Shown: positions 1 through 64,000, counted from the stretch's first letter. The stretch is 64,000 nt of DNA from Candidatus Poribacteria bacterium (GCA_002709695.1 PAQF01000017.1:69426-133425); one strand, 5' to 3'. Program-made: numbers and translations. Notes: generated by a model not told the origin, from the letters alone.

Positions 1-1044
1 CTGGAAGTTCTGGAAATGGAGCACTTGGCAAAGTTTGGTACCAATATGCAACCGAAGAAATATCATCCTGCAAAGGCAAATAACGCCCGCCACTTCGCCA
101 ACCAAGTGCTTGAATCGTAATGCGAAGATTTTGCTCAAACCGAATGGGATCCATAATATGCCAACGGTACATGCCAAACCTCTGTTGAGATTGGTAAACC
201 CCATCGGAACGAATGACTTGAGGTAATCCAGCATATGGTGTTGTAAACTCACGATACCCATCAACATCAAAATTGTAGGATCCGCAAAAATAGTCTTCAG
301 TACCAGTTCCGCAAATAGTCGGGAATTCAGTATCTCCGTCCATATAAAACTTAATTTCGCCTTCCCCCCACCAGCCAGTATTGTTCACTCCTCATGCCAT
401 ATAGGTCCCAACACACTGCCCCCAACCTTCTACACCATCTACGATTGTGTAGACATCTTTGTACGGAAGAGGATTTATTCGTCGAAACTGGGCACGAAAA
501 CAGCCCACATCGTCAGGCACATCTGTAAGCAATTAATCTGGTAGTAAAGTTTCATCGCCTCAGACCCAATATTAGTCATAGTGATATGACACCTCTTTTG
601 AAATGGCATCTCCCAATAACAATTAAAAGCACTACCTGGATTCACACAAACTGGCAATGAACTAACCTGAGCATACTTATTCCAACCACAAGCAAAAAAA
701 TCACCAACAGGACATTCAATAGAAGGAAAATCCAAATCATCCCAATAAACCCTTAAAATACTAAATCGCCAATGTCCAGTTGGTGTCATCCAAATCTGCT
801 GAATTGCACCGGATCCATCAATATTTTCCAATTGACACGTTTCTCCTGGTTCAATTGGGATTGAAGGAGAAATCTTCCAACCTTGGCCAAGATCTTTAGC
901 ACAATCTTGGCCCGTACCTTGAACGGCCATACCTCCCCTACCCTTCTCACCAGTGAAATTTTCTGGGCTTATCGACCGCGTTCTAGCATTTGATAAACAT
1001 GATATATTCCCAAGATGTAGCCCAAGGCCATTAAACCCTTTCAT
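1..1044 (-). pseudogene. DUF2961 (GH172-like) protein, broken and cut by the window edge
   Basis: A DUF2961-family gene (now glycoside hydrolase family 172, whose studied members act on fructofuranosyl and arabinofuranosyl linkages) read leftwards and running off the left edge near its C-terminus. The ATG at 1044 starts MKGFNGLGLHLGNIS, a typical N-terminus of this family. The frame is clean to a frameshift at about 530-533. It then continues in another phase with LLTDVPDD, FRRINPLPYKD and GTGTEDYFCGSYNFD, all family hallmarks. A second lesion is an in-frame TGA at 392-394, where relatives carry Trp in an A-W-G-V-N-N-T-G-W-W stretch. Homology clearly continues to base 1 (YWYQTLPSAPFPELP). Two independent lesions make this a pseudogene; UGA recoding is unlikely because intact genes nearby end in TGA. 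Confidence 0.85.
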
Positions 1045-1345
1045 ACCAATGTTCGTCTGCCCTTTTATGTTTATAATGTGTCTGGAATTTCGTATTCCGT
1101 TTTCTCAATAAAACAACCAAAAAGTTAGCCATACTTGATATCTCTTTTTCCCACTCAATATGCAACATTGCATATTGAAATTGGCAGATTATACTCCACC
1201 CAAATCAAATAATCAATAACTTTCAAATACAACATTTTTATCAGTTAACTAACAGATCTACTACGAGTCTTGACAAAGACTACTTATGGTAGGTAGAATA
1301 GCGTGTTAGTCCACAGGCGATTAGGTCTATCGTACCTAACATATA
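1045..1345. other. divergent intergenic region
   Basis: About 300 bases between the broken DUF2961 gene and the rightward VanZ-like gene. Apart from one good promoter-like element (1270-1299) I see no gene, RNA or repeat. Confidence 0.6.
1270..1299 (+). promoter_or_regulatory. sigma70-type promoter for the VanZ-like gene
   Basis: TTGACA at 1270-1275, an 18-base spacer, and TAGAAT at 1294-1299. Transcription would start near 1306, about 40 bases before the VanZ-like ATG at 1346. The same TTGACA/TAGAAT pairing is found upstream of guaB, so it may be the usual form in this genome. Confidence 0.6.
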
Positions 1346-1753
1346 ATGCGGATTGCTCTATACATTCTGAAATATTGGTTGCCCCCCTCTTTGTGTATGG
1401 GGTTAATCTTTGTCCTATCTTCCCTTTCACATCCCCCATCACCGGATGTTAATTGGGAAGGAATAGATAAGCTCTTTCATTTCCTTGCTTATGCAGGATT
1501 AAGTTTTTGGGTAATGCGCGCATTCTTAAGTATCAATCAGAATATTTCGCGACATCTGCCTTGGGTAGCCACAATCTTGATAGTAATACTCTATGCAGCA
1601 AGCGATGAATGGCACCAATTATACGTCGAATCACGTATACCAGACATTATAGACTGGATTGCTGATTGTTTAGGAGGGTTGTTTGGCACCTTCACAATGT
1701 ATATTTGGCATAAATTGTCAAAACGTTTCAAAATTAACAGATCAATAATATAA
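1346..1753 (+). CDS. VanZ-like family membrane protein
   Basis: A 135-residue integral membrane protein of the VanZ-like family. The motif order fits: DKLFHFLAYAGL around residues 41-52, the acidic DEWHQLYVESR around residues 87-97, then DIIDWIADCLGGLFG, matching the family's D-K-x-x-H-F, D-E-x-x-Q and D-x-x-x-N/D-x-x-G signatures. Three to four hydrophobic segments are visible. VanZ-like proteins are common in many phyla and mostly lack a proven role; glycopeptide resistance should not be inferred. It sits 40 bases after a good promoter and 11 bases before the next gene, so it probably heads a transcript. Confidence 0.85.
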   Translation: MRIALYILKYWLPPSLCMGLIFVLSSLSHPPSPDVNWEGIDKLFHFLAYAGLSFWVMRAFLSINQNISRHLPWVATILIVILYAASDEWHQLYVESRIPDIIDWIADCLGGLFGTFTMYIWHKLSKRFKINRSII

Positions 1754-1764
1754 TTAAAGCAATT

Positions 1765-2220
1765 ATGAATCAAAATTCCAACAAATCACATTATCGAAGC
1801 TGGCTCCAAATTTCAGTATGTTGTGTACTATTCTGTTTTTTTTGCCAAACCAAAATTGTTCACGCCCTTGACAGAAAAAAACACGTAATGCCGATTATGT
1901 TTATTGGAGGATTCGGATTACAGTTTGCAAGCGCGTTGGTAGGAACATCTGCACAGAATAACTATGACCAATACCTTAACTCTGTCGGCTCTAAAATGGC
2001 ATCTCATAGAGAAAAATATAAGAGTCATCGCAACCTCAGCTTAATTATTAAACGAACAGGAATAGGGATAATTGGCCTAGCAACACTCATATCAATACTT
2101 GATCAAGCTGAGATCATTTCCACCAATTCCAACCCGAAAAAAATTAACACTATTCGCGTTCTCCCGCTACACGACCCAAACCAACACAAATTAGCATTCA
2201 TTTTGCAGAAATCATTTTAA
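1765..2220 (+). CDS. small membrane or exported protein of unknown function
   Basis: A 151-residue protein I do not recognise. A hydrophobic, Cys-rich stretch at about residues 14-33 looks like a signal peptide or anchor, a second lies just after residue 40 (MFIGGFGLQFASALVG), and a third near residues 108-122 (GIGIIGLATLISILDQ). The layout (signal, soluble repeat-like middle with many Lys/Arg/His, membrane segment) resembles small envelope proteins. It lies 11 bases after the VanZ-like gene and about 12 before the FnIII lipoprotein gene, so the three are probably co-transcribed. Confidence 0.6.
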   Translation: MNQNSNKSHYRSWLQISVCCVLFCFFCQTKIVHALDRKKHVMPIMFIGGFGLQFASALVGTSAQNNYDQYLNSVGSKMASHREKYKSHRNLSLIIKRTGIGIIGLATLISILDQAEIISTNSNPKKINTIRVLPLHDPNQHKLAFILQKSF

Positions 2221-2232
2221 AAACAGGTGTCT

Positions 2233-3384
2233 ATGGTGAAAACTTATTCGGCCTTATGCTCTTCAGTTATCACTATCTTTATAGGACTCGTTTTATATGG
2301 TTGCACTAATGACGAGGATTACACAAACCCACTGGATCCAAAGAACCTTCGAACTGCCGGGTCCCCACCTGGTTTAAATCTGACCCCAGGTGATCAACAA
2401 GTAACAGTTTCTTGGAGAGAACTTAATTCGAGAATTGCTAAAGACATTAAAGGTTATCGAATCTACCGCCGCTTTACCGAAGATGAAAATGAAAATTTTG
2501 AACCTGTCCCTTTATTTGATAAAAACAATAATTCACTAGATTTAATTCCAGCCAATCAAAGCACCTATATTGATAAACACGAACTCAAAAACGACCAAAT
2601 CAGTGCAACAACAGGAGATCAACTTTATTATGAATACCGAATTTCATACATTGATGATCGTGGTATCGAAATACCAAATCCAACTGATCCACCTAGACAA
2701 AACGAGGAGCCACCACGTGTGTGGACCACTCGAAAAACAACCCCAAGTAACCCACCCCCAGCACCAAACATAATTCTAGGTAAAAAGGAAAATTTGATAG
2801 TCACAATCATTTGGCCAGACTACAATCCTCCTCCAGACTTCAAGGAATTTCGAATATTTTATACGACACCAACCCGAAATATCTTTATTGAAATCCCAGA
2901 ACTTGATTCTGATACCCGTTTCTACAGAGACACTTCTTTTAAGCGGGACGGTGAAGAAAAAACCTATCGTGTCATTGCATACGACAAATTTGGTGTTGCA
3001 AGCGTTGCCACTATTAAAGTCAAAGCTCCAGATGTTTCACCTGAATCTCCAAGAAACGTGAAAGCTCAATATCAAATGCGTAGTCTATTCAGCAACCGAT
3101 ACAATGTAGCGTTGACTTGGACTCGAAATCAGGAACCAGATCTAGCAGGATATTGGGTTTATTCTACAAAACAAGGAGGAGGGAACCCAACACGACGTCG
3201 AAAAGTGGATGGAAAATTCAATTCTGTAGTACTAGAAGGAGAGGATTTCATCCTTGATCTAGAAACACAAGATCTCGTACCAAGACAGTACTTTTTGACA
3301 GCGTTTGATGACAGCCCCAATTCAAATGGAAAAATAGACGAAAGCGAAAAAGTCTCCGCGCCATTACCAGACGCTGGAGAATAA
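2233..3384 (+). CDS. fibronectin type III-like lipoprotein
   Basis: A predicted lipoprotein of about 383 residues. A hydrophobic signal ends in a lipobox (LVLYGC) followed by TNDEDYTNPLDPKN; the NPLDP motif just after the lipid Cys is frequent in surface lipoproteins of FCB/Poribacteria-type bacteria. The rest reads as three fibronectin type III-like units, seen in G-D-Q-Q-V-T-V-S-W, Y-R-I-Y-R-R and the later V-A-L-T-W-T-R-N...L-A-G-Y-W-V-Y. I chose ATG 2233 because AGG at 2225-2227 lies five bases upstream; a GTG at 2227 is the longer alternative. Likely an outer-membrane-anchored binding or scaffold protein, co-transcribed with the following barrel gene. Confidence 0.75.
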   Translation: MVKTYSALCSSVITIFIGLVLYGCTNDEDYTNPLDPKNLRTAGSPPGLNLTPGDQQVTVSWRELNSRIAKDIKGYRIYRRFTEDENENFEPVPLFDKNNNSLDLIPANQSTYIDKHELKNDQISATTGDQLYYEYRISYIDDRGIEIPNPTDPPRQNEEPPRVWTTRKTTPSNPPPAPNIILGKKENLIVTIIWPDYNPPPDFKEFRIFYTTPTRNIFIEIPELDSDTRFYRDTSFKRDGEEKTYRVIAYDKFGVASVATIKVKAPDVSPESPRNVKAQYQMRSLFSNRYNVALTWTRNQEPDLAGYWVYSTKQGGGNPTRRRKVDGKFNSVVLEGEDFILDLETQDLVPRQYFLTAFDDSPNSNGKIDESEKVSAPLPDAGE

Positions 3385-3405
3385 TTTAGGCCGAAAGAAA
3401 ACACG

Positions 3406-4323
3406 ATGAAAAAACCCTTGTTTACTATCATCTTGATCGCAACAATTGTCATACAAATTGTCAATGCACAACCGTTCCCCACCCAAATCGGTGCCATGCA
3501 AACAGCCCATACATTGGGAAAAGGAGGATACACAACATCTATCGAAGTAAATCAATATAAGAAAGAAAATATCTCAGAAACAATGCAAGAAGTCATCATT
3601 GGAAACTTCGAGGAACTACACATTTTAGAACTCAAAGCTAATGTTAAACTAGTTCCAATTCGATTGACCTATGGTGTAGGAGATCACCTAGACTTGATCC
3701 TAGGAGGAACACTAGCCAGTGGGAAAGCCCAAAAAATAGTAAAAGATTTTTACAATACCGGTGATAAGCACCGCGACCAGCGTGCTTACAATCAACCCGT
3801 CTTCGAGACAATAATCGGGATGAAATATAACATCAAACCTGATGCTGGAGATGGACTACCAATCATCTCTGTTGGCACCGAATTTCAGACAGGTTATACC
3901 ATTGATCATACAATCGACAAAAAGTTTTCAGACACTTCCCCAGCAAACGGAACTTCTTTTCTCGGAATTATACCCTATATGGCAATAACACAAAAAGTGA
4001 TGTCAGATTTCCACATGCATGCGATTATTGGATCCCATTTCTTCAGTAGTCTAAATTCGTTTTGGCAAATTGGCGGAGAGTTTCAACTGAACGAGGAAAT
4101 TTGGGCTCTTGGTAACTATTCAAACAGAATTATAACAAACGGGATCGAGATTAAAAGACCAACGGGGTTTGGTTTAAGATATAACCTTTCAGATCAGGCG
4201 GCGCTTTCAGTCAACTTCACAACTGCCCCTGGCATTCAGTTTAACTTGATGTTTGGAGGTCTCAGTAAACGAACTCCTACCCCCAAAGTACCTGAGGAAG
4301 ATGACTTTGATTTACCCTTCTAG
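3406..4323 (+). CDS. predicted outer-membrane beta-barrel protein
   Basis: A 305-residue protein with a clear signal peptide (KPLFTIILIATIVIQIVNAQ, cleavage after VNA) and then alternating hydrophobic/polar strands rich in Gly, Thr and aromatic residues (for example LTYGVGDHLDLILGG, QAALSVNFTTAPGIQF), as in small transmembrane barrels. The tail is acidic and ends in DDFDLPF; a terminal Phe fits BAM-assembled barrels. I cannot place it in a named family. It follows the FnIII lipoprotein gene by 21 bases, so the two probably work together at the outer membrane. Confidence 0.6.
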   Translation: MKKPLFTIILIATIVIQIVNAQPFPTQIGAMQTAHTLGKGGYTTSIEVNQYKKENISETMQEVIIGNFEELHILELKANVKLVPIRLTYGVGDHLDLILGGTLASGKAQKIVKDFYNTGDKHRDQRAYNQPVFETIIGMKYNIKPDAGDGLPIISVGTEFQTGYTIDHTIDKKFSDTSPANGTSFLGIIPYMAITQKVMSDFHMHAIIGSHFFSSLNSFWQIGGEFQLNEEIWALGNYSNRIITNGIEIKRPTGFGLRYNLSDQAALSVNFTTAPGIQFNLMFGGLSKRTPTPKVPEEDDFDLPF

Positions 4324-4933
4324 CCATTTCTCTCAACCTGCCCCCCATCTGTAACCAAATAAACTAGGTACAATTCACATCAACTTTGACAAAATATCAA
4401 AAATCTCAACTGGCAATAATATCAATTAAAACTTAGTAATATAGAGACCAGTCCGCGTAAAAATATTAAAATCTACATCTACAGAAAATATTATTAATAA
4501 AACCTCATCTATAAAACAACAATATACCACATCACAACATCTTCATCTAATTCAACACCCAACCCAAGTTTTTCTGTCACCACAGCATATCCATCCTGTA
4601 CTAAAGGCTCAACCAACAAGCTATGTTCATGAACGAAATTACCGCATAAATCACTACCTAAGTCAACATTAGAAACCTGACACACGGAAATACTGCCAGA
4701 TGCTGCAATCCGAGCCATATCTAAAAACCCAATCTGAGGTCATCCCCAAAGCTGGCATCAGTTTCTCAACAAAGTCGACCATACTTAAACCTTGACTTTT
4801 GCAACAAAAAAATATCTACCTAAAACAGAAGTGATCACTAACAATATATTGATTCTGATCTAGTAAACATCGGCTTTGAATCCAACCTATTTCTCACACA
4901 CTTGATCTAACCAATTCAAGTTACAGATTCAGA
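4324..4933. other. gene-poor stretch with an enolase-family remnant
   Basis: About 600 AT-rich bases between two convergent genes. The only coding signal is the leftward fragment at 4509-4718. No terminator-grade hairpin was seen. Confidence 0.5.
4509..4718 (-). pseudogene. C-terminal remnant of a mandelate racemase/enolase-superfamily gene
   Basis: A leftward 69-codon frame containing HEHSLLVEPLVQDGYAVV then LGLGVELDEDVVMWY. This matches the C-terminal capping segment of mandelate racemase-type enolases (x-D-P-L/W-x-x-x-D-G-Y-x-x-V-x-x-x-P-G-L-G-V-x-x-x-x-x-x-x-x-Y). The intact family member at 18259-19386 has the parallel HELVSDPWVQEDGYVAV and NPGLGVTVREDIVQKY. No barrel or active-site portion is recognisable upstream (4719-4933), so only the last part survives. 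The assignment rests on a short match. Confidence 0.5.
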
Positions 4934-6088
4934 TCAAAACCAGAAGCTTGACATCAAAATCACTTGGTCTACACCATTCAGCTGCAGATTCTTGTTATTA
5001 TGCCCATTGTTATTTTCAATATTCCCCCAATAATAAATTTCAAATGATGCATTATTAGCAAACCTATACCGAGCAAAGATTGTGATTCGCTGTGCCAAGT
5101 CTCCATTGACCTGCCAATCCGGATCAAACGTTTCATAACGCCCTGAAACTGAAAGCCTAGGTGTCAAACGATATTTAGCTCCTACGTAATAGCCTGCGGA
5201 CACAAAATCTTCAATTCCATTTTGGGTTTTCAAATCATATTCGATTTCAACTGAGAATTTGTCAATATTGGCTATGAGAAAAGCAGCTGACACTGCTTCA
5301 TTCTGCATTTCAAGCTTATCGATCAAATGAGAGATACCAACTCGGATAAAAGCAAATTTCCCACCAATGGTTGTCAAAAAACCTTTGTGCTGATTTTGAT
5401 CAGCCAATGTATTACGACCTCCATTAAAAACAGCTGAATTAAAAAACAGATTCTTATAATTCCCCACGACCTCAAAACCAAGATCGCGCTTATTGGATCC
5501 TAAATTATAAGCATTCCTAACTAAAATATTGTGATCATCCTGACGAAGAGCAAACGGTAGTTGGAACTGTCCAATTCTTACCCAAAGACAATCAGAAACA
5601 ACCTCCACCCGTCCGAAAGCATCAAACGGGGTTCCAAAATTGCTAGACAAGGTCGCCTGAACCTTATCCGATATTTGAGAATGAATAGCAACTTCTGATT
5701 TCATCAACACGAAACTATCAACTGAAGAATGGCAAGAAACACAACTAGCCATTTCCTGATCATGGTGGTTGACTTGAGATGTCTTAATATAGGCAACGCG
5801 TATATCTCCTGAAAAGGAGTTGTCTCGAACCTGAAGACTATTTGGCTTAGCCAAAAAGGTTTCAGGTTCGAAATCTTCAGGGAATTCAAAGTCGTTTTCA
5901 CCAAAAAACTGTCCAACGACATTCCTAGCCCCTCCACCATTTGGATCTAGATGACAAAAAGAACAATCCTGACCAACTAGCTGAGCAAACTCAGGAAAAG
6001 CCTCAACAGAAGAAGGCCCCAATAATCCAGATAACAAAAAAATTAATGATACAATAGAAGCATAAACGATATTCATATTCACCAGCAT
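4934..6088 (-). CDS. c-type haem-containing porin-like outer-membrane protein
   Basis: About 384 residues. A signal peptide (residues 1-30, cleaved after VEA) is followed by two haem c-binding motifs, CSFCH at 42-46 (then LDPNGGGARN) and CVSCH at 116-120. After these comes a porin-type domain with many amphipathic strands, ending in a terminal Phe (SSFWF), as BAM-assembled barrels do. The CxxCH-x-x-P-x-GGG-x-R-N arrangement at the N-terminus of porin-like proteins is known from several phyla but poorly studied; electron transfer at or across the outer membrane is a reasonable inference. ATG 6088 is preferred over the TTG at 6103 because AAAAGAG precedes it; ATG 6076 is possible. No cytochrome-maturation genes are in the window. 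Confidence 0.75.
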   Translation of the reverse strand: MLVNMNIVYASIVSLIFLLSGLLGPSSVEAFPEFAQLVGQDCSFCHLDPNGGGARNVVGQFFGENDFEFPEDFEPETFLAKPNSLQVRDNSFSGDIRVAYIKTSQVNHHDQEMASCVSCHSSVDSFVLMKSEVAIHSQISDKVQATLSSNFGTPFDAFGRVEVVSDCLWVRIGQFQLPFALRQDDHNILVRNAYNLGSNKRDLGFEVVGNYKNLFFNSAVFNGGRNTLADQNQHKGFLTTIGGKFAFIRVGISHLIDKLEMQNEAVSAAFLIANIDKFSVEIEYDLKTQNGIEDFVSAGYYVGAKYRLTPRLSVSGRYETFDPDWQVNGDLAQRITIFARYRFANNASFEIYYWGNIENNNGHNNKNLQLNGVDQVILMSSFWF

Positions 6089-6296
6089 CTCTTTTACGAT
6101 CAATTCTGCTTAGCCTGCACAAACTAAGCAACAAATTAGCTTCTGCTATTTGTCATCCACAATTTTTTATCGCTAAATTAGTAAGTACCATTGAAAAAAA
6201 CCCTATCTTCTTCAAGAAAAGGTATCTTCCTTAAATAGTAGAATATCGACATTAGGAAACAAAGAGCATCAACTTATAGTAAGACAAGCTCATACT

Positions 6297-6929
6297 ATGT
6301 ACGAAATTCAACGTATTTTAGCCTACAAATTCAAGGAAAAAATCGGAAGGTCTTTGATACTCCTTTCTGTACTACTTATCGGGAACCTACTGACAACCGG
6401 ATGCAATCTATCCTATCTTATGAATCAACAAAGGTGGAGCAAAAACTATGCATTACTCGAAGGAACTCTAGCCACCGATCCCTCTATGATTGACGGCAAC
6501 ATAAACACAGGTGGGAAAGCAGAAATCAGATCAAGTTCAAGTTACTCAACAATGCACCGTACATCCGAGGTCTATGTTTTGCTTCCACAGGCGAAACTAC
6601 TGAGTAAAATCATTTTACTCAGTAGAGACCTACAAGAAGGAGGATTGAAAGGGAAACGCTGTGAACTACACACCTACCAAGGAGCACAATGGAAACTAAT
6701 CGATTTCTTTACCATCAATGGGATGAAAACAATAATCAAGTTTCCCGCAGTTAAAACAGAGGAAGTTCGGCTTCGACTCCCGACATGGACTAAATTCGAT
6801 TCACTTGACAAAGTAATAAATAAATATAATGAAGAAATCATCACCAGAAAAAACTATGATTCAATCCCTCCAAAGATTTTGGAGATAGAGGTATATGGCC
6901 CTGTTGCAACTCAAGGAGCATACCAATAG
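6297..6929 (+). CDS. lipoprotein with discoidin-like (F5/8 type C) fold
   Basis: A 210-residue predicted lipoprotein. The N-terminal hydrophobic stretch (SLILLSVLLIGNLLTTGC) ends in a lipobox with Cys at about residue 36. The region after it (ATDPSMIDGNINTGG, then VYVLLPQAKLLSKIILLS, then AVKTEEVRLRLP and ILEIEVYG) follows the galactose-binding/discoidin pattern: D-G-x-x-x-T near the start, I-x-x-I-x-L-x-S in the middle, V-R-x-x-x-P...E-I-E-V-Y-G at the end. Such domains usually bind sugars or surfaces. It has its own upstream region and no obvious operon partner. Confidence 0.65.
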   Translation: MYEIQRILAYKFKEKIGRSLILLSVLLIGNLLTTGCNLSYLMNQQRWSKNYALLEGTLATDPSMIDGNINTGGKAEIRSSSSYSTMHRTSEVYVLLPQAKLLSKIILLSRDLQEGGLKGKRCELHTYQGAQWKLIDFFTINGMKTIIKFPAVKTEEVRLRLPTWTKFDSLDKVINKYNEEIITRKNYDSIPPKILEIEVYGPVATQGAYQ

Positions 6930-7415
6930 AATTTTTTATAAGAGCTTTTACCACTACTTGATTTAGAAATTTCTTAGCCGCTAGCAGCCCAAGTAACTCC
7001 TTGAGTAATAAATTGTTGCATAGGAGACCACTCAAATGTATTGGAACTATGCCCCAAAGTCGTATGGAAAAAACACGCCCTCTTCCACAATCTTTTGTCC
7101 ATGCCATACGGAACACTATCTTACTTAAGAACAATAGCAAGTCCATGCACAAAACACTTACAAGACCACTAAGTCATCAGAATCGTCCAATTCCACCTAA
7201 CCAACCAAATAAGACAAGAGCGATATATCAAAAAAAGAACTTGGTTCCCTATCCATCTTGACCATAAAAAAACACCAAGATTAAATTTATATGAATGGGA
7301 GAATTGACCAAACAAAAAATCGACAATAAAAACAATAGTACCAATTTAAGGCAATCAAGCAGTGAGAAACGAATAAGCTGATTTCTTTTGGGAATAATAG
7401 ACAGTTGTAAAAACG
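6930..7415. other. intergenic region with a ThuA remnant
   Basis: About 490 bases between the discoidin-like lipoprotein and glmL. It contains the leftward ThuA fragment (6974-7110); I see nothing further to its right. Confidence 0.5.
6974..7110 (-). pseudogene. C-terminal fragment of a ThuA-like gene, frameshifted
   Basis: Read leftwards, MAWTKDCGRGRVF (about 7107-7069) is followed, after a one-base frameshift, by HTTLGHSSNTFEWSPMQ and QFITQGVTWAASG with a TAA at 6974-6976. This is the characteristic end of ThuA-type proteins (P-V-x-W-x-K-x-x-G-x-G-R-V-F-Y-x-x-L-G-H ... G-I-x-W-A), a class I glutamine amidotransferase-like fold linked to sugar metabolism. The phase change lies in a run of six A (six T on the coding strand); one more base there restores the frame. 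Nothing of the N-terminal two thirds is recognisable, so this is a remnant. Confidence 0.7.
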
Positions 7416-9224
7416 CTACAAAGGATAAACATCTAATGCCTCTAACCATTTTTTAAAATCTTCAACAGATTGTACCGTATCTACAGACATCCCTAAGGGA
7501 CGGCCACGAGTATCAATGACAAGCCCAACTACACCGCCTCGAACCTCTGTCTCAACAACTTGCCCATTCCCTGCACCTACATCAAAATGACGGTTGGGCT
7601 GGATTTTAACACACACAATTTCGTCCATTTCCAGTTGATACAATTTTAGTTCGCCAGCTGGAATTGTGTCTTCTACCGTCCCAGAGGGCATATCTAACGA
7701 TATTTCCAGGCAGGAACCACCTTTTTTAGCCTGTCCCGTTGGAGCAATACACGTGCCGAGGTGAACCAAACAATCGCGATTGAATACTTGGGTTGCGGCT
7801 TCCTTATTAACCTGTGATAAAACACCAAGTTGAGGCATCATAAAAATGCTATCAACGGCAAGTTGAGTGACTCCTTCGGGTAAAAACGCATCAATCATCA
7901 TCAACATTGATTGTTGACGACGTGGCGCATGTGACAAGACACCACCACTGCCAACAATCAGACTGAGATCAAACATGTTAACAAGTGTATTCCCTGTTTC
8001 TGTCTGATCAAAGGCCTCAGAAATCGTGCGTTGTTGCTGTACCCCTTTAAGCTCAACAGCCAGTTTTTTATGTTGTTCAAACGCCAAACGCAATGCTTCA
8101 CGCGCAATCGCATGTTCAATAATTAATTCTTCCAGCAGTTGCGGTATAGTCGTCGGTCGGATCATTTTGTTCTTGATCCGATTTTGCAGGTCGACTAAAT
8201 CAATATCGAAAGGTAACCATCGTAAAATATTCTCCATTCCAGTTTCAGTTAACACATTTGAGATACTATAACTCATCCCCAAATTCGCACTCACTGTTCG
8301 ATTAAATACGGATTCCCCTACCTGATTTTGAAAAACAGAAAAGACATCCGTTGTTGCACCACCGATATCAACGCCAACCACTTGGATCTGGTTCTGTTCA
8401 GCGATGGTTTGTATAATCGCCCCCACTGCGCCAGGCGTCGGCATAATCTCGGTGTCGGTCCATTCGATTAATTTCTTATACCCTGGTGCATGCATCATCA
8501 CATGTTCAAGAAACTGATCTTGAATTTTCAAACGAGTCGGCATTAAATTTTCACGCTCCATGGTTGGCCGCAAATTATCAACTACCTCAAGCGACATTCG
8601 ACTCTCAAGTTTTTCACGAACAATCTCAGCAGCATCCTTATTGCCTGCAAAAATTACCGGCATCTGGTAAGAGACACCCAAGCGAGGTTTAGGGTTTGCA
8701 GCAGCAACAATCTCAGCTAACTCAGCAACATGTGTAACAGTTCCACCATCAACCCCCCCAGACAATAAAAGCATATCGGGTCGCAGTTGACGTATCTGAT
8801 CAATTTTTTCATGAGGCAACCGCTTGTCATTAGAAGCAATAACATCCATCACTATTGCCCCGGCACCTAGGGCTGCGCGTTCTGCACTTTCAGCCGTTAA
8901 ATTACGAACAGCCCCCGCAACCATCATTTGCAGCCCGCCACCGGCACTACTGGTTGATATATACAAATCGACGCCCTCATCATTTGTCCTCGGCTTGATA
9001 ATTTGGTTGTTGTCCAGTAATTTTCGCCCAGCGAGTTCTTGCACCTCGGTAATGGCATTTATCACACCCACTGTTACGTCTTCAACAGGGGTTTCAACTG
9101 TCGTAGGAGCTTCGCCCCGATGAGTCTGATGGAATTCACCTTCAATTTTCTCGATTAGAATGGCTTTTGTAGTGGTACTACCACAATCTGTAGCCAAAAT
9201 AAACCTAACTTGATTATCCACCAA
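7416..9224 (-). CDS. glmL: GlmL/MutL-type ASKHA ATPase (glutamate mutase accessory protein family)
   Basis: A 602-residue protein of the GlmL (MutL) family, acetate/sugar-kinase/Hsp70-fold ATPases encoded beside adenosylcobalamin-dependent carbon-skeleton mutases and thought to reactivate or chaperone them. The phosphate-1 motif ATDCGSTTTKAILIE is at residues 11-25 and the second, VVGVDIGGATTDVFS, near residue 285; LLLSGGVDGGT near residue 155 is also typical. The start is TTG 9224 (or GTG 9221) behind AGGAAGAG. It follows a 97-residue gene by six bases. No glutamate mutase S/E subunits occur in this window, so its client enzyme is elsewhere or unknown. Confidence 0.85.
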   Translation of the reverse strand: MVDNQVRFILATDCGSTTTKAILIEKIEGEFHQTHRGEAPTTVETPVEDVTVGVINAITEVQELAGRKLLDNNQIIKPRTNDEGVDLYISTSSAGGGLQMMVAGAVRNLTAESAERAALGAGAIVMDVIASNDKRLPHEKIDQIRQLRPDMLLLSGGVDGGTVTHVAELAEIVAAANPKPRLGVSYQMPVIFAGNKDAAEIVREKLESRMSLEVVDNLRPTMERENLMPTRLKIQDQFLEHVMMHAPGYKKLIEWTDTEIMPTPGAVGAIIQTIAEQNQIQVVGVDIGGATTDVFSVFQNQVGESVFNRTVSANLGMSYSISNVLTETGMENILRWLPFDIDLVDLQNRIKNKMIRPTTIPQLLEELIIEHAIAREALRLAFEQHKKLAVELKGVQQQRTISEAFDQTETGNTLVNMFDLSLIVGSGGVLSHAPRRQQSMLMMIDAFLPEGVTQLAVDSIFMMPQLGVLSQVNKEAATQVFNRDCLVHLGTCIAPTGQAKKGGSCLEISLDMPSGTVEDTIPAGELKLYQLEMDEIVCVKIQPNRHFDVGAGNGQVVETEVRGGVVGLVIDTRGRPLGMSVDTVQSVEDFKKWLEALDVYPL

Positions 9225-9230
9225 CTCTTC

Positions 9231-9521
9231 CTATTTATCCGCATCAAGCTTTTCAATACACTGAATCAACAACTCAAGATTCTCATCCTTTTCTATAATC
9301 AAAGCAAATTTCTGGTACTCGACAGTATTAAATATTGCTTGTACAAAAGGATTTAAAGCCAACAGAAATTGGCTACCAACGAAATTAATGGGTTTACAAA
9401 CCTCAAGCATTAAGATGGCGGGGGCAGTTAGCTGACGATTAACGATAAACCTAGCAACTTTCTCGATAAGGTCAACTTTTTCGACTTCAGAAACTTCATC
9501 CAAGATCAGAGGAGGCTTCAT
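9231..9521 (-). CDS. small conserved-looking protein coupled to glmL
   Basis: About 96 residues, MKPPLILDEVSEVEKVDLI then a helical core (KVARFIVNRQLTAPAILML, CKPINFVGSQFLLAL, NPFVQAIF) and a charged end (IIEKDENLELLIQCIEKLD). It has no signal peptide and looks like a small soluble all-alpha protein, possibly membrane-peripheral. ATG 9521 overlaps the TGA of the upstream kelch gene in a TGATG, so translation is probably coupled; a GTG at 9524 is also possible. It ends six bases before glmL. I do not recognise the family; position suggests a partner of the GlmL ATPase. Confidence 0.7.
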   Translation of the reverse strand: MKPPLILDEVSEVEKVDLIEKVARFIVNRQLTAPAILMLEVCKPINFVGSQFLLALNPFVQAIFNTVEYQKFALIIEKDENLELLIQCIEKLDADK

Positions 9522-12500
9522 CACTTGACAACAATCATTTTCTTAACCGACGAAAAACGACCTGCGTCTAGGCGATAAAAATATATGCCAGATCCTACAG
9601 CTTCACCAAACTGATTCTGACCGTTCCAATATGCTGCACGTGTTTTAGATAAGTATGTACCACCAAATAAGAAGCCAAGATCAAGACGACGTACAAGAGT
9701 CCCTGAAACATCATAGATCGCTATTTCCACACTCGTATCCTCTGTAAGATCAAACGGAATCCAAGTTTCAGGATTAAAAGGATTAGGATAATTTTGAAAA
9801 AGTTGAGTCTGATCGGGCAATTTAGGTGGATTAAAATTCACCACATGAACAGCACGTAACAAATCAGACCTTGTGACAGTCAAGTTTATAGGTTCAAAAA
9901 GGGAATAACCATTTGTATCAGTTACGCGAACCTGAATGGGATCACCCAAATCAACTACCGCACGATAATCCATATCAATAAAGGAAAGAAGTTGTACCGA
10001 ATCGTGCTGATTACTAACACGAATTCTAGATTTATTTGTCCGACGATTTACAACCTCAATAAGGCTATTATTTGGAAGAGTTATTGCTTTTTCTAAACCG
10101 ATTACAAACGCCCAAGTTGATGACTGTAAAGAGTCAATGGCAAACGGAGGCGCAGCACTTACATCTTCCCAAATAGTACCTTCAAAAGAAACCGATTTCG
10201 ATTCCAGCACATTGACAATATACCCTTCCCCTCCAATAACAGGAAAATTAACATCACGTGAAATGCCAGGCACATACGACACAAAATCTTGCAATTCGGC
10301 ATCGAAGCGTATAACCAAGGTAGCTTTAAGCTTCTGAGCAAGTGAGATTGCATCCATTGGGACTATAGGACGAACCGGAATTGACATAAAATTCAATCCC
10401 TTCTTGAGACCAACAGTAAAACGGCCAACCGCCTTCGTAGTAAAAAAAGATTCGGCTGAATATTCCGACCATTTACCACTTGAGTCTTGATACCGTACAC
10501 GCCAATAGTAAATCCGATCCACATCAAGCGCCGTGAAAAGACTAAGACTTGTTAAATTCATACTATCGGCCCCACTATCGTAAACGGCACTGTCATAATT
10601 TCCTGCCGCACTTCGCACCTGCCACTGTGAATGCGTATGACCATCCTCTACATTAGGATCAGAAAACGCGGAAGACCTAAAGATAATACCCTGTCTTTGA
10701 TCCAACTGTTTCCGTAAAAGCGTCAAATCAGGAAACTCAATGTTTGCCGGAGTATTTGGCTGGAACAACACCTCTGGCTCACGTGGCGTTTTAAACAAAT
10801 TTCGTCGTTTGACAGATACAGTAGAAAAAGGATTTTCAGCAGTAAGACGCAAAGTATAAGGTCCATCTGGTAATAACATCATGTCCCATAATGCCAATTG
10901 ATCAGCAAAAATCCCCTTTTGGCCCGATGCGATCCTAATCCAACCTTCCTCCGCGTCACTACCAGGAGCATACTCTAACTTCCACCTTAATAAATTTGCA
11001 GCAGCAACTGTCCCAGTAACTGATACGGAACCTCCCAAATACCCCCTATCAACAGGTTCAGAAATATTTACACTTGGCAAATTCGACATATAGTTGACCA
11101 ATTTTGGATCACTAATTTGTATGTTGCCTGCTTTGTCGGTCACACGAACGCGAAACGAAAGTAAAACATCATCAATCGGTGGGGCATATTCATAAGACCA
11201 CCTCGTAGCACTTGGCCGAAAGCTAGGGTACGAAGTATCGGCAACCAACACCCAACCAAATCCTCCATCTACTTCAATCCGACGCACTCCCGAAAATTCA
11301 TCCGAAACCTTTCCATGCAGTAAAACTTTACCACTACTAAAATTTGCGCCAACAGCTGGCGAAGTAATTTCAACAACTGGAGGTTTGTTATCAATAATAA
11401 GATAATTGGAACCTGAGGTGACTCGGTTACCAGCTACATCAGCAATTGTCACGGTAAGTCGAATAGTGAAAATATCAGCTAGCTCAAAACCCAGAATCCT
11501 ACCAAAAATGCGACCATCTTGCTCCACTTGGATAAAATCAGTAACATCAGCTTGATTCCCACTATCACCAAGAACAAGTGCTGCATCAACAATACTCGTC
11601 TTAGACTCTGAAGTCCCACTAACAACTATAGCAGTATTAGTTCGGATGTACTCATCCTCCAATCCAGCCCCCAATATACTGCATGTAAATATAGGCGGTG
11701 TATTGTCCACCTCAACAGTAATCTGGTCAACAACGGTCACAGCTCGATTGTCAGTTATCCGTAAACGAACAATATACTCCCCATCCGGAAAATCATGAAC
11801 ATCCCATTCACCTAAGCTCCCAGAATCTACAAGTTGATTAGAAAAACTAATCGGGATGAAACCTTTATCCAAATCACCTTTCTTCCGATAATCAAGTGTC
11901 CAACTCTGGAAACTCCTACCATTGGTAGTACCTCGAACAAAAACAGTGCCGGCATGTTTTGTATATGAAGAGGGTGAGGTAATCGCTGCTATCATGTGAT
12001 TAGCAACACCAAAGGTACTAGAAATAGCGACATCGGACGTTCGCGGGATTGTGAATTCCTCGACCGTCGCCAGCGCACCACCTTCATTCGCACCACCAAT
12101 AGCATAAATTTTCTCTCCGATACTAATAGCCGCTAAATCCCGGCGTGGTGTAAGCATAGGAGCCGAAGTGCTCCATGTATTAGTTTTGGGATCGTAAATC
12201 TCCACAGTTGCTATTGCTTTACCACTACTACTACCTCCAATAGCATATATCTGACCATTAACAACAGTTGCAGTAAGACCAAACCGCGTTGTTGGCATAG
12301 ACGCAACATGCTGCCATTTATCCATCCTAGGGTCATAAGCTTCAACAGCCGAAAGAAATTCATTACCATGACCGCCAATAGCATATATGCGATTATTCAA
12401 CGTAGCAGTTGCAAAGGACTGACGAAAATTTATCATCGGAGCGGCGGTTTCCCATAAGTCAGTTGTTGGATCATATGCTTCATTGGTATCCAATATGCTT

Positions 12501-13255
12501 TCCGAACGTCCTCCAAGTGCGTAAAGTTTCCCATCAGCAATAGCAGCAGAGAGCCCTTGCCTTGCTGTAGGCATCGGATTAACAATCCTCCATGTATCAT
12601 TCGCAACAGTATATAATTCTAGAGTTGAAAGACGTCGCCCATCATATCCACCCACAAGATAAATTCTCTGGCTAGAAAAAGCCGCACCAAGGTCTATCCT
12701 TGCGTCAACCGGCATAGACATTTGGTCAGTCCATTCTTGAGTCACTAGATTATATGATTCTGTTGGTGCCAATTTCCCTTTATCCTGACCACCGATAACT
12801 ACAATATCATCATTAACAACAGCAGCAGTCAAGAAGGCTCGAGGAAAACTCATATCCTCAAGTTTTCGCCATTCTCCTGCAGCCCCCACATCAATATCAA
12901 ATGCTTCCATACGGAAGAGAACAATTGGATAATATTTCCCAGAAAGGTTATTCAAACCCTCATTTGTATTCCAAAGAATAAAGTGCTGCCCCGACAGCTT
13001 AGGCTCATTGTTCTGAATAGCAGACTGATTAATTATGATCCAAGTCGCGCCACCGTTGGTACTATATTTCCAGTTTGCCGTAGATAACAACCTCCCCATC
13101 GGATCACTAGTCGTATAAAGTATTTTTATAATCCCGTTGTTTCCCTCAATTCGATCAATAGTTAGTCGCGGAAGACTTGAGCATACACCAACTACGCCCG
13201 GAATCAGCAATAGAACAGCACAAAATAATAGGAAACAGGCGACGCATTTCTGCAT
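9521..13255 (-). CDS. large secreted kelch/Ig-like/FnIII surface protein with FlgD-like C-terminal domain
   Basis: A 1,244-residue exported protein. Signal peptide residues 1-23; an unclassified N-terminal domain; then about six kelch repeats from residue 130 to 410, each with the G-G motif and W (IYLVGGYDG, LYALGGRSE, IYAIGGHGN, IYAIGGSSS, IYAIGGANE), which should close a beta-propeller. Several Ig/cadherin-like domains follow (VVDQITVEVDNTPPIF, NKPPVVEITSPAVGA), then a fibronectin III-like unit (Y-Y-W-R-V-R-Y-Q-D-S-S-G-K-W-S). The C-terminus has the FlgD-like/T9SS-type module QNYPNPFNPETWIPF ... GSGIYFYRLDAG ... KKMIVVK, usually linked to surface sorting. ATG 13255 has GAGGAG seven bases upstream. 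Its stop overlaps the next gene, an unusual pairing with a cytoplasmic ATPase. Confidence 0.85.
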   Translation of the reverse strand: MQKCVACFLLFCAVLLLIPGVVGVCSSLPRLTIDRIEGNNGIIKILYTTSDPMGRLLSTANWKYSTNGGATWIIINQSAIQNNEPKLSGQHFILWNTNEGLNNLSGKYYPIVLFRMEAFDIDVGAAGEWRKLEDMSFPRAFLTAAVVNDDIVVIGGQDKGKLAPTESYNLVTQEWTDQMSMPVDARIDLGAAFSSQRIYLVGGYDGRRLSTLELYTVANDTWRIVNPMPTARQGLSAAIADGKLYALGGRSESILDTNEAYDPTTDLWETAAPMINFRQSFATATLNNRIYAIGGHGNEFLSAVEAYDPRMDKWQHVASMPTTRFGLTATVVNGQIYAIGGSSSGKAIATVEIYDPKTNTWSTSAPMLTPRRDLAAISIGEKIYAIGGANEGGALATVEEFTIPRTSDVAISSTFGVANHMIAAITSPSSYTKHAGTVFVRGTTNGRSFQSWTLDYRKKGDLDKGFIPISFSNQLVDSGSLGEWDVHDFPDGEYIVRLRITDNRAVTVVDQITVEVDNTPPIFTCSILGAGLEDEYIRTNTAIVVSGTSESKTSIVDAALVLGDSGNQADVTDFIQVEQDGRIFGRILGFELADIFTIRLTVTIADVAGNRVTSGSNYLIIDNKPPVVEITSPAVGANFSSGKVLLHGKVSDEFSGVRRIEVDGGFGWVLVADTSYPSFRPSATRWSYEYAPPIDDVLLSFRVRVTDKAGNIQISDPKLVNYMSNLPSVNISEPVDRGYLGGSVSVTGTVAAANLLRWKLEYAPGSDAEEGWIRIASGQKGIFADQLALWDMMLLPDGPYTLRLTAENPFSTVSVKRRNLFKTPREPEVLFQPNTPANIEFPDLTLLRKQLDQRQGIIFRSSAFSDPNVEDGHTHSQWQVRSAAGNYDSAVYDSGADSMNLTSLSLFTALDVDRIYYWRVRYQDSSGKWSEYSAESFFTTKAVGRFTVGLKKGLNFMSIPVRPIVPMDAISLAQKLKATLVIRFDAELQDFVSYVPGISRDVNFPVIGGEGYIVNVLESKSVSFEGTIWEDVSAAPPFAIDSLQSSTWAFVIGLEKAITLPNNSLIEVVNRRTNKSRIRVSNQHDSVQLLSFIDMDYRAVVDLGDPIQVRVTDTNGYSLFEPINLTVTRSDLLRAVHVVNFNPPKLPDQTQLFQNYPNPFNPETWIPFDLTEDTSVEIAIYDVSGTLVRRLDLGFLFGGTYLSKTRAAYWNGQNQFGEAVGSGIYFYRLDAGRFSSVKKMIVVK

Positions 13256-13379
13256 TCAAAACTCCTCTTCATAACTGCATTCTCGATACGGCTAAAATAG
13301 CACAAACAGGTGTGTTTTTCAAGAAAAATCACGATTACATCCCTGCCAAAGGCTGCACATATTCTCACTTGCAACCACC

Positions 13380-14378
13380 TCAATTCCACGACAGAAGGAC
13401 ACCAAGCGACTTATCTCGTTCATTCCGAAGTAATCGATAGGCTTCCGCAATTTGATGGTATGGAATCCGGTGTGTGGTTAAAATATCGACATCCAACTGA
13501 TTATACGAGATCATTTTGAGAATTTGCCGTCTATTGTACTGTTGAGTCCACGGAAAATGGTGAGTTGATGTTATCGGGCACTTGGGCTGATGACAACCGA
13601 CCAATGTCAATTCCTTTTCATGTAAATCCATGAAATCAACCTCGATTTTTCGATGCCATATTGACCCGAGCAACATAATTCGGCCACCAATTCGTGCCAA
13701 TTGAAACGCAACCGGTAACAACTCCGGATAACCGGAAGCCTCAATCACAAGATCTATCCCCCTACCTTCAGTAATACGATTAATCTCACTGTAGACATCC
13801 ACATATTGTGGATTCAGAATGTGTGTTGCACCAGCCTCCTTTGCGACCTCAAGACGCCGATTACTTAAATCTAATGCAATTAAGCTTTCACATCCAGTTT
13901 GAGCAACCAGTTGCAATGCAAGTTGTCCCACGAGCCCCATTCCAGTGATAACCACAAATTCACCTAGCTCAACCTTAGCGCGTCGGACACCATGAAGCGA
14001 CACACTCCCCAAGACCCCATATGCTCCCTGAGCGAACGTAACACCATTGGGTATGACTGCTAAAGACTGCGCAGTCGCACTGACTGTAACATGTGTAGCA
14101 TGTCGACCAAGCGAAAGGACACGGTCACCAACAACATAGTTACTAACATCTGACCCGAGAGCAATGATTGTGCCTGCATTAGAATAACCAGGGACAAAAC
14201 TCTCTGTTCTTTTTTGTTCTTGTGTACCAAGTTCTGTCCCTGCACTAATCAAAGTACTAACCGTCTCAATTAACACCTCGCCACAACCTGGTTTCTCTAT
14301 CTCAAAATCCTCCATAATAATAGTATTATCTGGCCTGACGATAATCTGTGTGCCTACGCTTCCATTTCCCAGATACAT
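13380..14378 (-). CDS. medium-chain dehydrogenase/reductase (alcohol dehydrogenase-like)
   Basis: A 332-residue MDR-superfamily oxidoreductase. The N-terminal GroES-like domain carries the pattern L-I-S-A-G-T-E-L-G and G-Y-S-N-A-G; the Rossmann motif is ITGMGLVGQLALQL (G-x-G-x-x-G) near residue 150, followed by an acidic residue (ALDLSNRR) favouring NAD. The catalytic-zinc Cys of classical alcohol dehydrogenases (C-G-T/S-D) is replaced by Ser-Ala-Gly-Thr, and the structural-zinc Cys cluster is absent, so a zinc-independent member acting on sugars or sugar-derived alcohols is likely. Substrate unknown. It is transcribed alone, leftward. Confidence 0.8.
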   Translation of the reverse strand: MYLGNGSVGTQIIVRPDNTIIMEDFEIEKPGCGEVLIETVSTLISAGTELGTQEQKRTESFVPGYSNAGTIIALGSDVSNYVVGDRVLSLGRHATHVTVSATAQSLAVIPNGVTFAQGAYGVLGSVSLHGVRRAKVELGEFVVITGMGLVGQLALQLVAQTGCESLIALDLSNRRLEVAKEAGATHILNPQYVDVYSEINRITEGRGIDLVIEASGYPELLPVAFQLARIGGRIMLLGSIWHRKIEVDFMDLHEKELTLVGCHQPKCPITSTHHFPWTQQYNRRQILKMISYNQLDVDILTTHRIPYHQIAEAYRLLRNERDKSLGVLLSWN

Positions 14379-14888
14379 TCATTTACACCTTGTTGTTTAA
14401 AATCGTTGCTAGAAGTGAAATCCCTTCCTATGCTACGGCGATTTGCTAGTTAATAAATCGTCCAAAAGAATTCGGATAAGAAAACAACACCTAAATATTA
14501 CCCAGAAAACGGAATATTCCATAAACACTAAAAATTGAGAAATGGAAAATGCAATGCTCAAATCAGGAAAAAGTCCAGAAAGTTCCCAACACATATAAAC
14601 AGTAAGAAAACATCCCCAAAACATAAACAAAGCAAATAAAATCAGAACAAAAGTTTAGGTTAAGATGATAAACAAAGACCATACAAAACAATAATAAAAC
14701 CGGAAATCAACAAGACACTAATTTACAACTAAACAAATTATAACGATAGGCTGACGTAATCAACCAATCCACAAACCTGAATACTAGGCAAGCACTGGAC
14801 ACAACGGTTACAAACAATAACAATTTCACTGCAAGCTACAACACAAATAAAAAACTAAGCCCTCTTCTATCCCTACCATAAAAATCCG
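14379..14888. other. intergenic region, nothing recognised
   Basis: About 510 AT-rich bases between two leftward genes. I looked for coding remnants, hairpins and promoter pairs and see nothing convincing; the short leftward open frame in it is dominated by low-complexity hydrophobic codons. Confidence 0.5.
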
Positions 14889-15761
14889 TCAAAAAATAGT
14901 CTTTGCATCACAAACACAACGAAATCCACAATCCTGATAATAAGATTCCGGAGAATTAAAGTTTCGGGTAGCAACCCTAAGATAGTACTTCTTGCTATTC
15001 CAAGATCCACCACGCATTACTCGATATACACCACGAACCGGCCCTTCCGGGTTTTTTTCTGCTGACAAACTATAATAGTCAGAAGCATACCAATCCCAAC
15101 ACCATTCAGACACATTACCTGCCATATCATACAATCCATAACGATTAGGTGGGAAATTACCTACAGACGCAGGATTCCACACCCATTGATCACGACCATT
15201 GCTTCCATTGTAATTGGCATCATTATGCGTAATATAATTCCCCCATGGATATCTTTTTCCTATGAGGTTACCTCGTGCTGCTTTCTCCCATTCTGCCTCG
15301 GTTGGCAATCTCTTGCCAACCCACTTTGCATACTCAACTGCATCAAACCAATCAACACCTACAACAGGTTGATCAGGCAAATTAAACTTGGGATCTGCCC
15401 ACTGCTTAGGAGGCTGAGAACCTGTCGCATCAACGAATTTTTGGTATTGTCGATTTGTAACCTCATAAGCATCCATATAAAATGAATCAACATATACATC
15501 ATGTATTGGCTTTTCGTCATGTAATCCATCATTGAAATAATCACCCATATTAAATTTCCCGCCAGAAATCAGAACCATTTTAGCTCCATCCTTAGGAAAA
15601 ATAATCTCTTGTGATACAAACTGATTTTGCATATCTGATAAAGTCACAGAACCAGAATAGTCAGGATCTCGCTCGGCTTTGTCATCGCTACACCCAACGA
15701 CTATCACACTAACTACGAATACCAATATCATATTTCGGAAAACCATTCTTACCGCATCCAT
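14889..15761 (-). CDS. SUMF1/formylglycine-generating-enzyme-fold lipoprotein, catalytic Cys absent
   Basis: A 290-residue lipoprotein (lipobox VIVVGC, Cys at about 24) with a complete FGE-sulfatase/SUMF1 domain: ISGGKFNMGD, VYVDSFYMDAYEVTN, YAKWVGKRLPTEAEWEKAARG, RYPWGN, GLYDMAGNVSEWCWDWY, RVMRGGSWN and GFRCVCD. True formylglycine-generating enzymes carry a copper-binding Cys pair (D-S-Y-C-x-x-x-R) just after the R-G-G-S-W motif; here it is SKKYYLRVATRN, with no Cys. It is therefore probably a non-FGE SUMF1 domain used in binding or another modification. No sulfatase gene lies nearby. Start ATG 15761 follows GAAGAG. Confidence 0.85.
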   Translation of the reverse strand: MDAVRMVFRNMILVFVVSVIVVGCSDDKAERDPDYSGSVTLSDMQNQFVSQEIIFPKDGAKMVLISGGKFNMGDYFNDGLHDEKPIHDVYVDSFYMDAYEVTNRQYQKFVDATGSQPPKQWADPKFNLPDQPVVGVDWFDAVEYAKWVGKRLPTEAEWEKAARGNLIGKRYPWGNYITHNDANYNGSNGRDQWVWNPASVGNFPPNRYGLYDMAGNVSEWCWDWYASDYYSLSAEKNPEGPVRGVYRVMRGGSWNSKKYYLRVATRNFNSPESYYQDCGFRCVCDAKTIF

Positions 15762-15939
15762 ACTATACTCTTCTTTAAACTTTGATTTGTAAATCAGTCC
15801 ATTAACAACACATTGTAATTTCGTAGGATCACATTAAAACTGTTTTAAATCTTCACTACCCTCAACAATATCAAATGAAACCTGCAAAAGTTCCGAAATT
15901 TCATTTTATCATAATTCCTAACCCAACAAAATTAATAGA

Positions 15940-15969
15940 TTGCTTCCTACTAATAGATAATGATATAAA
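15940..15969 (+). promoter_or_regulatory. promoter-like element upstream of the SDR gene
   Basis: TTGCTT at 15940-15945, 18-base spacer, TATAAA at 15964-15969. The start of transcription would be near 15977, about 35 bases before the SDR ATG at 16012. Confidence 0.4.
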
Positions 15970-16011
15970 ATTCATATATCACCAACTTCTACAAATGGGA
16001 ATAAAGATAAA

Positions 16012-16743
16012 ATGAATCAATTTGCAGACAAAAGAATCGTAGTTACAGGTGCAGGTACAGGGATTGGTCAAGCAGTAGCGGAAACCTTCGTTGGCGCAGG
16101 AGCACATGTTGCTCTTTTGGGGCGTAGACTAGAAAAACTAAATGAAACAGCAAATAAATTAACAGCCTCCCAGGTGCTGTGTTTCTCCTGCGACGTGTCA
16201 GATCGAAACACAGTAAACTCTACGATTCACAAAATCACAGAAGAATTTGGACCAATCAACATTCTAGTCAATAACGCAGGAACCAATACAAACCCAAGAT
16301 CCGTTGCCGAGGTCAATCCATCCGACTGGGATCGAACAATCGACATTAACCTGACAGGAGCCTTTAATACCATACGCGCGGTGTTGCCTGAAATGCGGAA
16401 ACAACAAGATGGAATTATCATCAATATTTCTTCGATTGCTGGAGTTCGTGCTAGTAAGCTTGCTGGTGCCGCTTACTCCGCTTCCAAATTCGGGATGGTC
16501 GCCTTAACACATTCCATTAACGAAGAAGAAATGGACTATTGTATTCGTGCCTCTGTTATCTGCCCAGGAGAAGTCGAAACTCCAATTCTAGATCACAGAC
16601 CCGAAGTCGTCAGCGCTGAACATCGAGCCAGAATTCTTCAACCTGATGACGTTGCGGCAGCAGTATTATTCATCGCAGGTCTTCCTCCAAGAGCATGTGT
16701 TCCAGAACTTATCATTAAACCAACATCACAGATTTATCGTTAA
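16012..16743 (+). CDS. short-chain dehydrogenase/reductase
   Basis: A 243-residue classical SDR. Cofactor motif TGAGTGIG at residues 12-19, NNAG at 87-90, catalytic Ser in NISS at 138-141 and the Y155-x-x-x-K159 pair (YSASK). The basic RR at 38-39 after the second strand (LLGRR) favours NADP(H). The C-terminal EVETPILDHRPE is typical of gluconate/3-oxoacyl-type SDRs, but the substrate cannot be read from sequence. It is a single gene followed by a 1.5-kb gene-poor stretch. Confidence 0.85.
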   Translation: MNQFADKRIVVTGAGTGIGQAVAETFVGAGAHVALLGRRLEKLNETANKLTASQVLCFSCDVSDRNTVNSTIHKITEEFGPINILVNNAGTNTNPRSVAEVNPSDWDRTIDINLTGAFNTIRAVLPEMRKQQDGIIINISSIAGVRASKLAGAAYSASKFGMVALTHSINEEEMDYCIRASVICPGEVETPILDHRPEVVSAEHRARILQPDDVAAAVLFIAGLPPRACVPELIIKPTSQIYR

Positions 16744-18258
16744 AGGCCAATTTAGGGTAGACCATCTTCTCCTAATCCTAAATACACCCCAAGATCTTAA
16801 ATATTGATTGATCTTCGTCTCACAGCTCATTCTTAAGTTTGTCAATTTTGCCGATATATAGTTAATCCTGCTGAAATAATCTTTTAACAAAACAAAAAAA
16901 CAGCAAATCTATTATCCTGTCACCAGCAAAATTGCGATGAGAACATCACAGTCCAAACGTCATTCAATCTCCACATTGAACTACAACACACTCATACCCC
17001 ACATGTCTTCTGTGGTTGCAGAAAACCAGAACAATTCCCCAATAATAACGATTACGAAAAGCCCGAAAACCAACATTCTTGGGAGCCACTTATCTTAATA
17101 AAAACATACAATTGTGAAATATGATTTTGAGCTACCCAGCAAAATATCATCCAACAACAACAAAGTTCTAGAAGAAATAGCATAGAGTCTCAATTCATTG
17201 AATTTTAAACGAGCTAAAGGTCTCCATCCAAGAACTAAGAATACTGCACTAGACCAAATCCTCAAACAATCCAGTACAACAGTCCTTACCCAAACCAAAG
17301 GTTTATCCCAAAACCTTGTTGAGTTTCTCGGCTAACTAGCTAACGAACCGGACCTATAACCAAAACGACTCAATTTCAGTATACCTTAGACTGGAAGAAG
17401 GGAAATCTTGTATATCGATCTACTTAAGCAAGTATAGGGCAACATTGAGATGAGAACCAAAGTCAAGGTTCAACAGAAAAGCCAATAGTGTGCTACTGGC
17501 CCAGAGCAAGCAATCCGAAATACAGAATCAGAACTTGTAGGACCAAAGCAGAAGCACAAGACATTGACATGATTAGTGTCAAAGGTGTAAGCGAATATCA
17601 TAGCTTCTATTGAGGGAGACCAGTTACCCTAGAGCAAAAAGCTCTCACCCATAACTTAACAACTGGCGTTTTGCCAAAAGAGAAACAGACCATCCCTCAG
17701 AACTGGGAAACCCTACAAGCAAAGATAAATTAGGACAAAAGCAGTGTTAAGAGGTAGTATGATGTTTTAAATCATCAAGAAGGTGTTTCCTGATTCTAAA
17801 AAGGAACAAATCCATCATCAAAGCACGATGGTTTGTTTCACTATGATCTGCACAAATCCTGCTTTGAACTATCAACCAACGCATATTGCTTGCCATTTCC
17901 CACTCTGGTTGCAAGCGTATCGTTAGAAATCCAATATCGGCCAGTTCTTTCAGAAACACTTAATACTCTACTAGCATCTTCAACTGTTATCCATTTCCTC
18001 ATAGCCACTGACTCTCCTTTTCATCCATACTCTCTATCAATTACGACGAAAGAAAAGCTAGTATTTCAAGAGTTACCTCAGCGCTGGCGAGAAGTTGAGA
18101 TAACTCTATCAGATTACAACGTTTCAAACAAAGCTAAAGATTAATTTAGAACTACCAACCCCCACAAATCTCACACAGAATCTATGAGCAATTTTCTTCG
18201 CTACTGGAGCGAGTTGCAACCTTGAGAACCATTCAACCCCAAAACACAAGAAAAGATA
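16744..18258. other. 1.5-kb gene-poor region, probably decayed
   Basis: No full gene is visible on either strand; short frames are broken by many stops. The only plausible coding element is the small leftward helix-turn-helix ORF at 17841-18002. The rightward frame at 17833-18144 is its antisense shadow. The rest (16744-17840) holds no recognisable protein, repeat or RNA. Confidence 0.5.
17841..18002 (-). CDS. 53-residue helix-turn-helix protein (excisionase/MerR-like), possibly a transposase N-terminal stub
   Basis: Read leftwards from ATG 18002 to TAG 17841: MRKWITVEDASRVLSVSERT, continuing with RYWISNDTLATRV after one Gly, then GNGKQYALVD. This is the winged-helix pattern of the excisionase/MerR-like HTH family (W-x-T-x-x-x-A-A-x-x-L-x-V-S-x-R-T-V-x-x-W-I-x-x-G-x-L). 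AGGAG lies about ten bases upstream, so the start looks real. At 53 residues it is either a small DNA-binding protein or the surviving N-terminus of a larger transposase/integrase decayed downstream. A Gly replaces the usual Val/Ile before the R-Y-W, which may weaken the recognition helix. Confidence 0.5.
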   Translation of the reverse strand: MRKWITVEDASRVLSVSERTGRYWISNDTLATRVGNGKQYALVDSSKQDLCRS

Positions 18259-19386
18259 TCAATCAAGCAGATACTTCTGAACAATATCTTCCCGTACCGT
18301 AACCCCAAGTCCTGGGTTCGACCGGACAGCTACATATCCATCCTCCTGAACCCAAGGATCACTAACTAGCTCATGCTGCATCGGTGACTCATGCGGTTTA
18401 AAATCCATGCAATCAGCATGAGTCGAACTAGCCAGCATATGCAAGCTAGCAGCAGTGTTTAAGGCGCTACTCCAAGTATGAGCACTAAACCGAAGGTTTT
18501 CAGCCTCTATCAACTTTATTACATGATGACTACCAGTCAACCCATGACAACGACCTGGATCAATTTGCACAATATCCACACCTCCAGACTGAATTAAACG
18601 CTTGTAGCTTTCAACATTCCATTCATCTTCTCCCGTTCCGATGGGTGTGGAAACGGATGCCCGCAACCGAGCATGAGACTCTAGATCGTGAGGAGGCAAC
18701 GGCCCTTCAATCCATTTCAGGTTATATGGTTCCAAATCCTGAAAACGTTGGATTGCCGTCGGAAGATCCCAAATGGCACGATGCCCAGGCGTATCAACAA
18801 CCAATTCTAAATCATCGCCTATCAGCTCACGTATTTGGCGGATCATTGCTTCATCACGCCTTCGATCTTGACCAAATACAGCTTCTGGATGCATACCCCA
18901 CCCTCCCTTTACAACACGATACCCTTGCTCACATAACCAACGGAATTCATTTAGCGTCCATTCAAAATCTTCCATATCGAAGATAATCGATGCCATAGCA
19001 GCAATTTTGTCGTGCAATTGGCCACCAAGAAGTTGACAAACGGGTAACCCCAACGCTTTGCCTTTTAGATCCCATAAGGCTGTATCAACTGCACTCACCG
19101 CGAAAGCTGCAATTCCCTCGGAACCATACCACCAAATATGAGAAATCATTTTCTGCCAGAGGCGTTCAACATCTAAACCATTTTCACCAATAATTAATGG
19201 TGAAAATCCCTGTTCGATAATGATCTTGGTTGCTAAGGTAGCTTCCCGAAACTGTGAAATACATTCGCCCCAACCAACGAGGCCATTATCGGCTTCTACA
19301 CGAGCCAAAGTAATATAACGTTCAATACCTTTGTAATGTGGTTCAGGATACGCCAAAGTAAAGGCTTGAAGACGCCTAATATTCAT
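18259..19386 (-). CDS. mandelate racemase/muconate lactonizing enzyme family protein
   Basis: A 375-residue enolase-superfamily enzyme with N-terminal capping domain (VEADNGLVGWGEC) and TIM barrel. Visible active-site features: VVKGGWG on the second strand (Lys general base), metal ligands in LELVVDTPG (Asp), KWIEGPL (Glu) and IGTGEDEW (Glu), then VDIVQIDPGRC and SAHTW (His on strand 7). This places it in the mandelate racemase-like subgroup, typically dehydrating or racemising sugar acids; the exact substrate is not predictable. It is monocistronic. A C-terminal fragment of a second family member lies at 4509-4718. Confidence 0.9.
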   Translation of the reverse strand: MNIRRLQAFTLAYPEPHYKGIERYITLARVEADNGLVGWGECISQFREATLATKIIIEQGFSPLIIGENGLDVERLWQKMISHIWWYGSEGIAAFAVSAVDTALWDLKGKALGLPVCQLLGGQLHDKIAAMASIIFDMEDFEWTLNEFRWLCEQGYRVVKGGWGMHPEAVFGQDRRRDEAMIRQIRELIGDDLELVVDTPGHRAIWDLPTAIQRFQDLEPYNLKWIEGPLPPHDLESHARLRASVSTPIGTGEDEWNVESYKRLIQSGGVDIVQIDPGRCHGLTGSHHVIKLIEAENLRFSAHTWSSALNTAASLHMLASSTHADCMDFKPHESPMQHELVSDPWVQEDGYVAVRSNPGLGVTVREDIVQKYLLD

Positions 19387-19907
19387 AACACACTCCCACT
19401 ATAAGAAGACACTATGGTGAAACTAAATTGCACTGCTTTATTTAAACCTAATAATGCCACACAGAGTCGTTAATATATCATAAACAATGTTGAAAGCAAA
19501 CAACAGAGGATAATAGTTGATTTATTTTTCCAAATTTAATACCATCTATTAATCAGTTTTGAAAAAGGAACATAGCAACTCAAAAATCACGAGTTAGAAA
19601 AATCATCCTCTCATCGAGATCACTCACAAGTCAAAATTCGTGACGTCGAGAACAGAATAATTTCGTTTTACATTTTGCACAAGCTTTGGGTGAATCTTAA
19701 GGAAGACCTAAAGTGCATTTACGCCAACCCCGCTGAAAAACGCTCACTGCTTTAAAAACCCAACAGAATTTTAAAAAACACATGTAAAAAAAACACACAC
19801 TAGCCCTACATCAGAAATCCCAATTTACACACAATAGACATTACGACAACAAAAACAGCAAATAAACACTACACTAATTAGAAGAAAATTATCAAAAAAC
19901 CTAAAGT
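19387..19907. other. intergenic region, nothing recognised
   Basis: About 520 very AT-rich bases between the leftward enolase-family gene and the first LamG gene. No coding remnant, strong hairpin or clear promoter pair was found. Confidence 0.5.
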
Positions 19908-20722
19908 ATGATATTATTTAACAATATCGATTACAAACCAACATGCGAACTAAACTTAAACCTTGATTTAGGAGATTTTAAATTACCAAGAAAAAAATTT
20001 GCACTTATTCTCCTGTGTCTGTCAGCTATAACAGCCTACGCGGAGGATGGACTCTATCTCCATTTGCCGCTTAACGAAGGAAGTGGAACCTCTAAAGATG
20101 TGTCTAATAACAAGTTTAAGACTGAGATGAGTAAGGCCGTCCCAAAATGGGCTGATGGAGGTCATGCCAAGGTAAAAAAAGCTCTCGAGTTTGATGGTAA
20201 GACCAGTTCGGTGAAAATTGACATGGAGGGACAGGGCAAAGATATCAATTCACACTATGATCCAGCCAAAGGTTTGTCGATCTGTGCCTGGGTCAAAGTG
20301 ATTGAAACTGCCACCGATAAGCATAGTCAGACTAGACAGCCAATTGTAATGAAAGGTGCTGGCGGTCAATGGGAATCCGCCCTCCTGGTTTATGATGACC
20401 TGAAAGTCGGCATGTCAGTATGGACTTGTCCAGGTAGTGGGGCTTCAGAACCTAACGGGGGGAAAACTTGGAGCTGGGTGGCACTTTCAATGCGGCACAT
20501 TCAAGATCAAGGAAGGTGTCAAAGTTTATCTTGACGCTAAAAAAACGCCTGTAGCTCAGGCAGGTAAGATGGACAGTTTCGCAATGCTTCCATAGCACAG
20601 GTTATGATGTGGGACCGTGTTATCTCCTCTGAAGAAATAGCCTCTGCCATGACCGGTATGAGGCCGTAGATTCCAGAGACAAACTGGCAACAACTTGGAG
20701 CAGGATTAAAGTTTTAGATTGA
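19908..20722 (+). pseudogene. LamG-domain secreted protein, broken first copy of a tandem pair
   Basis: Homologous along its length to the intact LamG gene that follows: signal peptide (KKFALILLCLSAITAYA), then DGLYLHLPLNEGSGTS, LSICAWVKVIETATDK, RQPIVMKGAGG and MSVWTCPGSG. Lesions: (1) AGGAG at 19970-19974 points to a start at 19983, where the codon is TTA rather than a start; (2) one extra G in the run of six at about 20457-20462; dropping it restores KLGAGWHFQCGTFKIKEGV; (3) an internal deletion near 20563, rejoining as QFRNASIAQVMMWDRVI; (4) a further shift near 20667, after which VDSRDKLATTWSRIKVLD ends at TGA 20720-20722. LamG domains bind glycans or proteins; this copy is inactive. Confidence 0.85.
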
Positions 20723-20752
20723 GATTTTTACAATTTTAAACCGAGCTGTTTG

Positions 20753-20785
20753 TTATTGTCTTTGACAGGATGCTGAGGACAATAA
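20753..20785. repeat. 8-bp inverted repeat over a TTGACA box upstream of the second LamG gene
   Basis: TTATTGTC (20753-20760) and GACAATAA (20778-20785) are perfect inverted copies with 17 bases between them, and TTGACA (20762-20767) lies inside. This could be an operator over a -35 element for the LamG gene at 20862, but no good -10 follows at the right distance, so it may be chance. Confidence 0.3.
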
Positions 20786-20861
20786 TAAGCAATTTGGCTT
20801 CTAATTCATTCTTACCTTAATGAGTTATATCATCTTTATTCCAGAAAAATCAGGAGCGCAT

Positions 20862-21683
20862 ATGGCACACCGAAAAGCCGGAATTTATTTATTAATTATT
20901 AGTTTATCTGCCTTGAATTTGGTTGTCAATTCGGCAGACATTGAAAAGGGACTTTTCCTGTACTTACCTATTGACGAAGGTACTGGGGGTACAGTCAAAG
21001 ACTGGGGTCCCAACAATTTCAAAACAGAAATGAGTAAAAAGAGGCCTAAGTGGGTGCAAGGCAATCAGCCAGATTTTGGTAAAGCGCTTGAGTTCAATGG
21101 CAAGGACAACTATGTCAAAATTGATGCAGCCACTCAAGGCAAAGATTTTGATGCCCATATTGACAAGAACAGCGGGATGACCATCTGCGCTTGGGTCAAA
21201 GTGATAAAAACAGCAACAGACACACATGGTCAGACTAGACAGCCAATCGTCATGAAAGGTGCTGGCGGTGCATGGGAATTTGCACTGTACGTTTATGATA
21301 GTATGGCTCCAGGCATGTCAGTATGGACTTGTCCAGGTAGCGGAGTTTCAGAGCCGAGTGGAGGGACTTTAGGCACCAATTGGCGTTACCAATGCGGCAC
21401 CTATAACGTAAAAGAAGGTGTCAAGGTCTACCTCGACGGTAAGAAGGATATTATTGCTCAAGGAGGTAATAATGGCGAACCTTGCAAGACAGGCACTCGC
21501 CCAATTTTTATTGCCCATCGTGAAGATGGTCAGTTTCTCAATGCAATCATAGCACAAGTACGAATGTGGGAGCGCATCCTTTCTGTCAACGAAATGAACA
21601 TGGCAATGAAAACAACCTCGATGGCGGTTCGCCACCTAAATAAACTTTCAATGACATGGGCCAAGATAAAATCCCCAACGTAA
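20862..21683 (+). CDS. LamG-domain (concanavalin A-like) secreted protein
   Basis: About 273 residues starting at ATG 20862, chosen over the upstream ATG 20820 because CAGGAG precedes it and MAHRKAGIYLLIISLSALNL begins a proper signal peptide cleaved near NSA. One LamG/jelly-roll domain follows: GLFLYLPIDEGTGG, TICAWVKVI, RQPIVMKGAGGAWEFAL, CGTYNVKEGVKVYLDGKK, then IIAQVRMWERILSVNEM. Families like this are strongly expanded in Poribacteria and Planctomycetes and are usually extracellular carbohydrate- or protein-binding modules. It shares near-identical DNA blocks with the broken copy just upstream and ends before a strong terminator. Confidence 0.85.
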   Translation: MAHRKAGIYLLIISLSALNLVVNSADIEKGLFLYLPIDEGTGGTVKDWGPNNFKTEMSKKRPKWVQGNQPDFGKALEFNGKDNYVKIDAATQGKDFDAHIDKNSGMTICAWVKVIKTATDTHGQTRQPIVMKGAGGAWEFALYVYDSMAPGMSVWTCPGSGVSEPSGGTLGTNWRYQCGTYNVKEGVKVYLDGKKDIIAQGGNNGEPCKTGTRPIFIAHREDGQFLNAIIAQVRMWERILSVNEMNMAMKTTSMAVRHLNKLSMTWAKIKSPT

Positions 21684-22011
21684 ATCCCACGTTTTCTGGC
21701 CTTCGTCTGGAAGCACCTAGTCTGCCACCCAAAACATATACATATGTTTTGGGTGGCATTTTTATCGAGTGATGGTACAAAATGGTTAATTCTTAAACAT
21801 GGAAGGATACGACTTTATACACAACTAATACCATTTTTCATAGGGCTGGTACTCAGAAACTTCATAACTGGCAGTTTCTGGAACATCTTGTCGATAATAC
21901 TGGATACACGCACTTACACTTTCTACTATTAACTCGAAACAATTACCTAACTCACAAACAAAAAGCGATAAACTTACAAAACGGCCTCATAACTTGCAGA
22001 CGATCCAACTC
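21684..22011. other. intergenic region between convergent genes
   Basis: About 330 bases holding the terminator at 21724-21763. I see no coding remnant or second strong hairpin for the convergent guaB gene. Confidence 0.5.
21724..21763 (+). terminator. rho-independent terminator after the LamG gene
   Basis: Perfect 15-bp stem (GCCACCCAAAACATA paired with TATGTTTTGGGTGGC), four-base loop TACA, then ATTTTT. The stem spans 21724-21757 and the T run follows from 21759. It lies 41 bases after the LamG stop. Confidence 0.9.
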
Positions 22012-23511
22012 TTAAGTACCAAAAATACTATAGTTGGGCGCTTCTTCCGTAACAACAACATCGTGTGGATGGCCTTCTTGATACCCACTACCTGTGATTC
22101 GAATAAATCGACTATTAAGACGCAACGACTCAATATCAGGTGTACCACAATAACCCATTGCAGTTCGAAGCCCCCCAACAAATTGATAAACAGACTCGCT
22201 TAGAGTTCCCTTATATGGGACACGACCTTCAATCCCTTCAGGCACCAGCTTAGAAACATCCTTTTCGCTACCCTGCGAATAACGTTCTTTCCCGCCCCGC
22301 TTTCGCATTGCTGCAAGTGACCCCATCCCACGATAGACCTTAAATTTTCTGCCTTGGAAGATGATTGTTTCTCCGGGACTTTCTTCTGTCCCTGCGAACA
22401 AACTGCCAATCATAACAGAACTTGCCCCAGCACCAATTGCCTTAGCAATATCACCAGAATATCGAATCCCCCCATCGGCAATAATCGGTATATCCTGCTT
22501 ATCTGCTTCCACTGCACAATCATAAATGGCTGTAACTTGGGGGACACCAATCCCTGTGATCACCCTAGTAGTGCAAATCGAACCTGGTCCAATCCCAACT
22601 TTTATAGCATCTGCACCAGCATCAATGAGCCTTCGTGTTGCATCGCCTGTCACCACATTACCAACAATAAGATCTACAGTTGGAAATTCGGTTTTCACCA
22701 TCTGTATAGCTCGTACAACGGCCTTCGAATGACCATGTGCAGTATCAATAACCAACACGTCAGCTCTAGCCTCTACAAGCATTCCAATCTCATCAAGACT
22801 TGAAGAAGGGCTAACTGCAGCACCAACACGAAGCCGCCCCGATTCATCCTTACACGAAGTAGGGTATTGCCTAATCTTGTCAATATCCTTAATAGTAATC
22901 AAACCTTGAAGACGATAGTCACCATCAACAATAGGAAGTTTCTCTTTTCGAATTCGATGGAGAATTTTTTTTGCATCTTCCAAATTAATCCCAGGTGGAG
23001 CAGTTACAAGTTTTTCAAATGGTGTCATTAGCTGTGTAACTGGTGTATCATAGTTATCTTCGTACTTAAGATCCCGATTGGTAATCATACCAATCAAAAT
23101 CCCATCTTCAGAAACGATAGGAACTCCACCAATTTTGTAAAAGGCTGTCACCTCTAACGCGTCAGCAACCGTTTTATCAGATGTTAGTGTAATCGGATGC
23201 TCAATCATACCGCTTTCGGAGCGCTTAACCTTATCGACTTCTTCAACCTGTCGCTCAATCGGAAGATTACGATGGATAATTCCAATACCACCTTCTCTTG
23301 CCAGAGCAATAGCCAATTCAGCCTCTGTTACCGTATCCATCGCAGAACTAGAAATTGGAATATTAAGTTGAATATTCGATGTTAAATACGTTTTGGTATC
23401 AGCTTCACTTGGAGAAAACTCTGATTCAGCGGGCAAAAGCAAAACATCGTCAAATGTTAATCCTTCTTTGGCAAATTTCGCATCCATAGGCTGAAAGCTA
23501 CTTTCATTCAT
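22012..23511 (-). CDS. guaB: inosine-5'-monophosphate dehydrogenase
   Basis: A 499-residue IMP dehydrogenase, which oxidises IMP to XMP with NAD in guanine nucleotide synthesis. The order is standard: N-terminal [20 protein letters not shown] barrel interrupted by two CBS domains (about residues 95-210: [21 protein letters not shown] and [19 protein letters not shown]), catalytic loop [11 protein letters not shown] with the active Cys around residue 310, [12 protein letters not shown], the flap around [10 protein letters not shown] and the R-Y-S-Q finger. Full length and intact. It has its own promoter (23562-23590) and a 40-base leader. Confidence 0.97.
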
Positions 23512-23561
23512 ATTGATCTGTCCATTACCAGAAAACAGCTAATTCGACACTAATATTCAGG

Positions 23562-23590
23562 ATTCTATTATAGCAACCAAAAATTGTCAA
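23562..23590 (-). promoter_or_regulatory. sigma70-type promoter for guaB
   Basis: On the minus strand, TTGACA (23590-23585), 17-base spacer, TAGAAT (23567-23562). Transcription would start near 23555, about 43 bases before the guaB ATG at 23511. Confidence 0.7.
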
Positions 23591-23631
23591 GAAATTACAA
23601 ATAAAAACCTAAGAAACAATAAGGACCAAAA

Positions 23632-24093
23632 TTGCTGTTTCGTCAAAACAAAAAAACGGGAACGAAAACACCTCAAGTTAAAGTCTGGGCTTATAAATAT
23701 GCAATTCAGTTTAGTATCCTACCAGAGATAACCTATCTTAACGACCAACATTTAAAAACATACTTTCTCGACCATCTACAAGACATTCCACGTGACGTGT
23801 GGTTATCATACCTAAACTGTGAAGAAGGTATTGATTTTTGTACACTTAGCTTTTGGGTCTTTGCAACACATTCAGACAAAATCAAAGAATTTTCAATCTG
23901 GTTCTACAGCTTTTTTCGAAACGCAAATATTTCAGAGCAACTCGAGGCCTTTGTCCTCTCCCAACTTGATAACCCTGAGGACCTAACAGTAATATTAATA
24001 GATTGGTCAAAAATCCAAGTACCAGAAGACGATACAAAGAAAATAATCAAACAAGAAATCAAACAAAAACCTGAAATTCTCAAACAAATATAA
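23632..24093 (+). CDS. hypothetical protein upstream of lolA
   Basis: A 153-residue soluble protein I do not recognise. It begins at a TTG (23632) behind AAGGACC; no ATG gives a longer or better frame. Lys-rich N-terminus (LFRQNKKTGTKTPQVKVW), an aromatic mid-section (TLSFWVFATHSDKIKEFSI, WFYSFFRNANI) and a charged C-terminal helix with many Lys/Glu. No signal peptide or membrane segment. It lies 53 bases before lolA and diverges from guaB, so it may lead the lolA-pgsA-thpR-recA transcript. Confidence 0.6.
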   Translation: MLFRQNKKTGTKTPQVKVWAYKYAIQFSILPEITYLNDQHLKTYFLDHLQDIPRDVWLSYLNCEEGIDFCTLSFWVFATHSDKIKEFSIWFYSFFRNANISEQLEAFVLSQLDNPEDLTVILIDWSKIQVPEDDTKKIIKQEIKQKPEILKQI

Positions 24094-24146
24094 AGATTGA
24101 CAAATGACAATGAGAATGCTACTAATTATAAGGAGGAGGAATTGTC

Positions 24147-24851
24147 ATGAAACGTTGCCACAATTTTGTCTTGGTAGTATCATTTTTTTTAAATGGTTGG
24201 GTAATAGCTCAAACCGCCGACCAAGTATTAGAAAATTTCAAGGCAGGATATAAAAAATCAAAAAATTTCACCGCAGATTTCGTGGAAACAACTATTCACG
24301 GCACAAACAAAGGAACCTCCACTGGACATCTCTCATTTAGTAAACCAAACTTATTACGGCAGAATTACTTCGATCAGGAAAATCCAAATAAAATTGTGCA
24401 AACGATTGTTCTCGACGGTGATTTTTCGTGGTCTTATACACCACTCTTAAACCAAGTTAACAAAATGACATGGTCAAACCCAAACCGGAAGGAACTGCTT
24501 CCAGGAATAGGATTTTCTCTCGAAAACCTAGAAGCGAATTACAATCACCGATTGAAAGGCGATAAACTAGCCAAAGCAAGGGGGTTTTATCGTTTGGAAT
24601 TAACACCGAAACCCCACCTCCTTGTACAACATGGAAACCAAGCAACTATACACGAAAAAATCGAACTCCTCATTGACTCCAAAAATTGGTTACCAGTCCA
24701 ATTCGGTTATTATTCCACGAATACAAACAAAAACAATATAAGTGCCACTATTACATTGAAGAACATACAACGTAATCTCCCACTATCAGCAGACCTTTTT
24801 AAATTCACCATACCCAAGGGAGCAGAGGTCATCGACATCTCCCCTGAATAA
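24147..24851 (+). CDS. lolA: outer-membrane lipoprotein carrier protein LolA-like
   Basis: A 234-residue periplasmic protein with a signal peptide (residues 1-21, VIAQ) and the LolA pattern: VLENFKAGYKKSKNFTADF (the helix then 'x-x-A-x-F' strand), TSTGHLSFSKPNLLRQNYF (G-x-x-x-x-x-K-P-x-x-x-R), IVLDGDFSWSYTPLLNQV (D-G-x-x-x-W-x-Y-x-P-x-x-x-Q-V). LolA chaperones lipoproteins from the LolCDE ABC transporter to the outer membrane; the several predicted lipoproteins in this window fit. RBS AAGGAGGAGG is very strong. pgsA follows after 16 bases. Confidence 0.85.
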   Translation: MKRCHNFVLVVSFFLNGWVIAQTADQVLENFKAGYKKSKNFTADFVETTIHGTNKGTSTGHLSFSKPNLLRQNYFDQENPNKIVQTIVLDGDFSWSYTPLLNQVNKMTWSNPNRKELLPGIGFSLENLEANYNHRLKGDKLAKARGFYRLELTPKPHLLVQHGNQATIHEKIELLIDSKNWLPVQFGYYSTNTNKNNISATITLKNIQRNLPLSADLFKFTIPKGAEVIDISPE

Positions 24852-24867
24852 CTAAGTACCACTTAAT

Positions 24868-25491
24868 ATGAAACATCCATGGTACAAAACGCAAATTGCA
24901 AATTGCCTAACAATTTTGCGTTTAATCCTAATTCCTATCTTCATTCTTGCTTTCTCTTACCATAAGTATCTTCTTGCTTTCATCCTTTTCGCCACGGCAT
25001 CTTTGACTGATTTTTTTGATGGGGTATTGGCTCGAAAATACAACGTTACTAATTTCGGAAAATTCACTGATGCCTTTGCCGATAAACTGCTAATCGCAGC
25101 AGCATTAATTGTTCTAGCAACGAAGAATGACGGTTTCATCCCAATTTGGATGGTTGTGATTATAATCATACGTGAAGTAATTGTTACAACCTTGCGATCC
25201 ATTTTTGTTGCCAAGCATGGCAAAGTAGTTTCAGCAAACATTTGGGGAAAAGCAAAAGCTCTATCACAAATGGTCGTTATATCGGTCGCCTTGGCGTTAC
25301 TAGCTATCGACCTTTATATTACAATTGACGCTTATATCGGGATTATTCCACTTCATAACAGCTACGGTGTAATTTTCATTATGATGTGTATTCCACTAAC
25401 ATTAACTGTTGTTTCAGGCTTTCAATTCTTACACTCAAATAGAAAAGCATTGTTAGGTCTTCTCAACCCAAAATATCAAACAGAAAAATAA
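24868..25491 (+). CDS. pgsA: CDP-diacylglycerol--glycerol-3-phosphate 3-phosphatidyltransferase-like
   Basis: A 207-residue membrane CDP-alcohol phosphotransferase making phosphatidylglycerophosphate. It opens with the usual IANCLTILRLILIPIF. The catalytic motif reads D-F-F-D-G-V-L-A-R, seven residues, G-K-F-T-D-A-F-A-D-K; the canonical form is D-x2-D-G-x2-A-R-x8-9-G-x3-D-x3-D, so the loop is one residue short and the usual L-D-P-L/V is T-D-A-F. All four Asp and the Ala-Arg are present. Four or five further membrane segments follow. One base separates its stop from thpR, and recA lies just beyond. Confidence 0.88.
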   Translation: MKHPWYKTQIANCLTILRLILIPIFILAFSYHKYLLAFILFATASLTDFFDGVLARKYNVTNFGKFTDAFADKLLIAAALIVLATKNDGFIPIWMVVIIIIREVIVTTLRSIFVAKHGKVVSANIWGKAKALSQMVVISVALALLAIDLYITIDAYIGIIPLHNSYGVIFIMMCIPLTLTVVSGFQFLHSNRKALLGLLNPKYQTEK

Positions 25492-25492
25492 A

Positions 25493-26059
25493 ATGATCCG
25501 GAGTTTTATTGCTATTGACGTTCCAAAAGAAATTAAAAATAAAATAGCAAAAATCCAGATGGAATTACAGCCGATATTACCAAAAGTATCGTGGGTCAAC
25601 CCTCCCAACATACATTTGACGCTAAAATTCTTAGGTGATATTGCCTCTAATCAAATTCCAAGCATCACAGGTACTATTCGCCATACAGTACAAAATCAAG
25701 TTCCTTTCAACATGAAACTTAGCAGTATCAGCGCATTTAAGAATTTCTCCTATCCTACAATTTTATGGATCGGTATTTCAACAGACCCAACACCAATCGT
25801 CAAGCTCGCTAAAAATTTAAATTTATCCTTAAATTGCTTTGGCTTTCCACAAGAAAGCAGGAAATTCATCCCACACCTTACAATCGCGCGAATTAGGAAT
25901 AACATAAGTTTAACCAAGTTTTCCTCACACTTTGACGCATATAAAAATATAAATCACACCCCTATTTCTGTAAAACAGATCTCGCTGATTAAGAGCAAAA
26001 CCACTTCAAAGGGAGCAATTTACAAGAAACTTCAAACAATCCAATTTGGTATTAGATAA
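25493..26059 (+). CDS. thpR: RNA 2',3'-cyclic phosphodiesterase (2H family)
   Basis: A 188-residue 2H-phosphoesterase of the ThpR/LigT family, hydrolysing 2',3'-cyclic phosphodiester RNA ends. MIRSFIAIDVP at the start and two H-x-T motifs: H41-L-T43 (HLTLKFLG) and H128-L-T130 (HLTIARI), at the expected spacing. Its place between pgsA and recA matches the frequent pgsA-cinA-thpR-recA neighbourhood, with cinA missing here. Confidence 0.92.
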   Translation: MIRSFIAIDVPKEIKNKIAKIQMELQPILPKVSWVNPPNIHLTLKFLGDIASNQIPSITGTIRHTVQNQVPFNMKLSSISAFKNFSYPTILWIGISTDPTPIVKLAKNLNLSLNCFGFPQESRKFIPHLTIARIRNNISLTKFSSHFDAYKNINHTPISVKQISLIKSKTTSKGAIYKKLQTIQFGIR

Positions 26060-26137
26060 TACCAGTTACCACGGAAATCGAAGAAACTCAGATGCGTATA
26101 AATGATATTTCCCACAAAATAAAGGAGGTTTTAAATT

Positions 26138-27190
26138 ATGAATGAAGAAGGTGAAAAGGAAAAAGCGATAGACCTAGCAATGTTGCAAATTGAACGGCAA
26201 CATGGCAAAGGTGCTATAATGCGTTTTAATAGCGAAGAAGTCATCCCTGTGAAAACAATCCCAACGGGTTCAATGGCATTGGACATCGCGCTTGGCGTTG
26301 GAGGCATCCCACGTGGAAGAATTATTGAAATGTTCGGCATGGAATCTAGTGGCAAGACAACTCTGGCACTACATGTCATTGCTGAAGCCCAGAAATTGGG
26401 TGGTGTAGCAGCCTTTATTGATGTAGAGCACGCCCTAGATCCAGTTTATACTAAAAACATCGGTGTCGACATGGATAGCTTACTCATTTCACAACCTGAC
26501 ACTGGTGAACAAGCATTGGACATCGTTGAAACATTAATTCGTAGTGGTGCAATTGACGTTATTGTAGTCGATTCTGTAGCAGCACTCACACCAGAAGCCG
26601 AAATCGAAGGAGACATGGGAGACACACATGTTGGACTATTACCACGTCTAATGTCCAAAGCACTTCGAAAAATTAGCGGTGCAACGAATAAATCGAAAGC
26701 ATGCGTTATTTTTATCAATCAGGTTCGTCAAAAAATTGGTGTCATGTTTGGCAACCCAAACACGACACCTGGTGGGCTAGCACTAAAGTTTCATGCATCT
26801 GTCCGATTAGAAATCAAAAGATCTGAAACCCTAAAAGACGGTAGCGATGCGATTGGAAGTCGAACGAAAGTAAAAGTTGTGAAGAATAAAGTCGCCCCAC
26901 CATTCATCGAGACGGAATTTGATATTGTATTCGGTGAAGGAATATCAAAGGAAAGTGACCTGATTGACGTTGGTATTGACCGCGAAATAGTTCGTAAAAG
27001 TGGAGCCTGGTTCTATTATGGCGATGAAAGACTCGGACAAGGAAAAGGGAATGCAGTAGGATTCCTGAGAGAAAACCTAGAGATCGCAAGCGAAATTGAC
27101 ACCAAAATACGACAGACACTCAACTTAACCGGCGAACCAGCTGATATCCCAGACGAAGCAGATATTACAGAAACCGAGGAGAAGGTTTAA
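26138..27190 (+). CDS. recA: recombinase RecA
   Basis: A 350-residue RecA. The Walker A loop is GMESSGKTT (usually G-P-E-S-S-G-K-T), Walker [13 protein letters not shown], with [10 protein letters not shown], loop L1 [14 protein letters not shown]2 region [21 protein letters not shown] and the C-terminal acidic tail. It catalyses ATP-dependent strand exchange and LexA co-proteolysis. The strong RBS GGAGG is seven to eight bases before the ATG. No LexA-type dyad is obvious in the 78 bases upstream. The hairpin at 27399-27431 may end the transcript. Confidence 0.98.
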
Positions 27191-27551
27191 CAGTCTAAAC
27201 GGACAGACACAACGTCATCCTTAATCTTCCTTCATCAGATAACCTTAAAATAGAACTATCAAACGAAGTTACAATTTTCTTTTCAATAACATTTAGTAAA
27301 ACTGTAATTAAAAAAACAGACACCTAGTGAACATTAGCAGAAAAATTCACACCACAAGATAACATCTAGAAAATCTTTTTTTGACAGCTTAATATAACAC
27401 CTAGTCAAATAAAAATATTATTTGACTAGGTTCTTCCCTAACCGTATACTGACATTCGAAACCCAAAAATTCATTAAAATTTAAATGACCAGATATTTTA
27501 ATTTTAGAACAAACTAGAAGGCAAAAAACCTAATTCCCCATGGAGAGGCAC
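27191..27551. other. intergenic region after recA
   Basis: About 360 bases with one strong inverted repeat (27399-27431) and a TTGACA box at 27381-27386 without a matching -10. No coding remnant seen. Confidence 0.5.
27399..27431 (+). terminator. long perfect hairpin downstream of recA
   Basis: ACCTAGTCAAATAA (27399-27412) and its exact reverse complement (27418-27431) form a 14-bp stem with a five-base loop AAATA, followed by only a short, mixed T stretch (TCTTCCC). It lies 209 bases after recA. It could be a weak terminator or an operator dyad for the downstream gene. Confidence 0.55.
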
Positions 27552-28454
27552 ATGACAAAGATTGATATAGCTACAGCTCCTGTTTCTTGGGGAGTTATAA
27601 TGAAAGACACACCTGATGTACCTCACTACTCTCGAGTACTTGACGAAATTAAAGAGGCAGGATACAACGGAACTGAACTTGGCCCATACGGCTATTTACC
27701 TTTTGACATTCCCAAATTACGTGACGAACTGTCACAACGCCAATTAAAATTAATTTCAGCATTTACAATCGTCAACTTCATCGACCCAAAAAGGTTTCCA
27801 GATGTATACCAAGAAGCAATTATTACAACAAAGGTTCTATCCGCTTTAAACGCTGATTGGATAGTATTGTCTGACACACTTTTTGCAGTTGAACATCGAT
27901 CGAAAAGAGCTGGGCGTATACGTCCAGAAGATAGTCTAGATGCAAGTGGGTGGGATACTTTTGCCAGTAATGTGAACGCTTTTGCCAAAATGGCTTGGGA
28001 GGAATTTGGACTAAAATCCGTCGTTCATCCACATGTCGGCGGTTACCTAGAAACACCAACTGAGATTGATGCGATATTAGAACGCACGAACCCAGAATTG
28101 GTCGGCCTTTGCTTCGACATGGCGCATATTACCTATGGAGGAGGCGACCCAATTACCATCCTTAATAATTGGCGCGATCGTGTCTGGTACTTACACATAA
28201 AAGACTGCAACCACAACATTGTACAAAACGTAGTAAAAGAAGAAGGCGACTATTTCGATGGGGTTGCGGCAGGTGTATTTCCCGAACTAGGCACAGGAAC
28301 GGTTGACTTCATAGCAATTCGTAATATCCTAGATGAAATGAACTATCAAGGGTGGGGAACAGTCGAACAAGATATCCTTCCCAACTCAAATATAAACCCA
28401 TTACACAGTGCCAAACGCAATAGGGCTTATTTATCAGAAAAACTAGGTTGGTAA
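27552..28454 (+). CDS. IolE-like sugar phosphate isomerase/epimerase (inosose dehydratase type)
   Basis: About 300 residues, xylose isomerase-like TIM barrel. Near the N-terminus TAPVSWGV and GYNGTELGPYGYLP match myo-inosose-2 dehydratase (IolE); later VHPHVGGYLET, LCFDMAH, WYLHIKDCN and GTGTVDF supply the expected metal-binding His/Asp/Glu set. IolE removes water from scyllo-inosose in inositol breakdown, but relatives act on other sugars and no iol genes are in the window. ATG 27552 is chosen over 27540 because GGAGAGG lies just before it. The SDR gene follows after 70 bases. Confidence 0.82.
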   Translation: MTKIDIATAPVSWGVIMKDTPDVPHYSRVLDEIKEAGYNGTELGPYGYLPFDIPKLRDELSQRQLKLISAFTIVNFIDPKRFPDVYQEAIITTKVLSALNADWIVLSDTLFAVEHRSKRAGRIRPEDSLDASGWDTFASNVNAFAKMAWEEFGLKSVVHPHVGGYLETPTEIDAILERTNPELVGLCFDMAHITYGGGDPITILNNWRDRVWYLHIKDCNHNIVQNVVKEEGDYFDGVAAGVFPELGTGTVDFIAIRNILDEMNYQGWGTVEQDILPNSNINPLHSAKRNRAYLSEKLGW

Positions 28455-28525
28455 AACACACAATAGCCCTGTAGTAAACTAAGACACCTAAATAATTAGC
28501 GCCTATTTTCTAGAGGTTGGTTCTC

Positions 28526-29344
28526 TTGTCTTACCCAAACTCCTTTGAAGGTAAATATGCCATTATCACAGGAAGTACTCAAGGACTGGGTGAAGCAACT
28601 GCCCGATTGTTTTCCAACCGCGGTGCAGCAGGAATTATCATCACAGGGCGAAACTCAGAACGTGGTGAAGCAGTTGCTAGCGATTTGATATCAACTGGTT
28701 GCCAAGCTCATTTTGTAAAAGCCCACCTAGAAAATGTCGATGAATGCAAACATATTGTAGCTGTTGCTAATGAGATTTTCGGGAAAATCCACATATTGGT
28801 AAATTCAGCTGCTATTACAGTTCGGGGCACCATCTGGGATTCATCAGTCGAGTTATGGGATCGCATTATGGCAGTTAACGTTCGTGCTCCTTTCCTTTTG
28901 ATACAAGATGTACTTCAACACATGAAACGCGATAATATTGAAGGAACGATAGTAAACGTCACTAGCATTGCAGCCTATGGCAGCCAGCCTTATCTCACAC
29001 CTTATGCAACCTCAAAAGGGGCATTGGTAACACTAACCAAGAACGTTGCTTATGCAGTTATGAGACATCGCATTCGAATAAACGCCCTAAACCTTGGTTG
29101 GATGGACACTCCAGGCGAAGACTTAATTCAACGAAAATATCATAGTAACGGGCTAGATTGGCTGGCTGAAGCGGAAGCGAAACAACCATTTGGTCGACTA
29201 ATCAAGGTGGAAGAAGCAGCCCGTGCAATTGGCTACTTAGCTTCTGAAGAATCCGGATTAATGACAGGTACTGTAATGGACTTCGATCAATCAGTTCTAG
29301 GAGGGGGAGAGATGCCTAAGCCTCCACCCATCCAACCAGTTTGA
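28526..29344 (+). CDS. short-chain dehydrogenase/reductase
   Basis: About 272 residues. SDR cofactor motif TGSTQGLG at residues 15-22, NSAA in place of N-N-A-G, catalytic Ser in NVTS, and Y-A-T-S-K. The start is a TTG at 28526 with AGAGG nine bases upstream; a TTG at 28517 overlaps that ribosome site and is less likely. It ends [12 protein letters not shown], a Pro-rich tail typical of sugar-oxidising SDRs in this phylum. With the IolE-like gene ahead it may oxidise an inositol- or sugar-derived substrate. Confidence 0.82.
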
Positions 29345-29589
29345 TTTAAAAGAAGACCAAAAAATGGAACCAGATCGATTTGAGACAGGGTAAAGGGAAA
29401 AACACTTACATCTTAAGTATGAATCGTAGCAGTTTCAAACGAATCAATAACCTCAAATCAGAAATATCTAGCCTGAGATAGACAAATGGTTTACGCAACG
29501 CACTTCACCAGAGCTAATTTCACCTCTTCACCTTGTTACGAGTCACAGAAACATAGAGATGAGATATCTAATGAACTAAGGAATGACCT

Positions 29590-31356
29590 TCATTGCAAAA
29601 GAGAATCAATTTGCTCAAATAAGTCTGTAAATTGTTCTTTCTTTTGCTTATCTTCGAAAGGTAAAGAAGATAGTTCTTCGAGAATCGATTCTCTTCCATG
29701 TTTCTTGAATAATTTCTCACAATTTTTAGTTGTTTCGGCTTGATTCCCTGTTTTGAAATAGGTTGCAGTCAGAAGAAACATGCCCATTAAGTCGGGGTTT
29801 GAGATCCTAGACAGTAATAAGATTGCCTCATCAAAATTCTCTTCCAAAAACCCTACTAGTCCTTCCAAATAGAATTGTTGATCTGAACCGTAAGGGTTCA
29901 ATACTTTAATTTCTTCAATCAGGTCTTTAGCTTCAGTCATATTTCCCGAGAAGATGCAAAATGAGACTAAATTCAAAGCTAGATGAACATCACTTGGACT
30001 CATTTGATGAGCTTTCCGATAATGGGCCTCTGCACTGATGAAATCGTTATCAAAAAACAGCTTCATATAACCCATTATTCTGTTAGCCTCAGCGTCATCT
30101 GGATCAATTCTTATAGCTTCATTGATATGGTAAATGGCTTTGTCAAACCAATCATCAGCCACAAATTCCGACGCTGGCCAGTCTTGCAAATTGGCTAGGC
30201 TACAAGTACTCCAAGCATGGGCTCGAGCATACTGAGGATCAATCCCAACTGCCTTTTGGAACAATGTAAAAGCTTGTTCTGCATTTTCTTGAGAGGAACC
30301 ACTCATTCGATGAAAATGCATTCCTCTCAAAACACAATCATGCGCAGAAAAATCTACTGGATTCTTATGTTTCAATTTTTCAGTTTCGTCTGCTTTGACT
30401 GAACCCACTATTGCATTTGAAGTAGATTTTACAATTGCTTCTTCAATATCGAAAACCTCTTCTAGAGTACATGTATGCTTATCACTCCAAATACTCACAT
30501 TATCCTGAGTATTTGACAATTCAATATTGATTCTCATGCGTGGCCCAAGCTTTCGCACACTACCAGATAAGACATAGCCTGCTCCAAGTATTTGAGCATA
30601 TTTATCTGGAGATTCATCCGAATTGCTATAGGCAAAACTGGCATTTCTCGATAATACCTTAATATGCTTAAAGAGGGATAGTTCACCAATTATTTCCTCA
30701 CAAAGCCCCTCACACAAGTAATCTAGCTCCTCATCACTACTCGAATTTTTGAACGGTAAAACCAAAACGCTGTTCTTAACAACATTTTGTTTGGGAAGAG
30801 ATTCCACCCCTTCATTGCGAACAGTAAATCGGTCGTTTCCTCTATACTCTGAAATAACAAAAACAGGTATTTCTTTAGAAATATTTTTGGCGGATATACT
30901 ACCTTTCTCCTCAAACCCATATCGTAATTTACGATGGACCATATCAAAAACCTGTCTAGAAATCAAAATCGAACCTGGCTCACAGGCTTGCTCGATTCTA
31001 GCTGCTAAATTGACAGTATCGCCCAAAAGGTTATTTTCCTCCACAATCACCTCACCAACATTTAATCCAATACGAAAAACCAAGTTAAATGAAGCATCAT
31101 TTTCATTTTCATCTTCTATCAATTTTTGCCAATCGACGGCACATTCAACGGCCTGAGCAGGACTAACAAAATCTACTAGGATACTATCCCCCGCGGTATG
31201 AAAGACTTGGCCATCATGATGTTCAACCAACTGATCAATTTTTGTCCTCAAGCCTCTTATTTTATGGATGGTCCCCTCTTCATCTGACTCCATCATAGAT
31301 GAAAAACCAACAATATCAGAGGCCAAAATAGCACTTATTTTCTTTTGCAAGTTCAT
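29590..31356 (-). CDS. class III adenylate/guanylate cyclase with TolB-like and TPR regions
   Basis: About 588 residues. The N-terminal cyclase domain (1-165) has the metal-binding Asp pair, ASDIVGFS and HTAGDSILVDF, and the transition-state Asn/Arg in LGDTVNLAARIE. The residue usually a substrate-specifying Lys before T-x-G-D is His here (VFHTAGD). Residues 195-300 form a TolB/FlgO-like module (SVLVLPFKN ... EIIGELSLF ... YVLSGSVRK), and the C-terminal half is TPR (A-I-R-I-D-P-D-D-A-E-A-N-R, YRKAHQMSPSD). This arrangement is known from proteobacteria and others; it should make cAMP or cGMP in the cytoplasm. AAGGAG precedes ATG 31356. Confidence 0.88.
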   Translation of the reverse strand: MNLQKKISAILASDIVGFSSMMESDEEGTIHKIRGLRTKIDQLVEHHDGQVFHTAGDSILVDFVSPAQAVECAVDWQKLIEDENENDASFNLVFRIGLNVGEVIVEENNLLGDTVNLAARIEQACEPGSILISRQVFDMVHRKLRYGFEEKGSISAKNISKEIPVFVISEYRGNDRFTVRNEGVESLPKQNVVKNSVLVLPFKNSSSDEELDYLCEGLCEEIIGELSLFKHIKVLSRNASFAYSNSDESPDKYAQILGAGYVLSGSVRKLGPRMRINIELSNTQDNVSIWSDKHTCTLEEVFDIEEAIVKSTSNAIVGSVKADETEKLKHKNPVDFSAHDCVLRGMHFHRMSGSSQENAEQAFTLFQKAVGIDPQYARAHAWSTCSLANLQDWPASEFVADDWFDKAIYHINEAIRIDPDDAEANRIMGYMKLFFDNDFISAEAHYRKAHQMSPSDVHLALNLVSFCIFSGNMTEAKDLIEEIKVLNPYGSDQQFYLEGLVGFLEENFDEAILLLSRISNPDLMGMFLLTATYFKTGNQAETTKNCEKLFKKHGRESILEELSSLPFEDKQKKEQFTDLFEQIDSLLQ

Positions 31357-31507
31357 CAAAATCTCCTTAGACTACCTATCCTTAAGTTTGAAAACTGAAT
31401 GACTTAATATAATGCAAAACAACACAAGTTCTTGGCAATAGCCTAGCTCAGCTCACCTTTCTTAATAGAAAGTATTTCCCAAATACAGTCCATAATTGAA
31501 TTATTTT

Positions 31508-33211
31508 TCACCCTGAATCTACTACCGACTTGGCAAGAAGAAGAAATATCAGCACAATTATTCCCGTTGCACATGTAATCAAACCCCATGATGGAAACCC
31601 GAATGCTGCCGGCAAATACCCACAAGCAATTGCAAGCCCTGCCACCGTTAAACTATATGGTAATTGAGTTCGAACATGGTGTATATGATCACAGGAACTA
31701 GAAATAGAACTCATAATAGTAGTATCGGAAATCGGGGAACAGTGATCACCAAAGATAGATCCGTCAAGAACAGCACCGAGACAAATAACCGTTGTAAGAC
31801 CATAAGTATCCCCGTCTAGACTAAAAGCAACTGGTACAGCAGTTGGAATCAAAATTGCCATTGTCCCCCAGCTGGTACCAGTTGCAAATGATGTTAACGC
31901 AGCAACAACAAAGATAATTGCCGGAAACCAGACTAGTGACATGACATTGCTAACCATAGCACCCAAAAAATCTCCAGTACGCAGAATATCACAGACTTCT
32001 TTTAATCCCCAAGCAAAAACTAAAATCAACGACGGCAACAGACTCCCGTTCAGCCCAAGCAGGATAGCTTGGAATGTTTGACCGAAACTAATCCTTGAAA
32101 CAGAAATCGCCAAAATGATCGCTGTAAACAACCCAACCCCCGAGCCAATCGCCAAAACTCGAACATTATTCTCTTCTTCAGCAACTCTGGATAGAATCTC
32201 TCGCCAAACCGACCATGACCAAAAAGAACCCGAGCTACTCCCATAAAACCAAAATGCTGTTACCATTGTAATAAATAACGCTACAATCGGAATTGTTGCA
32301 GAAAAAGGGGAAATTCTCGCAGCCGAACTATAAGTTAGTGTTGAAAAAACTCCAGACGTCATTGGTGTTGCATCTACCGCTAGAACAGCACCAGTCGAAT
32401 GTGACCGCCTTTCCGCTTTTAACATTTCACCAAAATCACGCCCACTAATTACATTAACAAAAACAAAAATGACCATCATGAGGCAATAGAATCGATAACC
32501 TAGCGCATCGAAAAACATTGAATACCCATCTTTATCAATCCCAATTGATTCAGCTACTGAAGAAAAAAGGAATATCTCATAGCCAATCCATGTGCTTACA
32601 ATTGCCAATCCTGCAATTGGCGCAGTTGTAGCATCAACTAGAAACGCCAATTTCTCGCGAGAAATTTTTTTCCCATCCGTCATCGGCCGCATCGCAGAAC
32701 CAACAATCATTGTATTAGCATAATCATCAATAAAAATGACCATCCCCATCAAGACTGTTACCAACTGCGTTGATCTAGCCCCTCTAGCAAACTGCGATAG
32801 CCAATTAATGACACCTTGCATTCCCCCTGATACAATCATCACCGAAACCATGGCCAAAATAAGTACAATAAAAATGATTACCGAAAGATTGAAAGATCCA
32901 ATTACAGATTTGGAAATTGACCAACTTGTGCTCCCCAATACTAGGAACCATGACACCTCGGAATCAATACTTTGCTGCACTGACGATAAAATTATACCGA
33001 CGGCAATAGCCACCCCTAAGCTCATCAATAAACGACCGGTTGCAATTGACATTGTGATTGCCAAAAGAGGTGGAACAATACTATACCAAAAAAAGCCAAC
33101 TCGACTAAATTGCGACGCTCTCACAATAGCAAAGAGACAAACCAACACAAAAATGGCTATGGCAATTAAAACCTTCAGTCTAGAATTTAAATCATCACCA
33201 GTACCTTTCAT
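31508..33211 (-). CDS. NhaC-family Na+/H+ antiporter-like transporter
   Basis: About 567 residues with 12 or more membrane segments. Family features: GMVIFIDDYANTMIVGSAMRP (acidic residues in a membrane half-helix), LAFLVDATTAPIAGLAIVSTW, ATGTSWGTMAILIPTAVPVA, GSIFGDHCSPISDTTIMSS. These are hallmarks of the NhaC superfamily, including Na+/H+ antiporters and some Na+-coupled organic-acid or amine exchangers. Marine lifestyle would fit a sodium role. ATG 33211 is used; a GTG two codons upstream is possible. It is 84 bases downstream of the TIM-barrel isomerase gene on the same strand. Confidence 0.85.
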   Translation of the reverse strand: MKGTGDDLNSRLKVLIAIAIFVLVCLFAIVRASQFSRVGFFWYSIVPPLLAITMSIATGRLLMSLGVAIAVGIILSSVQQSIDSEVSWFLVLGSTSWSISKSVIGSFNLSVIIFIVLILAMVSVMIVSGGMQGVINWLSQFARGARSTQLVTVLMGMVIFIDDYANTMIVGSAMRPMTDGKKISREKLAFLVDATTAPIAGLAIVSTWIGYEIFLFSSVAESIGIDKDGYSMFFDALGYRFYCLMMVIFVFVNVISGRDFGEMLKAERRSHSTGAVLAVDATPMTSGVFSTLTYSSAARISPFSATIPIVALFITMVTAFWFYGSSSGSFWSWSVWREILSRVAEEENNVRVLAIGSGVGLFTAIILAISVSRISFGQTFQAILLGLNGSLLPSLILVFAWGLKEVCDILRTGDFLGAMVSNVMSLVWFPAIIFVVAALTSFATGTSWGTMAILIPTAVPVAFSLDGDTYGLTTVICLGAVLDGSIFGDHCSPISDTTIMSSISSSCDHIHHVRTQLPYSLTVAGLAIACGYLPAAFGFPSWGLITCATGIIVLIFLLLAKSVVDSG

Positions 33212-33295
33212 TTCCACTTACAGTTTTCTCTCAAGACAAAAAAAAGACCGACAAATTATACAAACTATTGCCGATCTTCGCCTAAATTAATTGAT

Positions 33296-34048
33296 CTACT
33301 TACCCATTGCCTTCAAATTCTTCAGACAAATATCCACACATTCTAAAGGAGAAAAAGCATAGCTCTCTTGTTCAACAATATACCATTCAGTTGACCCAAT
33401 TGATTCACACAGTTTAAATATCTCCTGCCAATTGACATCACCTTCACCAATTAAAGCTTTATCATTCGTAGATGAATGCTCTTTCAAATGCACGGTCTGC
33501 GCACGTCCAGGGTAACGTTCAATAAATGGAGCGACATCAACCTCCGCATGCAACGCATTACCAGTATCAAGCTGCATTACTACCTCTTTGTGTGTGTTAC
33601 CAAAAAACGTATCCCACGGATATTCACCATCCATTTTTTTGAATTCCGCACTATGATTATGATAGCCAGTCTGCATTCCATGCTCAGCAACCCGTTCAGC
33701 AATATCATTAAAGATCTTGGCAGTCTCCAACCAAGCAGAGGTCGTAGATGTCCTTTCTCCCGGTAGCCCCGGCACTATCAAGTACTTATTGCCAAGGGTT
33801 TGATTATAGTCTATGGTTGCTTGCAATTGATCACCTAAAAGTGTATCCAAACCTGTATGAGTACCAATAATTTGCAAACCGAGATCGTCACATATCTTTC
33901 TAAGATCTTCTGCACTATGTCCATAATATCCAGCGAATTCAACTCCTTCATACCCCATTTTTGCTACGGCTTCCAAGGTTCCTGCCGTATCCTCAGCAGC
34001 ATCTTCACGGACCGAATAAAGTTCTAATGCAATTGGGATTCTGCTCAT
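33296..34048 (-). CDS. sugar phosphate isomerase/epimerase (xylose isomerase-like TIM barrel)
   Basis: A 250-residue AP-endonuclease-2/xylose isomerase-like barrel: LELYSVRED, GYEGVEFAGYYG, HTGLDTL, TGYHNHSAEF, VVMQLDTGNAL, TVHLKEHSS, GEGDVNW, EWYIVEQESY. His, Asp and Glu ligands of the metal site are all visible. AAGGAG precedes the ATG. Substrate unknown; such genes usually accompany Gfo/Idh oxidoreductases, of which none is in the window. Confidence 0.85.
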   Translation of the reverse strand: MSRIPIALELYSVREDAAEDTAGTLEAVAKMGYEGVEFAGYYGHSAEDLRKICDDLGLQIIGTHTGLDTLLGDQLQATIDYNQTLGNKYLIVPGLPGERTSTTSAWLETAKIFNDIAERVAEHGMQTGYHNHSAEFKKMDGEYPWDTFFGNTHKEVVMQLDTGNALHAEVDVAPFIERYPGRAQTVHLKEHSSTNDKALIGEGDVNWQEIFKLCESIGSTEWYIVEQESYAFSPLECVDICLKNLKAMGK

Positions 34049-34300
34049 TTCAAAAACTCCTTAATACAAACAAGTAAATTAACTGATAACTCTCATTTTA
34101 CTTTGGAAACTACAATTTGGTCAAGAAACGATTTCTTCAACAACTATTCGTCCGAAACAAGACAACACAACTATTTAAATTTAGGAAGAGCAAAGTTCAA
34201 TAACAGCAAATAGGAAAACATAGAAAAGGCTAAAGACCTCGATAAAGCCGGAAGAGACAGAAATAACCTATTTTATTGTGTGCCATCTAAGGGCAGATTT

Positions 34301-35629
34301 TCACTTTACTTTTTTTGATGTGGACCGATAATAGATTCGCAGTGGAGTTCCTTCGAAACCGAAAGCATCCCGTAGTTCATTGACAACATAAGCTTCGTAA
34401 TGAGCTTTGATCTTATGCGGATAACTAGCAAATATTAGGAAAGTTGGAGGTTTAACATCAATTTGCGTAATATACTTTAAATTTGGACGCACCTTGCCTG
34501 CTCTAGGAGGAGGATAAACTGATTTGATCCTTGTCAGCACACTATTTAGTTCTGTGGTTGGAATCCTAGTGCAATACTCACGGTGAATCTCCAAGCTTAA
34601 ATCAAGTGCGTTTGTCACACGTTGCCCCGTTAAAGCAGAAACGAACAAAATTGGCACATAATCCAGCTGTGGAAAAAGTCCATGAATACGATCTACAAAC
34701 CGATTGAAAGTATCATTCTCCTTTTCAATCAGATCCCACTTATTAACCAAGATAATCGATGCTTTCCCCTGAGTGGCAATATAATTGGCAATCATCTTTT
34801 CTTGCTTAGCAATATCATCCGATGCATCAAGAACCAACCAAGCAATATCACTTTGTCGAATGCTTTTGGTGGCTCGCTGAACGCTAAACTGTTCCAAATC
34901 ATCCTTTACCGAGGATTTCCGCCGCATGCCAGCTGTATCAATTAACTCAAATTCAATATGCTGATACACAAAATGAATATTGACTGCATCGCGGGTGGTA
35001 CCAGGTTTATCGCTAACAATCATACGATTCTCTCCTAGAATCGCATTCATAATCGAAGATTTCCCAACATTTGGACGTCCAACAATTGCAATTTTTATTG
35101 ATGATGATAAACCCACGCTCTCAACATCTAGTTCAGGAAGGATAAATACAATCTGCTCAAGTAAGCCCCCAACTCCCCAGTTCTGGGCACACGAAATCGG
35201 AATTGGTTCACCCAGCCCTAATCGGTAAAAATCATAGACATCATTATCAAATTTCTGTCCTTCTACCTTATTCACAACTAAGAAAACCGGCTTATCAAAC
35301 TGTCGCAGTTTCTCTGCCACTAACAAATCATGTGGCATAACACCAGTTCGAACATCAACAAGGAAAATAATCACCTTTGCTTCTTCTACGGCAGTCTCAA
35401 CCTGATGTTGTACCTGATCGATCAATTCTTCTTCTGGTTTAGCATCTAAACCACCAGTGTCAGCGATTGTAAAACAGCGGTCGTCCCATTCAATATCGGC
35501 ATAGATTCTATCCCGAGTAACACCCGGATAATCGTGAACCACAGAGATCTGTTTTTTGGCAATTAAATTGAACAATGATGATTTGCCGACATTTGGCCGT
35601 CCAATAATCGCTACAACCGGTAAACTCAT
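34301..35629 (-). CDS. der: ribosome-assembly GTPase Der (EngA)
   Basis: A 442-residue tandem GTPase needed for 50S ribosome maturation. G1 motifs GRPNVGKSS occur twice (about residues 10 and 182), with D-T-G-G and D-T-A-G G3 motifs, and NKVEG and NKWDL as G4; the C-terminal KH-like domain reads ITQIDVKPPTFLIFASYP. The start is ATG 35629, which overlaps the upstream gene's TGA as ATGA and gives the normal Der length; a longer frame to 35704 adds residues unlike Der. Confidence 0.97.
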   Translation of the reverse strand: MSLPVVAIIGRPNVGKSSLFNLIAKKQISVVHDYPGVTRDRIYADIEWDDRCFTIADTGGLDAKPEEELIDQVQHQVETAVEEAKVIIFLVDVRTGVMPHDLLVAEKLRQFDKPVFLVVNKVEGQKFDNDVYDFYRLGLGEPIPISCAQNWGVGGLLEQIVFILPELDVESVGLSSSIKIAIVGRPNVGKSSIMNAILGENRMIVSDKPGTTRDAVNIHFVYQHIEFELIDTAGMRRKSSVKDDLEQFSVQRATKSIRQSDIAWLVLDASDDIAKQEKMIANYIATQGKASIILVNKWDLIEKENDTFNRFVDRIHGLFPQLDYVPILFVSALTGQRVTNALDLSLEIHREYCTRIPTTELNSVLTRIKSVYPPPRAGKVRPNLKYITQIDVKPPTFLIFASYPHKIKAHYEAYVVNELRDAFGFEGTPLRIYYRSTSKKVK

Positions 35630-36987
35630 AAGTATAATTCTTTTGAAACCGTTACAATTGACTTTAAAACAACAATCATAGGAATAGCCAGAATAACCCC
35701 CCAAAAACCAAAAACTGAGGCTCCAACAATTACCCCAAACATAATTAACAATGGATCTACATCAACAGCGTTGCTCAGAATTCTTGGTGAAATAAGTGAA
35801 TTATCTATTGCTTGGATACCCAAGATAGCGCATATTATAGCAACCATACGAACTAAGAAACCAATAAGCAAGAAATTCCCTGCAGCAAATCCCATCAATA
35901 AAGCAAGCATCGCAAAAAAACCACCAATAAAAGGACCAAAGGTTGGAATGGCATTTGAAATACCTGCTACCAAACCAACAACAAGCGCAAATGGCACACC
36001 AATAACAGAATAAACCACTATCGAAATCAGACTAATCACTAGAATAACAACCACTTGCCCACGCAAAAAAGCCTCCATGTTCTTATTAATTTCACGGAGG
36101 TACTGCCACACGAAATCCCGTTTCTCCAGTGGGAATAAATCAACAAAGTTTCCAACATAAATTTCCAGTGAATGTCCAGCATAGATCAACACCATCAACG
36201 TCAGAAACGCCGTCGTCAAAAAGCCTCCAACACCTATGGCCATTGAAGAAAAACGCCGAAAAACACGCCCAAAAAAATCGGTTCCCGTCTCGGCTAGAGT
36301 TCCCAAGTTAGCTGTAAGGTAATTCTGAACCTGATCGACAATTTTCTGCCCTTCATACTTAGCAAATTGGGTTGCTTTGCGAACCAAACTTGACTCTGAA
36401 TTATTTCCGAAATCCTCGATCTTATCGAGGATTCCTTTTTCTTCGTTGGTACCAACAACAAAAGGTACAACCGTATCTCGATAGAATTTGACTAAGCCCT
36501 CGCTCATACCTAACGTCTGTTCAACAATTTGGGGAATCACAATCCAAAACAGCAAACTAATAATACCAAGTGTCAAACTAAAGAGAATGAGACTTGCTAC
36601 AATCTTTGGAACACGCAATCGCCTTCCAAAGGGCAACGGAATCTCTTGGATTTCCCCAACGATAAACCGGAAGAAATAAGCAAGTCCAAATCCGAAAAAG
36701 AAGGGCGTCAGAATACTTGACAGATTGATAAAAAGCCAAAGACTAATCATAACAATCAAAATATAAACGACACTAGGCACTTCTACCAGTTTTCGAACTC
36801 GGACGAGAAGCAAAATCAATAAAACAGCAACAATTGGATGTAGAAGAAAAACAGATTGACTATCATCTGTTCCCAAATTTTGATTATATGCAAACGCAAT
36901 CCAGCATCCAGTAAAAACAATTACAACAATCGCTATCATTGAACTACTAGTAAGCTTTTCACTGGGTGCAGTATTCTGTCTCTCCAT
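35626..36987 (-). CDS. AI-2E family transporter (PerM/TqsA-type)
   Basis: About 453 residues of the AI-2E transporter family. Hydrophobic pairs at the N-terminus, a long cytoplasmic/periplasmic helical region (VEQTLGMSEGLVKFYRD...), then LVVGLVAGISNAIPTFGPFIGG (split here: L-V-V-G-L-V-A-G-I-S-N and IPTFGPFIGG) and GIQAIDNSLISPRILS, followed by LIMFGVIVGASVFGFWG. Members export autoinducer-2, or act as Na+/H+ antiporters; the substrate cannot be told. ATG 36987 begins one base after the symporter stop, and its own stop overlaps der, so symporter, permease and GTPase form one unit. Confidence 0.88.
   Translation of the reverse strand: MERQNTAPSEKLTSSSMIAIVVIVFTGCWIAFAYNQNLGTDDSQSVFLLHPIVAVLLILLLVRVRKLVEVPSVVYILIVMISLWLFINLSSILTPFFFGFGLAYFFRFIVGEIQEIPLPFGRRLRVPKIVASLILFSLTLGIISLLFWIVIPQIVEQTLGMSEGLVKFYRDTVVPFVVGTNEEKGILDKIEDFGNNSESSLVRKATQFAKYEGQKIVDQVQNYLTANLGTLAETGTDFFGRVFRRFSSMAIGVGGFLTTAFLTLMVLIYAGHSLEIYVGNFVDLFPLEKRDFVWQYLREINKNMEAFLRGQVVVILVISLISIVVYSVIGVPFALVVGLVAGISNAIPTFGPFIGGFFAMLALLMGFAAGNFLLIGFLVRMVAIICAILGIQAIDNSLISPRILSNAVDVDPLLIMFGVIVGASVFGFWGVILAIPMIVVLKSIVTVSKELYL
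36411..36433 (+). repeat. perfect hairpin inside the AI-2E-type gene
   Basis: AATCCTCGAT and ATCGAGGATT around a three-base loop, a perfect 10-bp stem. On the plus strand it is followed by CCTTTTTC and so resembles a terminator, but it lies inside a leftward coding sequence and no rightward gene precedes it. It may be a roadblock for antisense transcripts or chance. Confidence 0.4.
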
Positions 36988-36988
36988 A

Positions 36989-38617
36989 TTAGGTCGTTTC
37001 AGATTCAGAATCACGACTTTCTAATGTTTCAATAACCCCAGCCCCAACACTATCACCCCACACATTGACAGTCGTTCGGAAACGATCCAAAAGCCAATCA
37101 ACGGTCAAAATTAAACTAACACCTTCGATGGGCAAATCAACAGCCCTGAGTACAATGACCATAGTAACTAATCCAGCTTGTGGAATCCCAGCAGCACCGA
37201 TGGCCGCGAGCGTCGCCGTAAGCACAATTACCAGTTGCTTGGCAAAACCAAGCTCCTCACCATAAACCTGAGCAATAAAAATCGCCGCCACAGCCTCGTA
37301 AAGCGCTGTACCATCCATATTAATAGTTGCCCCCAACGGCAAAACAAAACTTGAGGTCCGATTCGAAATTTTGTTACTGCTCTCAACTCCTTCCATAGTA
37401 AGAGGAAGTGTCGCCGAACTAGAAGCAGTGGAAAAGGCATTAAGCAAAGCAGTCGCAACACCAGAAACATACGCAACGGGATTCCTTCTACCTATCAACC
37501 AAAGAATAAGTGGTAAAACCACAACTCCGTGAATACCTAAGCCAAGTAACACAGTTAAACTATACTTGCCAACCGCAACCAATTCAGGTAAAAAACCAGC
37601 AAAACCACCTTCCTCACCAATCCTACCAGCCATCAAGCCAAAAATCCCTATGGGTGAAACAAGCATAATCCAATGCACAATTTTCATTACACCATCATTC
37701 AAAGCCGAAATAGTGCTAATAGCAGTTTTGGCATGTCCACCTACAACTGTCAACGCAGCCCCAAGCAACAATGAAAAAAAGATCAGAGGCAAAATATCCA
37801 TCTGTACCATGGCCCTAAAGATGTTGACGGGAATCAATCCTTGCTTGCCAGTGGTTGCATTTCCAAGGACAACTTCCTGCATCGTCTCCACAATCCCCTT
37901 ATCCTTCTTGCTCGCCACCTTATCAGCAACTGGCAATCTGATTTCAACCCCCGTTCCTCTTGCTGCCAAATCCGGATCGGCGGATATAACTTGGCCATTT
38001 ACTGTACGTAGAGCCTTCTCAGTATCACCTGTTTGAACATAGTAAACATCGTCAGCCTCAACGTATTTCCAAGTTTTGACCGTAGCCGAATTTTGAGTGA
38101 CCGATTCAATAATACCCTGAACATTCTGGTCAGAAAGAACAAGTAGATATTTCTTATCCCCCTTCTGTTCATAATTCTTAAAGGCCTTTTTGTCCCAACT
38201 TTCATTTCCTATATTAACTGTACGACCATCTAAGGTATAAAAGTACTCTATATGCTCTTCCCCCGTTGAAATACCAACGCCAGGGCGAACAATATTAACC
38301 ATTATAATTCCAATAATCACAGAAACTGCAGTTGTCACCATATAATAAAGTACAGTACGACCACCAATCGTTCCAATATTTCTAATATCACCCAACCCTG
38401 TAATGCCAACAATCATCGAAAGTACAACTAACGGAACTACAATCATCTTCAAAGAATTGAGAAAAATCTTGCCCAACACATCAAAATTTTTAGCAAATTC
38501 CGGTGCATACCCTCCAATTAAAATACCGAGAATAATTGCAACGACAATACCGATGAGAATAGAGGTACTTTCCCCATTTTCTCCACCATAATCAGTCACA
38601 TTTTCGTTCTGATCCAT
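36989..38617 (-). CDS. dicarboxylate/amino acid:cation symporter with a large insertion
   Basis: A 542-residue DAACS-family (GltP/DctA-like) transporter. Family motifs: LKMIVVPLVVLSMIVG, AFSTASSSATLPLTMEG (Ser-rich hairpin loop), LPLGATINMDGTALYEAV and IPQAGLVTMVIVL. Between the third membrane segment (ending near residue 113, RPG) and IPVNIFRAM at 262 lies an extra soluble segment of about 130 residues (residues 115-245) containing YFYTLDGRTVNIG and SATVKTWKYVEADDVYYV, which in most relatives is 10-30 residues. It probably forms an extracytoplasmic beta-rich domain. GGGGAGG precedes the ATG. Confidence 0.9.
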   Translation of the reverse strand: MDQNENVTDYGGENGESTSILIGIVVAIILGILIGGYAPEFAKNFDVLGKIFLNSLKMIVVPLVVLSMIVGITGLGDIRNIGTIGGRTVLYYMVTTAVSVIIGIIMVNIVRPGVGISTGEEHIEYFYTLDGRTVNIGNESWDKKAFKNYEQKGDKKYLLVLSDQNVQGIIESVTQNSATVKTWKYVEADDVYYVQTGDTEKALRTVNGQVISADPDLAARGTGVEIRLPVADKVASKKDKGIVETMQEVVLGNATTGKQGLIPVNIFRAMVQMDILPLIFFSLLLGAALTVVGGHAKTAISTISALNDGVMKIVHWIMLVSPIGIFGLMAGRIGEEGGFAGFLPELVAVGKYSLTVLLGLGIHGVVVLPLILWLIGRRNPVAYVSGVATALLNAFSTASSSATLPLTMEGVESSNKISNRTSSFVLPLGATINMDGTALYEAVAAIFIAQVYGEELGFAKQLVIVLTATLAAIGAAGIPQAGLVTMVIVLRAVDLPIEGVSLILTVDWLLDRFRTTVNVWGDSVGAGVIETLESRDSESETT

Positions 38618-39343
38618 TCACAAAATACCTCCCCACATTTTTCAACTTAAGAAAATATATGATAACAAAAATTAACGCGCACTAGACGAGATTATAGCAC
38701 AGGTGTTATAACGGGACAAGGCAATCCTTAAGCAGACTATTACTGTACTTTCAGTTCTCACAACTCACTAACATTACTAATAAATGGGACACGAAAGTTG
38801 AACGCTTGACAAGAGCCAAAGAACATTGCGATAATGTAAACATAACTTCCCCAACAAACAAAATCAGATACAAAACCAAGAAAAATTTGAGAATATCTCT
38901 CTACCGTGTCCCTTGTTAATACTTACTCTTCACATTATAAAAACAAATAGGAACCAAAGATTTCTTGATCATATTGTCCCATTCTGAACAAAATCAGGGT
39001 GCTCTGCGTCACGGTCAATCTAATACACGAAGAAGATTAGACCTGTCCTAACTTGAACACAAAGAAACAAGCACTATACAACATTCTATGGTTATCATAA
39101 TAGACAAGTTAACCTCGTTTCATCAAATGTTCACTGTTTCCATTGGGAACCAACCAAATCAAAAGCCAAGTAAGAGAATTACACTTTAAGTTCAATGCTC
39201 CAGGAGACATTACACACCACAACGGATCGAGAACGAAACAAAATTCACGGCAGATAATCCGAAGCTAAAACAAATTACAATTAAGCTAGAGGAACTTCTC
39301 ACGCAGATTTCTGCCCACAAATTAAAAGAAGAGGATAACAAAG
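38618..39343. other. 725-base intergenic region with a promoter and a possible C-terminal remnant
   Basis: Separates the divergent symporter operon and DUF1501 gene. It holds a good rightward promoter (38806-38835) lying 500 bases before the gene. In its last part (about 39205-39390) a rightward frame reads HYTPQRIENETKFTADNP, then KLKQITIKLEELLTQIS, which has the flavour of a sulfatase or hydrolase C-terminus but cannot be assigned. Nothing else seen. Confidence 0.4.
38806..38835 (+). promoter_or_regulatory. sigma70-type promoter upstream of the DUF1501 gene
   Basis: TTGACA at 38806-38811, 18-base spacer, GATAAT at 38830-38835. The start would be near 38842, leaving a 500-base leader before the DUF1501 ATG, so it may instead drive an unannotated RNA or a lost gene. 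Confidence 0.5.
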
Positions 39344-40660
39344 ATGATCGAGGAATCAGCATACACTACAGATTGTGACCACTTTCACCGTAGAGATTTT
39401 ATCAAAGTTGGCGTGCTTGGAACACTAGGATTCAGCATGACAGATTTGTTTCGAATCGAAACCATGGCAAAATCAGAGCAATTTCTAGGAAAGACCAAGT
39501 CAGTCATATTAATATGGCTTGGTGGTGGCCCTAGCCACATTGATATCTGGGATTTGAAACCCAATGTTCCGGAAGAAATTCGTGGTATTTTCAAACCGAT
39601 TAAAACAAACATTCCCGGCATCAAAATTTGCGAACATCTACCCAACATAGCACAACAGATGGATAAAATATGTCTGATCCGGTCGATGACATCACCTGAA
39701 ACAACACACAAGCGCGGAACACACTGTATGATGGCGGGTCTTCTCCCTCTAACTGCCCTTACGAAACTAAGTGATGGCTCGATTGTCACAGATCTAAAGG
39801 AACAACCCAACGCCGGCTCACCACCTTACATCGCTATTCCCTCACCTATCGTTTACGGTGGCGATAACCTTCTCGGCTCTGCACTAGCCCCAGCACCGTT
39901 AAATGAAAACCTCACCAGCGAAAGCTTTAAATTTCGCACCTTAGTCACACCTAACCAAATCATGCAGCAGCGTTTCGATCGGCGTAAAACGTTACGCGAA
40001 CTAATTGACGCTACCTTCAAAAAATATGAATCTCAAAACAGCGGAGCAATCGCTACTGACGAATTCTACAATACAGCCTACAACATGATTAGTTCCACTG
40101 AAGCACGTGCGGCATTTGACCTCAGCAAGGAAAGCGAGAAATTGCGTAATGAATACCGCAGAGATCAGTTTGGGCAACGTTGCCTGCTCGCACGTCGACT
40201 TGTCCAAGCAGGAGTCCGATTCATTACCATTAAGCTAGGTGGGTGGGACAACCATAACAACATTTTTCCATCATTGAAAAGGCAACTCAAGAGCTTCGAT
40301 CAAACAATAGCAACACTGATACGTGACCTAGCCAACCAAGGATTGCTAGACAGTACACTTACTCTAATAATGGGAGAGTTTGGGCGAACACCAATTATTA
40401 ACCGTCGTGGAGGGCGTGACCACCATTCAAAGGTATTCTCAATCATGCTAGCTGGTGGAGGAATTAAAGGAGGGCAAACCATCGGATCCTCCGATGCCTA
40501 CGGTGAAGTTCCAGTAGATCTGCCAGTACGTCCCGAAGATCTATCGGCAACAATCTATCATTGTCTTGGAATTAACTACAAACAGCCTATTGAATCACCA
40601 GAAGGAGCTCGAATTACACTCTCACACAACGGAAAACATATCCAGCAAGCATTAATATAA
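39344..40660 (+). CDS. DUF1501 domain-containing protein
   Basis: A 438-residue DUF1501 protein, distantly related to the alkaline phosphatase/sulfatase fold and typical of Planctomycetes, Verrucomicrobia and Poribacteria. A twin-arginine start (HRRDFIKVGVLG) suggests Tat export of a folded protein. Family motifs: ILIWLGGGPSHIDIWDLKP, PNIAQQMDKICLIRSMTS, THKRGTHCMMAG, KLGGWDNHNNIF, LIMGEFGRTPIIN and GRDHHSKVFSIMLAGGGI. Asp/His residues could bind metal. In Planctomycetes it usually pairs with DUF1549/DUF1553; no partner is here. Function unknown. Confidence 0.9.
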   Translation: MIEESAYTTDCDHFHRRDFIKVGVLGTLGFSMTDLFRIETMAKSEQFLGKTKSVILIWLGGGPSHIDIWDLKPNVPEEIRGIFKPIKTNIPGIKICEHLPNIAQQMDKICLIRSMTSPETTHKRGTHCMMAGLLPLTALTKLSDGSIVTDLKEQPNAGSPPYIAIPSPIVYGGDNLLGSALAPAPLNENLTSESFKFRTLVTPNQIMQQRFDRRKTLRELIDATFKKYESQNSGAIATDEFYNTAYNMISSTEARAAFDLSKESEKLRNEYRRDQFGQRCLLARRLVQAGVRFITIKLGGWDNHNNIFPSLKRQLKSFDQTIATLIRDLANQGLLDSTLTLIMGEFGRTPIINRRGGRDHHSKVFSIMLAGGGIKGGQTIGSSDAYGEVPVDLPVRPEDLSATIYHCLGINYKQPIESPEGARITLSHNGKHIQQALI

Positions 40661-40674
40661 ACATCTTCCTAAGA

Positions 40675-41958
40675 TTATAAAAACCTTTCCAAATAATCGA
40701 GTGATCGCTGAGAAGCACCAAGGTTCTCAATAATCACGGCTTTGGCTGTCTCTCCAATTTGCTGGCGAAGTTGAGCTGAAAATATCAACTCGCTGAAAAC
40801 GTCAGCCAATTCGGCCGCGTTTTTGACTTGTCGCGCTGCGCTCCGTTCTTTTAAAAGACCCGCTTCATATGAGTTTTCGATCCTTGGCCCAAACACAATT
40901 GGCTTCGCCATAGCGGCCGGCTCCATAACATTGTGCACCCTTCCATGAAAACTACCACCAACAAAAGCCACATCACAGATTTTATATAACCCTGCTAATA
41001 ATCCGATAGTGTCAATAACGATAACCTCCATCACGCTTAGATCCATTTCGCTATTCAGCTCCGAAAACAAAGCATACGAAAAACCCAAAAAATCAAGTTT
41101 TGAACAGAGTTTTTTTACATGCTCAACTGTCGGTTCGTGAGGAACAACAATCAAGTGTAGTAATCCACTCGTCCTTCCACGACGCATCAGGTCATACGCG
41201 TGCAGGAGAACTTCTTCCTCCTCAACATAAGTACTTCCAGCTATAATAATTGGATACTTGAAAGAAGATTGAGCAGGAAAGAATTGATCCGTTTTGATTT
41301 TAACCGCTCGGTTATAAACGGTATCGAAACGCGTATCACCTGTTACTTCAACTTGCGAACCATCACCACAAAGTTGCATAAATCTCTCTGCATCTAATTC
41401 AGAAATCACACAATGGAGCGTAATCTTATTATGAACCTGTTTGAAGAAAGACCTTGCAATAGGGTACAACCTCTTCGATTCCTGATGCAGAGTCCCAGCG
41501 ATCAAGATAGTTGGGACACCTTGATCAAAAGCGCGCCAAACCAAGTTTGGCCAGATGTCAAACTTGGAAAAAACCAACGCGGCTGGCTTAATTAAATTAA
41601 ATAACCGTTTCGCATTTACGGCTGTATCAAGTGGCAGATAAGTATGTGCATCACAATGGGGATATTTCAGAACGTTCGGATGAACAGACGGCGAGAAATA
41701 TGTCAAAATGATCTGGGTATTTTCTTTAATCGACTCGATTAAAGGCTTAGCTTGTTCAAACTCACCAACTGAAGTAAAATGGAACCAAACTCTTTTTGTA
41801 AAGTCTGGCACCAACTCTAATTGTTCTTCAAGTTGCCTAAGAGAATTTTTACGTGACGAAATTCCCCGTCGAATTTTCGAATTGAACAACGAGGCCACTT
41901 GAAAGCCAACGAAAATCGCAGCTATGCCAATCGTGTTGTAAATTAATCTCCAGATCAT
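40675..41958 (-). CDS. waaA: 3-deoxy-D-manno-octulosonic acid transferase
   Basis: A 427-residue Kdo transferase (WaaA/KdtA), adding Kdo to lipid A at the cytoplasmic face of the inner membrane. One N-terminal membrane anchor, then WFHFTSVGEFEQAKPLI (acceptor-binding Glu region), LVFSKFDIWPNLV, ILIAGTLHQES, VTGDTRFD, IIAGSTYVEEEEVLL, VVPHEPTVEHV and the GT-B donor region GGSFHGRVHNVMEPAAM. Its presence indicates that this organism makes Kdo-containing lipid A. It ends 15 bases from the convergent DUF1501 stop. Confidence 0.94.
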   Translation of the reverse strand: MIWRLIYNTIGIAAIFVGFQVASLFNSKIRRGISSRKNSLRQLEEQLELVPDFTKRVWFHFTSVGEFEQAKPLIESIKENTQIILTYFSPSVHPNVLKYPHCDAHTYLPLDTAVNAKRLFNLIKPAALVFSKFDIWPNLVWRAFDQGVPTILIAGTLHQESKRLYPIARSFFKQVHNKITLHCVISELDAERFMQLCGDGSQVEVTGDTRFDTVYNRAVKIKTDQFFPAQSSFKYPIIIAGSTYVEEEEVLLHAYDLMRRGRTSGLLHLIVVPHEPTVEHVKKLCSKLDFLGFSYALFSELNSEMDLSVMEVIVIDTIGLLAGLYKICDVAFVGGSFHGRVHNVMEPAAMAKPIVFGPRIENSYEAGLLKERSAARQVKNAAELADVFSELIFSAQLRQQIGETAKAVIIENLGASQRSLDYLERFL

Positions 41959-42006
41959 TTTGATCTGAGTTTCTTATTTTTTAAATCAGGACGACAGTGA
42001 AATTTA

Positions 42007-42333
42007 TTATAGAGCGGCAGTAATCTTAGAATGGATCTGGGCTTTAGGCAATGCACCAACAATCGTCTCAACAACCTGACCATCTTTAAAAACCAACATT
42101 GTAGGGATACTGCGTATTCCATATTGCATAGCATTTTCCCTGCTTTCATCAACATTCAGTTTACCGATTTTATAGGTATCTGCATATTCAGTAGCAAGTT
42201 CCTCAAGAACTGGGGCAATCTGTTTGCATGGACCACACCATTCCGCCCAGAAATCAACAACAATCGGTGTATCTGAATTCAGAACCGCTTCTTCAAAGTT
42301 ACCATCTGTAATTTCGACGGTATTTCCAGCCAT
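42007..42333 (-). CDS. trxA: thioredoxin
   Basis: A 108-residue cytoplasmic thioredoxin with the active site W32-C33-G34-P35-C36, VVDFWAEWCGPCK, the cis-Pro loop GIRSIPTMLVFKDG and VGALPKAQI. AAGGAG lies upstream of the ATG. It precedes waaA by 48 bases on the same strand and may be co-transcribed. Confidence 0.97.
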   Translation of the reverse strand: MAGNTVEITDGNFEEAVLNSDTPIVVDFWAEWCGPCKQIAPVLEELATEYADTYKIGKLNVDESRENAMQYGIRSIPTMLVFKDGQVVETIVGALPKAQIHSKITAAL

Positions 42334-42446
42334 AACTACTCCTTAATTTGAATATTGGAATTAGATGAATTTGGCTCAATACCCTTGATATTGAATCCAA
42401 AAATTATAATACCTCAAGAGGCGCCAAGAGTCAATATCTTACCCAT

Positions 42447-43112
42447 ATGAAAATTGAACTAAAAAACATCAGCTTAAAATTCAAAGAAAAATCGCCATTA
42501 TTTCAGAACATCAATTTGACAATAGAACATGGCGATTTCATTTTAATCCAAGGAAAATCAGGTATTGGGAAGTCGAGTTTTTTACGGTTACTTAACCGCC
42601 TCCATGAACCAACTACAGGACAAATCTGGATTGATGACAAACCGATTACCGATCACCAAATTACAAACTTACGTCGTCGAATAGGATACCTTCAACAGAT
42701 CCCAATTATGGTTAAAGGATCAATTGAAGACAATCTTAAACTACCTTTCCATTTCAAATCGAGCCGCAAACTAAAACAACCATCAAAAAGACAATTGGAA
42801 CAAACGCTACGAAACTTTTTGCTTACAAACATAAATCTTCAAAGCAACGCACAAAATCTCTCTTTAGGTGAGAAACAACGAATTGCTTTAATCCGAACAC
42901 TTCTTTCCGAACCGGAAATTATACTCTGCGACGAACCAACCTCTGCACTAGATTCCGACTCACAAAAAATCGTGGGAAACGCACTTGAACAAACAAATGT
43001 AGAGAAAGAAACAACTGTCCTTTTGGTTACACATCTCAATTTCATACCCAAAAGAACAACAGTAAAAAAAATCACGTTAAATCAAGACAATACAATTGAG
43101 GAAGAAATATGA
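42447..43112 (+). CDS. fetA: ABC transporter ATP-binding protein, FetA-like
   Basis: A 221-residue ABC ATPase. Walker A GKSGIGKSS near residue 38, Q-loop IGYLQQIP, signature LSLGEKQRIALIR, Walker B IILCDEPTSALD, H-loop VTHL. Its closest functional type is FetA (YbbL), partner of the FetB permease encoded immediately downstream with an ATGA overlap; E. coli FetAB exports iron and improves peroxide resistance. Being 113 bases from, and divergent to, trxA fits a redox-related context. Confidence 0.85.
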   Translation: MKIELKNISLKFKEKSPLFQNINLTIEHGDFILIQGKSGIGKSSFLRLLNRLHEPTTGQIWIDDKPITDHQITNLRRRIGYLQQIPIMVKGSIEDNLKLPFHFKSSRKLKQPSKRQLEQTLRNFLLTNINLQSNAQNLSLGEKQRIALIRTLLSEPEIILCDEPTSALDSDSQKIVGNALEQTNVEKETTVLLVTHLNFIPKRTTVKKITLNQDNTIEEEI

Positions 43113-43885
43113 TTGAAATGATCGAAATCACACCAGTCAAACTTGCCTTATGCCTTATTTTCATTATCATTTCGGGGTTGGCATCGCTGTGCCTAAGGCT
43201 AAAGCTGGAAAAGGATTTAGCTTGGGGAACCATTAGGACTTTCGCACAACTCTTTTTAGTTGGCTACGTGCTGCAATACATTTTCAAAATCGAGAGTTTT
43301 GCGCTAACTTTAGCCTTATACACATCGATGGTTTTTTGGGCTACTCACGAAATCCAATCCCGTAACAAAGAAAATTCTATCAGCATTTTCCCGCCCATAT
43401 TCATTTCTATGATCATCAGTTATACAATAATCACAATACTAGTTACTACTGTTATTATCCAAGTCAAACCATGGTACAAACCACAATACTTTATTCCCAT
43501 AAGTGGCATGATTATTGGCAACTCAATGACAGCAATCGCAATTTCGCTAGACCGACTCTTTTCAGACATTAAAACCCAACGAGATCAAATTGAGCTTTTC
43601 TTCAGTTTGGGTGCAACATACCAAGAAGCAACTACCAAAATTTTCCGGGATGCAATCCAGGCAGGAATGATCCCTTCAATCAATGCCATGATGACAGTAG
43701 GATTGGTTAAACTCCCCGGGATGATGACAGGCCAAATTCTCGGGGGAGTGGACCCATTAATGGCTATTAAGTATCAGATTATAGTGATGCTAATGCTAGT
43801 CGCATCAACGGCCATTGGCAATATAATTGTGGTCTGTATCGTGCGTAAATTATGTTTCACTCAAGCACACCAAATTGCCATCTAA
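43109..43885 (+). CDS. fetB: FetB-like ABC transporter permease (UPF0014)
   Basis: A 258-residue membrane protein of the UPF0014/FetB (YbbM) family, with about seven membrane segments. Signatures: LASLCLRLKLEKDLAWGTI, RTFAQLFLVGYVLQYIF, GMIIGNSMTAIAISLDRL, FSLGATYQEATTKIFRDAI, KLPGMMTGQILGGVDPL. Start overlaps the fetA stop (ATGA). Its TAA overlaps by four bases the TAG of the convergent CPBP gene (43882-43885). Confidence 0.88.
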   Translation: MIEMIEITPVKLALCLIFIIISGLASLCLRLKLEKDLAWGTIRTFAQLFLVGYVLQYIFKIESFALTLALYTSMVFWATHEIQSRNKENSISIFPPIFISMIISYTIITILVTTVIIQVKPWYKPQYFIPISGMIIGNSMTAIAISLDRLFSDIKTQRDQIELFFSLGATYQEATTKIFRDAIQAGMIPSINAMMTVGLVKLPGMMTGQILGGVDPLMAIKYQIIVMLMLVASTAIGNIIVVCIVRKLCFTQAHQIAI

Positions 43886-44589
43886 ATCAATGGAAACAAA
43901 ATTTTGTATACGATCATCATAATACCAACATCCACAATCAGATGGCTCAACCAAATTGCCCAAAAACTTGAGAATCTTTGATAAAGACCAGCCCAAATCA
44001 ACCCTCCAGTAAAAACACCCAAATTAAATAAAGCAACCATCGCCAAATCTGGGATATACACAAAAAGAACGACAATATGGTGAAGTGTAAAACTGACCGA
44101 AGAAAGAACAGCTGCGAGAGGAATTGACACCAACTGACGGAATTTCCCGAATATAAACCACCGCCAATAGTATTCTTCCATCCCTGAATTCACAACACAT
44201 AAAAAAACAGCAAACAAAAAGAAATGATTTCTTAATCCATATACAGACGCCTTTTCATATAATCCATCAATTTTAACGTACTCTGCCAGAACAAATTCAT
44301 AGAGAAAAACTAACGAACCAGCTATCAAGATTCCAGACAGCAAACCTGGGAAACAGGCCGATAGTCGAAACGAAGGGAATCTGAGTTTACGACGATCAAA
44401 ACAAAAGAACCAGATTAACGGAACGGTATTTACAAACAACTTCAGCCCAAAGTAAGCAAAACGTGCAATAAGTGGATTATCAATAATAACAGCATAAAAC
44501 AGGGCCGAAATTGCATGACCACAGAATGCAAAAGCTAGTATTCCATATTGTATTCGAGAAAACCCAGATGGATTCCTATATGACTTCAA
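43882..44589 (-). CDS. CPBP family intramembrane glutamic protease-like protein
   Basis: A 235-residue polytopic membrane protein with the CPBP/Abi (Rce1-like) motifs: motif 1 GMEEYYWRWFIFG (E-E-x-x-x-R), motif 2 SFTLHHIVVLF (F-x-x-x-H) and motif 3 WLSHLIVDV (H-x-x-x-D). These form a glutamate protease centre in Rce1 homologues. The substrate is unknown. It sits 21 bases downstream of the UbiA-type gene on the same strand; Rce1-type proteases act on prenylated proteins in eukaryotes, but no such link is shown here. Confidence 0.85.
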   Translation of the reverse strand: MKSYRNPSGFSRIQYGILAFAFCGHAISALFYAVIIDNPLIARFAYFGLKLFVNTVPLIWFFCFDRRKLRFPSFRLSACFPGLLSGILIAGSLVFLYEFVLAEYVKIDGLYEKASVYGLRNHFFLFAVFLCVVNSGMEEYYWRWFIFGKFRQLVSIPLAAVLSSVSFTLHHIVVLFVYIPDLAMVALFNLGVFTGGLIWAGLYQRFSSFWAIWLSHLIVDVGIMMIVYKILFPLI

Positions 44590-44610
44590 TTAGAACTTAC
44601 CCTACACGAC

Positions 44611-45531
44611 TTAAACCTTTTGTTTACTAACTTCTAATAGGGTTAACGTTAACAATAACAGAGGTAAAATTACGAGTGCCGATTTCCAAAAAGTAAGTTC
44701 AATTCCAATTAAACAAGGAAAAAACACAATCGCACCAACCATGGACCCTTTGAGTGCCAAATATCCATTTTTTTCGTTAGGATCAAGATACAATGGTATT
44801 CTTGCAAAAACGGTAGCAATTGATGCCAATATTACCCAAGATATATAATGCCAGCTTACACTTTCCGTCCAATGAGGTAAAACAGCAACACCAAAGGAAA
44901 AAAATGTTGCAACAGCTGATAGAACAAGTGCAGGCCAAACACCCAATTGCAAAGGAGTTGAAAGCACACCAACCCGACGATCTAATTCAATATCTTTGAA
45001 AGTTGTAATGATGTGAGTTCCAAAATCATAAAGCGTCGTTGCGACAAAAGCATACCAAACCAACCGTGGTACCCGCCCACTCACAGCAATAGCCCCAAAC
45101 ACACTCAATGTTCCAATTCCTATAGGAAGACTAATACTACCCCAAACACCATATTGACTTAAAATCGCATTATAAAGATGTGAAATCATCACTAAAAAAA
45201 CCACTAATAATCCAGCTTTGTAATTAAGGAAAAATCCGAAACACACACAAAATATATATATCGTACTAGCAGACACAAGCACCTGACGAGCAGAAAGATC
45301 CTTTGAAGGAATAGGTCGGTGTGGATTTACAATCAAATCTCGATCACGATGAAAATAGTCATTTTTCATCATGCCAGCGAAATAACCAAATGATGCAATA
45401 AGAAGAGCCAATCCAACACGCCACGATAATTGACCTGAGGACGCAATCAAAGCACCAGGCAACGTGGCTACAATCGGAATCGCAAAAAGTGGATAACGAA
45501 TTACTCTAAGATAAGATCTAATTACACCCAT
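44611..45531 (-). CDS. UbiA-type prenyltransferase
   Basis: About 306 residues with 8-9 membrane segments. The first prenyl-diphosphate/Mg motif reads N-D-Y-F-H-R-D-R-D; the usual form is N-D-x-x-D-x-x-x-D, so the middle Asp is His, though an Asp sits two residues later. The second Asp-rich motif is FKDIELDRRVGVLSTPLQLG. It would transfer a prenyl chain to an aromatic or lipid acceptor for quinone, tocopherol-like or membrane lipid synthesis. ATG 45531 is preferred over the TTG at 45558. Confidence 0.82.
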   Translation of the reverse strand: MGVIRSYLRVIRYPLFAIPIVATLPGALIASSGQLSWRVGLALLIASFGYFAGMMKNDYFHRDRDLIVNPHRPIPSKDLSARQVLVSASTIYIFCVCFGFFLNYKAGLLVVFLVMISHLYNAILSQYGVWGSISLPIGIGTLSVFGAIAVSGRVPRLVWYAFVATTLYDFGTHIITTFKDIELDRRVGVLSTPLQLGVWPALVLSAVATFFSFGVAVLPHWTESVSWHYISWVILASIATVFARIPLYLDPNEKNGYLALKGSMVGAIVFFPCLIGIELTFWKSALVILPLLLLTLTLLEVSKQKV

Positions 45532-45720
45532 CTGTCCAAAACCAACAGTTTTAACCAAAATTCAAAACGATATTTTTAACCAAATCAACCCAATCTGCTT
45601 AGTTTGACCAATTTCAGACCAAACCAAACAACTATTTATAACCGAAATTGAGACAATATTCAAGATTGCTCTACCCTCATTCTTTCTGGATCGAACATCA
45701 GCTTTGAATTTCTTAACATA

Positions 45721-45748
45721 TTCAACTATAATTACAATTAAGTAGAAT
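45721..45748 (+). promoter_or_regulatory. weak promoter-like element before the AMIN-SUMF1 gene
   Basis: TTCAAC at 45721-45726, 16-base spacer, TAGAAT at 45743-45748, about 30 bases before the ATG at 45777. The TAGAAT box matches the form upstream of guaB and the VanZ gene; the -35 is poor. Confidence 0.35.
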
Positions 45749-45776
45749 AGGAATCAGGCAAATTAGCCTCGATTTC

Positions 45777-47192
45777 ATGTATGGTCGAAAAGCAAGTATG
45801 AAGACACAAATTCTACAAAAAATATTGTGTGGTATTTTGTTAATAACCACTGACGTTCTGGCCTTAGATGAATATACTCAGTTAATTGACATGCGATTTC
45901 ACTACCATTACGAAGAACAAAAAACTCGTCTTGTACTTGAATTCAGTAAAAAAGTCAACTACATAGAGAAAAAAGGTTCCGCTCAAGTCACTGTACAAAT
46001 TTTTGACTTAGTGATTCCCTCTCAAATTAAACCAAACATTCAAATTGACATCTCCAATCCAATTCTGGGAAAAAACATGACTTTCCTCGAATTACCTAAT
46101 AATCGCGTTATATTCACATTTCCTTTGCGTATTCCAACCGAGCCAAAAATTTTTGTACTTACCAATCCAGATAGAATCGTAATCGACTTTTTTCAAAAGC
46201 AAGATTCAAAATTCAAAACCCAGAAAAAGAAAAGTTCAAAGAAATTCAAAACAAATCCAGTAAAGGGAAAAAACGTTCAGACATTAAATGAATCCAGTTC
46301 TCCAGAAGAGGAAATTAAAAACCAATTTACGGCCCTGAATACGATTAACACACCGACACAAGAAAAATTTCAGCACGTTGCCTTAACTATTAATAACAAG
46401 AAAAACATCATACCTCAAAAACAACCGGTCCGACTTGCAAAAAAAAACAATTTGGATGAACAAAACTCAAAATACAACTTGGGTTCCAGAAAAAACACAG
46501 TCACTACAAAGAACAGGTTTGAAACTATTGCTTTATCCATAAACAAAGTTGTCAAAATCCCTGCGGGGAAACTCCAGATTAAAAGCCCAAACAGCCCCCA
46601 GACATACAACACAATCCACATCAAATCATTTTACATGGACAAACATGAAGTAACTGTTGGCCAATACAAGGAATTTATCCAAGCTACTCAATACCCTGCC
46701 CCACATTGGGATAAAATAAAAAAAAATGCTCCTACTGATCTCCATTCCATAGTTTATATCAATTGGTATGACGCAACAGCATACGCGAACTGGGCAGGGA
46801 AACGTTTACCGACAGAAGATGAATGGGAATACGCCGCACGCGGTGGTTTTTTAAAAAAAGAAAAAGATCTTAGAAATACAGACAACATCAGAAAGTTCCC
46901 CACAAAACAATTGGGGAAGACACCTTACCCTAACGGCTACGGACTATATGATATGTTAGGGAACGTCAGGGAATGGTGTTTCGACGCTTATGATGAAAAT
47001 CACAACAAAAGAACTTTCCAGATACCATCTAAAACACCAGAGGGTCAAACCTTCAGAGTTGCACGTAAAAACCTATCAGGAATTGCTCAAGCACACGGAC
47101 CACAATCATATCGCCACTTTTATTCACCAAATCACTATGAAGACAATATAGGCTTTCGTTGCGCAGTAGATAGACAACCATCCGTAAGGTGA
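45777..47192 (+). CDS. AMIN-like plus SUMF1-fold exported fusion protein
   Basis: A 471-residue exported protein. After a signal peptide (cleavage near VLA) residues 35-140 resemble an AMIN-type envelope-binding domain (TRLVLEFSKKVNYIEKKG, TVQIFDLVIP, RVIFTFPLRI, PDRIVIDFF), then a basic, low-complexity linker of about 110 residues (many Lys, Asn, Thr). The C-terminal third is a SUMF1 domain: IPAGKLQIKS, FYMDKHEVTVGQYKEFI, YANWAGKRLPTEDEWEYAARG, GLYDMLGNVREWCFD, GFRCAV. The FGE Cys pair is missing, so it is not an active formylglycine-generating enzyme. ATG 45798 would give a tidier signal peptide. Confidence 0.75.
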   Translation: MYGRKASMKTQILQKILCGILLITTDVLALDEYTQLIDMRFHYHYEEQKTRLVLEFSKKVNYIEKKGSAQVTVQIFDLVIPSQIKPNIQIDISNPILGKNMTFLELPNNRVIFTFPLRIPTEPKIFVLTNPDRIVIDFFQKQDSKFKTQKKKSSKKFKTNPVKGKNVQTLNESSSPEEEIKNQFTALNTINTPTQEKFQHVALTINNKKNIIPQKQPVRLAKKNNLDEQNSKYNLGSRKNTVTTKNRFETIALSINKVVKIPAGKLQIKSPNSPQTYNTIHIKSFYMDKHEVTVGQYKEFIQATQYPAPHWDKIKKNAPTDLHSIVYINWYDATAYANWAGKRLPTEDEWEYAARGGFLKKEKDLRNTDNIRKFPTKQLGKTPYPNGYGLYDMLGNVREWCFDAYDENHNKRTFQIPSKTPEGQTFRVARKNLSGIAQAHGPQSYRHFYSPNHYEDNIGFRCAVDRQPSVR

Positions 47193-47293
47193 ACCTGAAA
47201 TTGAAGCTCACTCACTAATCTTAGGCATTCAATCTTTATAGAAAAACGAATCAATTTAGTTTTCACTTAATCTCTATTGTATTGGAAGAAGAA

Positions 47294-48106
47294 ATGATTA
47301 AACCAAACACGCATTTTAAAGTAGATGTTACAATTAACCAAGTGGATTTCTTCAATAATAACGGTTACCTGAGTATTGATCGTATTACAACAGATGAAGA
47401 AATCGAATGGCTGAAACAAATATACAATAAACTTTTCCAAGAACGAGCAGGTGAAGAACAAGGCCAATACTTTGATCTAGGAGGACCAAGAGCACATACA
47501 GGCCAAGAGGTACTCCCACAAGTACTAGGCCCCGAAAATCAGTTTCCAGAATTGCGGGAAACTACATTTTTCAAAAACGCTCACACTTTAGCAGCAAAGC
47601 TACTTAAAGTTAATCAAGATAACGTCAACGGTGGCGGACATATGATCTTGAAACCAGCCAAGTTTGGCGCTGAAACCCCTTGGCACCAAGACGAAGCATA
47701 CTGGAATCCATCGGAACTTCCACACAGGCTTAGTATCTGGATGCCACTTGACCCTGCCACTACAAACAGTGGATGTATGCAATTTATTCCTAAATCCCAT
47801 AAAGGGGAAATACGTTTTCATCGTCACATAAACAATGACCCTCTAATTCATGGTTTGGTAACAGATGACCTAGATCCTTCTCAAGCAGTCGCTTGTCCTA
47901 TCCCCGCAGCAGGAGCCACATTCCATCATTGCCGTACCCTCCATTATGCCGGTCCCAACACCACAACCGAGGTTCGACGTGCCTACATCCTTGTGCTTGG
48001 ATCACCAGGGAAACGTCTAAAGAAACCTCTACCACGCCCTTGGATCGACGAAGAACAGGAAGCACTAGCAAAACTGAAATCACTTGCCAAACCAAGCAAC
48101 ATATAA
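47294..48106 (+). CDS. phytanoyl-CoA dioxygenase (PhyH) family protein
   Basis: A 270-residue Fe(II)/2-oxoglutarate-dependent oxygenase. Iron ligands H131 and D133 (WHQDEAYW) and H217 (RTLHYAG), with R228 or R229 (TEVRRAY) as the 2-oxoglutarate anchor. PhyH-type enzymes are hugely expanded in Poribacteria. Substrate not predictable. ATG 47294 is preferred over the TTG at 47282 because GGAAGAAGAA lies between them and acts as its ribosome site. The methyltransferase gene starts one base after the stop. Confidence 0.9.
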   Translation: MIKPNTHFKVDVTINQVDFFNNNGYLSIDRITTDEEIEWLKQIYNKLFQERAGEEQGQYFDLGGPRAHTGQEVLPQVLGPENQFPELRETTFFKNAHTLAAKLLKVNQDNVNGGGHMILKPAKFGAETPWHQDEAYWNPSELPHRLSIWMPLDPATTNSGCMQFIPKSHKGEIRFHRHINNDPLIHGLVTDDLDPSQAVACPIPAAGATFHHCRTLHYAGPNTTTEVRRAYILVLGSPGKRLKKPLPRPWIDEEQEALAKLKSLAKPSNI

Positions 48107-48107
48107 C

Positions 48108-48770
48108 ATGAAACGTATTCTAGAACCAGAAGTCATGGATACAATAAAGGAAGCCAAAGCATACGATGACATGGATTTCCTTGAAGTAAATACAGCATTT
48201 GTCAACCGACTCATAGACCTTGGTATTTCGGACGGACACTTTCTCGACCTAGGAACCGGTACAGCGAGAATCCCAATTATGTTAGCAAAACGCGTCCCCA
48301 GCATCCAAATTACAGCTATAGACTTATCGTCTAACATGCTCAATATTGGGCAAAAACATGTTAACCAAGCAGAACTAACCAATCGAATTTCACTGAAAAA
48401 AGCAGACGCCAAGAACTTACCATATGCAAATCAATCATTTGATGGCGTTTTCTCAAACAGCATCATCCACCATATCCCAGACCCATCTTCCGTCATTTTA
48501 GAAATCAAGCGTGTACTCAAACCACAAGGTCTACTATATATCCAAGACTTACTTCGATTAGAGAGTACCATGGCAATAGAAAAAATCGTTGACACATACG
48601 CCAGAGACGACACACAATATCAGCGCAAATTGTTCCGAGACTCCCTGTTCGCAGCACTTACTATTGACGAAGTCGAAACAATAATCAGAAAAGCAGAAGT
48701 GACTAATACAAAAACCGCTCAGATTTCCGATCGACATTGGTCAATTGAACGAGGATTTCAAAATCTATAA
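48108..48770 (+). CDS. class I SAM-dependent methyltransferase
   Basis: About 220 residues. SAM-binding motif I LDLGTGTARIP near residues 46-56, acidic motif II ITAIDLSSNML, motif III/post region YANQSFDGVFSNSIIHHI and LEIKRVLKPQGLLYIQDL. The frame starts at ATG 48108 immediately after the PhyH stop (TAACATG), so the two are coupled and may act on the same metabolite. UbiE/Methyltransf_11 type; substrate unknown. Confidence 0.87.
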   Translation: MKRILEPEVMDTIKEAKAYDDMDFLEVNTAFVNRLIDLGISDGHFLDLGTGTARIPIMLAKRVPSIQITAIDLSSNMLNIGQKHVNQAELTNRISLKKADAKNLPYANQSFDGVFSNSIIHHIPDPSSVILEIKRVLKPQGLLYIQDLLRLESTMAIEKIVDTYARDDTQYQRKLFRDSLFAALTIDEVETIIRKAEVTNTKTAQISDRHWSIERGFQNL

Positions 48771-48796
48771 TCTTACAGTACTAGAAAGGAATATCC

Positions 48797-49546
48797 ATGT
48801 ATAAACTTGTACTCCTGAGACACGGTGAAAGCCTTTGGAATAAAACAAACCGTTTCACTGGTTGGGTTGATGTAGAATTATCCGAAAAAGGAGTGAAAGA
48901 AGCAATAGCCGCAGGCAATGCCCTGAAAGAAGCAGGCTATAATTTCGATATTGCCTATACATCCTTACTAAAACGTGCAATTAAAACATTATGGCTCACA
49001 CTTGAACAAATGGATCTCATGTGGATCCCAGTAGTTAATTCATGGTATTTGAACGAACGACATTATGGTGCACTACAGGGATTAAACAAAGCAGAAACTG
49101 CCGATACACATGGTGAAGATCAAGTACTAATTTGGAGACGAAGTTACAACATATCACCTCCTGCTCTAACAGAGGATAACAAATACTATCCTGGTAACGA
49201 TCCACGCTACCTTAATCTAGAAAAATCTGAACTGCCTCTAACAGAATGCCTCGAAGACACATGTAATCGCTTCTTACCATATTGGAATGAAAAGATTGTG
49301 CCTACAATCACCTCCGGCAGGAACGTACTCATCACAGCACACGGAAACAGTTTGCGTGCGCTAGTGAAAGACCTAGAGTCCTTATCTGAGGACCAGATAC
49401 TTCAAGTTAATATTCCAACTGGACTTCCTCTCGTTTACCATCTAGATGCGAACCTAAAACCAATCGATAAATTTTATCTAGGAAACGAAGAAGAAGTTAA
49501 AAAAGCTATGGAAGCAGTTGCCAACCAAGGGAAATCAAAAAAATGA
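48797..49546 (+). CDS. gpmA: 2,3-bisphosphoglycerate-dependent phosphoglycerate mutase
   Basis: A 249-residue glycolytic enzyme interconverting 3- and 2-phosphoglycerate. [10 protein letters not shown] at residues 6-15 with phosphohistidine H9, [41 protein letters not shown] and [13 protein letters not shown] (second His). Full length. AGAAAGGA precedes the ATG by a few bases; it follows the methyltransferase by 26 bases. Confidence 0.95.
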
Positions 49547-49607
49547 GGTCAGCAATCCCACTGTATTTAAGCAATAGTAAACCATAAGTCTCAAAGGAAT
49601 TGTGATA

Positions 49608-50519
49608 ATGAAAATGCTATCGACCAACCTATCAATTATACTAATGCTAATCGCAAATTTAGGTTTAACTTGGTGGCCAAATGGACACGCTATTCTATCA
49701 AAAGCGTCAGTCTATTCGCTCCTTGGATCAGACATACCCGAGTTCTTTCAGAATGGAGAGGCAACAATTGCCCACTGCTCAGTTGATCCAGATGTATTTA
49801 AAAGTGGCCCCATACAGCTCCGTAGCACTGAGCGTCCGGAACACTACTGTGACTATGAACTCCTGCAAGGAAATGAGCTGCCAGAAACGCGTTACGAATA
49901 CATCCAGCTATGTCACCAACTCAACGTAAAACCAGAGAAAGCAGGCTTTCTGATCTACAGTGTAGCAGAATGGACAGAACGACTTGCAGTTGCTTTTACA
50001 GAACACCGACGTTATCCGAAAAACCCCCATATCCAACAGAAATGCCTAGTGTACGCAGGAATTCTGTCTCACTATGCACAGGACATGGCACAACCACTAC
50101 ACCTAACAATTCATTACAATGGCCGTGTCGACGAAAACGGGTCTGTCATATCCAATAAGGGAATTCACTACAAAGTTGATGCCATCATAGGAAACTTGGA
50201 CTTAGCACCAAAAAAGCTGGCAACAGACCTAGAAATCCAACCCTTCGCAAATTTAATGTCCAGCATTATAACCATGTCACATGCTAGACATAAGGAGGTA
50301 GACAGAGTATACCAATTGGCAGATCAATTACCATCCGAAAACGAAAAACATCCCTCCCTAGAACCAGAAGTCGCTAATTTTGTACACCATCTTTCTAAGC
50401 TAGCCACAAAATTCACCGCTCAACTCTATGTAACCGCATGGAAGGCATCGCAAAAACTAGAATTTCCCGAATGGTATGGCACCGATTTCTCCCGTAATGA
50501 ATCAGGAAAATCAGAATGA
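49608..50519 (+). CDS. zinc-dependent phospholipase C/S1-P1 nuclease-fold exported protein
   Basis: About 303 residues with signal peptide (residues 1-21). The mature protein would begin at Trp (WWPNGHAILSKAS), as in zinc phospholipase C and P1 nuclease, whose N-terminal Trp ligates zinc. Further expected ligands: CSVDPDVFK, HYCDYE, GILSHYAQDMAQPLH (H-x-x-x-D-x-x-x-P-x-H) and NKGIHYKVDA. It would hydrolyse phospholipid or nucleotide phosphates outside the cytoplasm; the substrate cannot be told apart by eye. ATG 49608 has AAGGA eight bases upstream. Overlaps the epimerase start by ATGA. Confidence 0.82.
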   Translation: MKMLSTNLSIILMLIANLGLTWWPNGHAILSKASVYSLLGSDIPEFFQNGEATIAHCSVDPDVFKSGPIQLRSTERPEHYCDYELLQGNELPETRYEYIQLCHQLNVKPEKAGFLIYSVAEWTERLAVAFTEHRRYPKNPHIQQKCLVYAGILSHYAQDMAQPLHLTIHYNGRVDENGSVISNKGIHYKVDAIIGNLDLAPKKLATDLEIQPFANLMSSIITMSHARHKEVDRVYQLADQLPSENEKHPSLEPEVANFVHHLSKLATKFTAQLYVTAWKASQKLEFPEWYGTDFSRNESGKSE

Positions 50520-51526
50520 GCAGCCGAAGATACACAGTAGATCAAACTAACGTTGATGGATTCAAGGTATTTACATTACGAGACATAAAAAGGCAAGCAT
50601 TGGCAAAGGTCATACCAGAATTAGGCAATAATTGTTATCACTTCACGCAAACCGTTGGCACAGAACCAATCAACATCATCCTCCCCCCACCAAACCTAAA
50701 GACATTAGCACAGCGCCCTTCTGGCTACGGGAATCCCATATTATTCCCATTTCCAAATCGAATACGCGAAGGGTGTTTTTTGTTTGAAGGCAAACAATAC
50801 ACTTTTGATAAAGCACTAAACTCTCCCAATTCGATTCATGGATTGGTCATTGATCAACCATTTTATGTTGACTCGATAAGCACAGATGATGGTGCCACCA
50901 TCACCTGTCGTCTTAATTCAGAAAATCACCCAAACATTGAAAGACAATTCCCATTTAAATTCGAACTCAAAATAACCTATACCCTTAAGTCAGCCCACCT
51001 AACTATGGTAACTGAAATAGCCAATCTGAGTGATCACAATATGCCAATGGGATATGGTATCCATCCCTATTTTGCTATACCACTTTCCAGAAACTCATTA
51101 GTAGAAAATTGCCACATTTTTGTACCTGCCCAAAAATATTGGGAACTTGACGATTCTTTACCGACTGGTCATATCTATGACGTTAATGATAGCTTTGATC
51201 TTCGTACAGGTAAACCCTTTGCTGGCATGAAATTTGACGATGTATTCACCGCTTTAAAACTAGTAAACGGTGTTAGCCAATGCATAATCGATGATAGAGA
51301 TGCCGGTATCAAAATGGTCTTAGAAGCAGACGAAAATTTCCGGGAATTAGTCATTTACACACCACCAAATCGTGCATCCATTTGCTTCGAGCCCTACACA
51401 TGCCCAACCGACGCCGCCAACCTCCAAGAAAAAGGAATAGATGCAGGACTCATTACCCTTAAACCCAATCAAATTTTCAGCAGTCGAATCCGTATCTACA
51501 CACTGGATCAACATAATTCAAAATGA
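50516..51526 (+). CDS. aldose 1-epimerase (galactose mutarotase-like)
   Basis: A 336-residue mutarotase-fold protein: GYGNPILFPFPNRIREG near residue 70, SIHGLVIDQPF (catalytic His region), MGYGIHPYFAI, DDVFTALK and ICFEPYTCPTDAANL (catalytic Glu). Interconverts sugar anomers. It begins within the last codons of the phospholipase-like gene (ATGA), so the two are co-translated. Confidence 0.88.
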   Translation: MSSRRYTVDQTNVDGFKVFTLRDIKRQALAKVIPELGNNCYHFTQTVGTEPINIILPPPNLKTLAQRPSGYGNPILFPFPNRIREGCFLFEGKQYTFDKALNSPNSIHGLVIDQPFYVDSISTDDGATITCRLNSENHPNIERQFPFKFELKITYTLKSAHLTMVTEIANLSDHNMPMGYGIHPYFAIPLSRNSLVENCHIFVPAQKYWELDDSLPTGHIYDVNDSFDLRTGKPFAGMKFDDVFTALKLVNGVSQCIIDDRDAGIKMVLEADENFRELVIYTPPNRASICFEPYTCPTDAANLQEKGIDAGLITLKPNQIFSSRIRIYTLDQHNSK

Positions 51527-51725
51527 GCTTCACAAAGCCCATATTAACTAAGTAATTAACCAAATAACTAGTCCAATTGCTATAATATAAACAAATTATC
51601 TCCAAGGCGTTTTCGCAATCTCAGAGCAAAGTTACGTTCCACATATGTATATCATCTAAAACACCATTTCAACTTGTCTCCCAACCGTACTCTTGTTAAC
51701 AAAATAGACTATAAAGTAGAAACTA

Positions 51726-53054
51726 ATGTACAGAAAGCCTCTTTATTTTTACATACTATTTTTATTATGTTGCTCAAATCAATTCTCTTGGACAGAAATG
51801 AAAAAGCCAGATGATCTCACAATCATTAGTCCTCATTGGGAAGGTATCACCAAATCATTTGATCTAGCATTTAAAAACTGGTACAAACAACAAACTAACA
51901 AAAACGTAACAATAAATTGGCTATCACAGGGCTCCCGTTTTATTGAGTTAGAATTCCAAAGAGTACAGAAAGGCATTGAAGCAGATATCTACTTTGGCGG
52001 CGGTGTAGACACTTACATGATGTTCGCAGAAAAAGGATATTTCACTAGCTATAAGATCCCCCAAGACCAATTAAGGCAATTGCCCAACCACATATACGGA
52101 ATTCCAATACACGACACAACATACCAGTGGTATGCAGCAACCATTTCCAGTTTCGGCATCATGAAAAACGAAGAGTTGCGACAAAAACTCGATTTGCCTT
52201 ATGTAACCACATGGAAAGACTTAACTCGCTACGAATTACGGGGAAGAATAGGAGCCGCTGACCCAAGATTAAGCGGAAGCGCACTAATGATTTATGAAAT
52301 CATATTACAAAAATATGGGTGGAAAAACGGATTGGAGGTCATTACCAAAATAGGAGCTAATGTCAAAGGATTTCTGAGCGGTTCAAACCTCATCCCAAAA
52401 CAAATAGTCAGAGGACAAGTTATATACGGAATGACCATAGACTTCTACGCATATGCAGAAATGGCAAAACTAGGGGAAAGAATCAAATATATTCTACCTT
52501 CTGATGCAACAGTCATCGCTCCCGATTCAATAGGCATACTAAAAGGGGCCCCAAACATTGAAGTGGCTAAAAAATTTGTCAACTTCGTACTCTCTAAATC
52601 AGGACAGAAATTGTGGATCCTGAGTAATAAAGACCCCGAAGGTCCTAAATGGACAAGCCCCCTATATCGCCCAACCATTATTCCCGAGCTATACGAAATT
52701 TTAGGACAACGCTGCACAGGCCCTAATCCCTTCACTCAAAAGGTTGTGCCAATCCAGTACGACCCGCTGAAAGGTGGTGCCCGCTGGAAACTGGTCCGTG
52801 ACTTAGTCGGCGTACTAGTCGTTGATTTCCACAAGCAACTAGTGTCTACATGGGAATTAATCAACGCATGTCCAATTCCAGCAAAAAAGAAAGCAGCTTT
52901 GGACATTTTGGTTCGGATACCAATAACCGAAGATGAAGCGATCCAAATCAGTTTAAACCAATGGGACAACCAAAGTTTCAGGAACCAGAAACTGAAAGAA
53001 TGGAGTGATTTTACCAGAAAAAAAATTAGACTCGCAAAAGCAGCTATCAACTAA
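51726..53054 (+). CDS. extracellular solute-binding protein (Fe3+/type 2 periplasmic-binding fold)
   Basis: A 442-residue exported type 2 periplasmic-binding protein, signal peptide residues 1-23 (LFLLCCSNQFS). TIISPHWEGITKSFDLAF, ADIYFGGGVDTYMMFAEKG, FGIMKNEEL, TWKDLTRYELRGRIGAADP, SATVIAPDSIGILKGAPN and AKKFVNFVLSKSGQKLW follow the iron(III)-binding-protein pattern. No ABC permease or ATPase for it is in the window, so it is either an orphan or works with distant subunits; iron, sugars or phosphonates are possible ligands. The C-terminal 110 residues extend beyond the usual family length. Confidence 0.8.
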   Translation: MYRKPLYFYILFLLCCSNQFSWTEMKKPDDLTIISPHWEGITKSFDLAFKNWYKQQTNKNVTINWLSQGSRFIELEFQRVQKGIEADIYFGGGVDTYMMFAEKGYFTSYKIPQDQLRQLPNHIYGIPIHDTTYQWYAATISSFGIMKNEELRQKLDLPYVTTWKDLTRYELRGRIGAADPRLSGSALMIYEIILQKYGWKNGLEVITKIGANVKGFLSGSNLIPKQIVRGQVIYGMTIDFYAYAEMAKLGERIKYILPSDATVIAPDSIGILKGAPNIEVAKKFVNFVLSKSGQKLWILSNKDPEGPKWTSPLYRPTIIPELYEILGQRCTGPNPFTQKVVPIQYDPLKGGARWKLVRDLVGVLVVDFHKQLVSTWELINACPIPAKKKAALDILVRIPITEDEAIQISLNQWDNQSFRNQKLKEWSDFTRKKIRLAKAAIN

Positions 53055-53115
53055 CAAAATTCCACATTTTACTAATTATCATATGCTGAGAAAAAATGTT
53101 TGAACGAAGACACTA

Positions 53116-54645
53116 ATGCAAGCTTACAAAGAACTTAATATTTATTATGGCGATTTGCATAACCACTGTGGCATATCTTACGGACACGGAAGCATAGAGG
53201 AGGCTCTTCTAAATGCAAAAGAGCAGCTTGATTTTTGTTCCGTCACAGGGCATGCCCTATGGCCTGACATGCCAGAACCAGACAATGAGATACAATACAT
53301 CATTGATTTCCATAACACAGGATTCTCACGACTAAGAAGCCTCTGGCCAAAAGTACAACAAATCATCGAAAATCACAACGAGGACGGAAAGTTCGTAACC
53401 TTCCTCAGTTTTGAAATGCATTCCTCCACTGACGGGGATCGTACTATAATTTATAAAGAACCCAAGGGAAAAATCCTAGAAGTGGAAAATCTCGCAGAAC
53501 TTCATCAAAAGCTTGGTGAACTGAAGGCCCAAAACATCCCTGCCATTTCTTTACCACATCATATCGGTTATAAACAAGGCCAGCGCGGGATAAATTGGCA
53601 AACCTTCGACGAAGAATTTTCACCAGTAGTAGAAATCATTTCCATGCATGGTTGTAGCGAAGCTAATGAAAACACCAGACCTTTCCTACACGTAATGGGC
53701 CCCTCCGACCATGAAAGCACTATGCAATATGGACTTAACCAAAATCACTTTTTCGGAGTAGTTGGTTCCACTGATCATCATAGCGCACACCCCGGTAGTT
53801 ATGGACACGGCCGCACAGGACTTTGGGCTAGAGAAAAAACTCGAAACGCCATATGGGACGCCATCTGTAACCGGAGGACTTATGCACTAACTGGCGATCG
53901 AATTCAATTAAAGTATTCCATCAATGGTCAACCAATGGGGTCAAGAATCGAAACTACAGCTCATAGAATGATCGAAGTACACGCCATAGGCGGTGGACCA
54001 ATTGATTGTATAGATATCATCAAAAATGGCGACCTTATCCAGCGTTTCTCTGAATATGACATAACCAGAGAACACCAACCTGAAATCATTCGCACCAAAT
54101 TATACTTAGAGGTGGGTTGGGGGGAACGAAAGATTAAAACCGATTGGGATGTTCAATTCGGCATTTCAGAAGGGAGAATACTTGAAGTAGAACCTCGCTT
54201 CCGAGGACCGGAAGTGGTCTCACCACTAGAGGAAGAACTCAGCCCTTCATCAAGCTACTATAACTCGCATTGGCAACTAGATGGAGATCTTGGAATCCGT
54301 TTTACAACAACCACTTTTGGAAACCCAAATAATTCAACAAATGCTTCTCAAGGAGTTTGCCTTAACGTCGAGATGCCATCTAAAGCAATAGTAAAATCAA
54401 CCATCAACGGTCAAAAAATTAACATTCCGTTAAACAAATTAATTCAGGGAGCACGAACTGGTAGACTGAGAAAAATAGGCAGTGCGGGATATCGCTTCAA
54501 CCGATCTCCACAACAATGGGAATTCGACTGGAAATGCCAATTTACTGATATCACTAAAAAGCACAAAGAAAAAGATATTTATTACGTACGCGTTCGCCAA
54601 AAAAACGACCAATGGGCATGGAGTTCCCCTATTCAACTCTTGTAA
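53116..54645 (+). CDS. PHP-like/DUF3604 metal-dependent hydrolase-fold protein
   Basis: A 509-residue protein with an N-terminal PHP-type metal-binding start (YYGDLHNHCGISYGHG), SVTGHALWP, FLSFEMHSS, SLPHHIGYKQG, VEIISMHGCSE, VGSTDHHSAHPG and LTGDRIQLKYSINGQPMGS, which together match the DUF3604/PHP region. It lacks a signal peptide. The C-terminal third is beta-rich and unclassified. Function unknown, possibly a phosphoesterase. It is 61 bases after the solute-binding-protein gene and probably co-transcribed. Confidence 0.8.
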   Translation: MQAYKELNIYYGDLHNHCGISYGHGSIEEALLNAKEQLDFCSVTGHALWPDMPEPDNEIQYIIDFHNTGFSRLRSLWPKVQQIIENHNEDGKFVTFLSFEMHSSTDGDRTIIYKEPKGKILEVENLAELHQKLGELKAQNIPAISLPHHIGYKQGQRGINWQTFDEEFSPVVEIISMHGCSEANENTRPFLHVMGPSDHESTMQYGLNQNHFFGVVGSTDHHSAHPGSYGHGRTGLWAREKTRNAIWDAICNRRTYALTGDRIQLKYSINGQPMGSRIETTAHRMIEVHAIGGGPIDCIDIIKNGDLIQRFSEYDITREHQPEIIRTKLYLEVGWGERKIKTDWDVQFGISEGRILEVEPRFRGPEVVSPLEEELSPSSSYYNSHWQLDGDLGIRFTTTTFGNPNNSTNASQGVCLNVEMPSKAIVKSTINGQKINIPLNKLIQGARTGRLRKIGSAGYRFNRSPQQWEFDWKCQFTDITKKHKEKDIYYVRVRQKNDQWAWSSPIQLL

Positions 54646-54986
54646 GAAAAATAACATTCACGAGGAACCCAGAATAGATTATGAGATTAAGATTTTGTAT
54701 ATGTCGTTTAGTGTGGGATCAGTCTTTTTTGGAATACCATTGAACTCTTTGGTTTAGTCACTCAAAATCTTTAAAAGGTTTTTCTCCTGTGTAAATGTAT
54801 TATTCGTTTTTTTGATGCGAGTTTTATTGAAATATTGCAATTCTATATGCAAATAAACATAATGGATTACGCAGAAATTTTGGAAGAGCATCCGCTTTAG
54901 CCCACCTCTACATTGTCGCCATTATAATAAACCTCTCCTAGAAAAAGTCAATAATATTAAAATTTCTCGTTAAAAAGGAAAAAACT
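54646..54986. other. intergenic region, nothing recognised
   Basis: About 340 AT-rich bases between the DUF3604 gene and the broken dehydrogenase. AAAAAGGAA just before 54987 is a ribosome-site-like run. No terminator or coding remnant stands out. Confidence 0.5.
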
Positions 54987-56038
54987 ATGCCTACTATACA
55001 CCACACAGTCCTCAGAAAATTTATTTACAATTTGTATATCGGTGCAGGTGGAGTTGCAGAAGATGCCAAAATAGTAAATGATCATCTGGTAGACGCTAAT
55101 TTGGCAAGACACGACTCACATGGCGTCATTAACGCCACAGTTTATGCTAATGCCATGAAAAGAAAAATGGACCACCCGCCGACAAGCTAAAAATTATACG
55201 TGAAACACCTGTAAATGCAGTAATTGATACCCATGGAGCGCTGGGTACAGTAGCTTCGTTGAAATCTATGGAGATAGCCATCGACAAAGCCAAAACTAAC
55301 ACAGTCGGCATTGTTGGCCCCACCATTGTGGCCATACCGGACGAATGGATGATTATCCGACTCGCACCGCTACAGAAGGAATGATTGGCATCGTACTGCT
55401 CAATGGTGGTGGCCGTTTGATGCATCCATTTGGTGGGTCAGTCCGCCGAATTCCACCAAACCCAATTGCTATCCCTGTACCAAGAAAAAATGGGGAACCG
55501 CTGTTGCTTGATATGACTTTGACTGTAGTTACAGGCGGAAAGGTGAATCTGAAGGCCACTCTCGAGGAAGAAATGCCAGAAGGTTGGATGATAGACCCCA
55601 ATGGCAAACCAATCCTCGATCCAACAGAGTTACGAAATAATCCGCAGGCCTCAGCAATTATGCCGCTCGGTGGGTTCCAATTTGGGCACAAAGGCTTTGG
55701 TTTAGGATTTATGATCGATACCATTGCTGGTGGACTATCTTGGGCAGGTTGTAGCCGAGCCCAACCAACACGTGGAGCCAGCGGAATTGTAATGATGGCG
55801 ATCCAGATCGAAGCCTTTATTGACCTTGAATCCTACCAACAAGAGATTGAACATCTTATTGAATGGGTAAAATCATCACCTATGCTACCAGGTGTAGATG
55901 AAATTCATGTTCCAAGTGAAATCAAAACCCAAAACCAGAAGCAACGTCTCGAACATGGAATTTACATTAAAAAAACACACATGGACCCAATTAATCGAAC
56001 TATCCAACTCTCTAGGAGTCCAAGCCCCAAATCAATGA
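54987..56038 (+). pseudogene. malate/L-lactate (Ldh_2) family dehydrogenase, three frameshifts
   Basis: A member of the malate/L-lactate/ureidoglycolate dehydrogenase family, spread over three phases. Phase 1 from ATG 54987: ANLARHDSHGVIN and so on. A one-base loss in an A run at about 55165 moves to GPPADKLKIIRETPVNAV-IDTHGALGTVASLKSME. A second loss near 55321 moves to HCGHTGRMDDYPTRTATEG, then GFGLGFMIDTIAGGLSWAG (family signature). A third change in a run of seven A near 55970 restores HTWTQLIELSNSLGVQ with TGA at 56036-56038. Two of the three lie in poly-A. Protein is surely lost unless the sequence is in error. Confidence 0.88.
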
Positions 56039-56191
56039 ATAATGTTCATCTCACAGACACAACACCAGAAAATTGATAGAATTTTAATGATTGTTCTTCC
56101 CCGCAAAAACAAATGAAGACACAGGTCAAACACAAGCTAAACAGAATTTCAATATAAATGAGAATAATTAATCACACAAGAACCGTATTGC

Positions 56192-56545
56192 TTAGCTAAA
56201 ATGTGCTATTCCTTCCTCAAGATTATCCAAAATTTCAAGTCCTTCTACATATTCTAGAATATTCATTGCATCAATAATTACCAAGCACGGTTCTGACACG
56301 TTACACAAACAAAATTCTTGCTCTTTCTCTTCACCTTCAATAATTATACTCAACAACGTTGCCATACCACGACTTGTTGTAATAGTTACTTGGCCAAGAT
56401 CAATAACGATTTTTTTCCCCACTTCAATCTGATTATATGCTTCACGCAAATCATCAGCGGTTTCATAACCAAGATTGTTACTAATACCAATAATTGAAAT
56501 CTCATCTTGCTTAGCAACCGTGATGTTCTCACCAAATTCTTGCAT
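56192..56545 (-). CDS. STAS-domain anti-sigma factor antagonist
   Basis: A 117-residue SpoIIAA/RsbV-like protein: IIGISNNLGYETADDL, KKIVIDLGQVTITTSRGMATLL, EFCLCNVSEPCLVII, ILEYVEGLEI. The phosphorylatable Ser/Thr-containing loop is TITTSRGMA, against the usual D-S-S-G-L-G. Thought to bind and release an anti-sigma kinase. It follows the kinase-like gene by 12 bases; AGGAG precedes the ATG. Confidence 0.87.
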   Translation of the reverse strand: MQEFGENITVAKQDEISIIGISNNLGYETADDLREAYNQIEVGKKIVIDLGQVTITTSRGMATLLSIIIEGEEKEQEFCLCNVSEPCLVIIDAMNILEYVEGLEILDNLEEGIAHFS

Positions 56546-56557
56546 GCGTACTAACTC

Positions 56558-56980
56558 CTAATTTTGAAAAATAGTCACTGTCGTTGTCGTGCCTTCACCA
56601 CTCTCAGCATCAATCTTGATGTCATCAACAAGTGACCGCATCAAATGCAATCCCCATTGGCCAATTTTTTTTTGCTTAATTTGTTCCCTTAGATCAATCA
56701 TCTCGAACGAGGGATCGACCTCACCATCTCCCGAATCCTTTACACTAACATCTATCGCATCATCACTATAAACAATTGTCACTGTAACATCTTTATTAGG
56801 ATCCTTTTGATTCCCATGCTCAATAGCATTAATACAAGCCTCCGCGACAGCTACTTTGAGTTTACTTACTTTTTCAAAAGGGAACTTTCGAACCCTAGCA
56901 ATCGTACCAACAGCTTCGACAACCACCTCTTCATAGCCAAAAATGCTGGGTACTGTAACCGTAACTTTTTCAGTTTTCAT
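56558..56980 (-). CDS. anti-sigma regulatory factor (RsbW/SpoIIAB-like serine kinase)
   Basis: A 140-residue GHKL ATPase-type anti-sigma factor. N-box KVAVAEACINAIEHGN, G1-like VSVKDSGDGEVDP and G2 QKKIGQWGLHLMRSLVDDI. It should phosphorylate the adjacent STAS protein and release or hold a sigma factor or other partner. No PP2C phosphatase or sigma gene is in the window. The GAF gene lies 222 bases upstream on the same strand. Confidence 0.9.
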   Translation of the reverse strand: MKTEKVTVTVPSIFGYEEVVVEAVGTIARVRKFPFEKVSKLKVAVAEACINAIEHGNQKDPNKDVTVTIVYSDDAIDVSVKDSGDGEVDPSFEMIDLREQIKQKKIGQWGLHLMRSLVDDIKIDAESGEGTTTTVTIFQN

Positions 56981-57202
56981 TAATCCGGCCCCACCATCTT
57001 AAATATATAACGGTAAAAACAGATACGCAACTTAATCACCCTACGTTTCATTAAATCTCACAGATTAAGCAAACGATACCCCGAATTCACTGACAACGAA
57101 TCCCAATTAGCCCTACCCTAAAAAAACAAGGTGGGAACCAATAAAAATAAAGTACCAATCTCTATCACAAAAAAGCTAACAAGAGATATTTACTCTTTGA
57201 AA

Positions 57203-59710
57203 TCAACGACTCCCAACATCCGAATGATCAACAGTATTTACAGTTACTCGTATGGCTTTTAAACCGTGAACTGACTGCAAATCATCCAATTCTAACATTT
57301 CTATCTCATCAGCCAAATAGCCTGTAGCATGCAGATATTCCGCACACTGACGATATTCGTCTTCCTCACGCTGATTAGAATATACGATGGCAATTTTCCC
57401 AATTTGCGTTAGCCTTTCATTAGTACCCCTAACATAAGATTTATCCATCCGTGACTTCAAAACTTCGTATCGAGTATCATAACTGCCTGATACGACAAGT
57501 TGCTTTTCATCAATGTTAAACTTAACTGAAATCGGTTCCTGTTGCACAACAATAAGATGACATGTGTGCAAAGGTAATTTTAGCTGCGACTGAAGTTGAT
57601 AAGACAAACGTGCACAACCACAGACCATCATAAACTGCCACAACCTAAGATTTTTTAAATATAGACTATCAAATACCGCATCCTCTATCATCGACTTACC
57701 AACATAAATCCCGTGATCAACACCATCTGTTACTTTTTTCTCAAAATAATGAGGAAATATCTGTTGAGCCTTTTTCTGTTCCCGATCAATGTACGCCGAA
57801 ATAGTTTCATTAATCAAAGCCACACTTTCTTCATAATCTCTTCGGGCCCGATGGATTGTATCACGTTTGGGATCTAACAACCTATGATAAGACTCAATCT
57901 TTCTTTCCAACCCCGAATCAAAGTTCTGCATATGAGGGAAGAAAATTTCCACTTCATCTCGAATGAATTCCAAAGTTTCAGATTCTACTCCAGCCCCTAA
58001 ATCTGTATCACGAACCGTTGACAACTTTTGATCAATTCTATGAACCAACTCGAGTAAAAATGGCATCGGCTTCAAATCATAAGCTAAAGTAACAATTTCT
58101 TTAGCAAGGCTCAGTTGTTCAGACAAATCAGTTTGCACAGCTTTATTTTGTGCGGAGGATGATCCACGTATATCAGATTGACCATACAACGGATAAACCT
58201 CGCGAAACTCAATTTCTTCCATTTCAGTGACAGTTTCGCCACTTCGCTGCCTATCGAGAAGATTAAGTGCCGCATCTCGGAAACGCCACTCAATAGAGGG
58301 ATGAATAGCCGTACATTTCTCTTTAATTATTGTTTGCACACTGTTAGTAAAATCATCAATTCGCCTCTTAACTGCAGATGAAAACAATGAGACAATATCC
58401 CACAACTTCATCGCATTCATAGAATTGAGATCTCCCACGTTAACAGCCCGTAACTCTAAAATACCAACCGGTTCATCTTGGTCATAAAGAGGTTCAACAA
58501 CTATACTTTTCACCCCCTCTTCGATAAGCCGATCCTCGATTCCAGTACGTTTTCTCAGCTTACTCAAGTCTTCAATTACCAGATGGCCACCCTGATTAAT
58601 CGCACGCTCGTAAATTGAGCCATCAAGCTCTGATCGGTGTCGTCTTGTACTACTCCAATCGAATGAATCCTGTTCAATAGCCTCACCGGAGTTAATCGTC
58701 CACACCTGCTCACCTTGAATCCCAAGCAAAGAAACAGTCATTTCCGGTAATCTCAGTACCGTACGCAGTTTTTCTTGTAGTTCAGCAAAACGATCCCGAT
58801 TAGTAATCGATTCCTTCTCAACCAAATCTTGCTCAATTGAAGACAAAACTTGCCGTTCAGTAACGTCGGAAGCACTTACAACAATAAACCCTTGAAATTC
58901 GAAGGTTTCAGGTTTTAACAATTCCATTAACAATTTCAAACCGGTCACATTTGCTAGTAAAGTCTTCTGTGCAGCGTCTGTAATTGGCTTAACATTCTCA
59001 CTCCCCAGTTCACCTGAAAATGAGGATAAAAGAATCTTCAAACCACTCAGGTTTGACAGAAGATTCTTTTTGATTGTGTTAGTTAACTTCTTTGGCTTCC
59101 CTACAGTATTAACACGACAAAATTGTGAATCAAAATCCAGCTTTAAATGCCGCACCAAACCAGAAACAGGATCAAGGCTGGATGAAATGGTTGAATGGTC
59201 ACAATCAAGTTCCAACCCATAGAACTTTGTCACAATATAAGAATACGCATACAAAATTTGGACATAAATTCTAGTATGTTTATCCAGATCAGCCAGTTGA
59301 TCAGCAAAAGTACCATCCTCTCCCATCAACAAATCTCGAAAAGGCGAAGTAACATAAAATGGAGTGTAGTCAAAAGGAGGAATAACAGACACACAACTAC
59401 TATGATTTAAAGCCTCAGGAACAACAGCAGTCAGCATCAAGTCAATCAATTCTCGATTTTTATCAATCACAGATAAATCAGTAATAGGTTGGAACAATTC
59501 CGGAGCACTCTTTAGTTTTTGTTGTATCTCTTGTGCAAACGAAGCTTGAATTCTCTTCCGCTCATCATTCAACTCATCCCGATTCCAAAACTCAATCAAC
59601 GGCACCAAACTTAATCTAGACATAAAAGGAAACTCCTTTATGTCCAGTTCATCAGCATAATTAAAATCTCGTATCAACGGATTTACCACCGAATCTATAT
59701 CTACAGACAA
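57203..59710 (-). CDS. large GAF-domain sensory-type protein of unknown output
   Basis: An 835-residue soluble protein beginning at TTG 59710 with GGGGA five to six bases upstream. Residues 1-260 form an unclassified helical region (RLSLVPLIEFWNRD, APELFQPITDLSVI) resembling large GAF proteins of Bacteroidetes-type bacteria. Residues about 300-445 are a GAF domain (LRLPEMTVSLLGIQGEQVW, IVVEPLYDQDEPVGILELRA). The rest is helical plus a C-terminal mixed domain containing GVDHGIYVGKSMIED. No kinase, cyclase, phosphatase or DNA-binding domain is visible. Position next to an RsbW/STAS pair suggests an upstream sensor of that switch. Confidence 0.75.
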   Translation of the reverse strand: MSVDIDSVVNPLIRDFNYADELDIKEFPFMSRLSLVPLIEFWNRDELNDERKRIQASFAQEIQQKLKSAPELFQPITDLSVIDKNRELIDLMLTAVVPEALNHSSCVSVIPPFDYTPFYVTSPFRDLLMGEDGTFADQLADLDKHTRIYVQILYAYSYIVTKFYGLELDCDHSTISSSLDPVSGLVRHLKLDFDSQFCRVNTVGKPKKLTNTIKKNLLSNLSGLKILLSSFSGELGSENVKPITDAAQKTLLANVTGLKLLMELLKPETFEFQGFIVVSASDVTERQVLSSIEQDLVEKESITNRDRFAELQEKLRTVLRLPEMTVSLLGIQGEQVWTINSGEAIEQDSFDWSSTRRHRSELDGSIYERAINQGGHLVIEDLSKLRKRTGIEDRLIEEGVKSIVVEPLYDQDEPVGILELRAVNVGDLNSMNAMKLWDIVSLFSSAVKRRIDDFTNSVQTIIKEKCTAIHPSIEWRFRDAALNLLDRQRSGETVTEMEEIEFREVYPLYGQSDIRGSSSAQNKAVQTDLSEQLSLAKEIVTLAYDLKPMPFLLELVHRIDQKLSTVRDTDLGAGVESETLEFIRDEVEIFFPHMQNFDSGLERKIESYHRLLDPKRDTIHRARRDYEESVALINETISAYIDREQKKAQQIFPHYFEKKVTDGVDHGIYVGKSMIEDAVFDSLYLKNLRLWQFMMVCGCARLSYQLQSQLKLPLHTCHLIVVQQEPISVKFNIDEKQLVVSGSYDTRYEVLKSRMDKSYVRGTNERLTQIGKIAIVYSNQREEDEYRQCAEYLHATGYLADEIEMLELDDLQSVHGLKAIRVTVNTVDHSDVGSR

Positions 59711-59786
59711 TACATTCCCCTAAAAAATTGGCTTTAAACACCATAGAAATTGATACAAACAGCACAAAACCCTACAATTATTACAC

Positions 59787-60182
59787 CTATCTAATCAACC
59801 CATCAGACAAAACCGTTAACCTCAGATTTTTCATAAACTGGCTAGCTTGATCAATTGAAGGCTTAGAATTCTGAAAACGTTCCTGATAACTATCAAGAAG
59901 TTGATAAAGCCGGTTCAAATCAACTTCCCGGCGAGAGCTAGCTTCACGAACCAAAGCAAATTGGTCTCGAATTTGATCTACCGAAAGACTATCTGGACGA
60001 TTGTTTAAGAAATGATTTTCAACGACATCAATAGTACGCCCCGCCATCCAGTATCTCAATCCGTTAATCCCACCAGATTTCTGGTAAATATACCAAGTAG
60101 GGACAAAGATAATCATTACAATAACGAAAAGGAAAATCAGAACTCGGCGATAACAACCTAAAAACTTATTATTTTTCGCCAT
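59787..60182 (-). CDS. small single-span membrane protein
   Basis: A 131-residue protein with an N-terminal membrane segment (VLIFLFVIVMIIFVPTWYIY, residues 14-33) and an outer soluble helical part (DQIRDQFALVREASSRREV, LNRLYQLLDSYQERF). No known family. It overlaps the preceding small gene by 25 bases, so co-expression is likely. Probably a membrane-tethered helical-bundle protein. Confidence 0.65.
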   Translation of the reverse strand: MAKNNKFLGCYRRVLIFLFVIVMIIFVPTWYIYQKSGGINGLRYWMAGRTIDVVENHFLNNRPDSLSVDQIRDQFALVREASSRREVDLNRLYQLLDSYQERFQNSKPSIDQASQFMKNLRLTVLSDGLIR

Positions 60183-60481
60183 TTCTCTTTAAAAATTCCC
60201 GCAACGTGAGCCTTCAAAAAATATCGGCACCCATCCAGCTCGCAAATGTCGACACTTGATTTTTTAGAACTGTATTTCTTAATACACTCCCCATTAAAAC
60301 AGTACAACTGCCTAATCCAAAGCCCTCTTTCTGTTACCATAAAACTAAGTTGACACATATAATTACTTAAAAACTTGCAAGCGGCATCGAGACGTTTTCC
60401 AAGTTGCCACATGCCCAAAAAAACGGGTTCTTGGGCTCGAATCCTAAGATATTGCCAAAACAGTTGGATGATGGCTCCCAT
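60158..60481 (-). CDS. small Cys-containing protein of unknown function
   Basis: About 107 residues from ATG 60481 (a GTG at 60505 is the longer choice). N-terminal helical part (FWQYLRIRAQEPVFLGMW, QLGKRLDAACKFLSNYMC), then a short Cys-rich end, YCFNGECIKKYSSKK and ICELDGCRYFL, whose four Cys (C-x4-C ... C-x4-C) could hold a metal. Its stop lies 25 bases inside the next gene. No recognisable family; real-gene status is supported mainly by the coupling. Confidence 0.5.
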   Translation of the reverse strand: MGAIIQLFWQYLRIRAQEPVFLGMWQLGKRLDAACKFLSNYMCQLSFMVTERGLWIRQLYCFNGECIKKYSSKKSSVDICELDGCRYFLKAHVAGIFKEKWRKIISF

Positions 60482-60777
60482 ATTGGAAAGTAACAACAAT
60501 TCCACTAAAAATTCAGGAAAAACAGCTCTCTATATACTATGAACTGCCTATAGATTACAACCTGCAAAAAGAGTTCCCCAGCTTACCACAATTACCAAAT
60601 CTGTGACAAGAATTTTCTTGCTCTTTAGAATCAAAATTCCATATAATCATGAGAACACTGATAAGCTAACGAGGAATAATAATTCATTGTTAGCAAATAA
60701 ATTATTATCATTAAAATCAGCAGAAAGGATCGCATAATATCTTAGGATTCCTAAACCCAATTCTCCTACTTGGCACA

Positions 60778-62793
60778 GTGATAGCAGTGATACCATTGCT
60801 GATTCACCTGTGGAATCGCCGTCAAGCAAAGATAGTAGACTTTAGTAACCTAATCTTCCTACAAATTGCCCATCGTCAAAGTGTCCGAAGGATACAAATC
60901 AAGCACCTAATAATCCTAATCCTACGAATGCTCATTCTAATGTTCATCGCATTAGCCCTTGCCCGACCTATACTAAAAAACCAGTTCTCATTCGCAGGTT
61001 CTCGAACAAAAACGAGTTGTGTCATTATACTTGACCACTCTTACAGCATGTCATATCAAGATATAGATGGATCCCGGTTTGAGCTAGCAAAATCAGTTGC
61101 AGTAAACGTGGTAGAATCCTTACAAAATGGTGATAATGTATCTCTCATCCTGATGTCTAATAAAGCCCAACCGATATTCCAAAAGCTTACAAGAGACTTC
61201 AATCAAGTTAAAGCCATTATCCGAAATATTGATGCTTCATACCAATCAACATTGATTTCACCAGCACTCACAATGGCACACGACCTACTAATAGAATCGA
61301 CTGCTCCAAACAAGGAAATCTATCTAATCACCGATCTAGGAAAAAACGGATGGCAGAATTTTGGACATCTACCTAACCCTTCTGACGCACGAATTTTTTT
61401 GCTCCCAATCGGAAATTATCTTCCCAAAAACATAAGCATTGAAGAAGTAGAAACCTCTCCAAAATTGATAGGTGTGAATACACCAATACACTTAAAAGCG
61501 AAACTCAAAAACCACTCAAAGGATCCAGTTGAAAGCACAAACCTGAAATTCTTCATAGACAACCAAAAACAAAGCCATGTGGCAACGCCTATTGGCTCAA
61601 AAGAGCACGTTGAATTAACTTTCAAATACAATTTTGCATCGCCAGGTATCCACACTGGATACTTAGAGCTATCCCCAGATCGCCTGCCAATCGATAATCG
61701 TCACTATTTTGCCGTTGAAAACTACAAGCAACTCCAAGCTCTTTGTGTTGGAAATAATAATTTGTATTTATTTCTAGGATTAAACCCAGAAAGAGAGCTA
61801 AAACCAACAGAGAAATATACAATACTACCATCAAATTGCCCTGAAAACGAGTTAAAGAATTTCACCCCAGAAAACTTCGACATCCTAGTTTTGGCTGATC
61901 TCCCTAAGCTCACAGAACAGGTTAAACAAACAATACAGCTATTTTTACGATTCGGCAAAACAATTATTATTTTTGTTGCCAATCAAATCGATATCAAAAG
62001 TTACAACAGTTTTCTTGAATGGATGCCAGCAACTTTTTTACAACCCGCCACTTGGAGCCCACCAACTACCATTTCAGATTACAATCTGAAACACCCAATA
62101 TTTGAAGTTTTTCAAGATACATCTTTCTCTATCACTCCCAAATTTTATCGGGGCGTCAAAATAGAAACAACAAAAAACGCCAATGTCCTAGCCCGATTTC
62201 AGAACAAAATCCCGTTTCTAATTGAAAGAAAAATTGGGAAAGGAAACATATTACTATTCAACGTTTCCGTGACAAATCCATCAACATCAGACTTACTAGT
62301 AAACCCAAAGTTCTTGCCTTTACTCCAACAATCAGCACTTTACAGTAAATCACTACAATCACCCCAAAAGCGAAATATATTAATTGGAGAACCATACACA
62401 GCAAAACTCGAGCAATATAGATCTATGGACGCAAAGATCCATTTGACTACCCAAGCAACATATACCAGACCAATTAATAGCAATGGTGTATTGGAATTCA
62501 GCGACACATACAAACCAGGCATTTACCAAATAAATGCGGGTGACAGTAACTCAGTACTACGGGATTTTTTCGCCGTAAACGTTGACCCAATGGAATCGGA
62601 CTTAACACCAATCGAAGCCAATCAGGCAGCTGAGCGAATCTCAGCCCGTTTAGCAGTAAAGCCAGAAGGCGACACGTGGAGAAAAGCTCTCAACTCTCAA
62701 AGAACCGGAAGAGAAATCTGGGGAGCAATGCTCGTTCTAGCCATAATTCTAATGCTTTTTGAAAGTATCCTCTCAAACCAAAATGAGACATAA
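60778..62793 (+). CDS. von Willebrand factor A-domain membrane protein (BatA-like), N-terminus probably extends upstream
   Basis: At least 671 residues. The N-terminal membrane module (IPLLIHLWNRRQAKIVDFSN and LRMLILMFIALALARP) is BatA/BatB-type, followed by a VWA domain with MIDAS D-H-S-Y-S (VIILDHSYSMS), a large beta-rich region and a C-terminal membrane segment (IWGAMLVLAIILMLF). The first canonical start is GTG 60778, but it has no ribosome site and cuts the conserved start. In frame upstream lies L-G-F-L-N-P-I-L-L-L-G-T, matching the M-x-F-L-N-P start of relatives. AAAGGA at 60724-60729 points to ATC 60739, a rare start codon. The BamA-like gene overlaps its end by 11 bases. Confidence 0.82.
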   Translation: MIAVIPLLIHLWNRRQAKIVDFSNLIFLQIAHRQSVRRIQIKHLIILILRMLILMFIALALARPILKNQFSFAGSRTKTSCVIILDHSYSMSYQDIDGSRFELAKSVAVNVVESLQNGDNVSLILMSNKAQPIFQKLTRDFNQVKAIIRNIDASYQSTLISPALTMAHDLLIESTAPNKEIYLITDLGKNGWQNFGHLPNPSDARIFLLPIGNYLPKNISIEEVETSPKLIGVNTPIHLKAKLKNHSKDPVESTNLKFFIDNQKQSHVATPIGSKEHVELTFKYNFASPGIHTGYLELSPDRLPIDNRHYFAVENYKQLQALCVGNNNLYLFLGLNPERELKPTEKYTILPSNCPENELKNFTPENFDILVLADLPKLTEQVKQTIQLFLRFGKTIIIFVANQIDIKSYNSFLEWMPATFLQPATWSPPTTISDYNLKHPIFEVFQDTSFSITPKFYRGVKIETTKNANVLARFQNKIPFLIERKIGKGNILLFNVSVTNPSTSDLLVNPKFLPLLQQSALYSKSLQSPQKRNILIGEPYTAKLEQYRSMDAKIHLTTQATYTRPINSNGVLEFSDTYKPGIYQINAGDSNSVLRDFFAVNVDPMESDLTPIEANQAAERISARLAVKPEGDTWRKALNSQRTGREIWGAMLVLAIILMLFESILSNQNET

Positions 62794-64000
62794 AACCTGG
62801 TATTATATACTCATTTGCTCATTCTGCGTGCTGGCCAACTCTCATTTTCTACCAATATTACATGCTGAATTACAATTGATACGTAACATCGTTTTAACTG
62901 GAAACAATTTCATTAGTGACCAACAAATTCGAGATTTGATGGTCACTAATGTTAACCAAACCTATAGTCCAGAACTACTAGAGAAAGACTTTCAGCGCAT
63001 TATTACATTTTATCAGGATAATGGATATCGTTTCGCCAGAATAGATCGAAATACTTTATTCACCAAACATTTTTCGGAAGGCGTTTACCTACGGATCCAT
63101 ATCGACGAAGGGAAAATAGGCGGGATTATTGTTACTGGAAATAGTAGGACGAAGAAAAATGTGATTGTTCGTGAGTTACTTTTTCAAATTGGTTCAACTT
63201 ACAAAACTGAGGACGAATTTGAAAGTGAACGCATTCTACGTAGAAAACCGTACCTAGGCAGTGCTGAAATCTTTGCTACACGTGATTCTGAATCCAAGCT
63301 TGTAAGGATTGAGGTTGCAGTTACTGACTTATGGACAATAATGCCAACTCTTGATCTACCAACCCCCATCACGGGAGATAGGTTTGATTTACTAATTACA
63401 CTCTCCGACTCAAACCTTCTGGGATTGGGAAACAGCGCAGGATTCCGATTCCATCAAATCCACGAATCCGAAGAAAAAACACGAAACCTCTGGAGTTTTA
63501 GCCATGGAATACCACGTATATTCGATTCATACTGGGGAATATATGGTGTATATACGCAAAAACGTATAGGCAATTCTTGGCAGGCGAGATTATACCGTCC
63601 CCTATATTCCCTTAAAACAAAATGGAGCGGAGAATCCGCGTTCTCTGAGTCAATTGACCTTATCCACTGGTACAATAAAAACGGGAAAAAAACAGACACG
63701 TTTGAACGCCATCGCTACATGCGTTCAGGAAAAATCATTCGAGTTTTCGGCAGTCGGTATCGACGCACACTAGTTGGCCTATGGACAAAATCCAGCAGGT
63801 CAATATACTTCAAAACAAAAGAACAAGAGGAAACTCCATTATCCAAAGCAAATCTCTCTAACCGAATCACCAATCGAATAGGTATTTCTATAGAGAAAGT
63901 TCAGCGAACTTACATTCGAACTCGTTTCTTAAATCAAATGGGGCGTGTCGAAGATGTAGGCCTAGGACATTATTATGGAGCATCAATCGGACAAGCATCA
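62783..64000 (+). CDS. BamA/TamA-like outer-membrane protein with POTRA domains, cut by the window end
   Basis: A frame open from ATG 62783 to the right edge (about 406 codons, no stop). It has a signal peptide (YYILICSFCVLANSHFLPIL, residues 7-26), then POTRA-like units: IRNIVLTGNNFISDQQIRDL with FQRIITFYQDNGYRFARID, and IGGIIVTGNSRTKKNVIVRE with LLFQIGSTYKTEDEFESERI. Barrel-type strands follow (SDSNLLGLGNSAGFRFHQI, WSFSHGIPRIFDSYWGIY). Homologues insert or translocate proteins or lipids at the outer membrane. Translation is probably coupled to the VWA gene, whose last ten bases it overlaps. Confidence 0.82.
   Translation, partial: MRHKTWYYILICSFCVLANSHFLPILHAELQLIRNIVLTGNNFISDQQIRDLMVTNVNQTYSPELLEKDFQRIITFYQDNGYRFARIDRNTLFTKHFSEGVYLRIHIDEGKIGGIIVTGNSRTKKNVIVRELLFQIGSTYKTEDEFESERILRRKPYLGSAEIFATRDSESKLVRIEVAVTDLWTIMPTLDLPTPITGDRFDLLITLSDSNLLGLGNSAGFRFHQIHESEEKTRNLWSFSHGIPRIFDSYWGIYGVYTQKRIGNSWQARLYRPLYSLKTKWSGESAFSESIDLIHWYNKNGKKTDTFERHRYMRSGKIIRVFGSRYRRTLVGLWTKSSRSIYFKTKEQEETPLSKANLSNRITNRIGISIEKVQRTYIRTRFLNQMGRVEDVGLGHYYGASIGQAS

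Follow-up and report, generated by a model that had tools for sequence, protein, structure and literature searches.

What does a partner switch control when neither a phosphatase nor a sigma factor is encoded beside it? A locus of Candidatus Poribacteria raises this question, as genes for an RsbW/SpoIIAB-like serine kinase and a STAS protein here follow a gene for an 835-aa protein with a GAF domain. The preliminary description of this stretch of 64,000 nt (the window; part of contig C17 of G000, a genome of 5.2 Mb in 87 contigs) took the GAF protein to be devoid of an output domain and suggested that it might stand in for the missing phosphatase or sensor, or signal through the STAS protein.

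Organization and conservation of the three genes

The three genes are real open reading frames (ORFs), as had been claimed, and lie co-linearly on the minus strand in the order GAF gene, kinase gene, STAS gene. The GAF gene (57203–59710) starts with TTG, preceded by a Shine-Dalgarno-like AGGGGA. After a gap of 222 nt follows the kinase gene (56558–56980; 140 aa; HATPase_c_2, 9e-25) and, a mere 12 nt downstream of it, the STAS gene (56192–56545; 117 aa; Pfam STAS, 2e-10). The GAF–kinase intergenic region (56981–57202, minus strand) contained no terminator-like site in a scan whose results overall were at chance level. A promoter-like sequence (TTGCGT-17-TATATT at 57030–57002, 8 of 12 positions, read by eye) falls inside a block conserved with L017, a locus of the same genus, so that a separate promoter of the kinase gene is possible in this genus. 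There, the GAF–kinase spacing amounts to 183–222 nt; in a third genome, G002, it is just 50 nt if the kinase ORF is taken to begin at its listed TTG.

Positions 59787–60182 (minus strand), immediately upstream of the GAF gene, encode a 131-aa protein with one apparent membrane helix near its N-terminus, which is conserved in the same genus only (73% in L017) and was not found in G002. A decayed-looking queE remnant (60158–60500, minus strand) can be aligned, with deletions, to the C-terminal portion of queE in the sister genome (31% identity, E 2e-6), where the gene is intact and precedes the same transmembrane (TM) protein gene. On the other side (~54980–56076, plus strand) lies an Ldh_2 (malate/L-lactate dehydrogenase) gene broken across frames, whose intact ORF covers the C-terminal 243 aa and which is likely a pseudogene or an assembly error.

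The GAF–kinase–STAS order was kept in all three genomes examined of this Poribacteria family (G000, G001 and G002), with identities between G002 and the window of 49% for the GAF protein, 57% for the kinase and 68% for the STAS protein. The three genes stay together despite changing outer flanks, namely queE and the TM protein gene in G001 (a remnant in the window) and a divergent kinase–STAS–PP2C operon in G002. Close orthologues of the kinase and the STAS protein were confined to these three among the 59 genomes searched; no close STAS orthologue was found in 30 other genomes carrying the GAF protein, nor in G019, where the GAF gene sits near a contig end. This arrangement supports the view that the GAF, kinase and STAS genes form a module. 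As all evidence for the linkage comes from three genomes of a single family, it counts as one evolutionary event.

Predicted architecture of the GAF protein and its family

In a full-length AlphaFold model of the GAF protein (pLDDT 82), the GAF domain is preceded by an N-terminal domain and joined through a helical linker to a C-terminal one; all coordinates given here are on the minus strand. The N-terminal domain (residues ~25–300; 58811–59638) is predicted with a mixed alpha/beta, unclassified fold, at a pLDDT of mostly 70–90. For the GAF domain (residues ~305–450; 58361–58798), the Pfam GAF_2 match is weak (4.6e-4, under the family's cut-off); backed by the model and by PDB fold matches, which place it at about 300–450, the single GAF domain originally described nevertheless holds. 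The linker (residues ~437–489; 58244–58402) leads into the C-terminal domain (residues ~495–824; 57239–58228), which is predicted to fold like class III nucleotidyl cyclases, enzymes producing cAMP or cGMP, and to contain a helical insertion (~547–620). Fold prediction of the two flanks thus assigned the C-terminal one and left the N-terminal one unclassified, and the model contradicts the premise of a protein without output domain.

The best PDB fold match of the full-length model was a phytochrome-regulated class III cyclase (6fht, 3.6e-8). Folded alone (AF2; pLDDT 91.8, pTM 0.86), the C-terminal part retrieved exclusively class III cyclases at ranks 1–42 of a Foldseek search against the PDB, including Cya2 (the best, 3.9e-4), CyaB, CyaC, AC9 and soluble guanylate cyclase, with TM-scores, normalized by single-domain targets, of mostly 0.4–0.6. 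Its strand order agrees with that of class III enzymes, the helical insertion separating the first two helices. This likeness emerged by structure comparison only, sequence routes failing: Pfam, NCBIfam and PDB phmmer/hmmsearch searches gave no cyclase signal in the C-terminal domain and no PF00211 match, and hhalign against seven cyclase sequences from the same genome returned probabilities <1%. As sequence profiles give no support, the relation is founded on the fold model and on conserved residues, by which the C-terminal domain appears to resemble class III nucleotidyl cyclases. A canonical class III cyclase domain is encoded elsewhere in the window (30856–31332, minus strand; PF00211, 1.5e-14; G000:C17:100281–100757), one of nine in the genome.

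Across 82 aligned sequences, Asp513, Lys658 and Asp662 are invariant, with roles assigned by topology, by eye. Asp513 (58172–58174), in S-D-I-R-G-S-S after strand 1, is the presumed first metal Asp; an E-K-x-x-T-D-G hairpin (Lys658 to Asp662, 57725–57739) carries the presumed base-contacting Lys and the presumed second metal Asp. The two metal-binding Asp residues that mark class III cyclases are hence both found by this by-eye mapping. In adenylyl cyclases the base-contacting Lys lies four residues ahead of the metal Asp, and the spacing from Lys658 to Asp662 is the same. A transition-state Asn-Arg pair was not recognizable in the simplest register of the 82-sequence alignment, where position 746 is I/V/T and position 750 I/V; a conserved Ile at the Asn position has also been reported for the cyclase-like DUF2652 family (PMC4886424).

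Some features of the protein are restricted to the lineage with the linked kinase and STAS genes. Residues 739–741 (57488–57496) read V-V-S in the window and D/E-V/I-D/E in other homologues. Position 739, which corresponds to the second base-specifying residue in adenylyl cyclases, is D in 76 and E in 3 of the 79 other homologues, as opposed to V, V and A in the triad lineage; the motif F-D-V-[DE]-G (738–742), otherwise conserved, became L-[VA]-[VM]-[SAK]-G in this lineage only. An insert of 29–34 aa (residues 213–246; 58973–59074), predicted to be disordered (pLDDT <50), is present in the window, L017 and L018 and absent from all other homologues aligned; it is a candidate partner-binding segment. 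Near-invariant columns (n = 108) were lost at 15 positions in the window protein and at 20 in L018, compared to one in the unlinked G019; no other homologue had lost more than 10. Both the insert and the loss of the motif go together with kinase/STAS linkage, which suggests, from a single lineage, altered or lost catalysis together with a new interaction. Because the acidic motif was lost, the cyclase-like domain of the triad may be substrate-altered or a pseudo-enzyme.

In total, homologues of the GAF protein occurred at 309 loci in the genome contigs searched. The best matches came from Rokubacteria, KSB1, Deltaproteobacteria, Ignavibacteria, Pontibacter and others, Bacteroidota also being in the family's range; the closest named match (88% identity) belongs to a Candidatus Poribacteria MAG (L021). 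Outside the triad family the protein is mostly encoded by a lone gene with unrelated neighbors. A functional link via neighbors in other phyla was considered and rejected, as these (BipA, CoA-transferase, dehydrogenases, etc.) share no theme. The protein was found in 4 of 59 genomes of relatives and, phylum-wide, in 4 of 85 (a fifth match, to the GAF region only, was left uncounted), and the unlinked protein from Poribacterial G019 falls together with the triad branch (support 86/95). For these reasons its acquisition history, horizontal transfer having been considered, is uncertain.

Kinase, STAS protein and candidate phosphatases

The kinase retains intact HATPase_c_2 N, G1 and G2 boxes, with the N-box E47-x3-N51, D82-x-G-x-G and G107-x-W-G. 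In the STAS protein, the loop reads T-T-S-R-G. Alignment places Ser58 (codon 56372–56374, minus strand) at the phosphorylation column, in line with the Ser of D-S-S/T motifs, and the preceding Asp is replaced. The reported departure from the usual D-S-S-G loop is therefore real; the phosphorylatable Ser is kept all the same, and altered chemistry does not follow. Loops of related STAS proteins read T-S-S-R-G (the paralogue STAS′, described below), N-S-I-G or N-S-A-G, and those of unrelated STAS proteins from the window's genome D-S-S-A and D-S-T-G. Since PP2C-linked Poribacterial STAS proteins lack the Asp as well, its absence is no argument for a different chemistry, and a reading of the loop as lost phosphorylation was rejected.

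Neither a PP2C nor a sigma gene was found at the window locus, so that the stated lack of both is correct locally; it does not extend to the genome. In G002, the triad lies divergent from a second pair, kinase′ (5297–5731) and STAS′ (4877–5248), each ~50% identical to its triad counterpart, and a gene for a 1398-aa Reg_prop + Y_Y_Y + SpoIIE protein, i.e. a PP2C (L101). G001 has the same kinase′–STAS′ pair and the start of the PP2C gene at a contig end (L146). In the window's own genome, the last 316 residues of a Reg_prop-SpoIIE PP2C (52.5% identity to that of G002) are encoded at the start of contig C41, and kinase′ and STAS′ presumably fall into an assembly gap. Eight to nine matches to sigma-70-family (SigBFG-like) proteins are likewise found elsewhere in the genome.

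Other Poribacteria possess operons of kinase, STAS and GAF-SpoIIE genes (L150–L152; Pfam run on L151 and L152). In G021, an operon (L148, 3271–8121) encodes a 7TMR-DISM-SpoIIE protein, a kinase, a STAS protein and a GAF-SpoIIE protein, two PP2Cs thereby flanking one kinase–STAS pair. The window's genome additionally carries a second, unrelated partner-switch-like cluster (L103, 3126–7398; G000:C1) with genes for a STAS protein, a sensor histidine kinase, a response-regulator-SpoIIE protein and an RsbW-like kinase. No sigma gene was seen beside the partner-switch loci read, as far as their ORFs were identified.

A possible cyclase-like target of the switch

The explanation we favor, whose probability we put a little short of even, is a partner-switching module with a cyclase-like effector, rather than a sigma factor, as its target. 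The RsbW-like kinase would phosphorylate the STAS protein at Ser58, and a PP2C encoded elsewhere would strip the phosphate, the best candidate being the SpoIIE protein with a beta-propeller from the sister kinase–STAS operon. The STAS protein, depending on its phosphorylation state, or the freed kinase would then bind the GAF/class III cyclase-like protein and switch its state, perhaps via the lineage-specific insert or the GAF–cyclase linker. This explanation is based on computed gene linkage, domain identities, predicted fold and conserved residues, and from these we infer a phosphorylation, a binding partner, the way in which control runs and, if there is one, a nucleotide product. Counted against it are the missing profile similarity, the by-eye residue mapping, the unrecognizable transition-state Asn-Arg pair, the single lineage, the gap of 183–222 nt with its possible conserved promoter, and the sigma-70-family genes elsewhere in the genome.

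What the GAF protein contributes could be read otherwise. It might be a ligand-binding sensor acting upstream on the kinase or the STAS protein, in which case the actual output (a sigma factor or some other target) would be encoded elsewhere. The sensory nature of the GAF fold fits with this, as do the SigBFG-like matches in the genome and the gene arrangements of other Poribacteria, where a GAF-SpoIIE phosphatase is the third gene of the kinase–STAS operon (L151, L152) or, in G021, the pair has a PP2C gene on either side, which would put the GAF protein in the sensor's place. A pure sensor, however, would have no need for a large conserved cyclase-fold domain with three invariant, presumably catalytic residues, and elsewhere the protein occurs without kinase and STAS partners; we hold a sensor to be unlikely. 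Signaling of the GAF protein through the STAS protein, as initially suggested, is possible, and so is a sigma target in trans, given the sigma-70-family genes elsewhere in the genome. That the GAF protein would go further and replace the PP2C phosphatase enzymatically is highly improbable: the triad itself does lack a PP2C gene, but the sister pair has its own Reg_prop-SpoIIE PP2C, adjoining the triad in G002 and with an orthologue in the window's genome, and the C-terminus is cyclase-like, no PP2C fold being among the 50 Foldseek matches listed.

It is quite unlikely, in turn, that the genes are mere neighbors or simply co-transcribed, with the GAF/cyclase-like protein working alone and the kinase–STAS pair acting in trans on a sigma factor or some other target. 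Such independence would agree with the lone-gene status of the GAF gene outside the family and with the promoter-like block ahead of the kinase gene in the genus of the window. It sits poorly with a triad that persists at 49–68% identity though G002 has other outer flanks on both sides than G000/G001, with the 50-nt gap in G002 (to the listed TTG kinase start), and with a sequence change of the GAF protein that accelerated exactly in the linked lineage. Overall, the preliminary description is confirmed in part: its module idea gains support, its phosphatase replacement is weakened, its missing PP2C holds for the locus only, and its missing output domain is contradicted by the model.

A cyclase-like target would have precedents among known switches. 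In Pseudomonas aeruginosa, the phosphorylated STAS protein HsbA binds and controls HsbD, a GGDEF diguanylate cyclase, with the single HsbR protein acting as kinase/phosphatase (PMC5085249); the enzyme-like partner in the triad combines GAF and class III-like folds instead, and its binding by STAS is putative. STAS-type proteins also control diguanylate cyclases as a function of phosphorylation in the BgrV–BgrR (Sinorhizobium) and SiaC–SiaD (P. aeruginosa) pairs, SiaC binding the stalk of SiaD in a switch that includes a PP2C (PMC8457831). These systems resemble the proposed module in pairing a kinase and a STAS-type protein to control a cyclase, and differ from it in their GGDEF enzyme, in SiaC being a DUF1987 protein, and in gene order and effector family. 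With RsbU–RsbV–RsbW and SpoIIAA–AB the triad shares an HATPase_c_2 serine kinase and a STAS substrate, and its sister operon a SpoIIE PP2C; unlike them, it has a GAF/cyclase-like protein and lacks a sigma factor in the operon and its vicinity.

As for the putative effector, the GAF protein shares with class III cyclases (Cya2, CyaB, CyaC, sGC) the predicted fold, the topology and the positions of two metal Asp residues and a base-contacting Lys, and departs from them in lacking a profile match and a clear Asn-Arg pair, in its helical insertion of ~75 residues and, in the triad lineage, in the lost acidic motif. DUF2652 is a comparable divergent bacterial family, placed in class III by distant similarity and with Ile at the Asn position in some members (PMC4886424); its members are single-domain proteins of ~250 aa, and the GAF protein has no Pfam DUF2652 match.

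Control of a nucleotide cyclase by a partner switch is on record for GGDEF diguanylate cyclases, and a target of class III fold would add a second cyclase superfamily. A wider scenario, which we consider tentative and rather doubtful, is that a widespread, unrecognized family of GAF-linked class III-like cyclases (>300 loci) was captured in one Poribacteria family by an RsbW/STAS switch, in the course of which it acquired an insert for docking and lost the motif specifying its substrate, becoming a switched pseudo-cyclase or an enzyme for a different nucleotide. In the triad lineage, the captured protein can be set against its lone homologues as a natural comparison. More generally, a cryptic cyclase-like catalytic domain, with invariant residues of catalytic type, appears to be present in a large family whose annotation goes no further than 'GAF domain', and this family of unknown role thereby gains a directly testable function.
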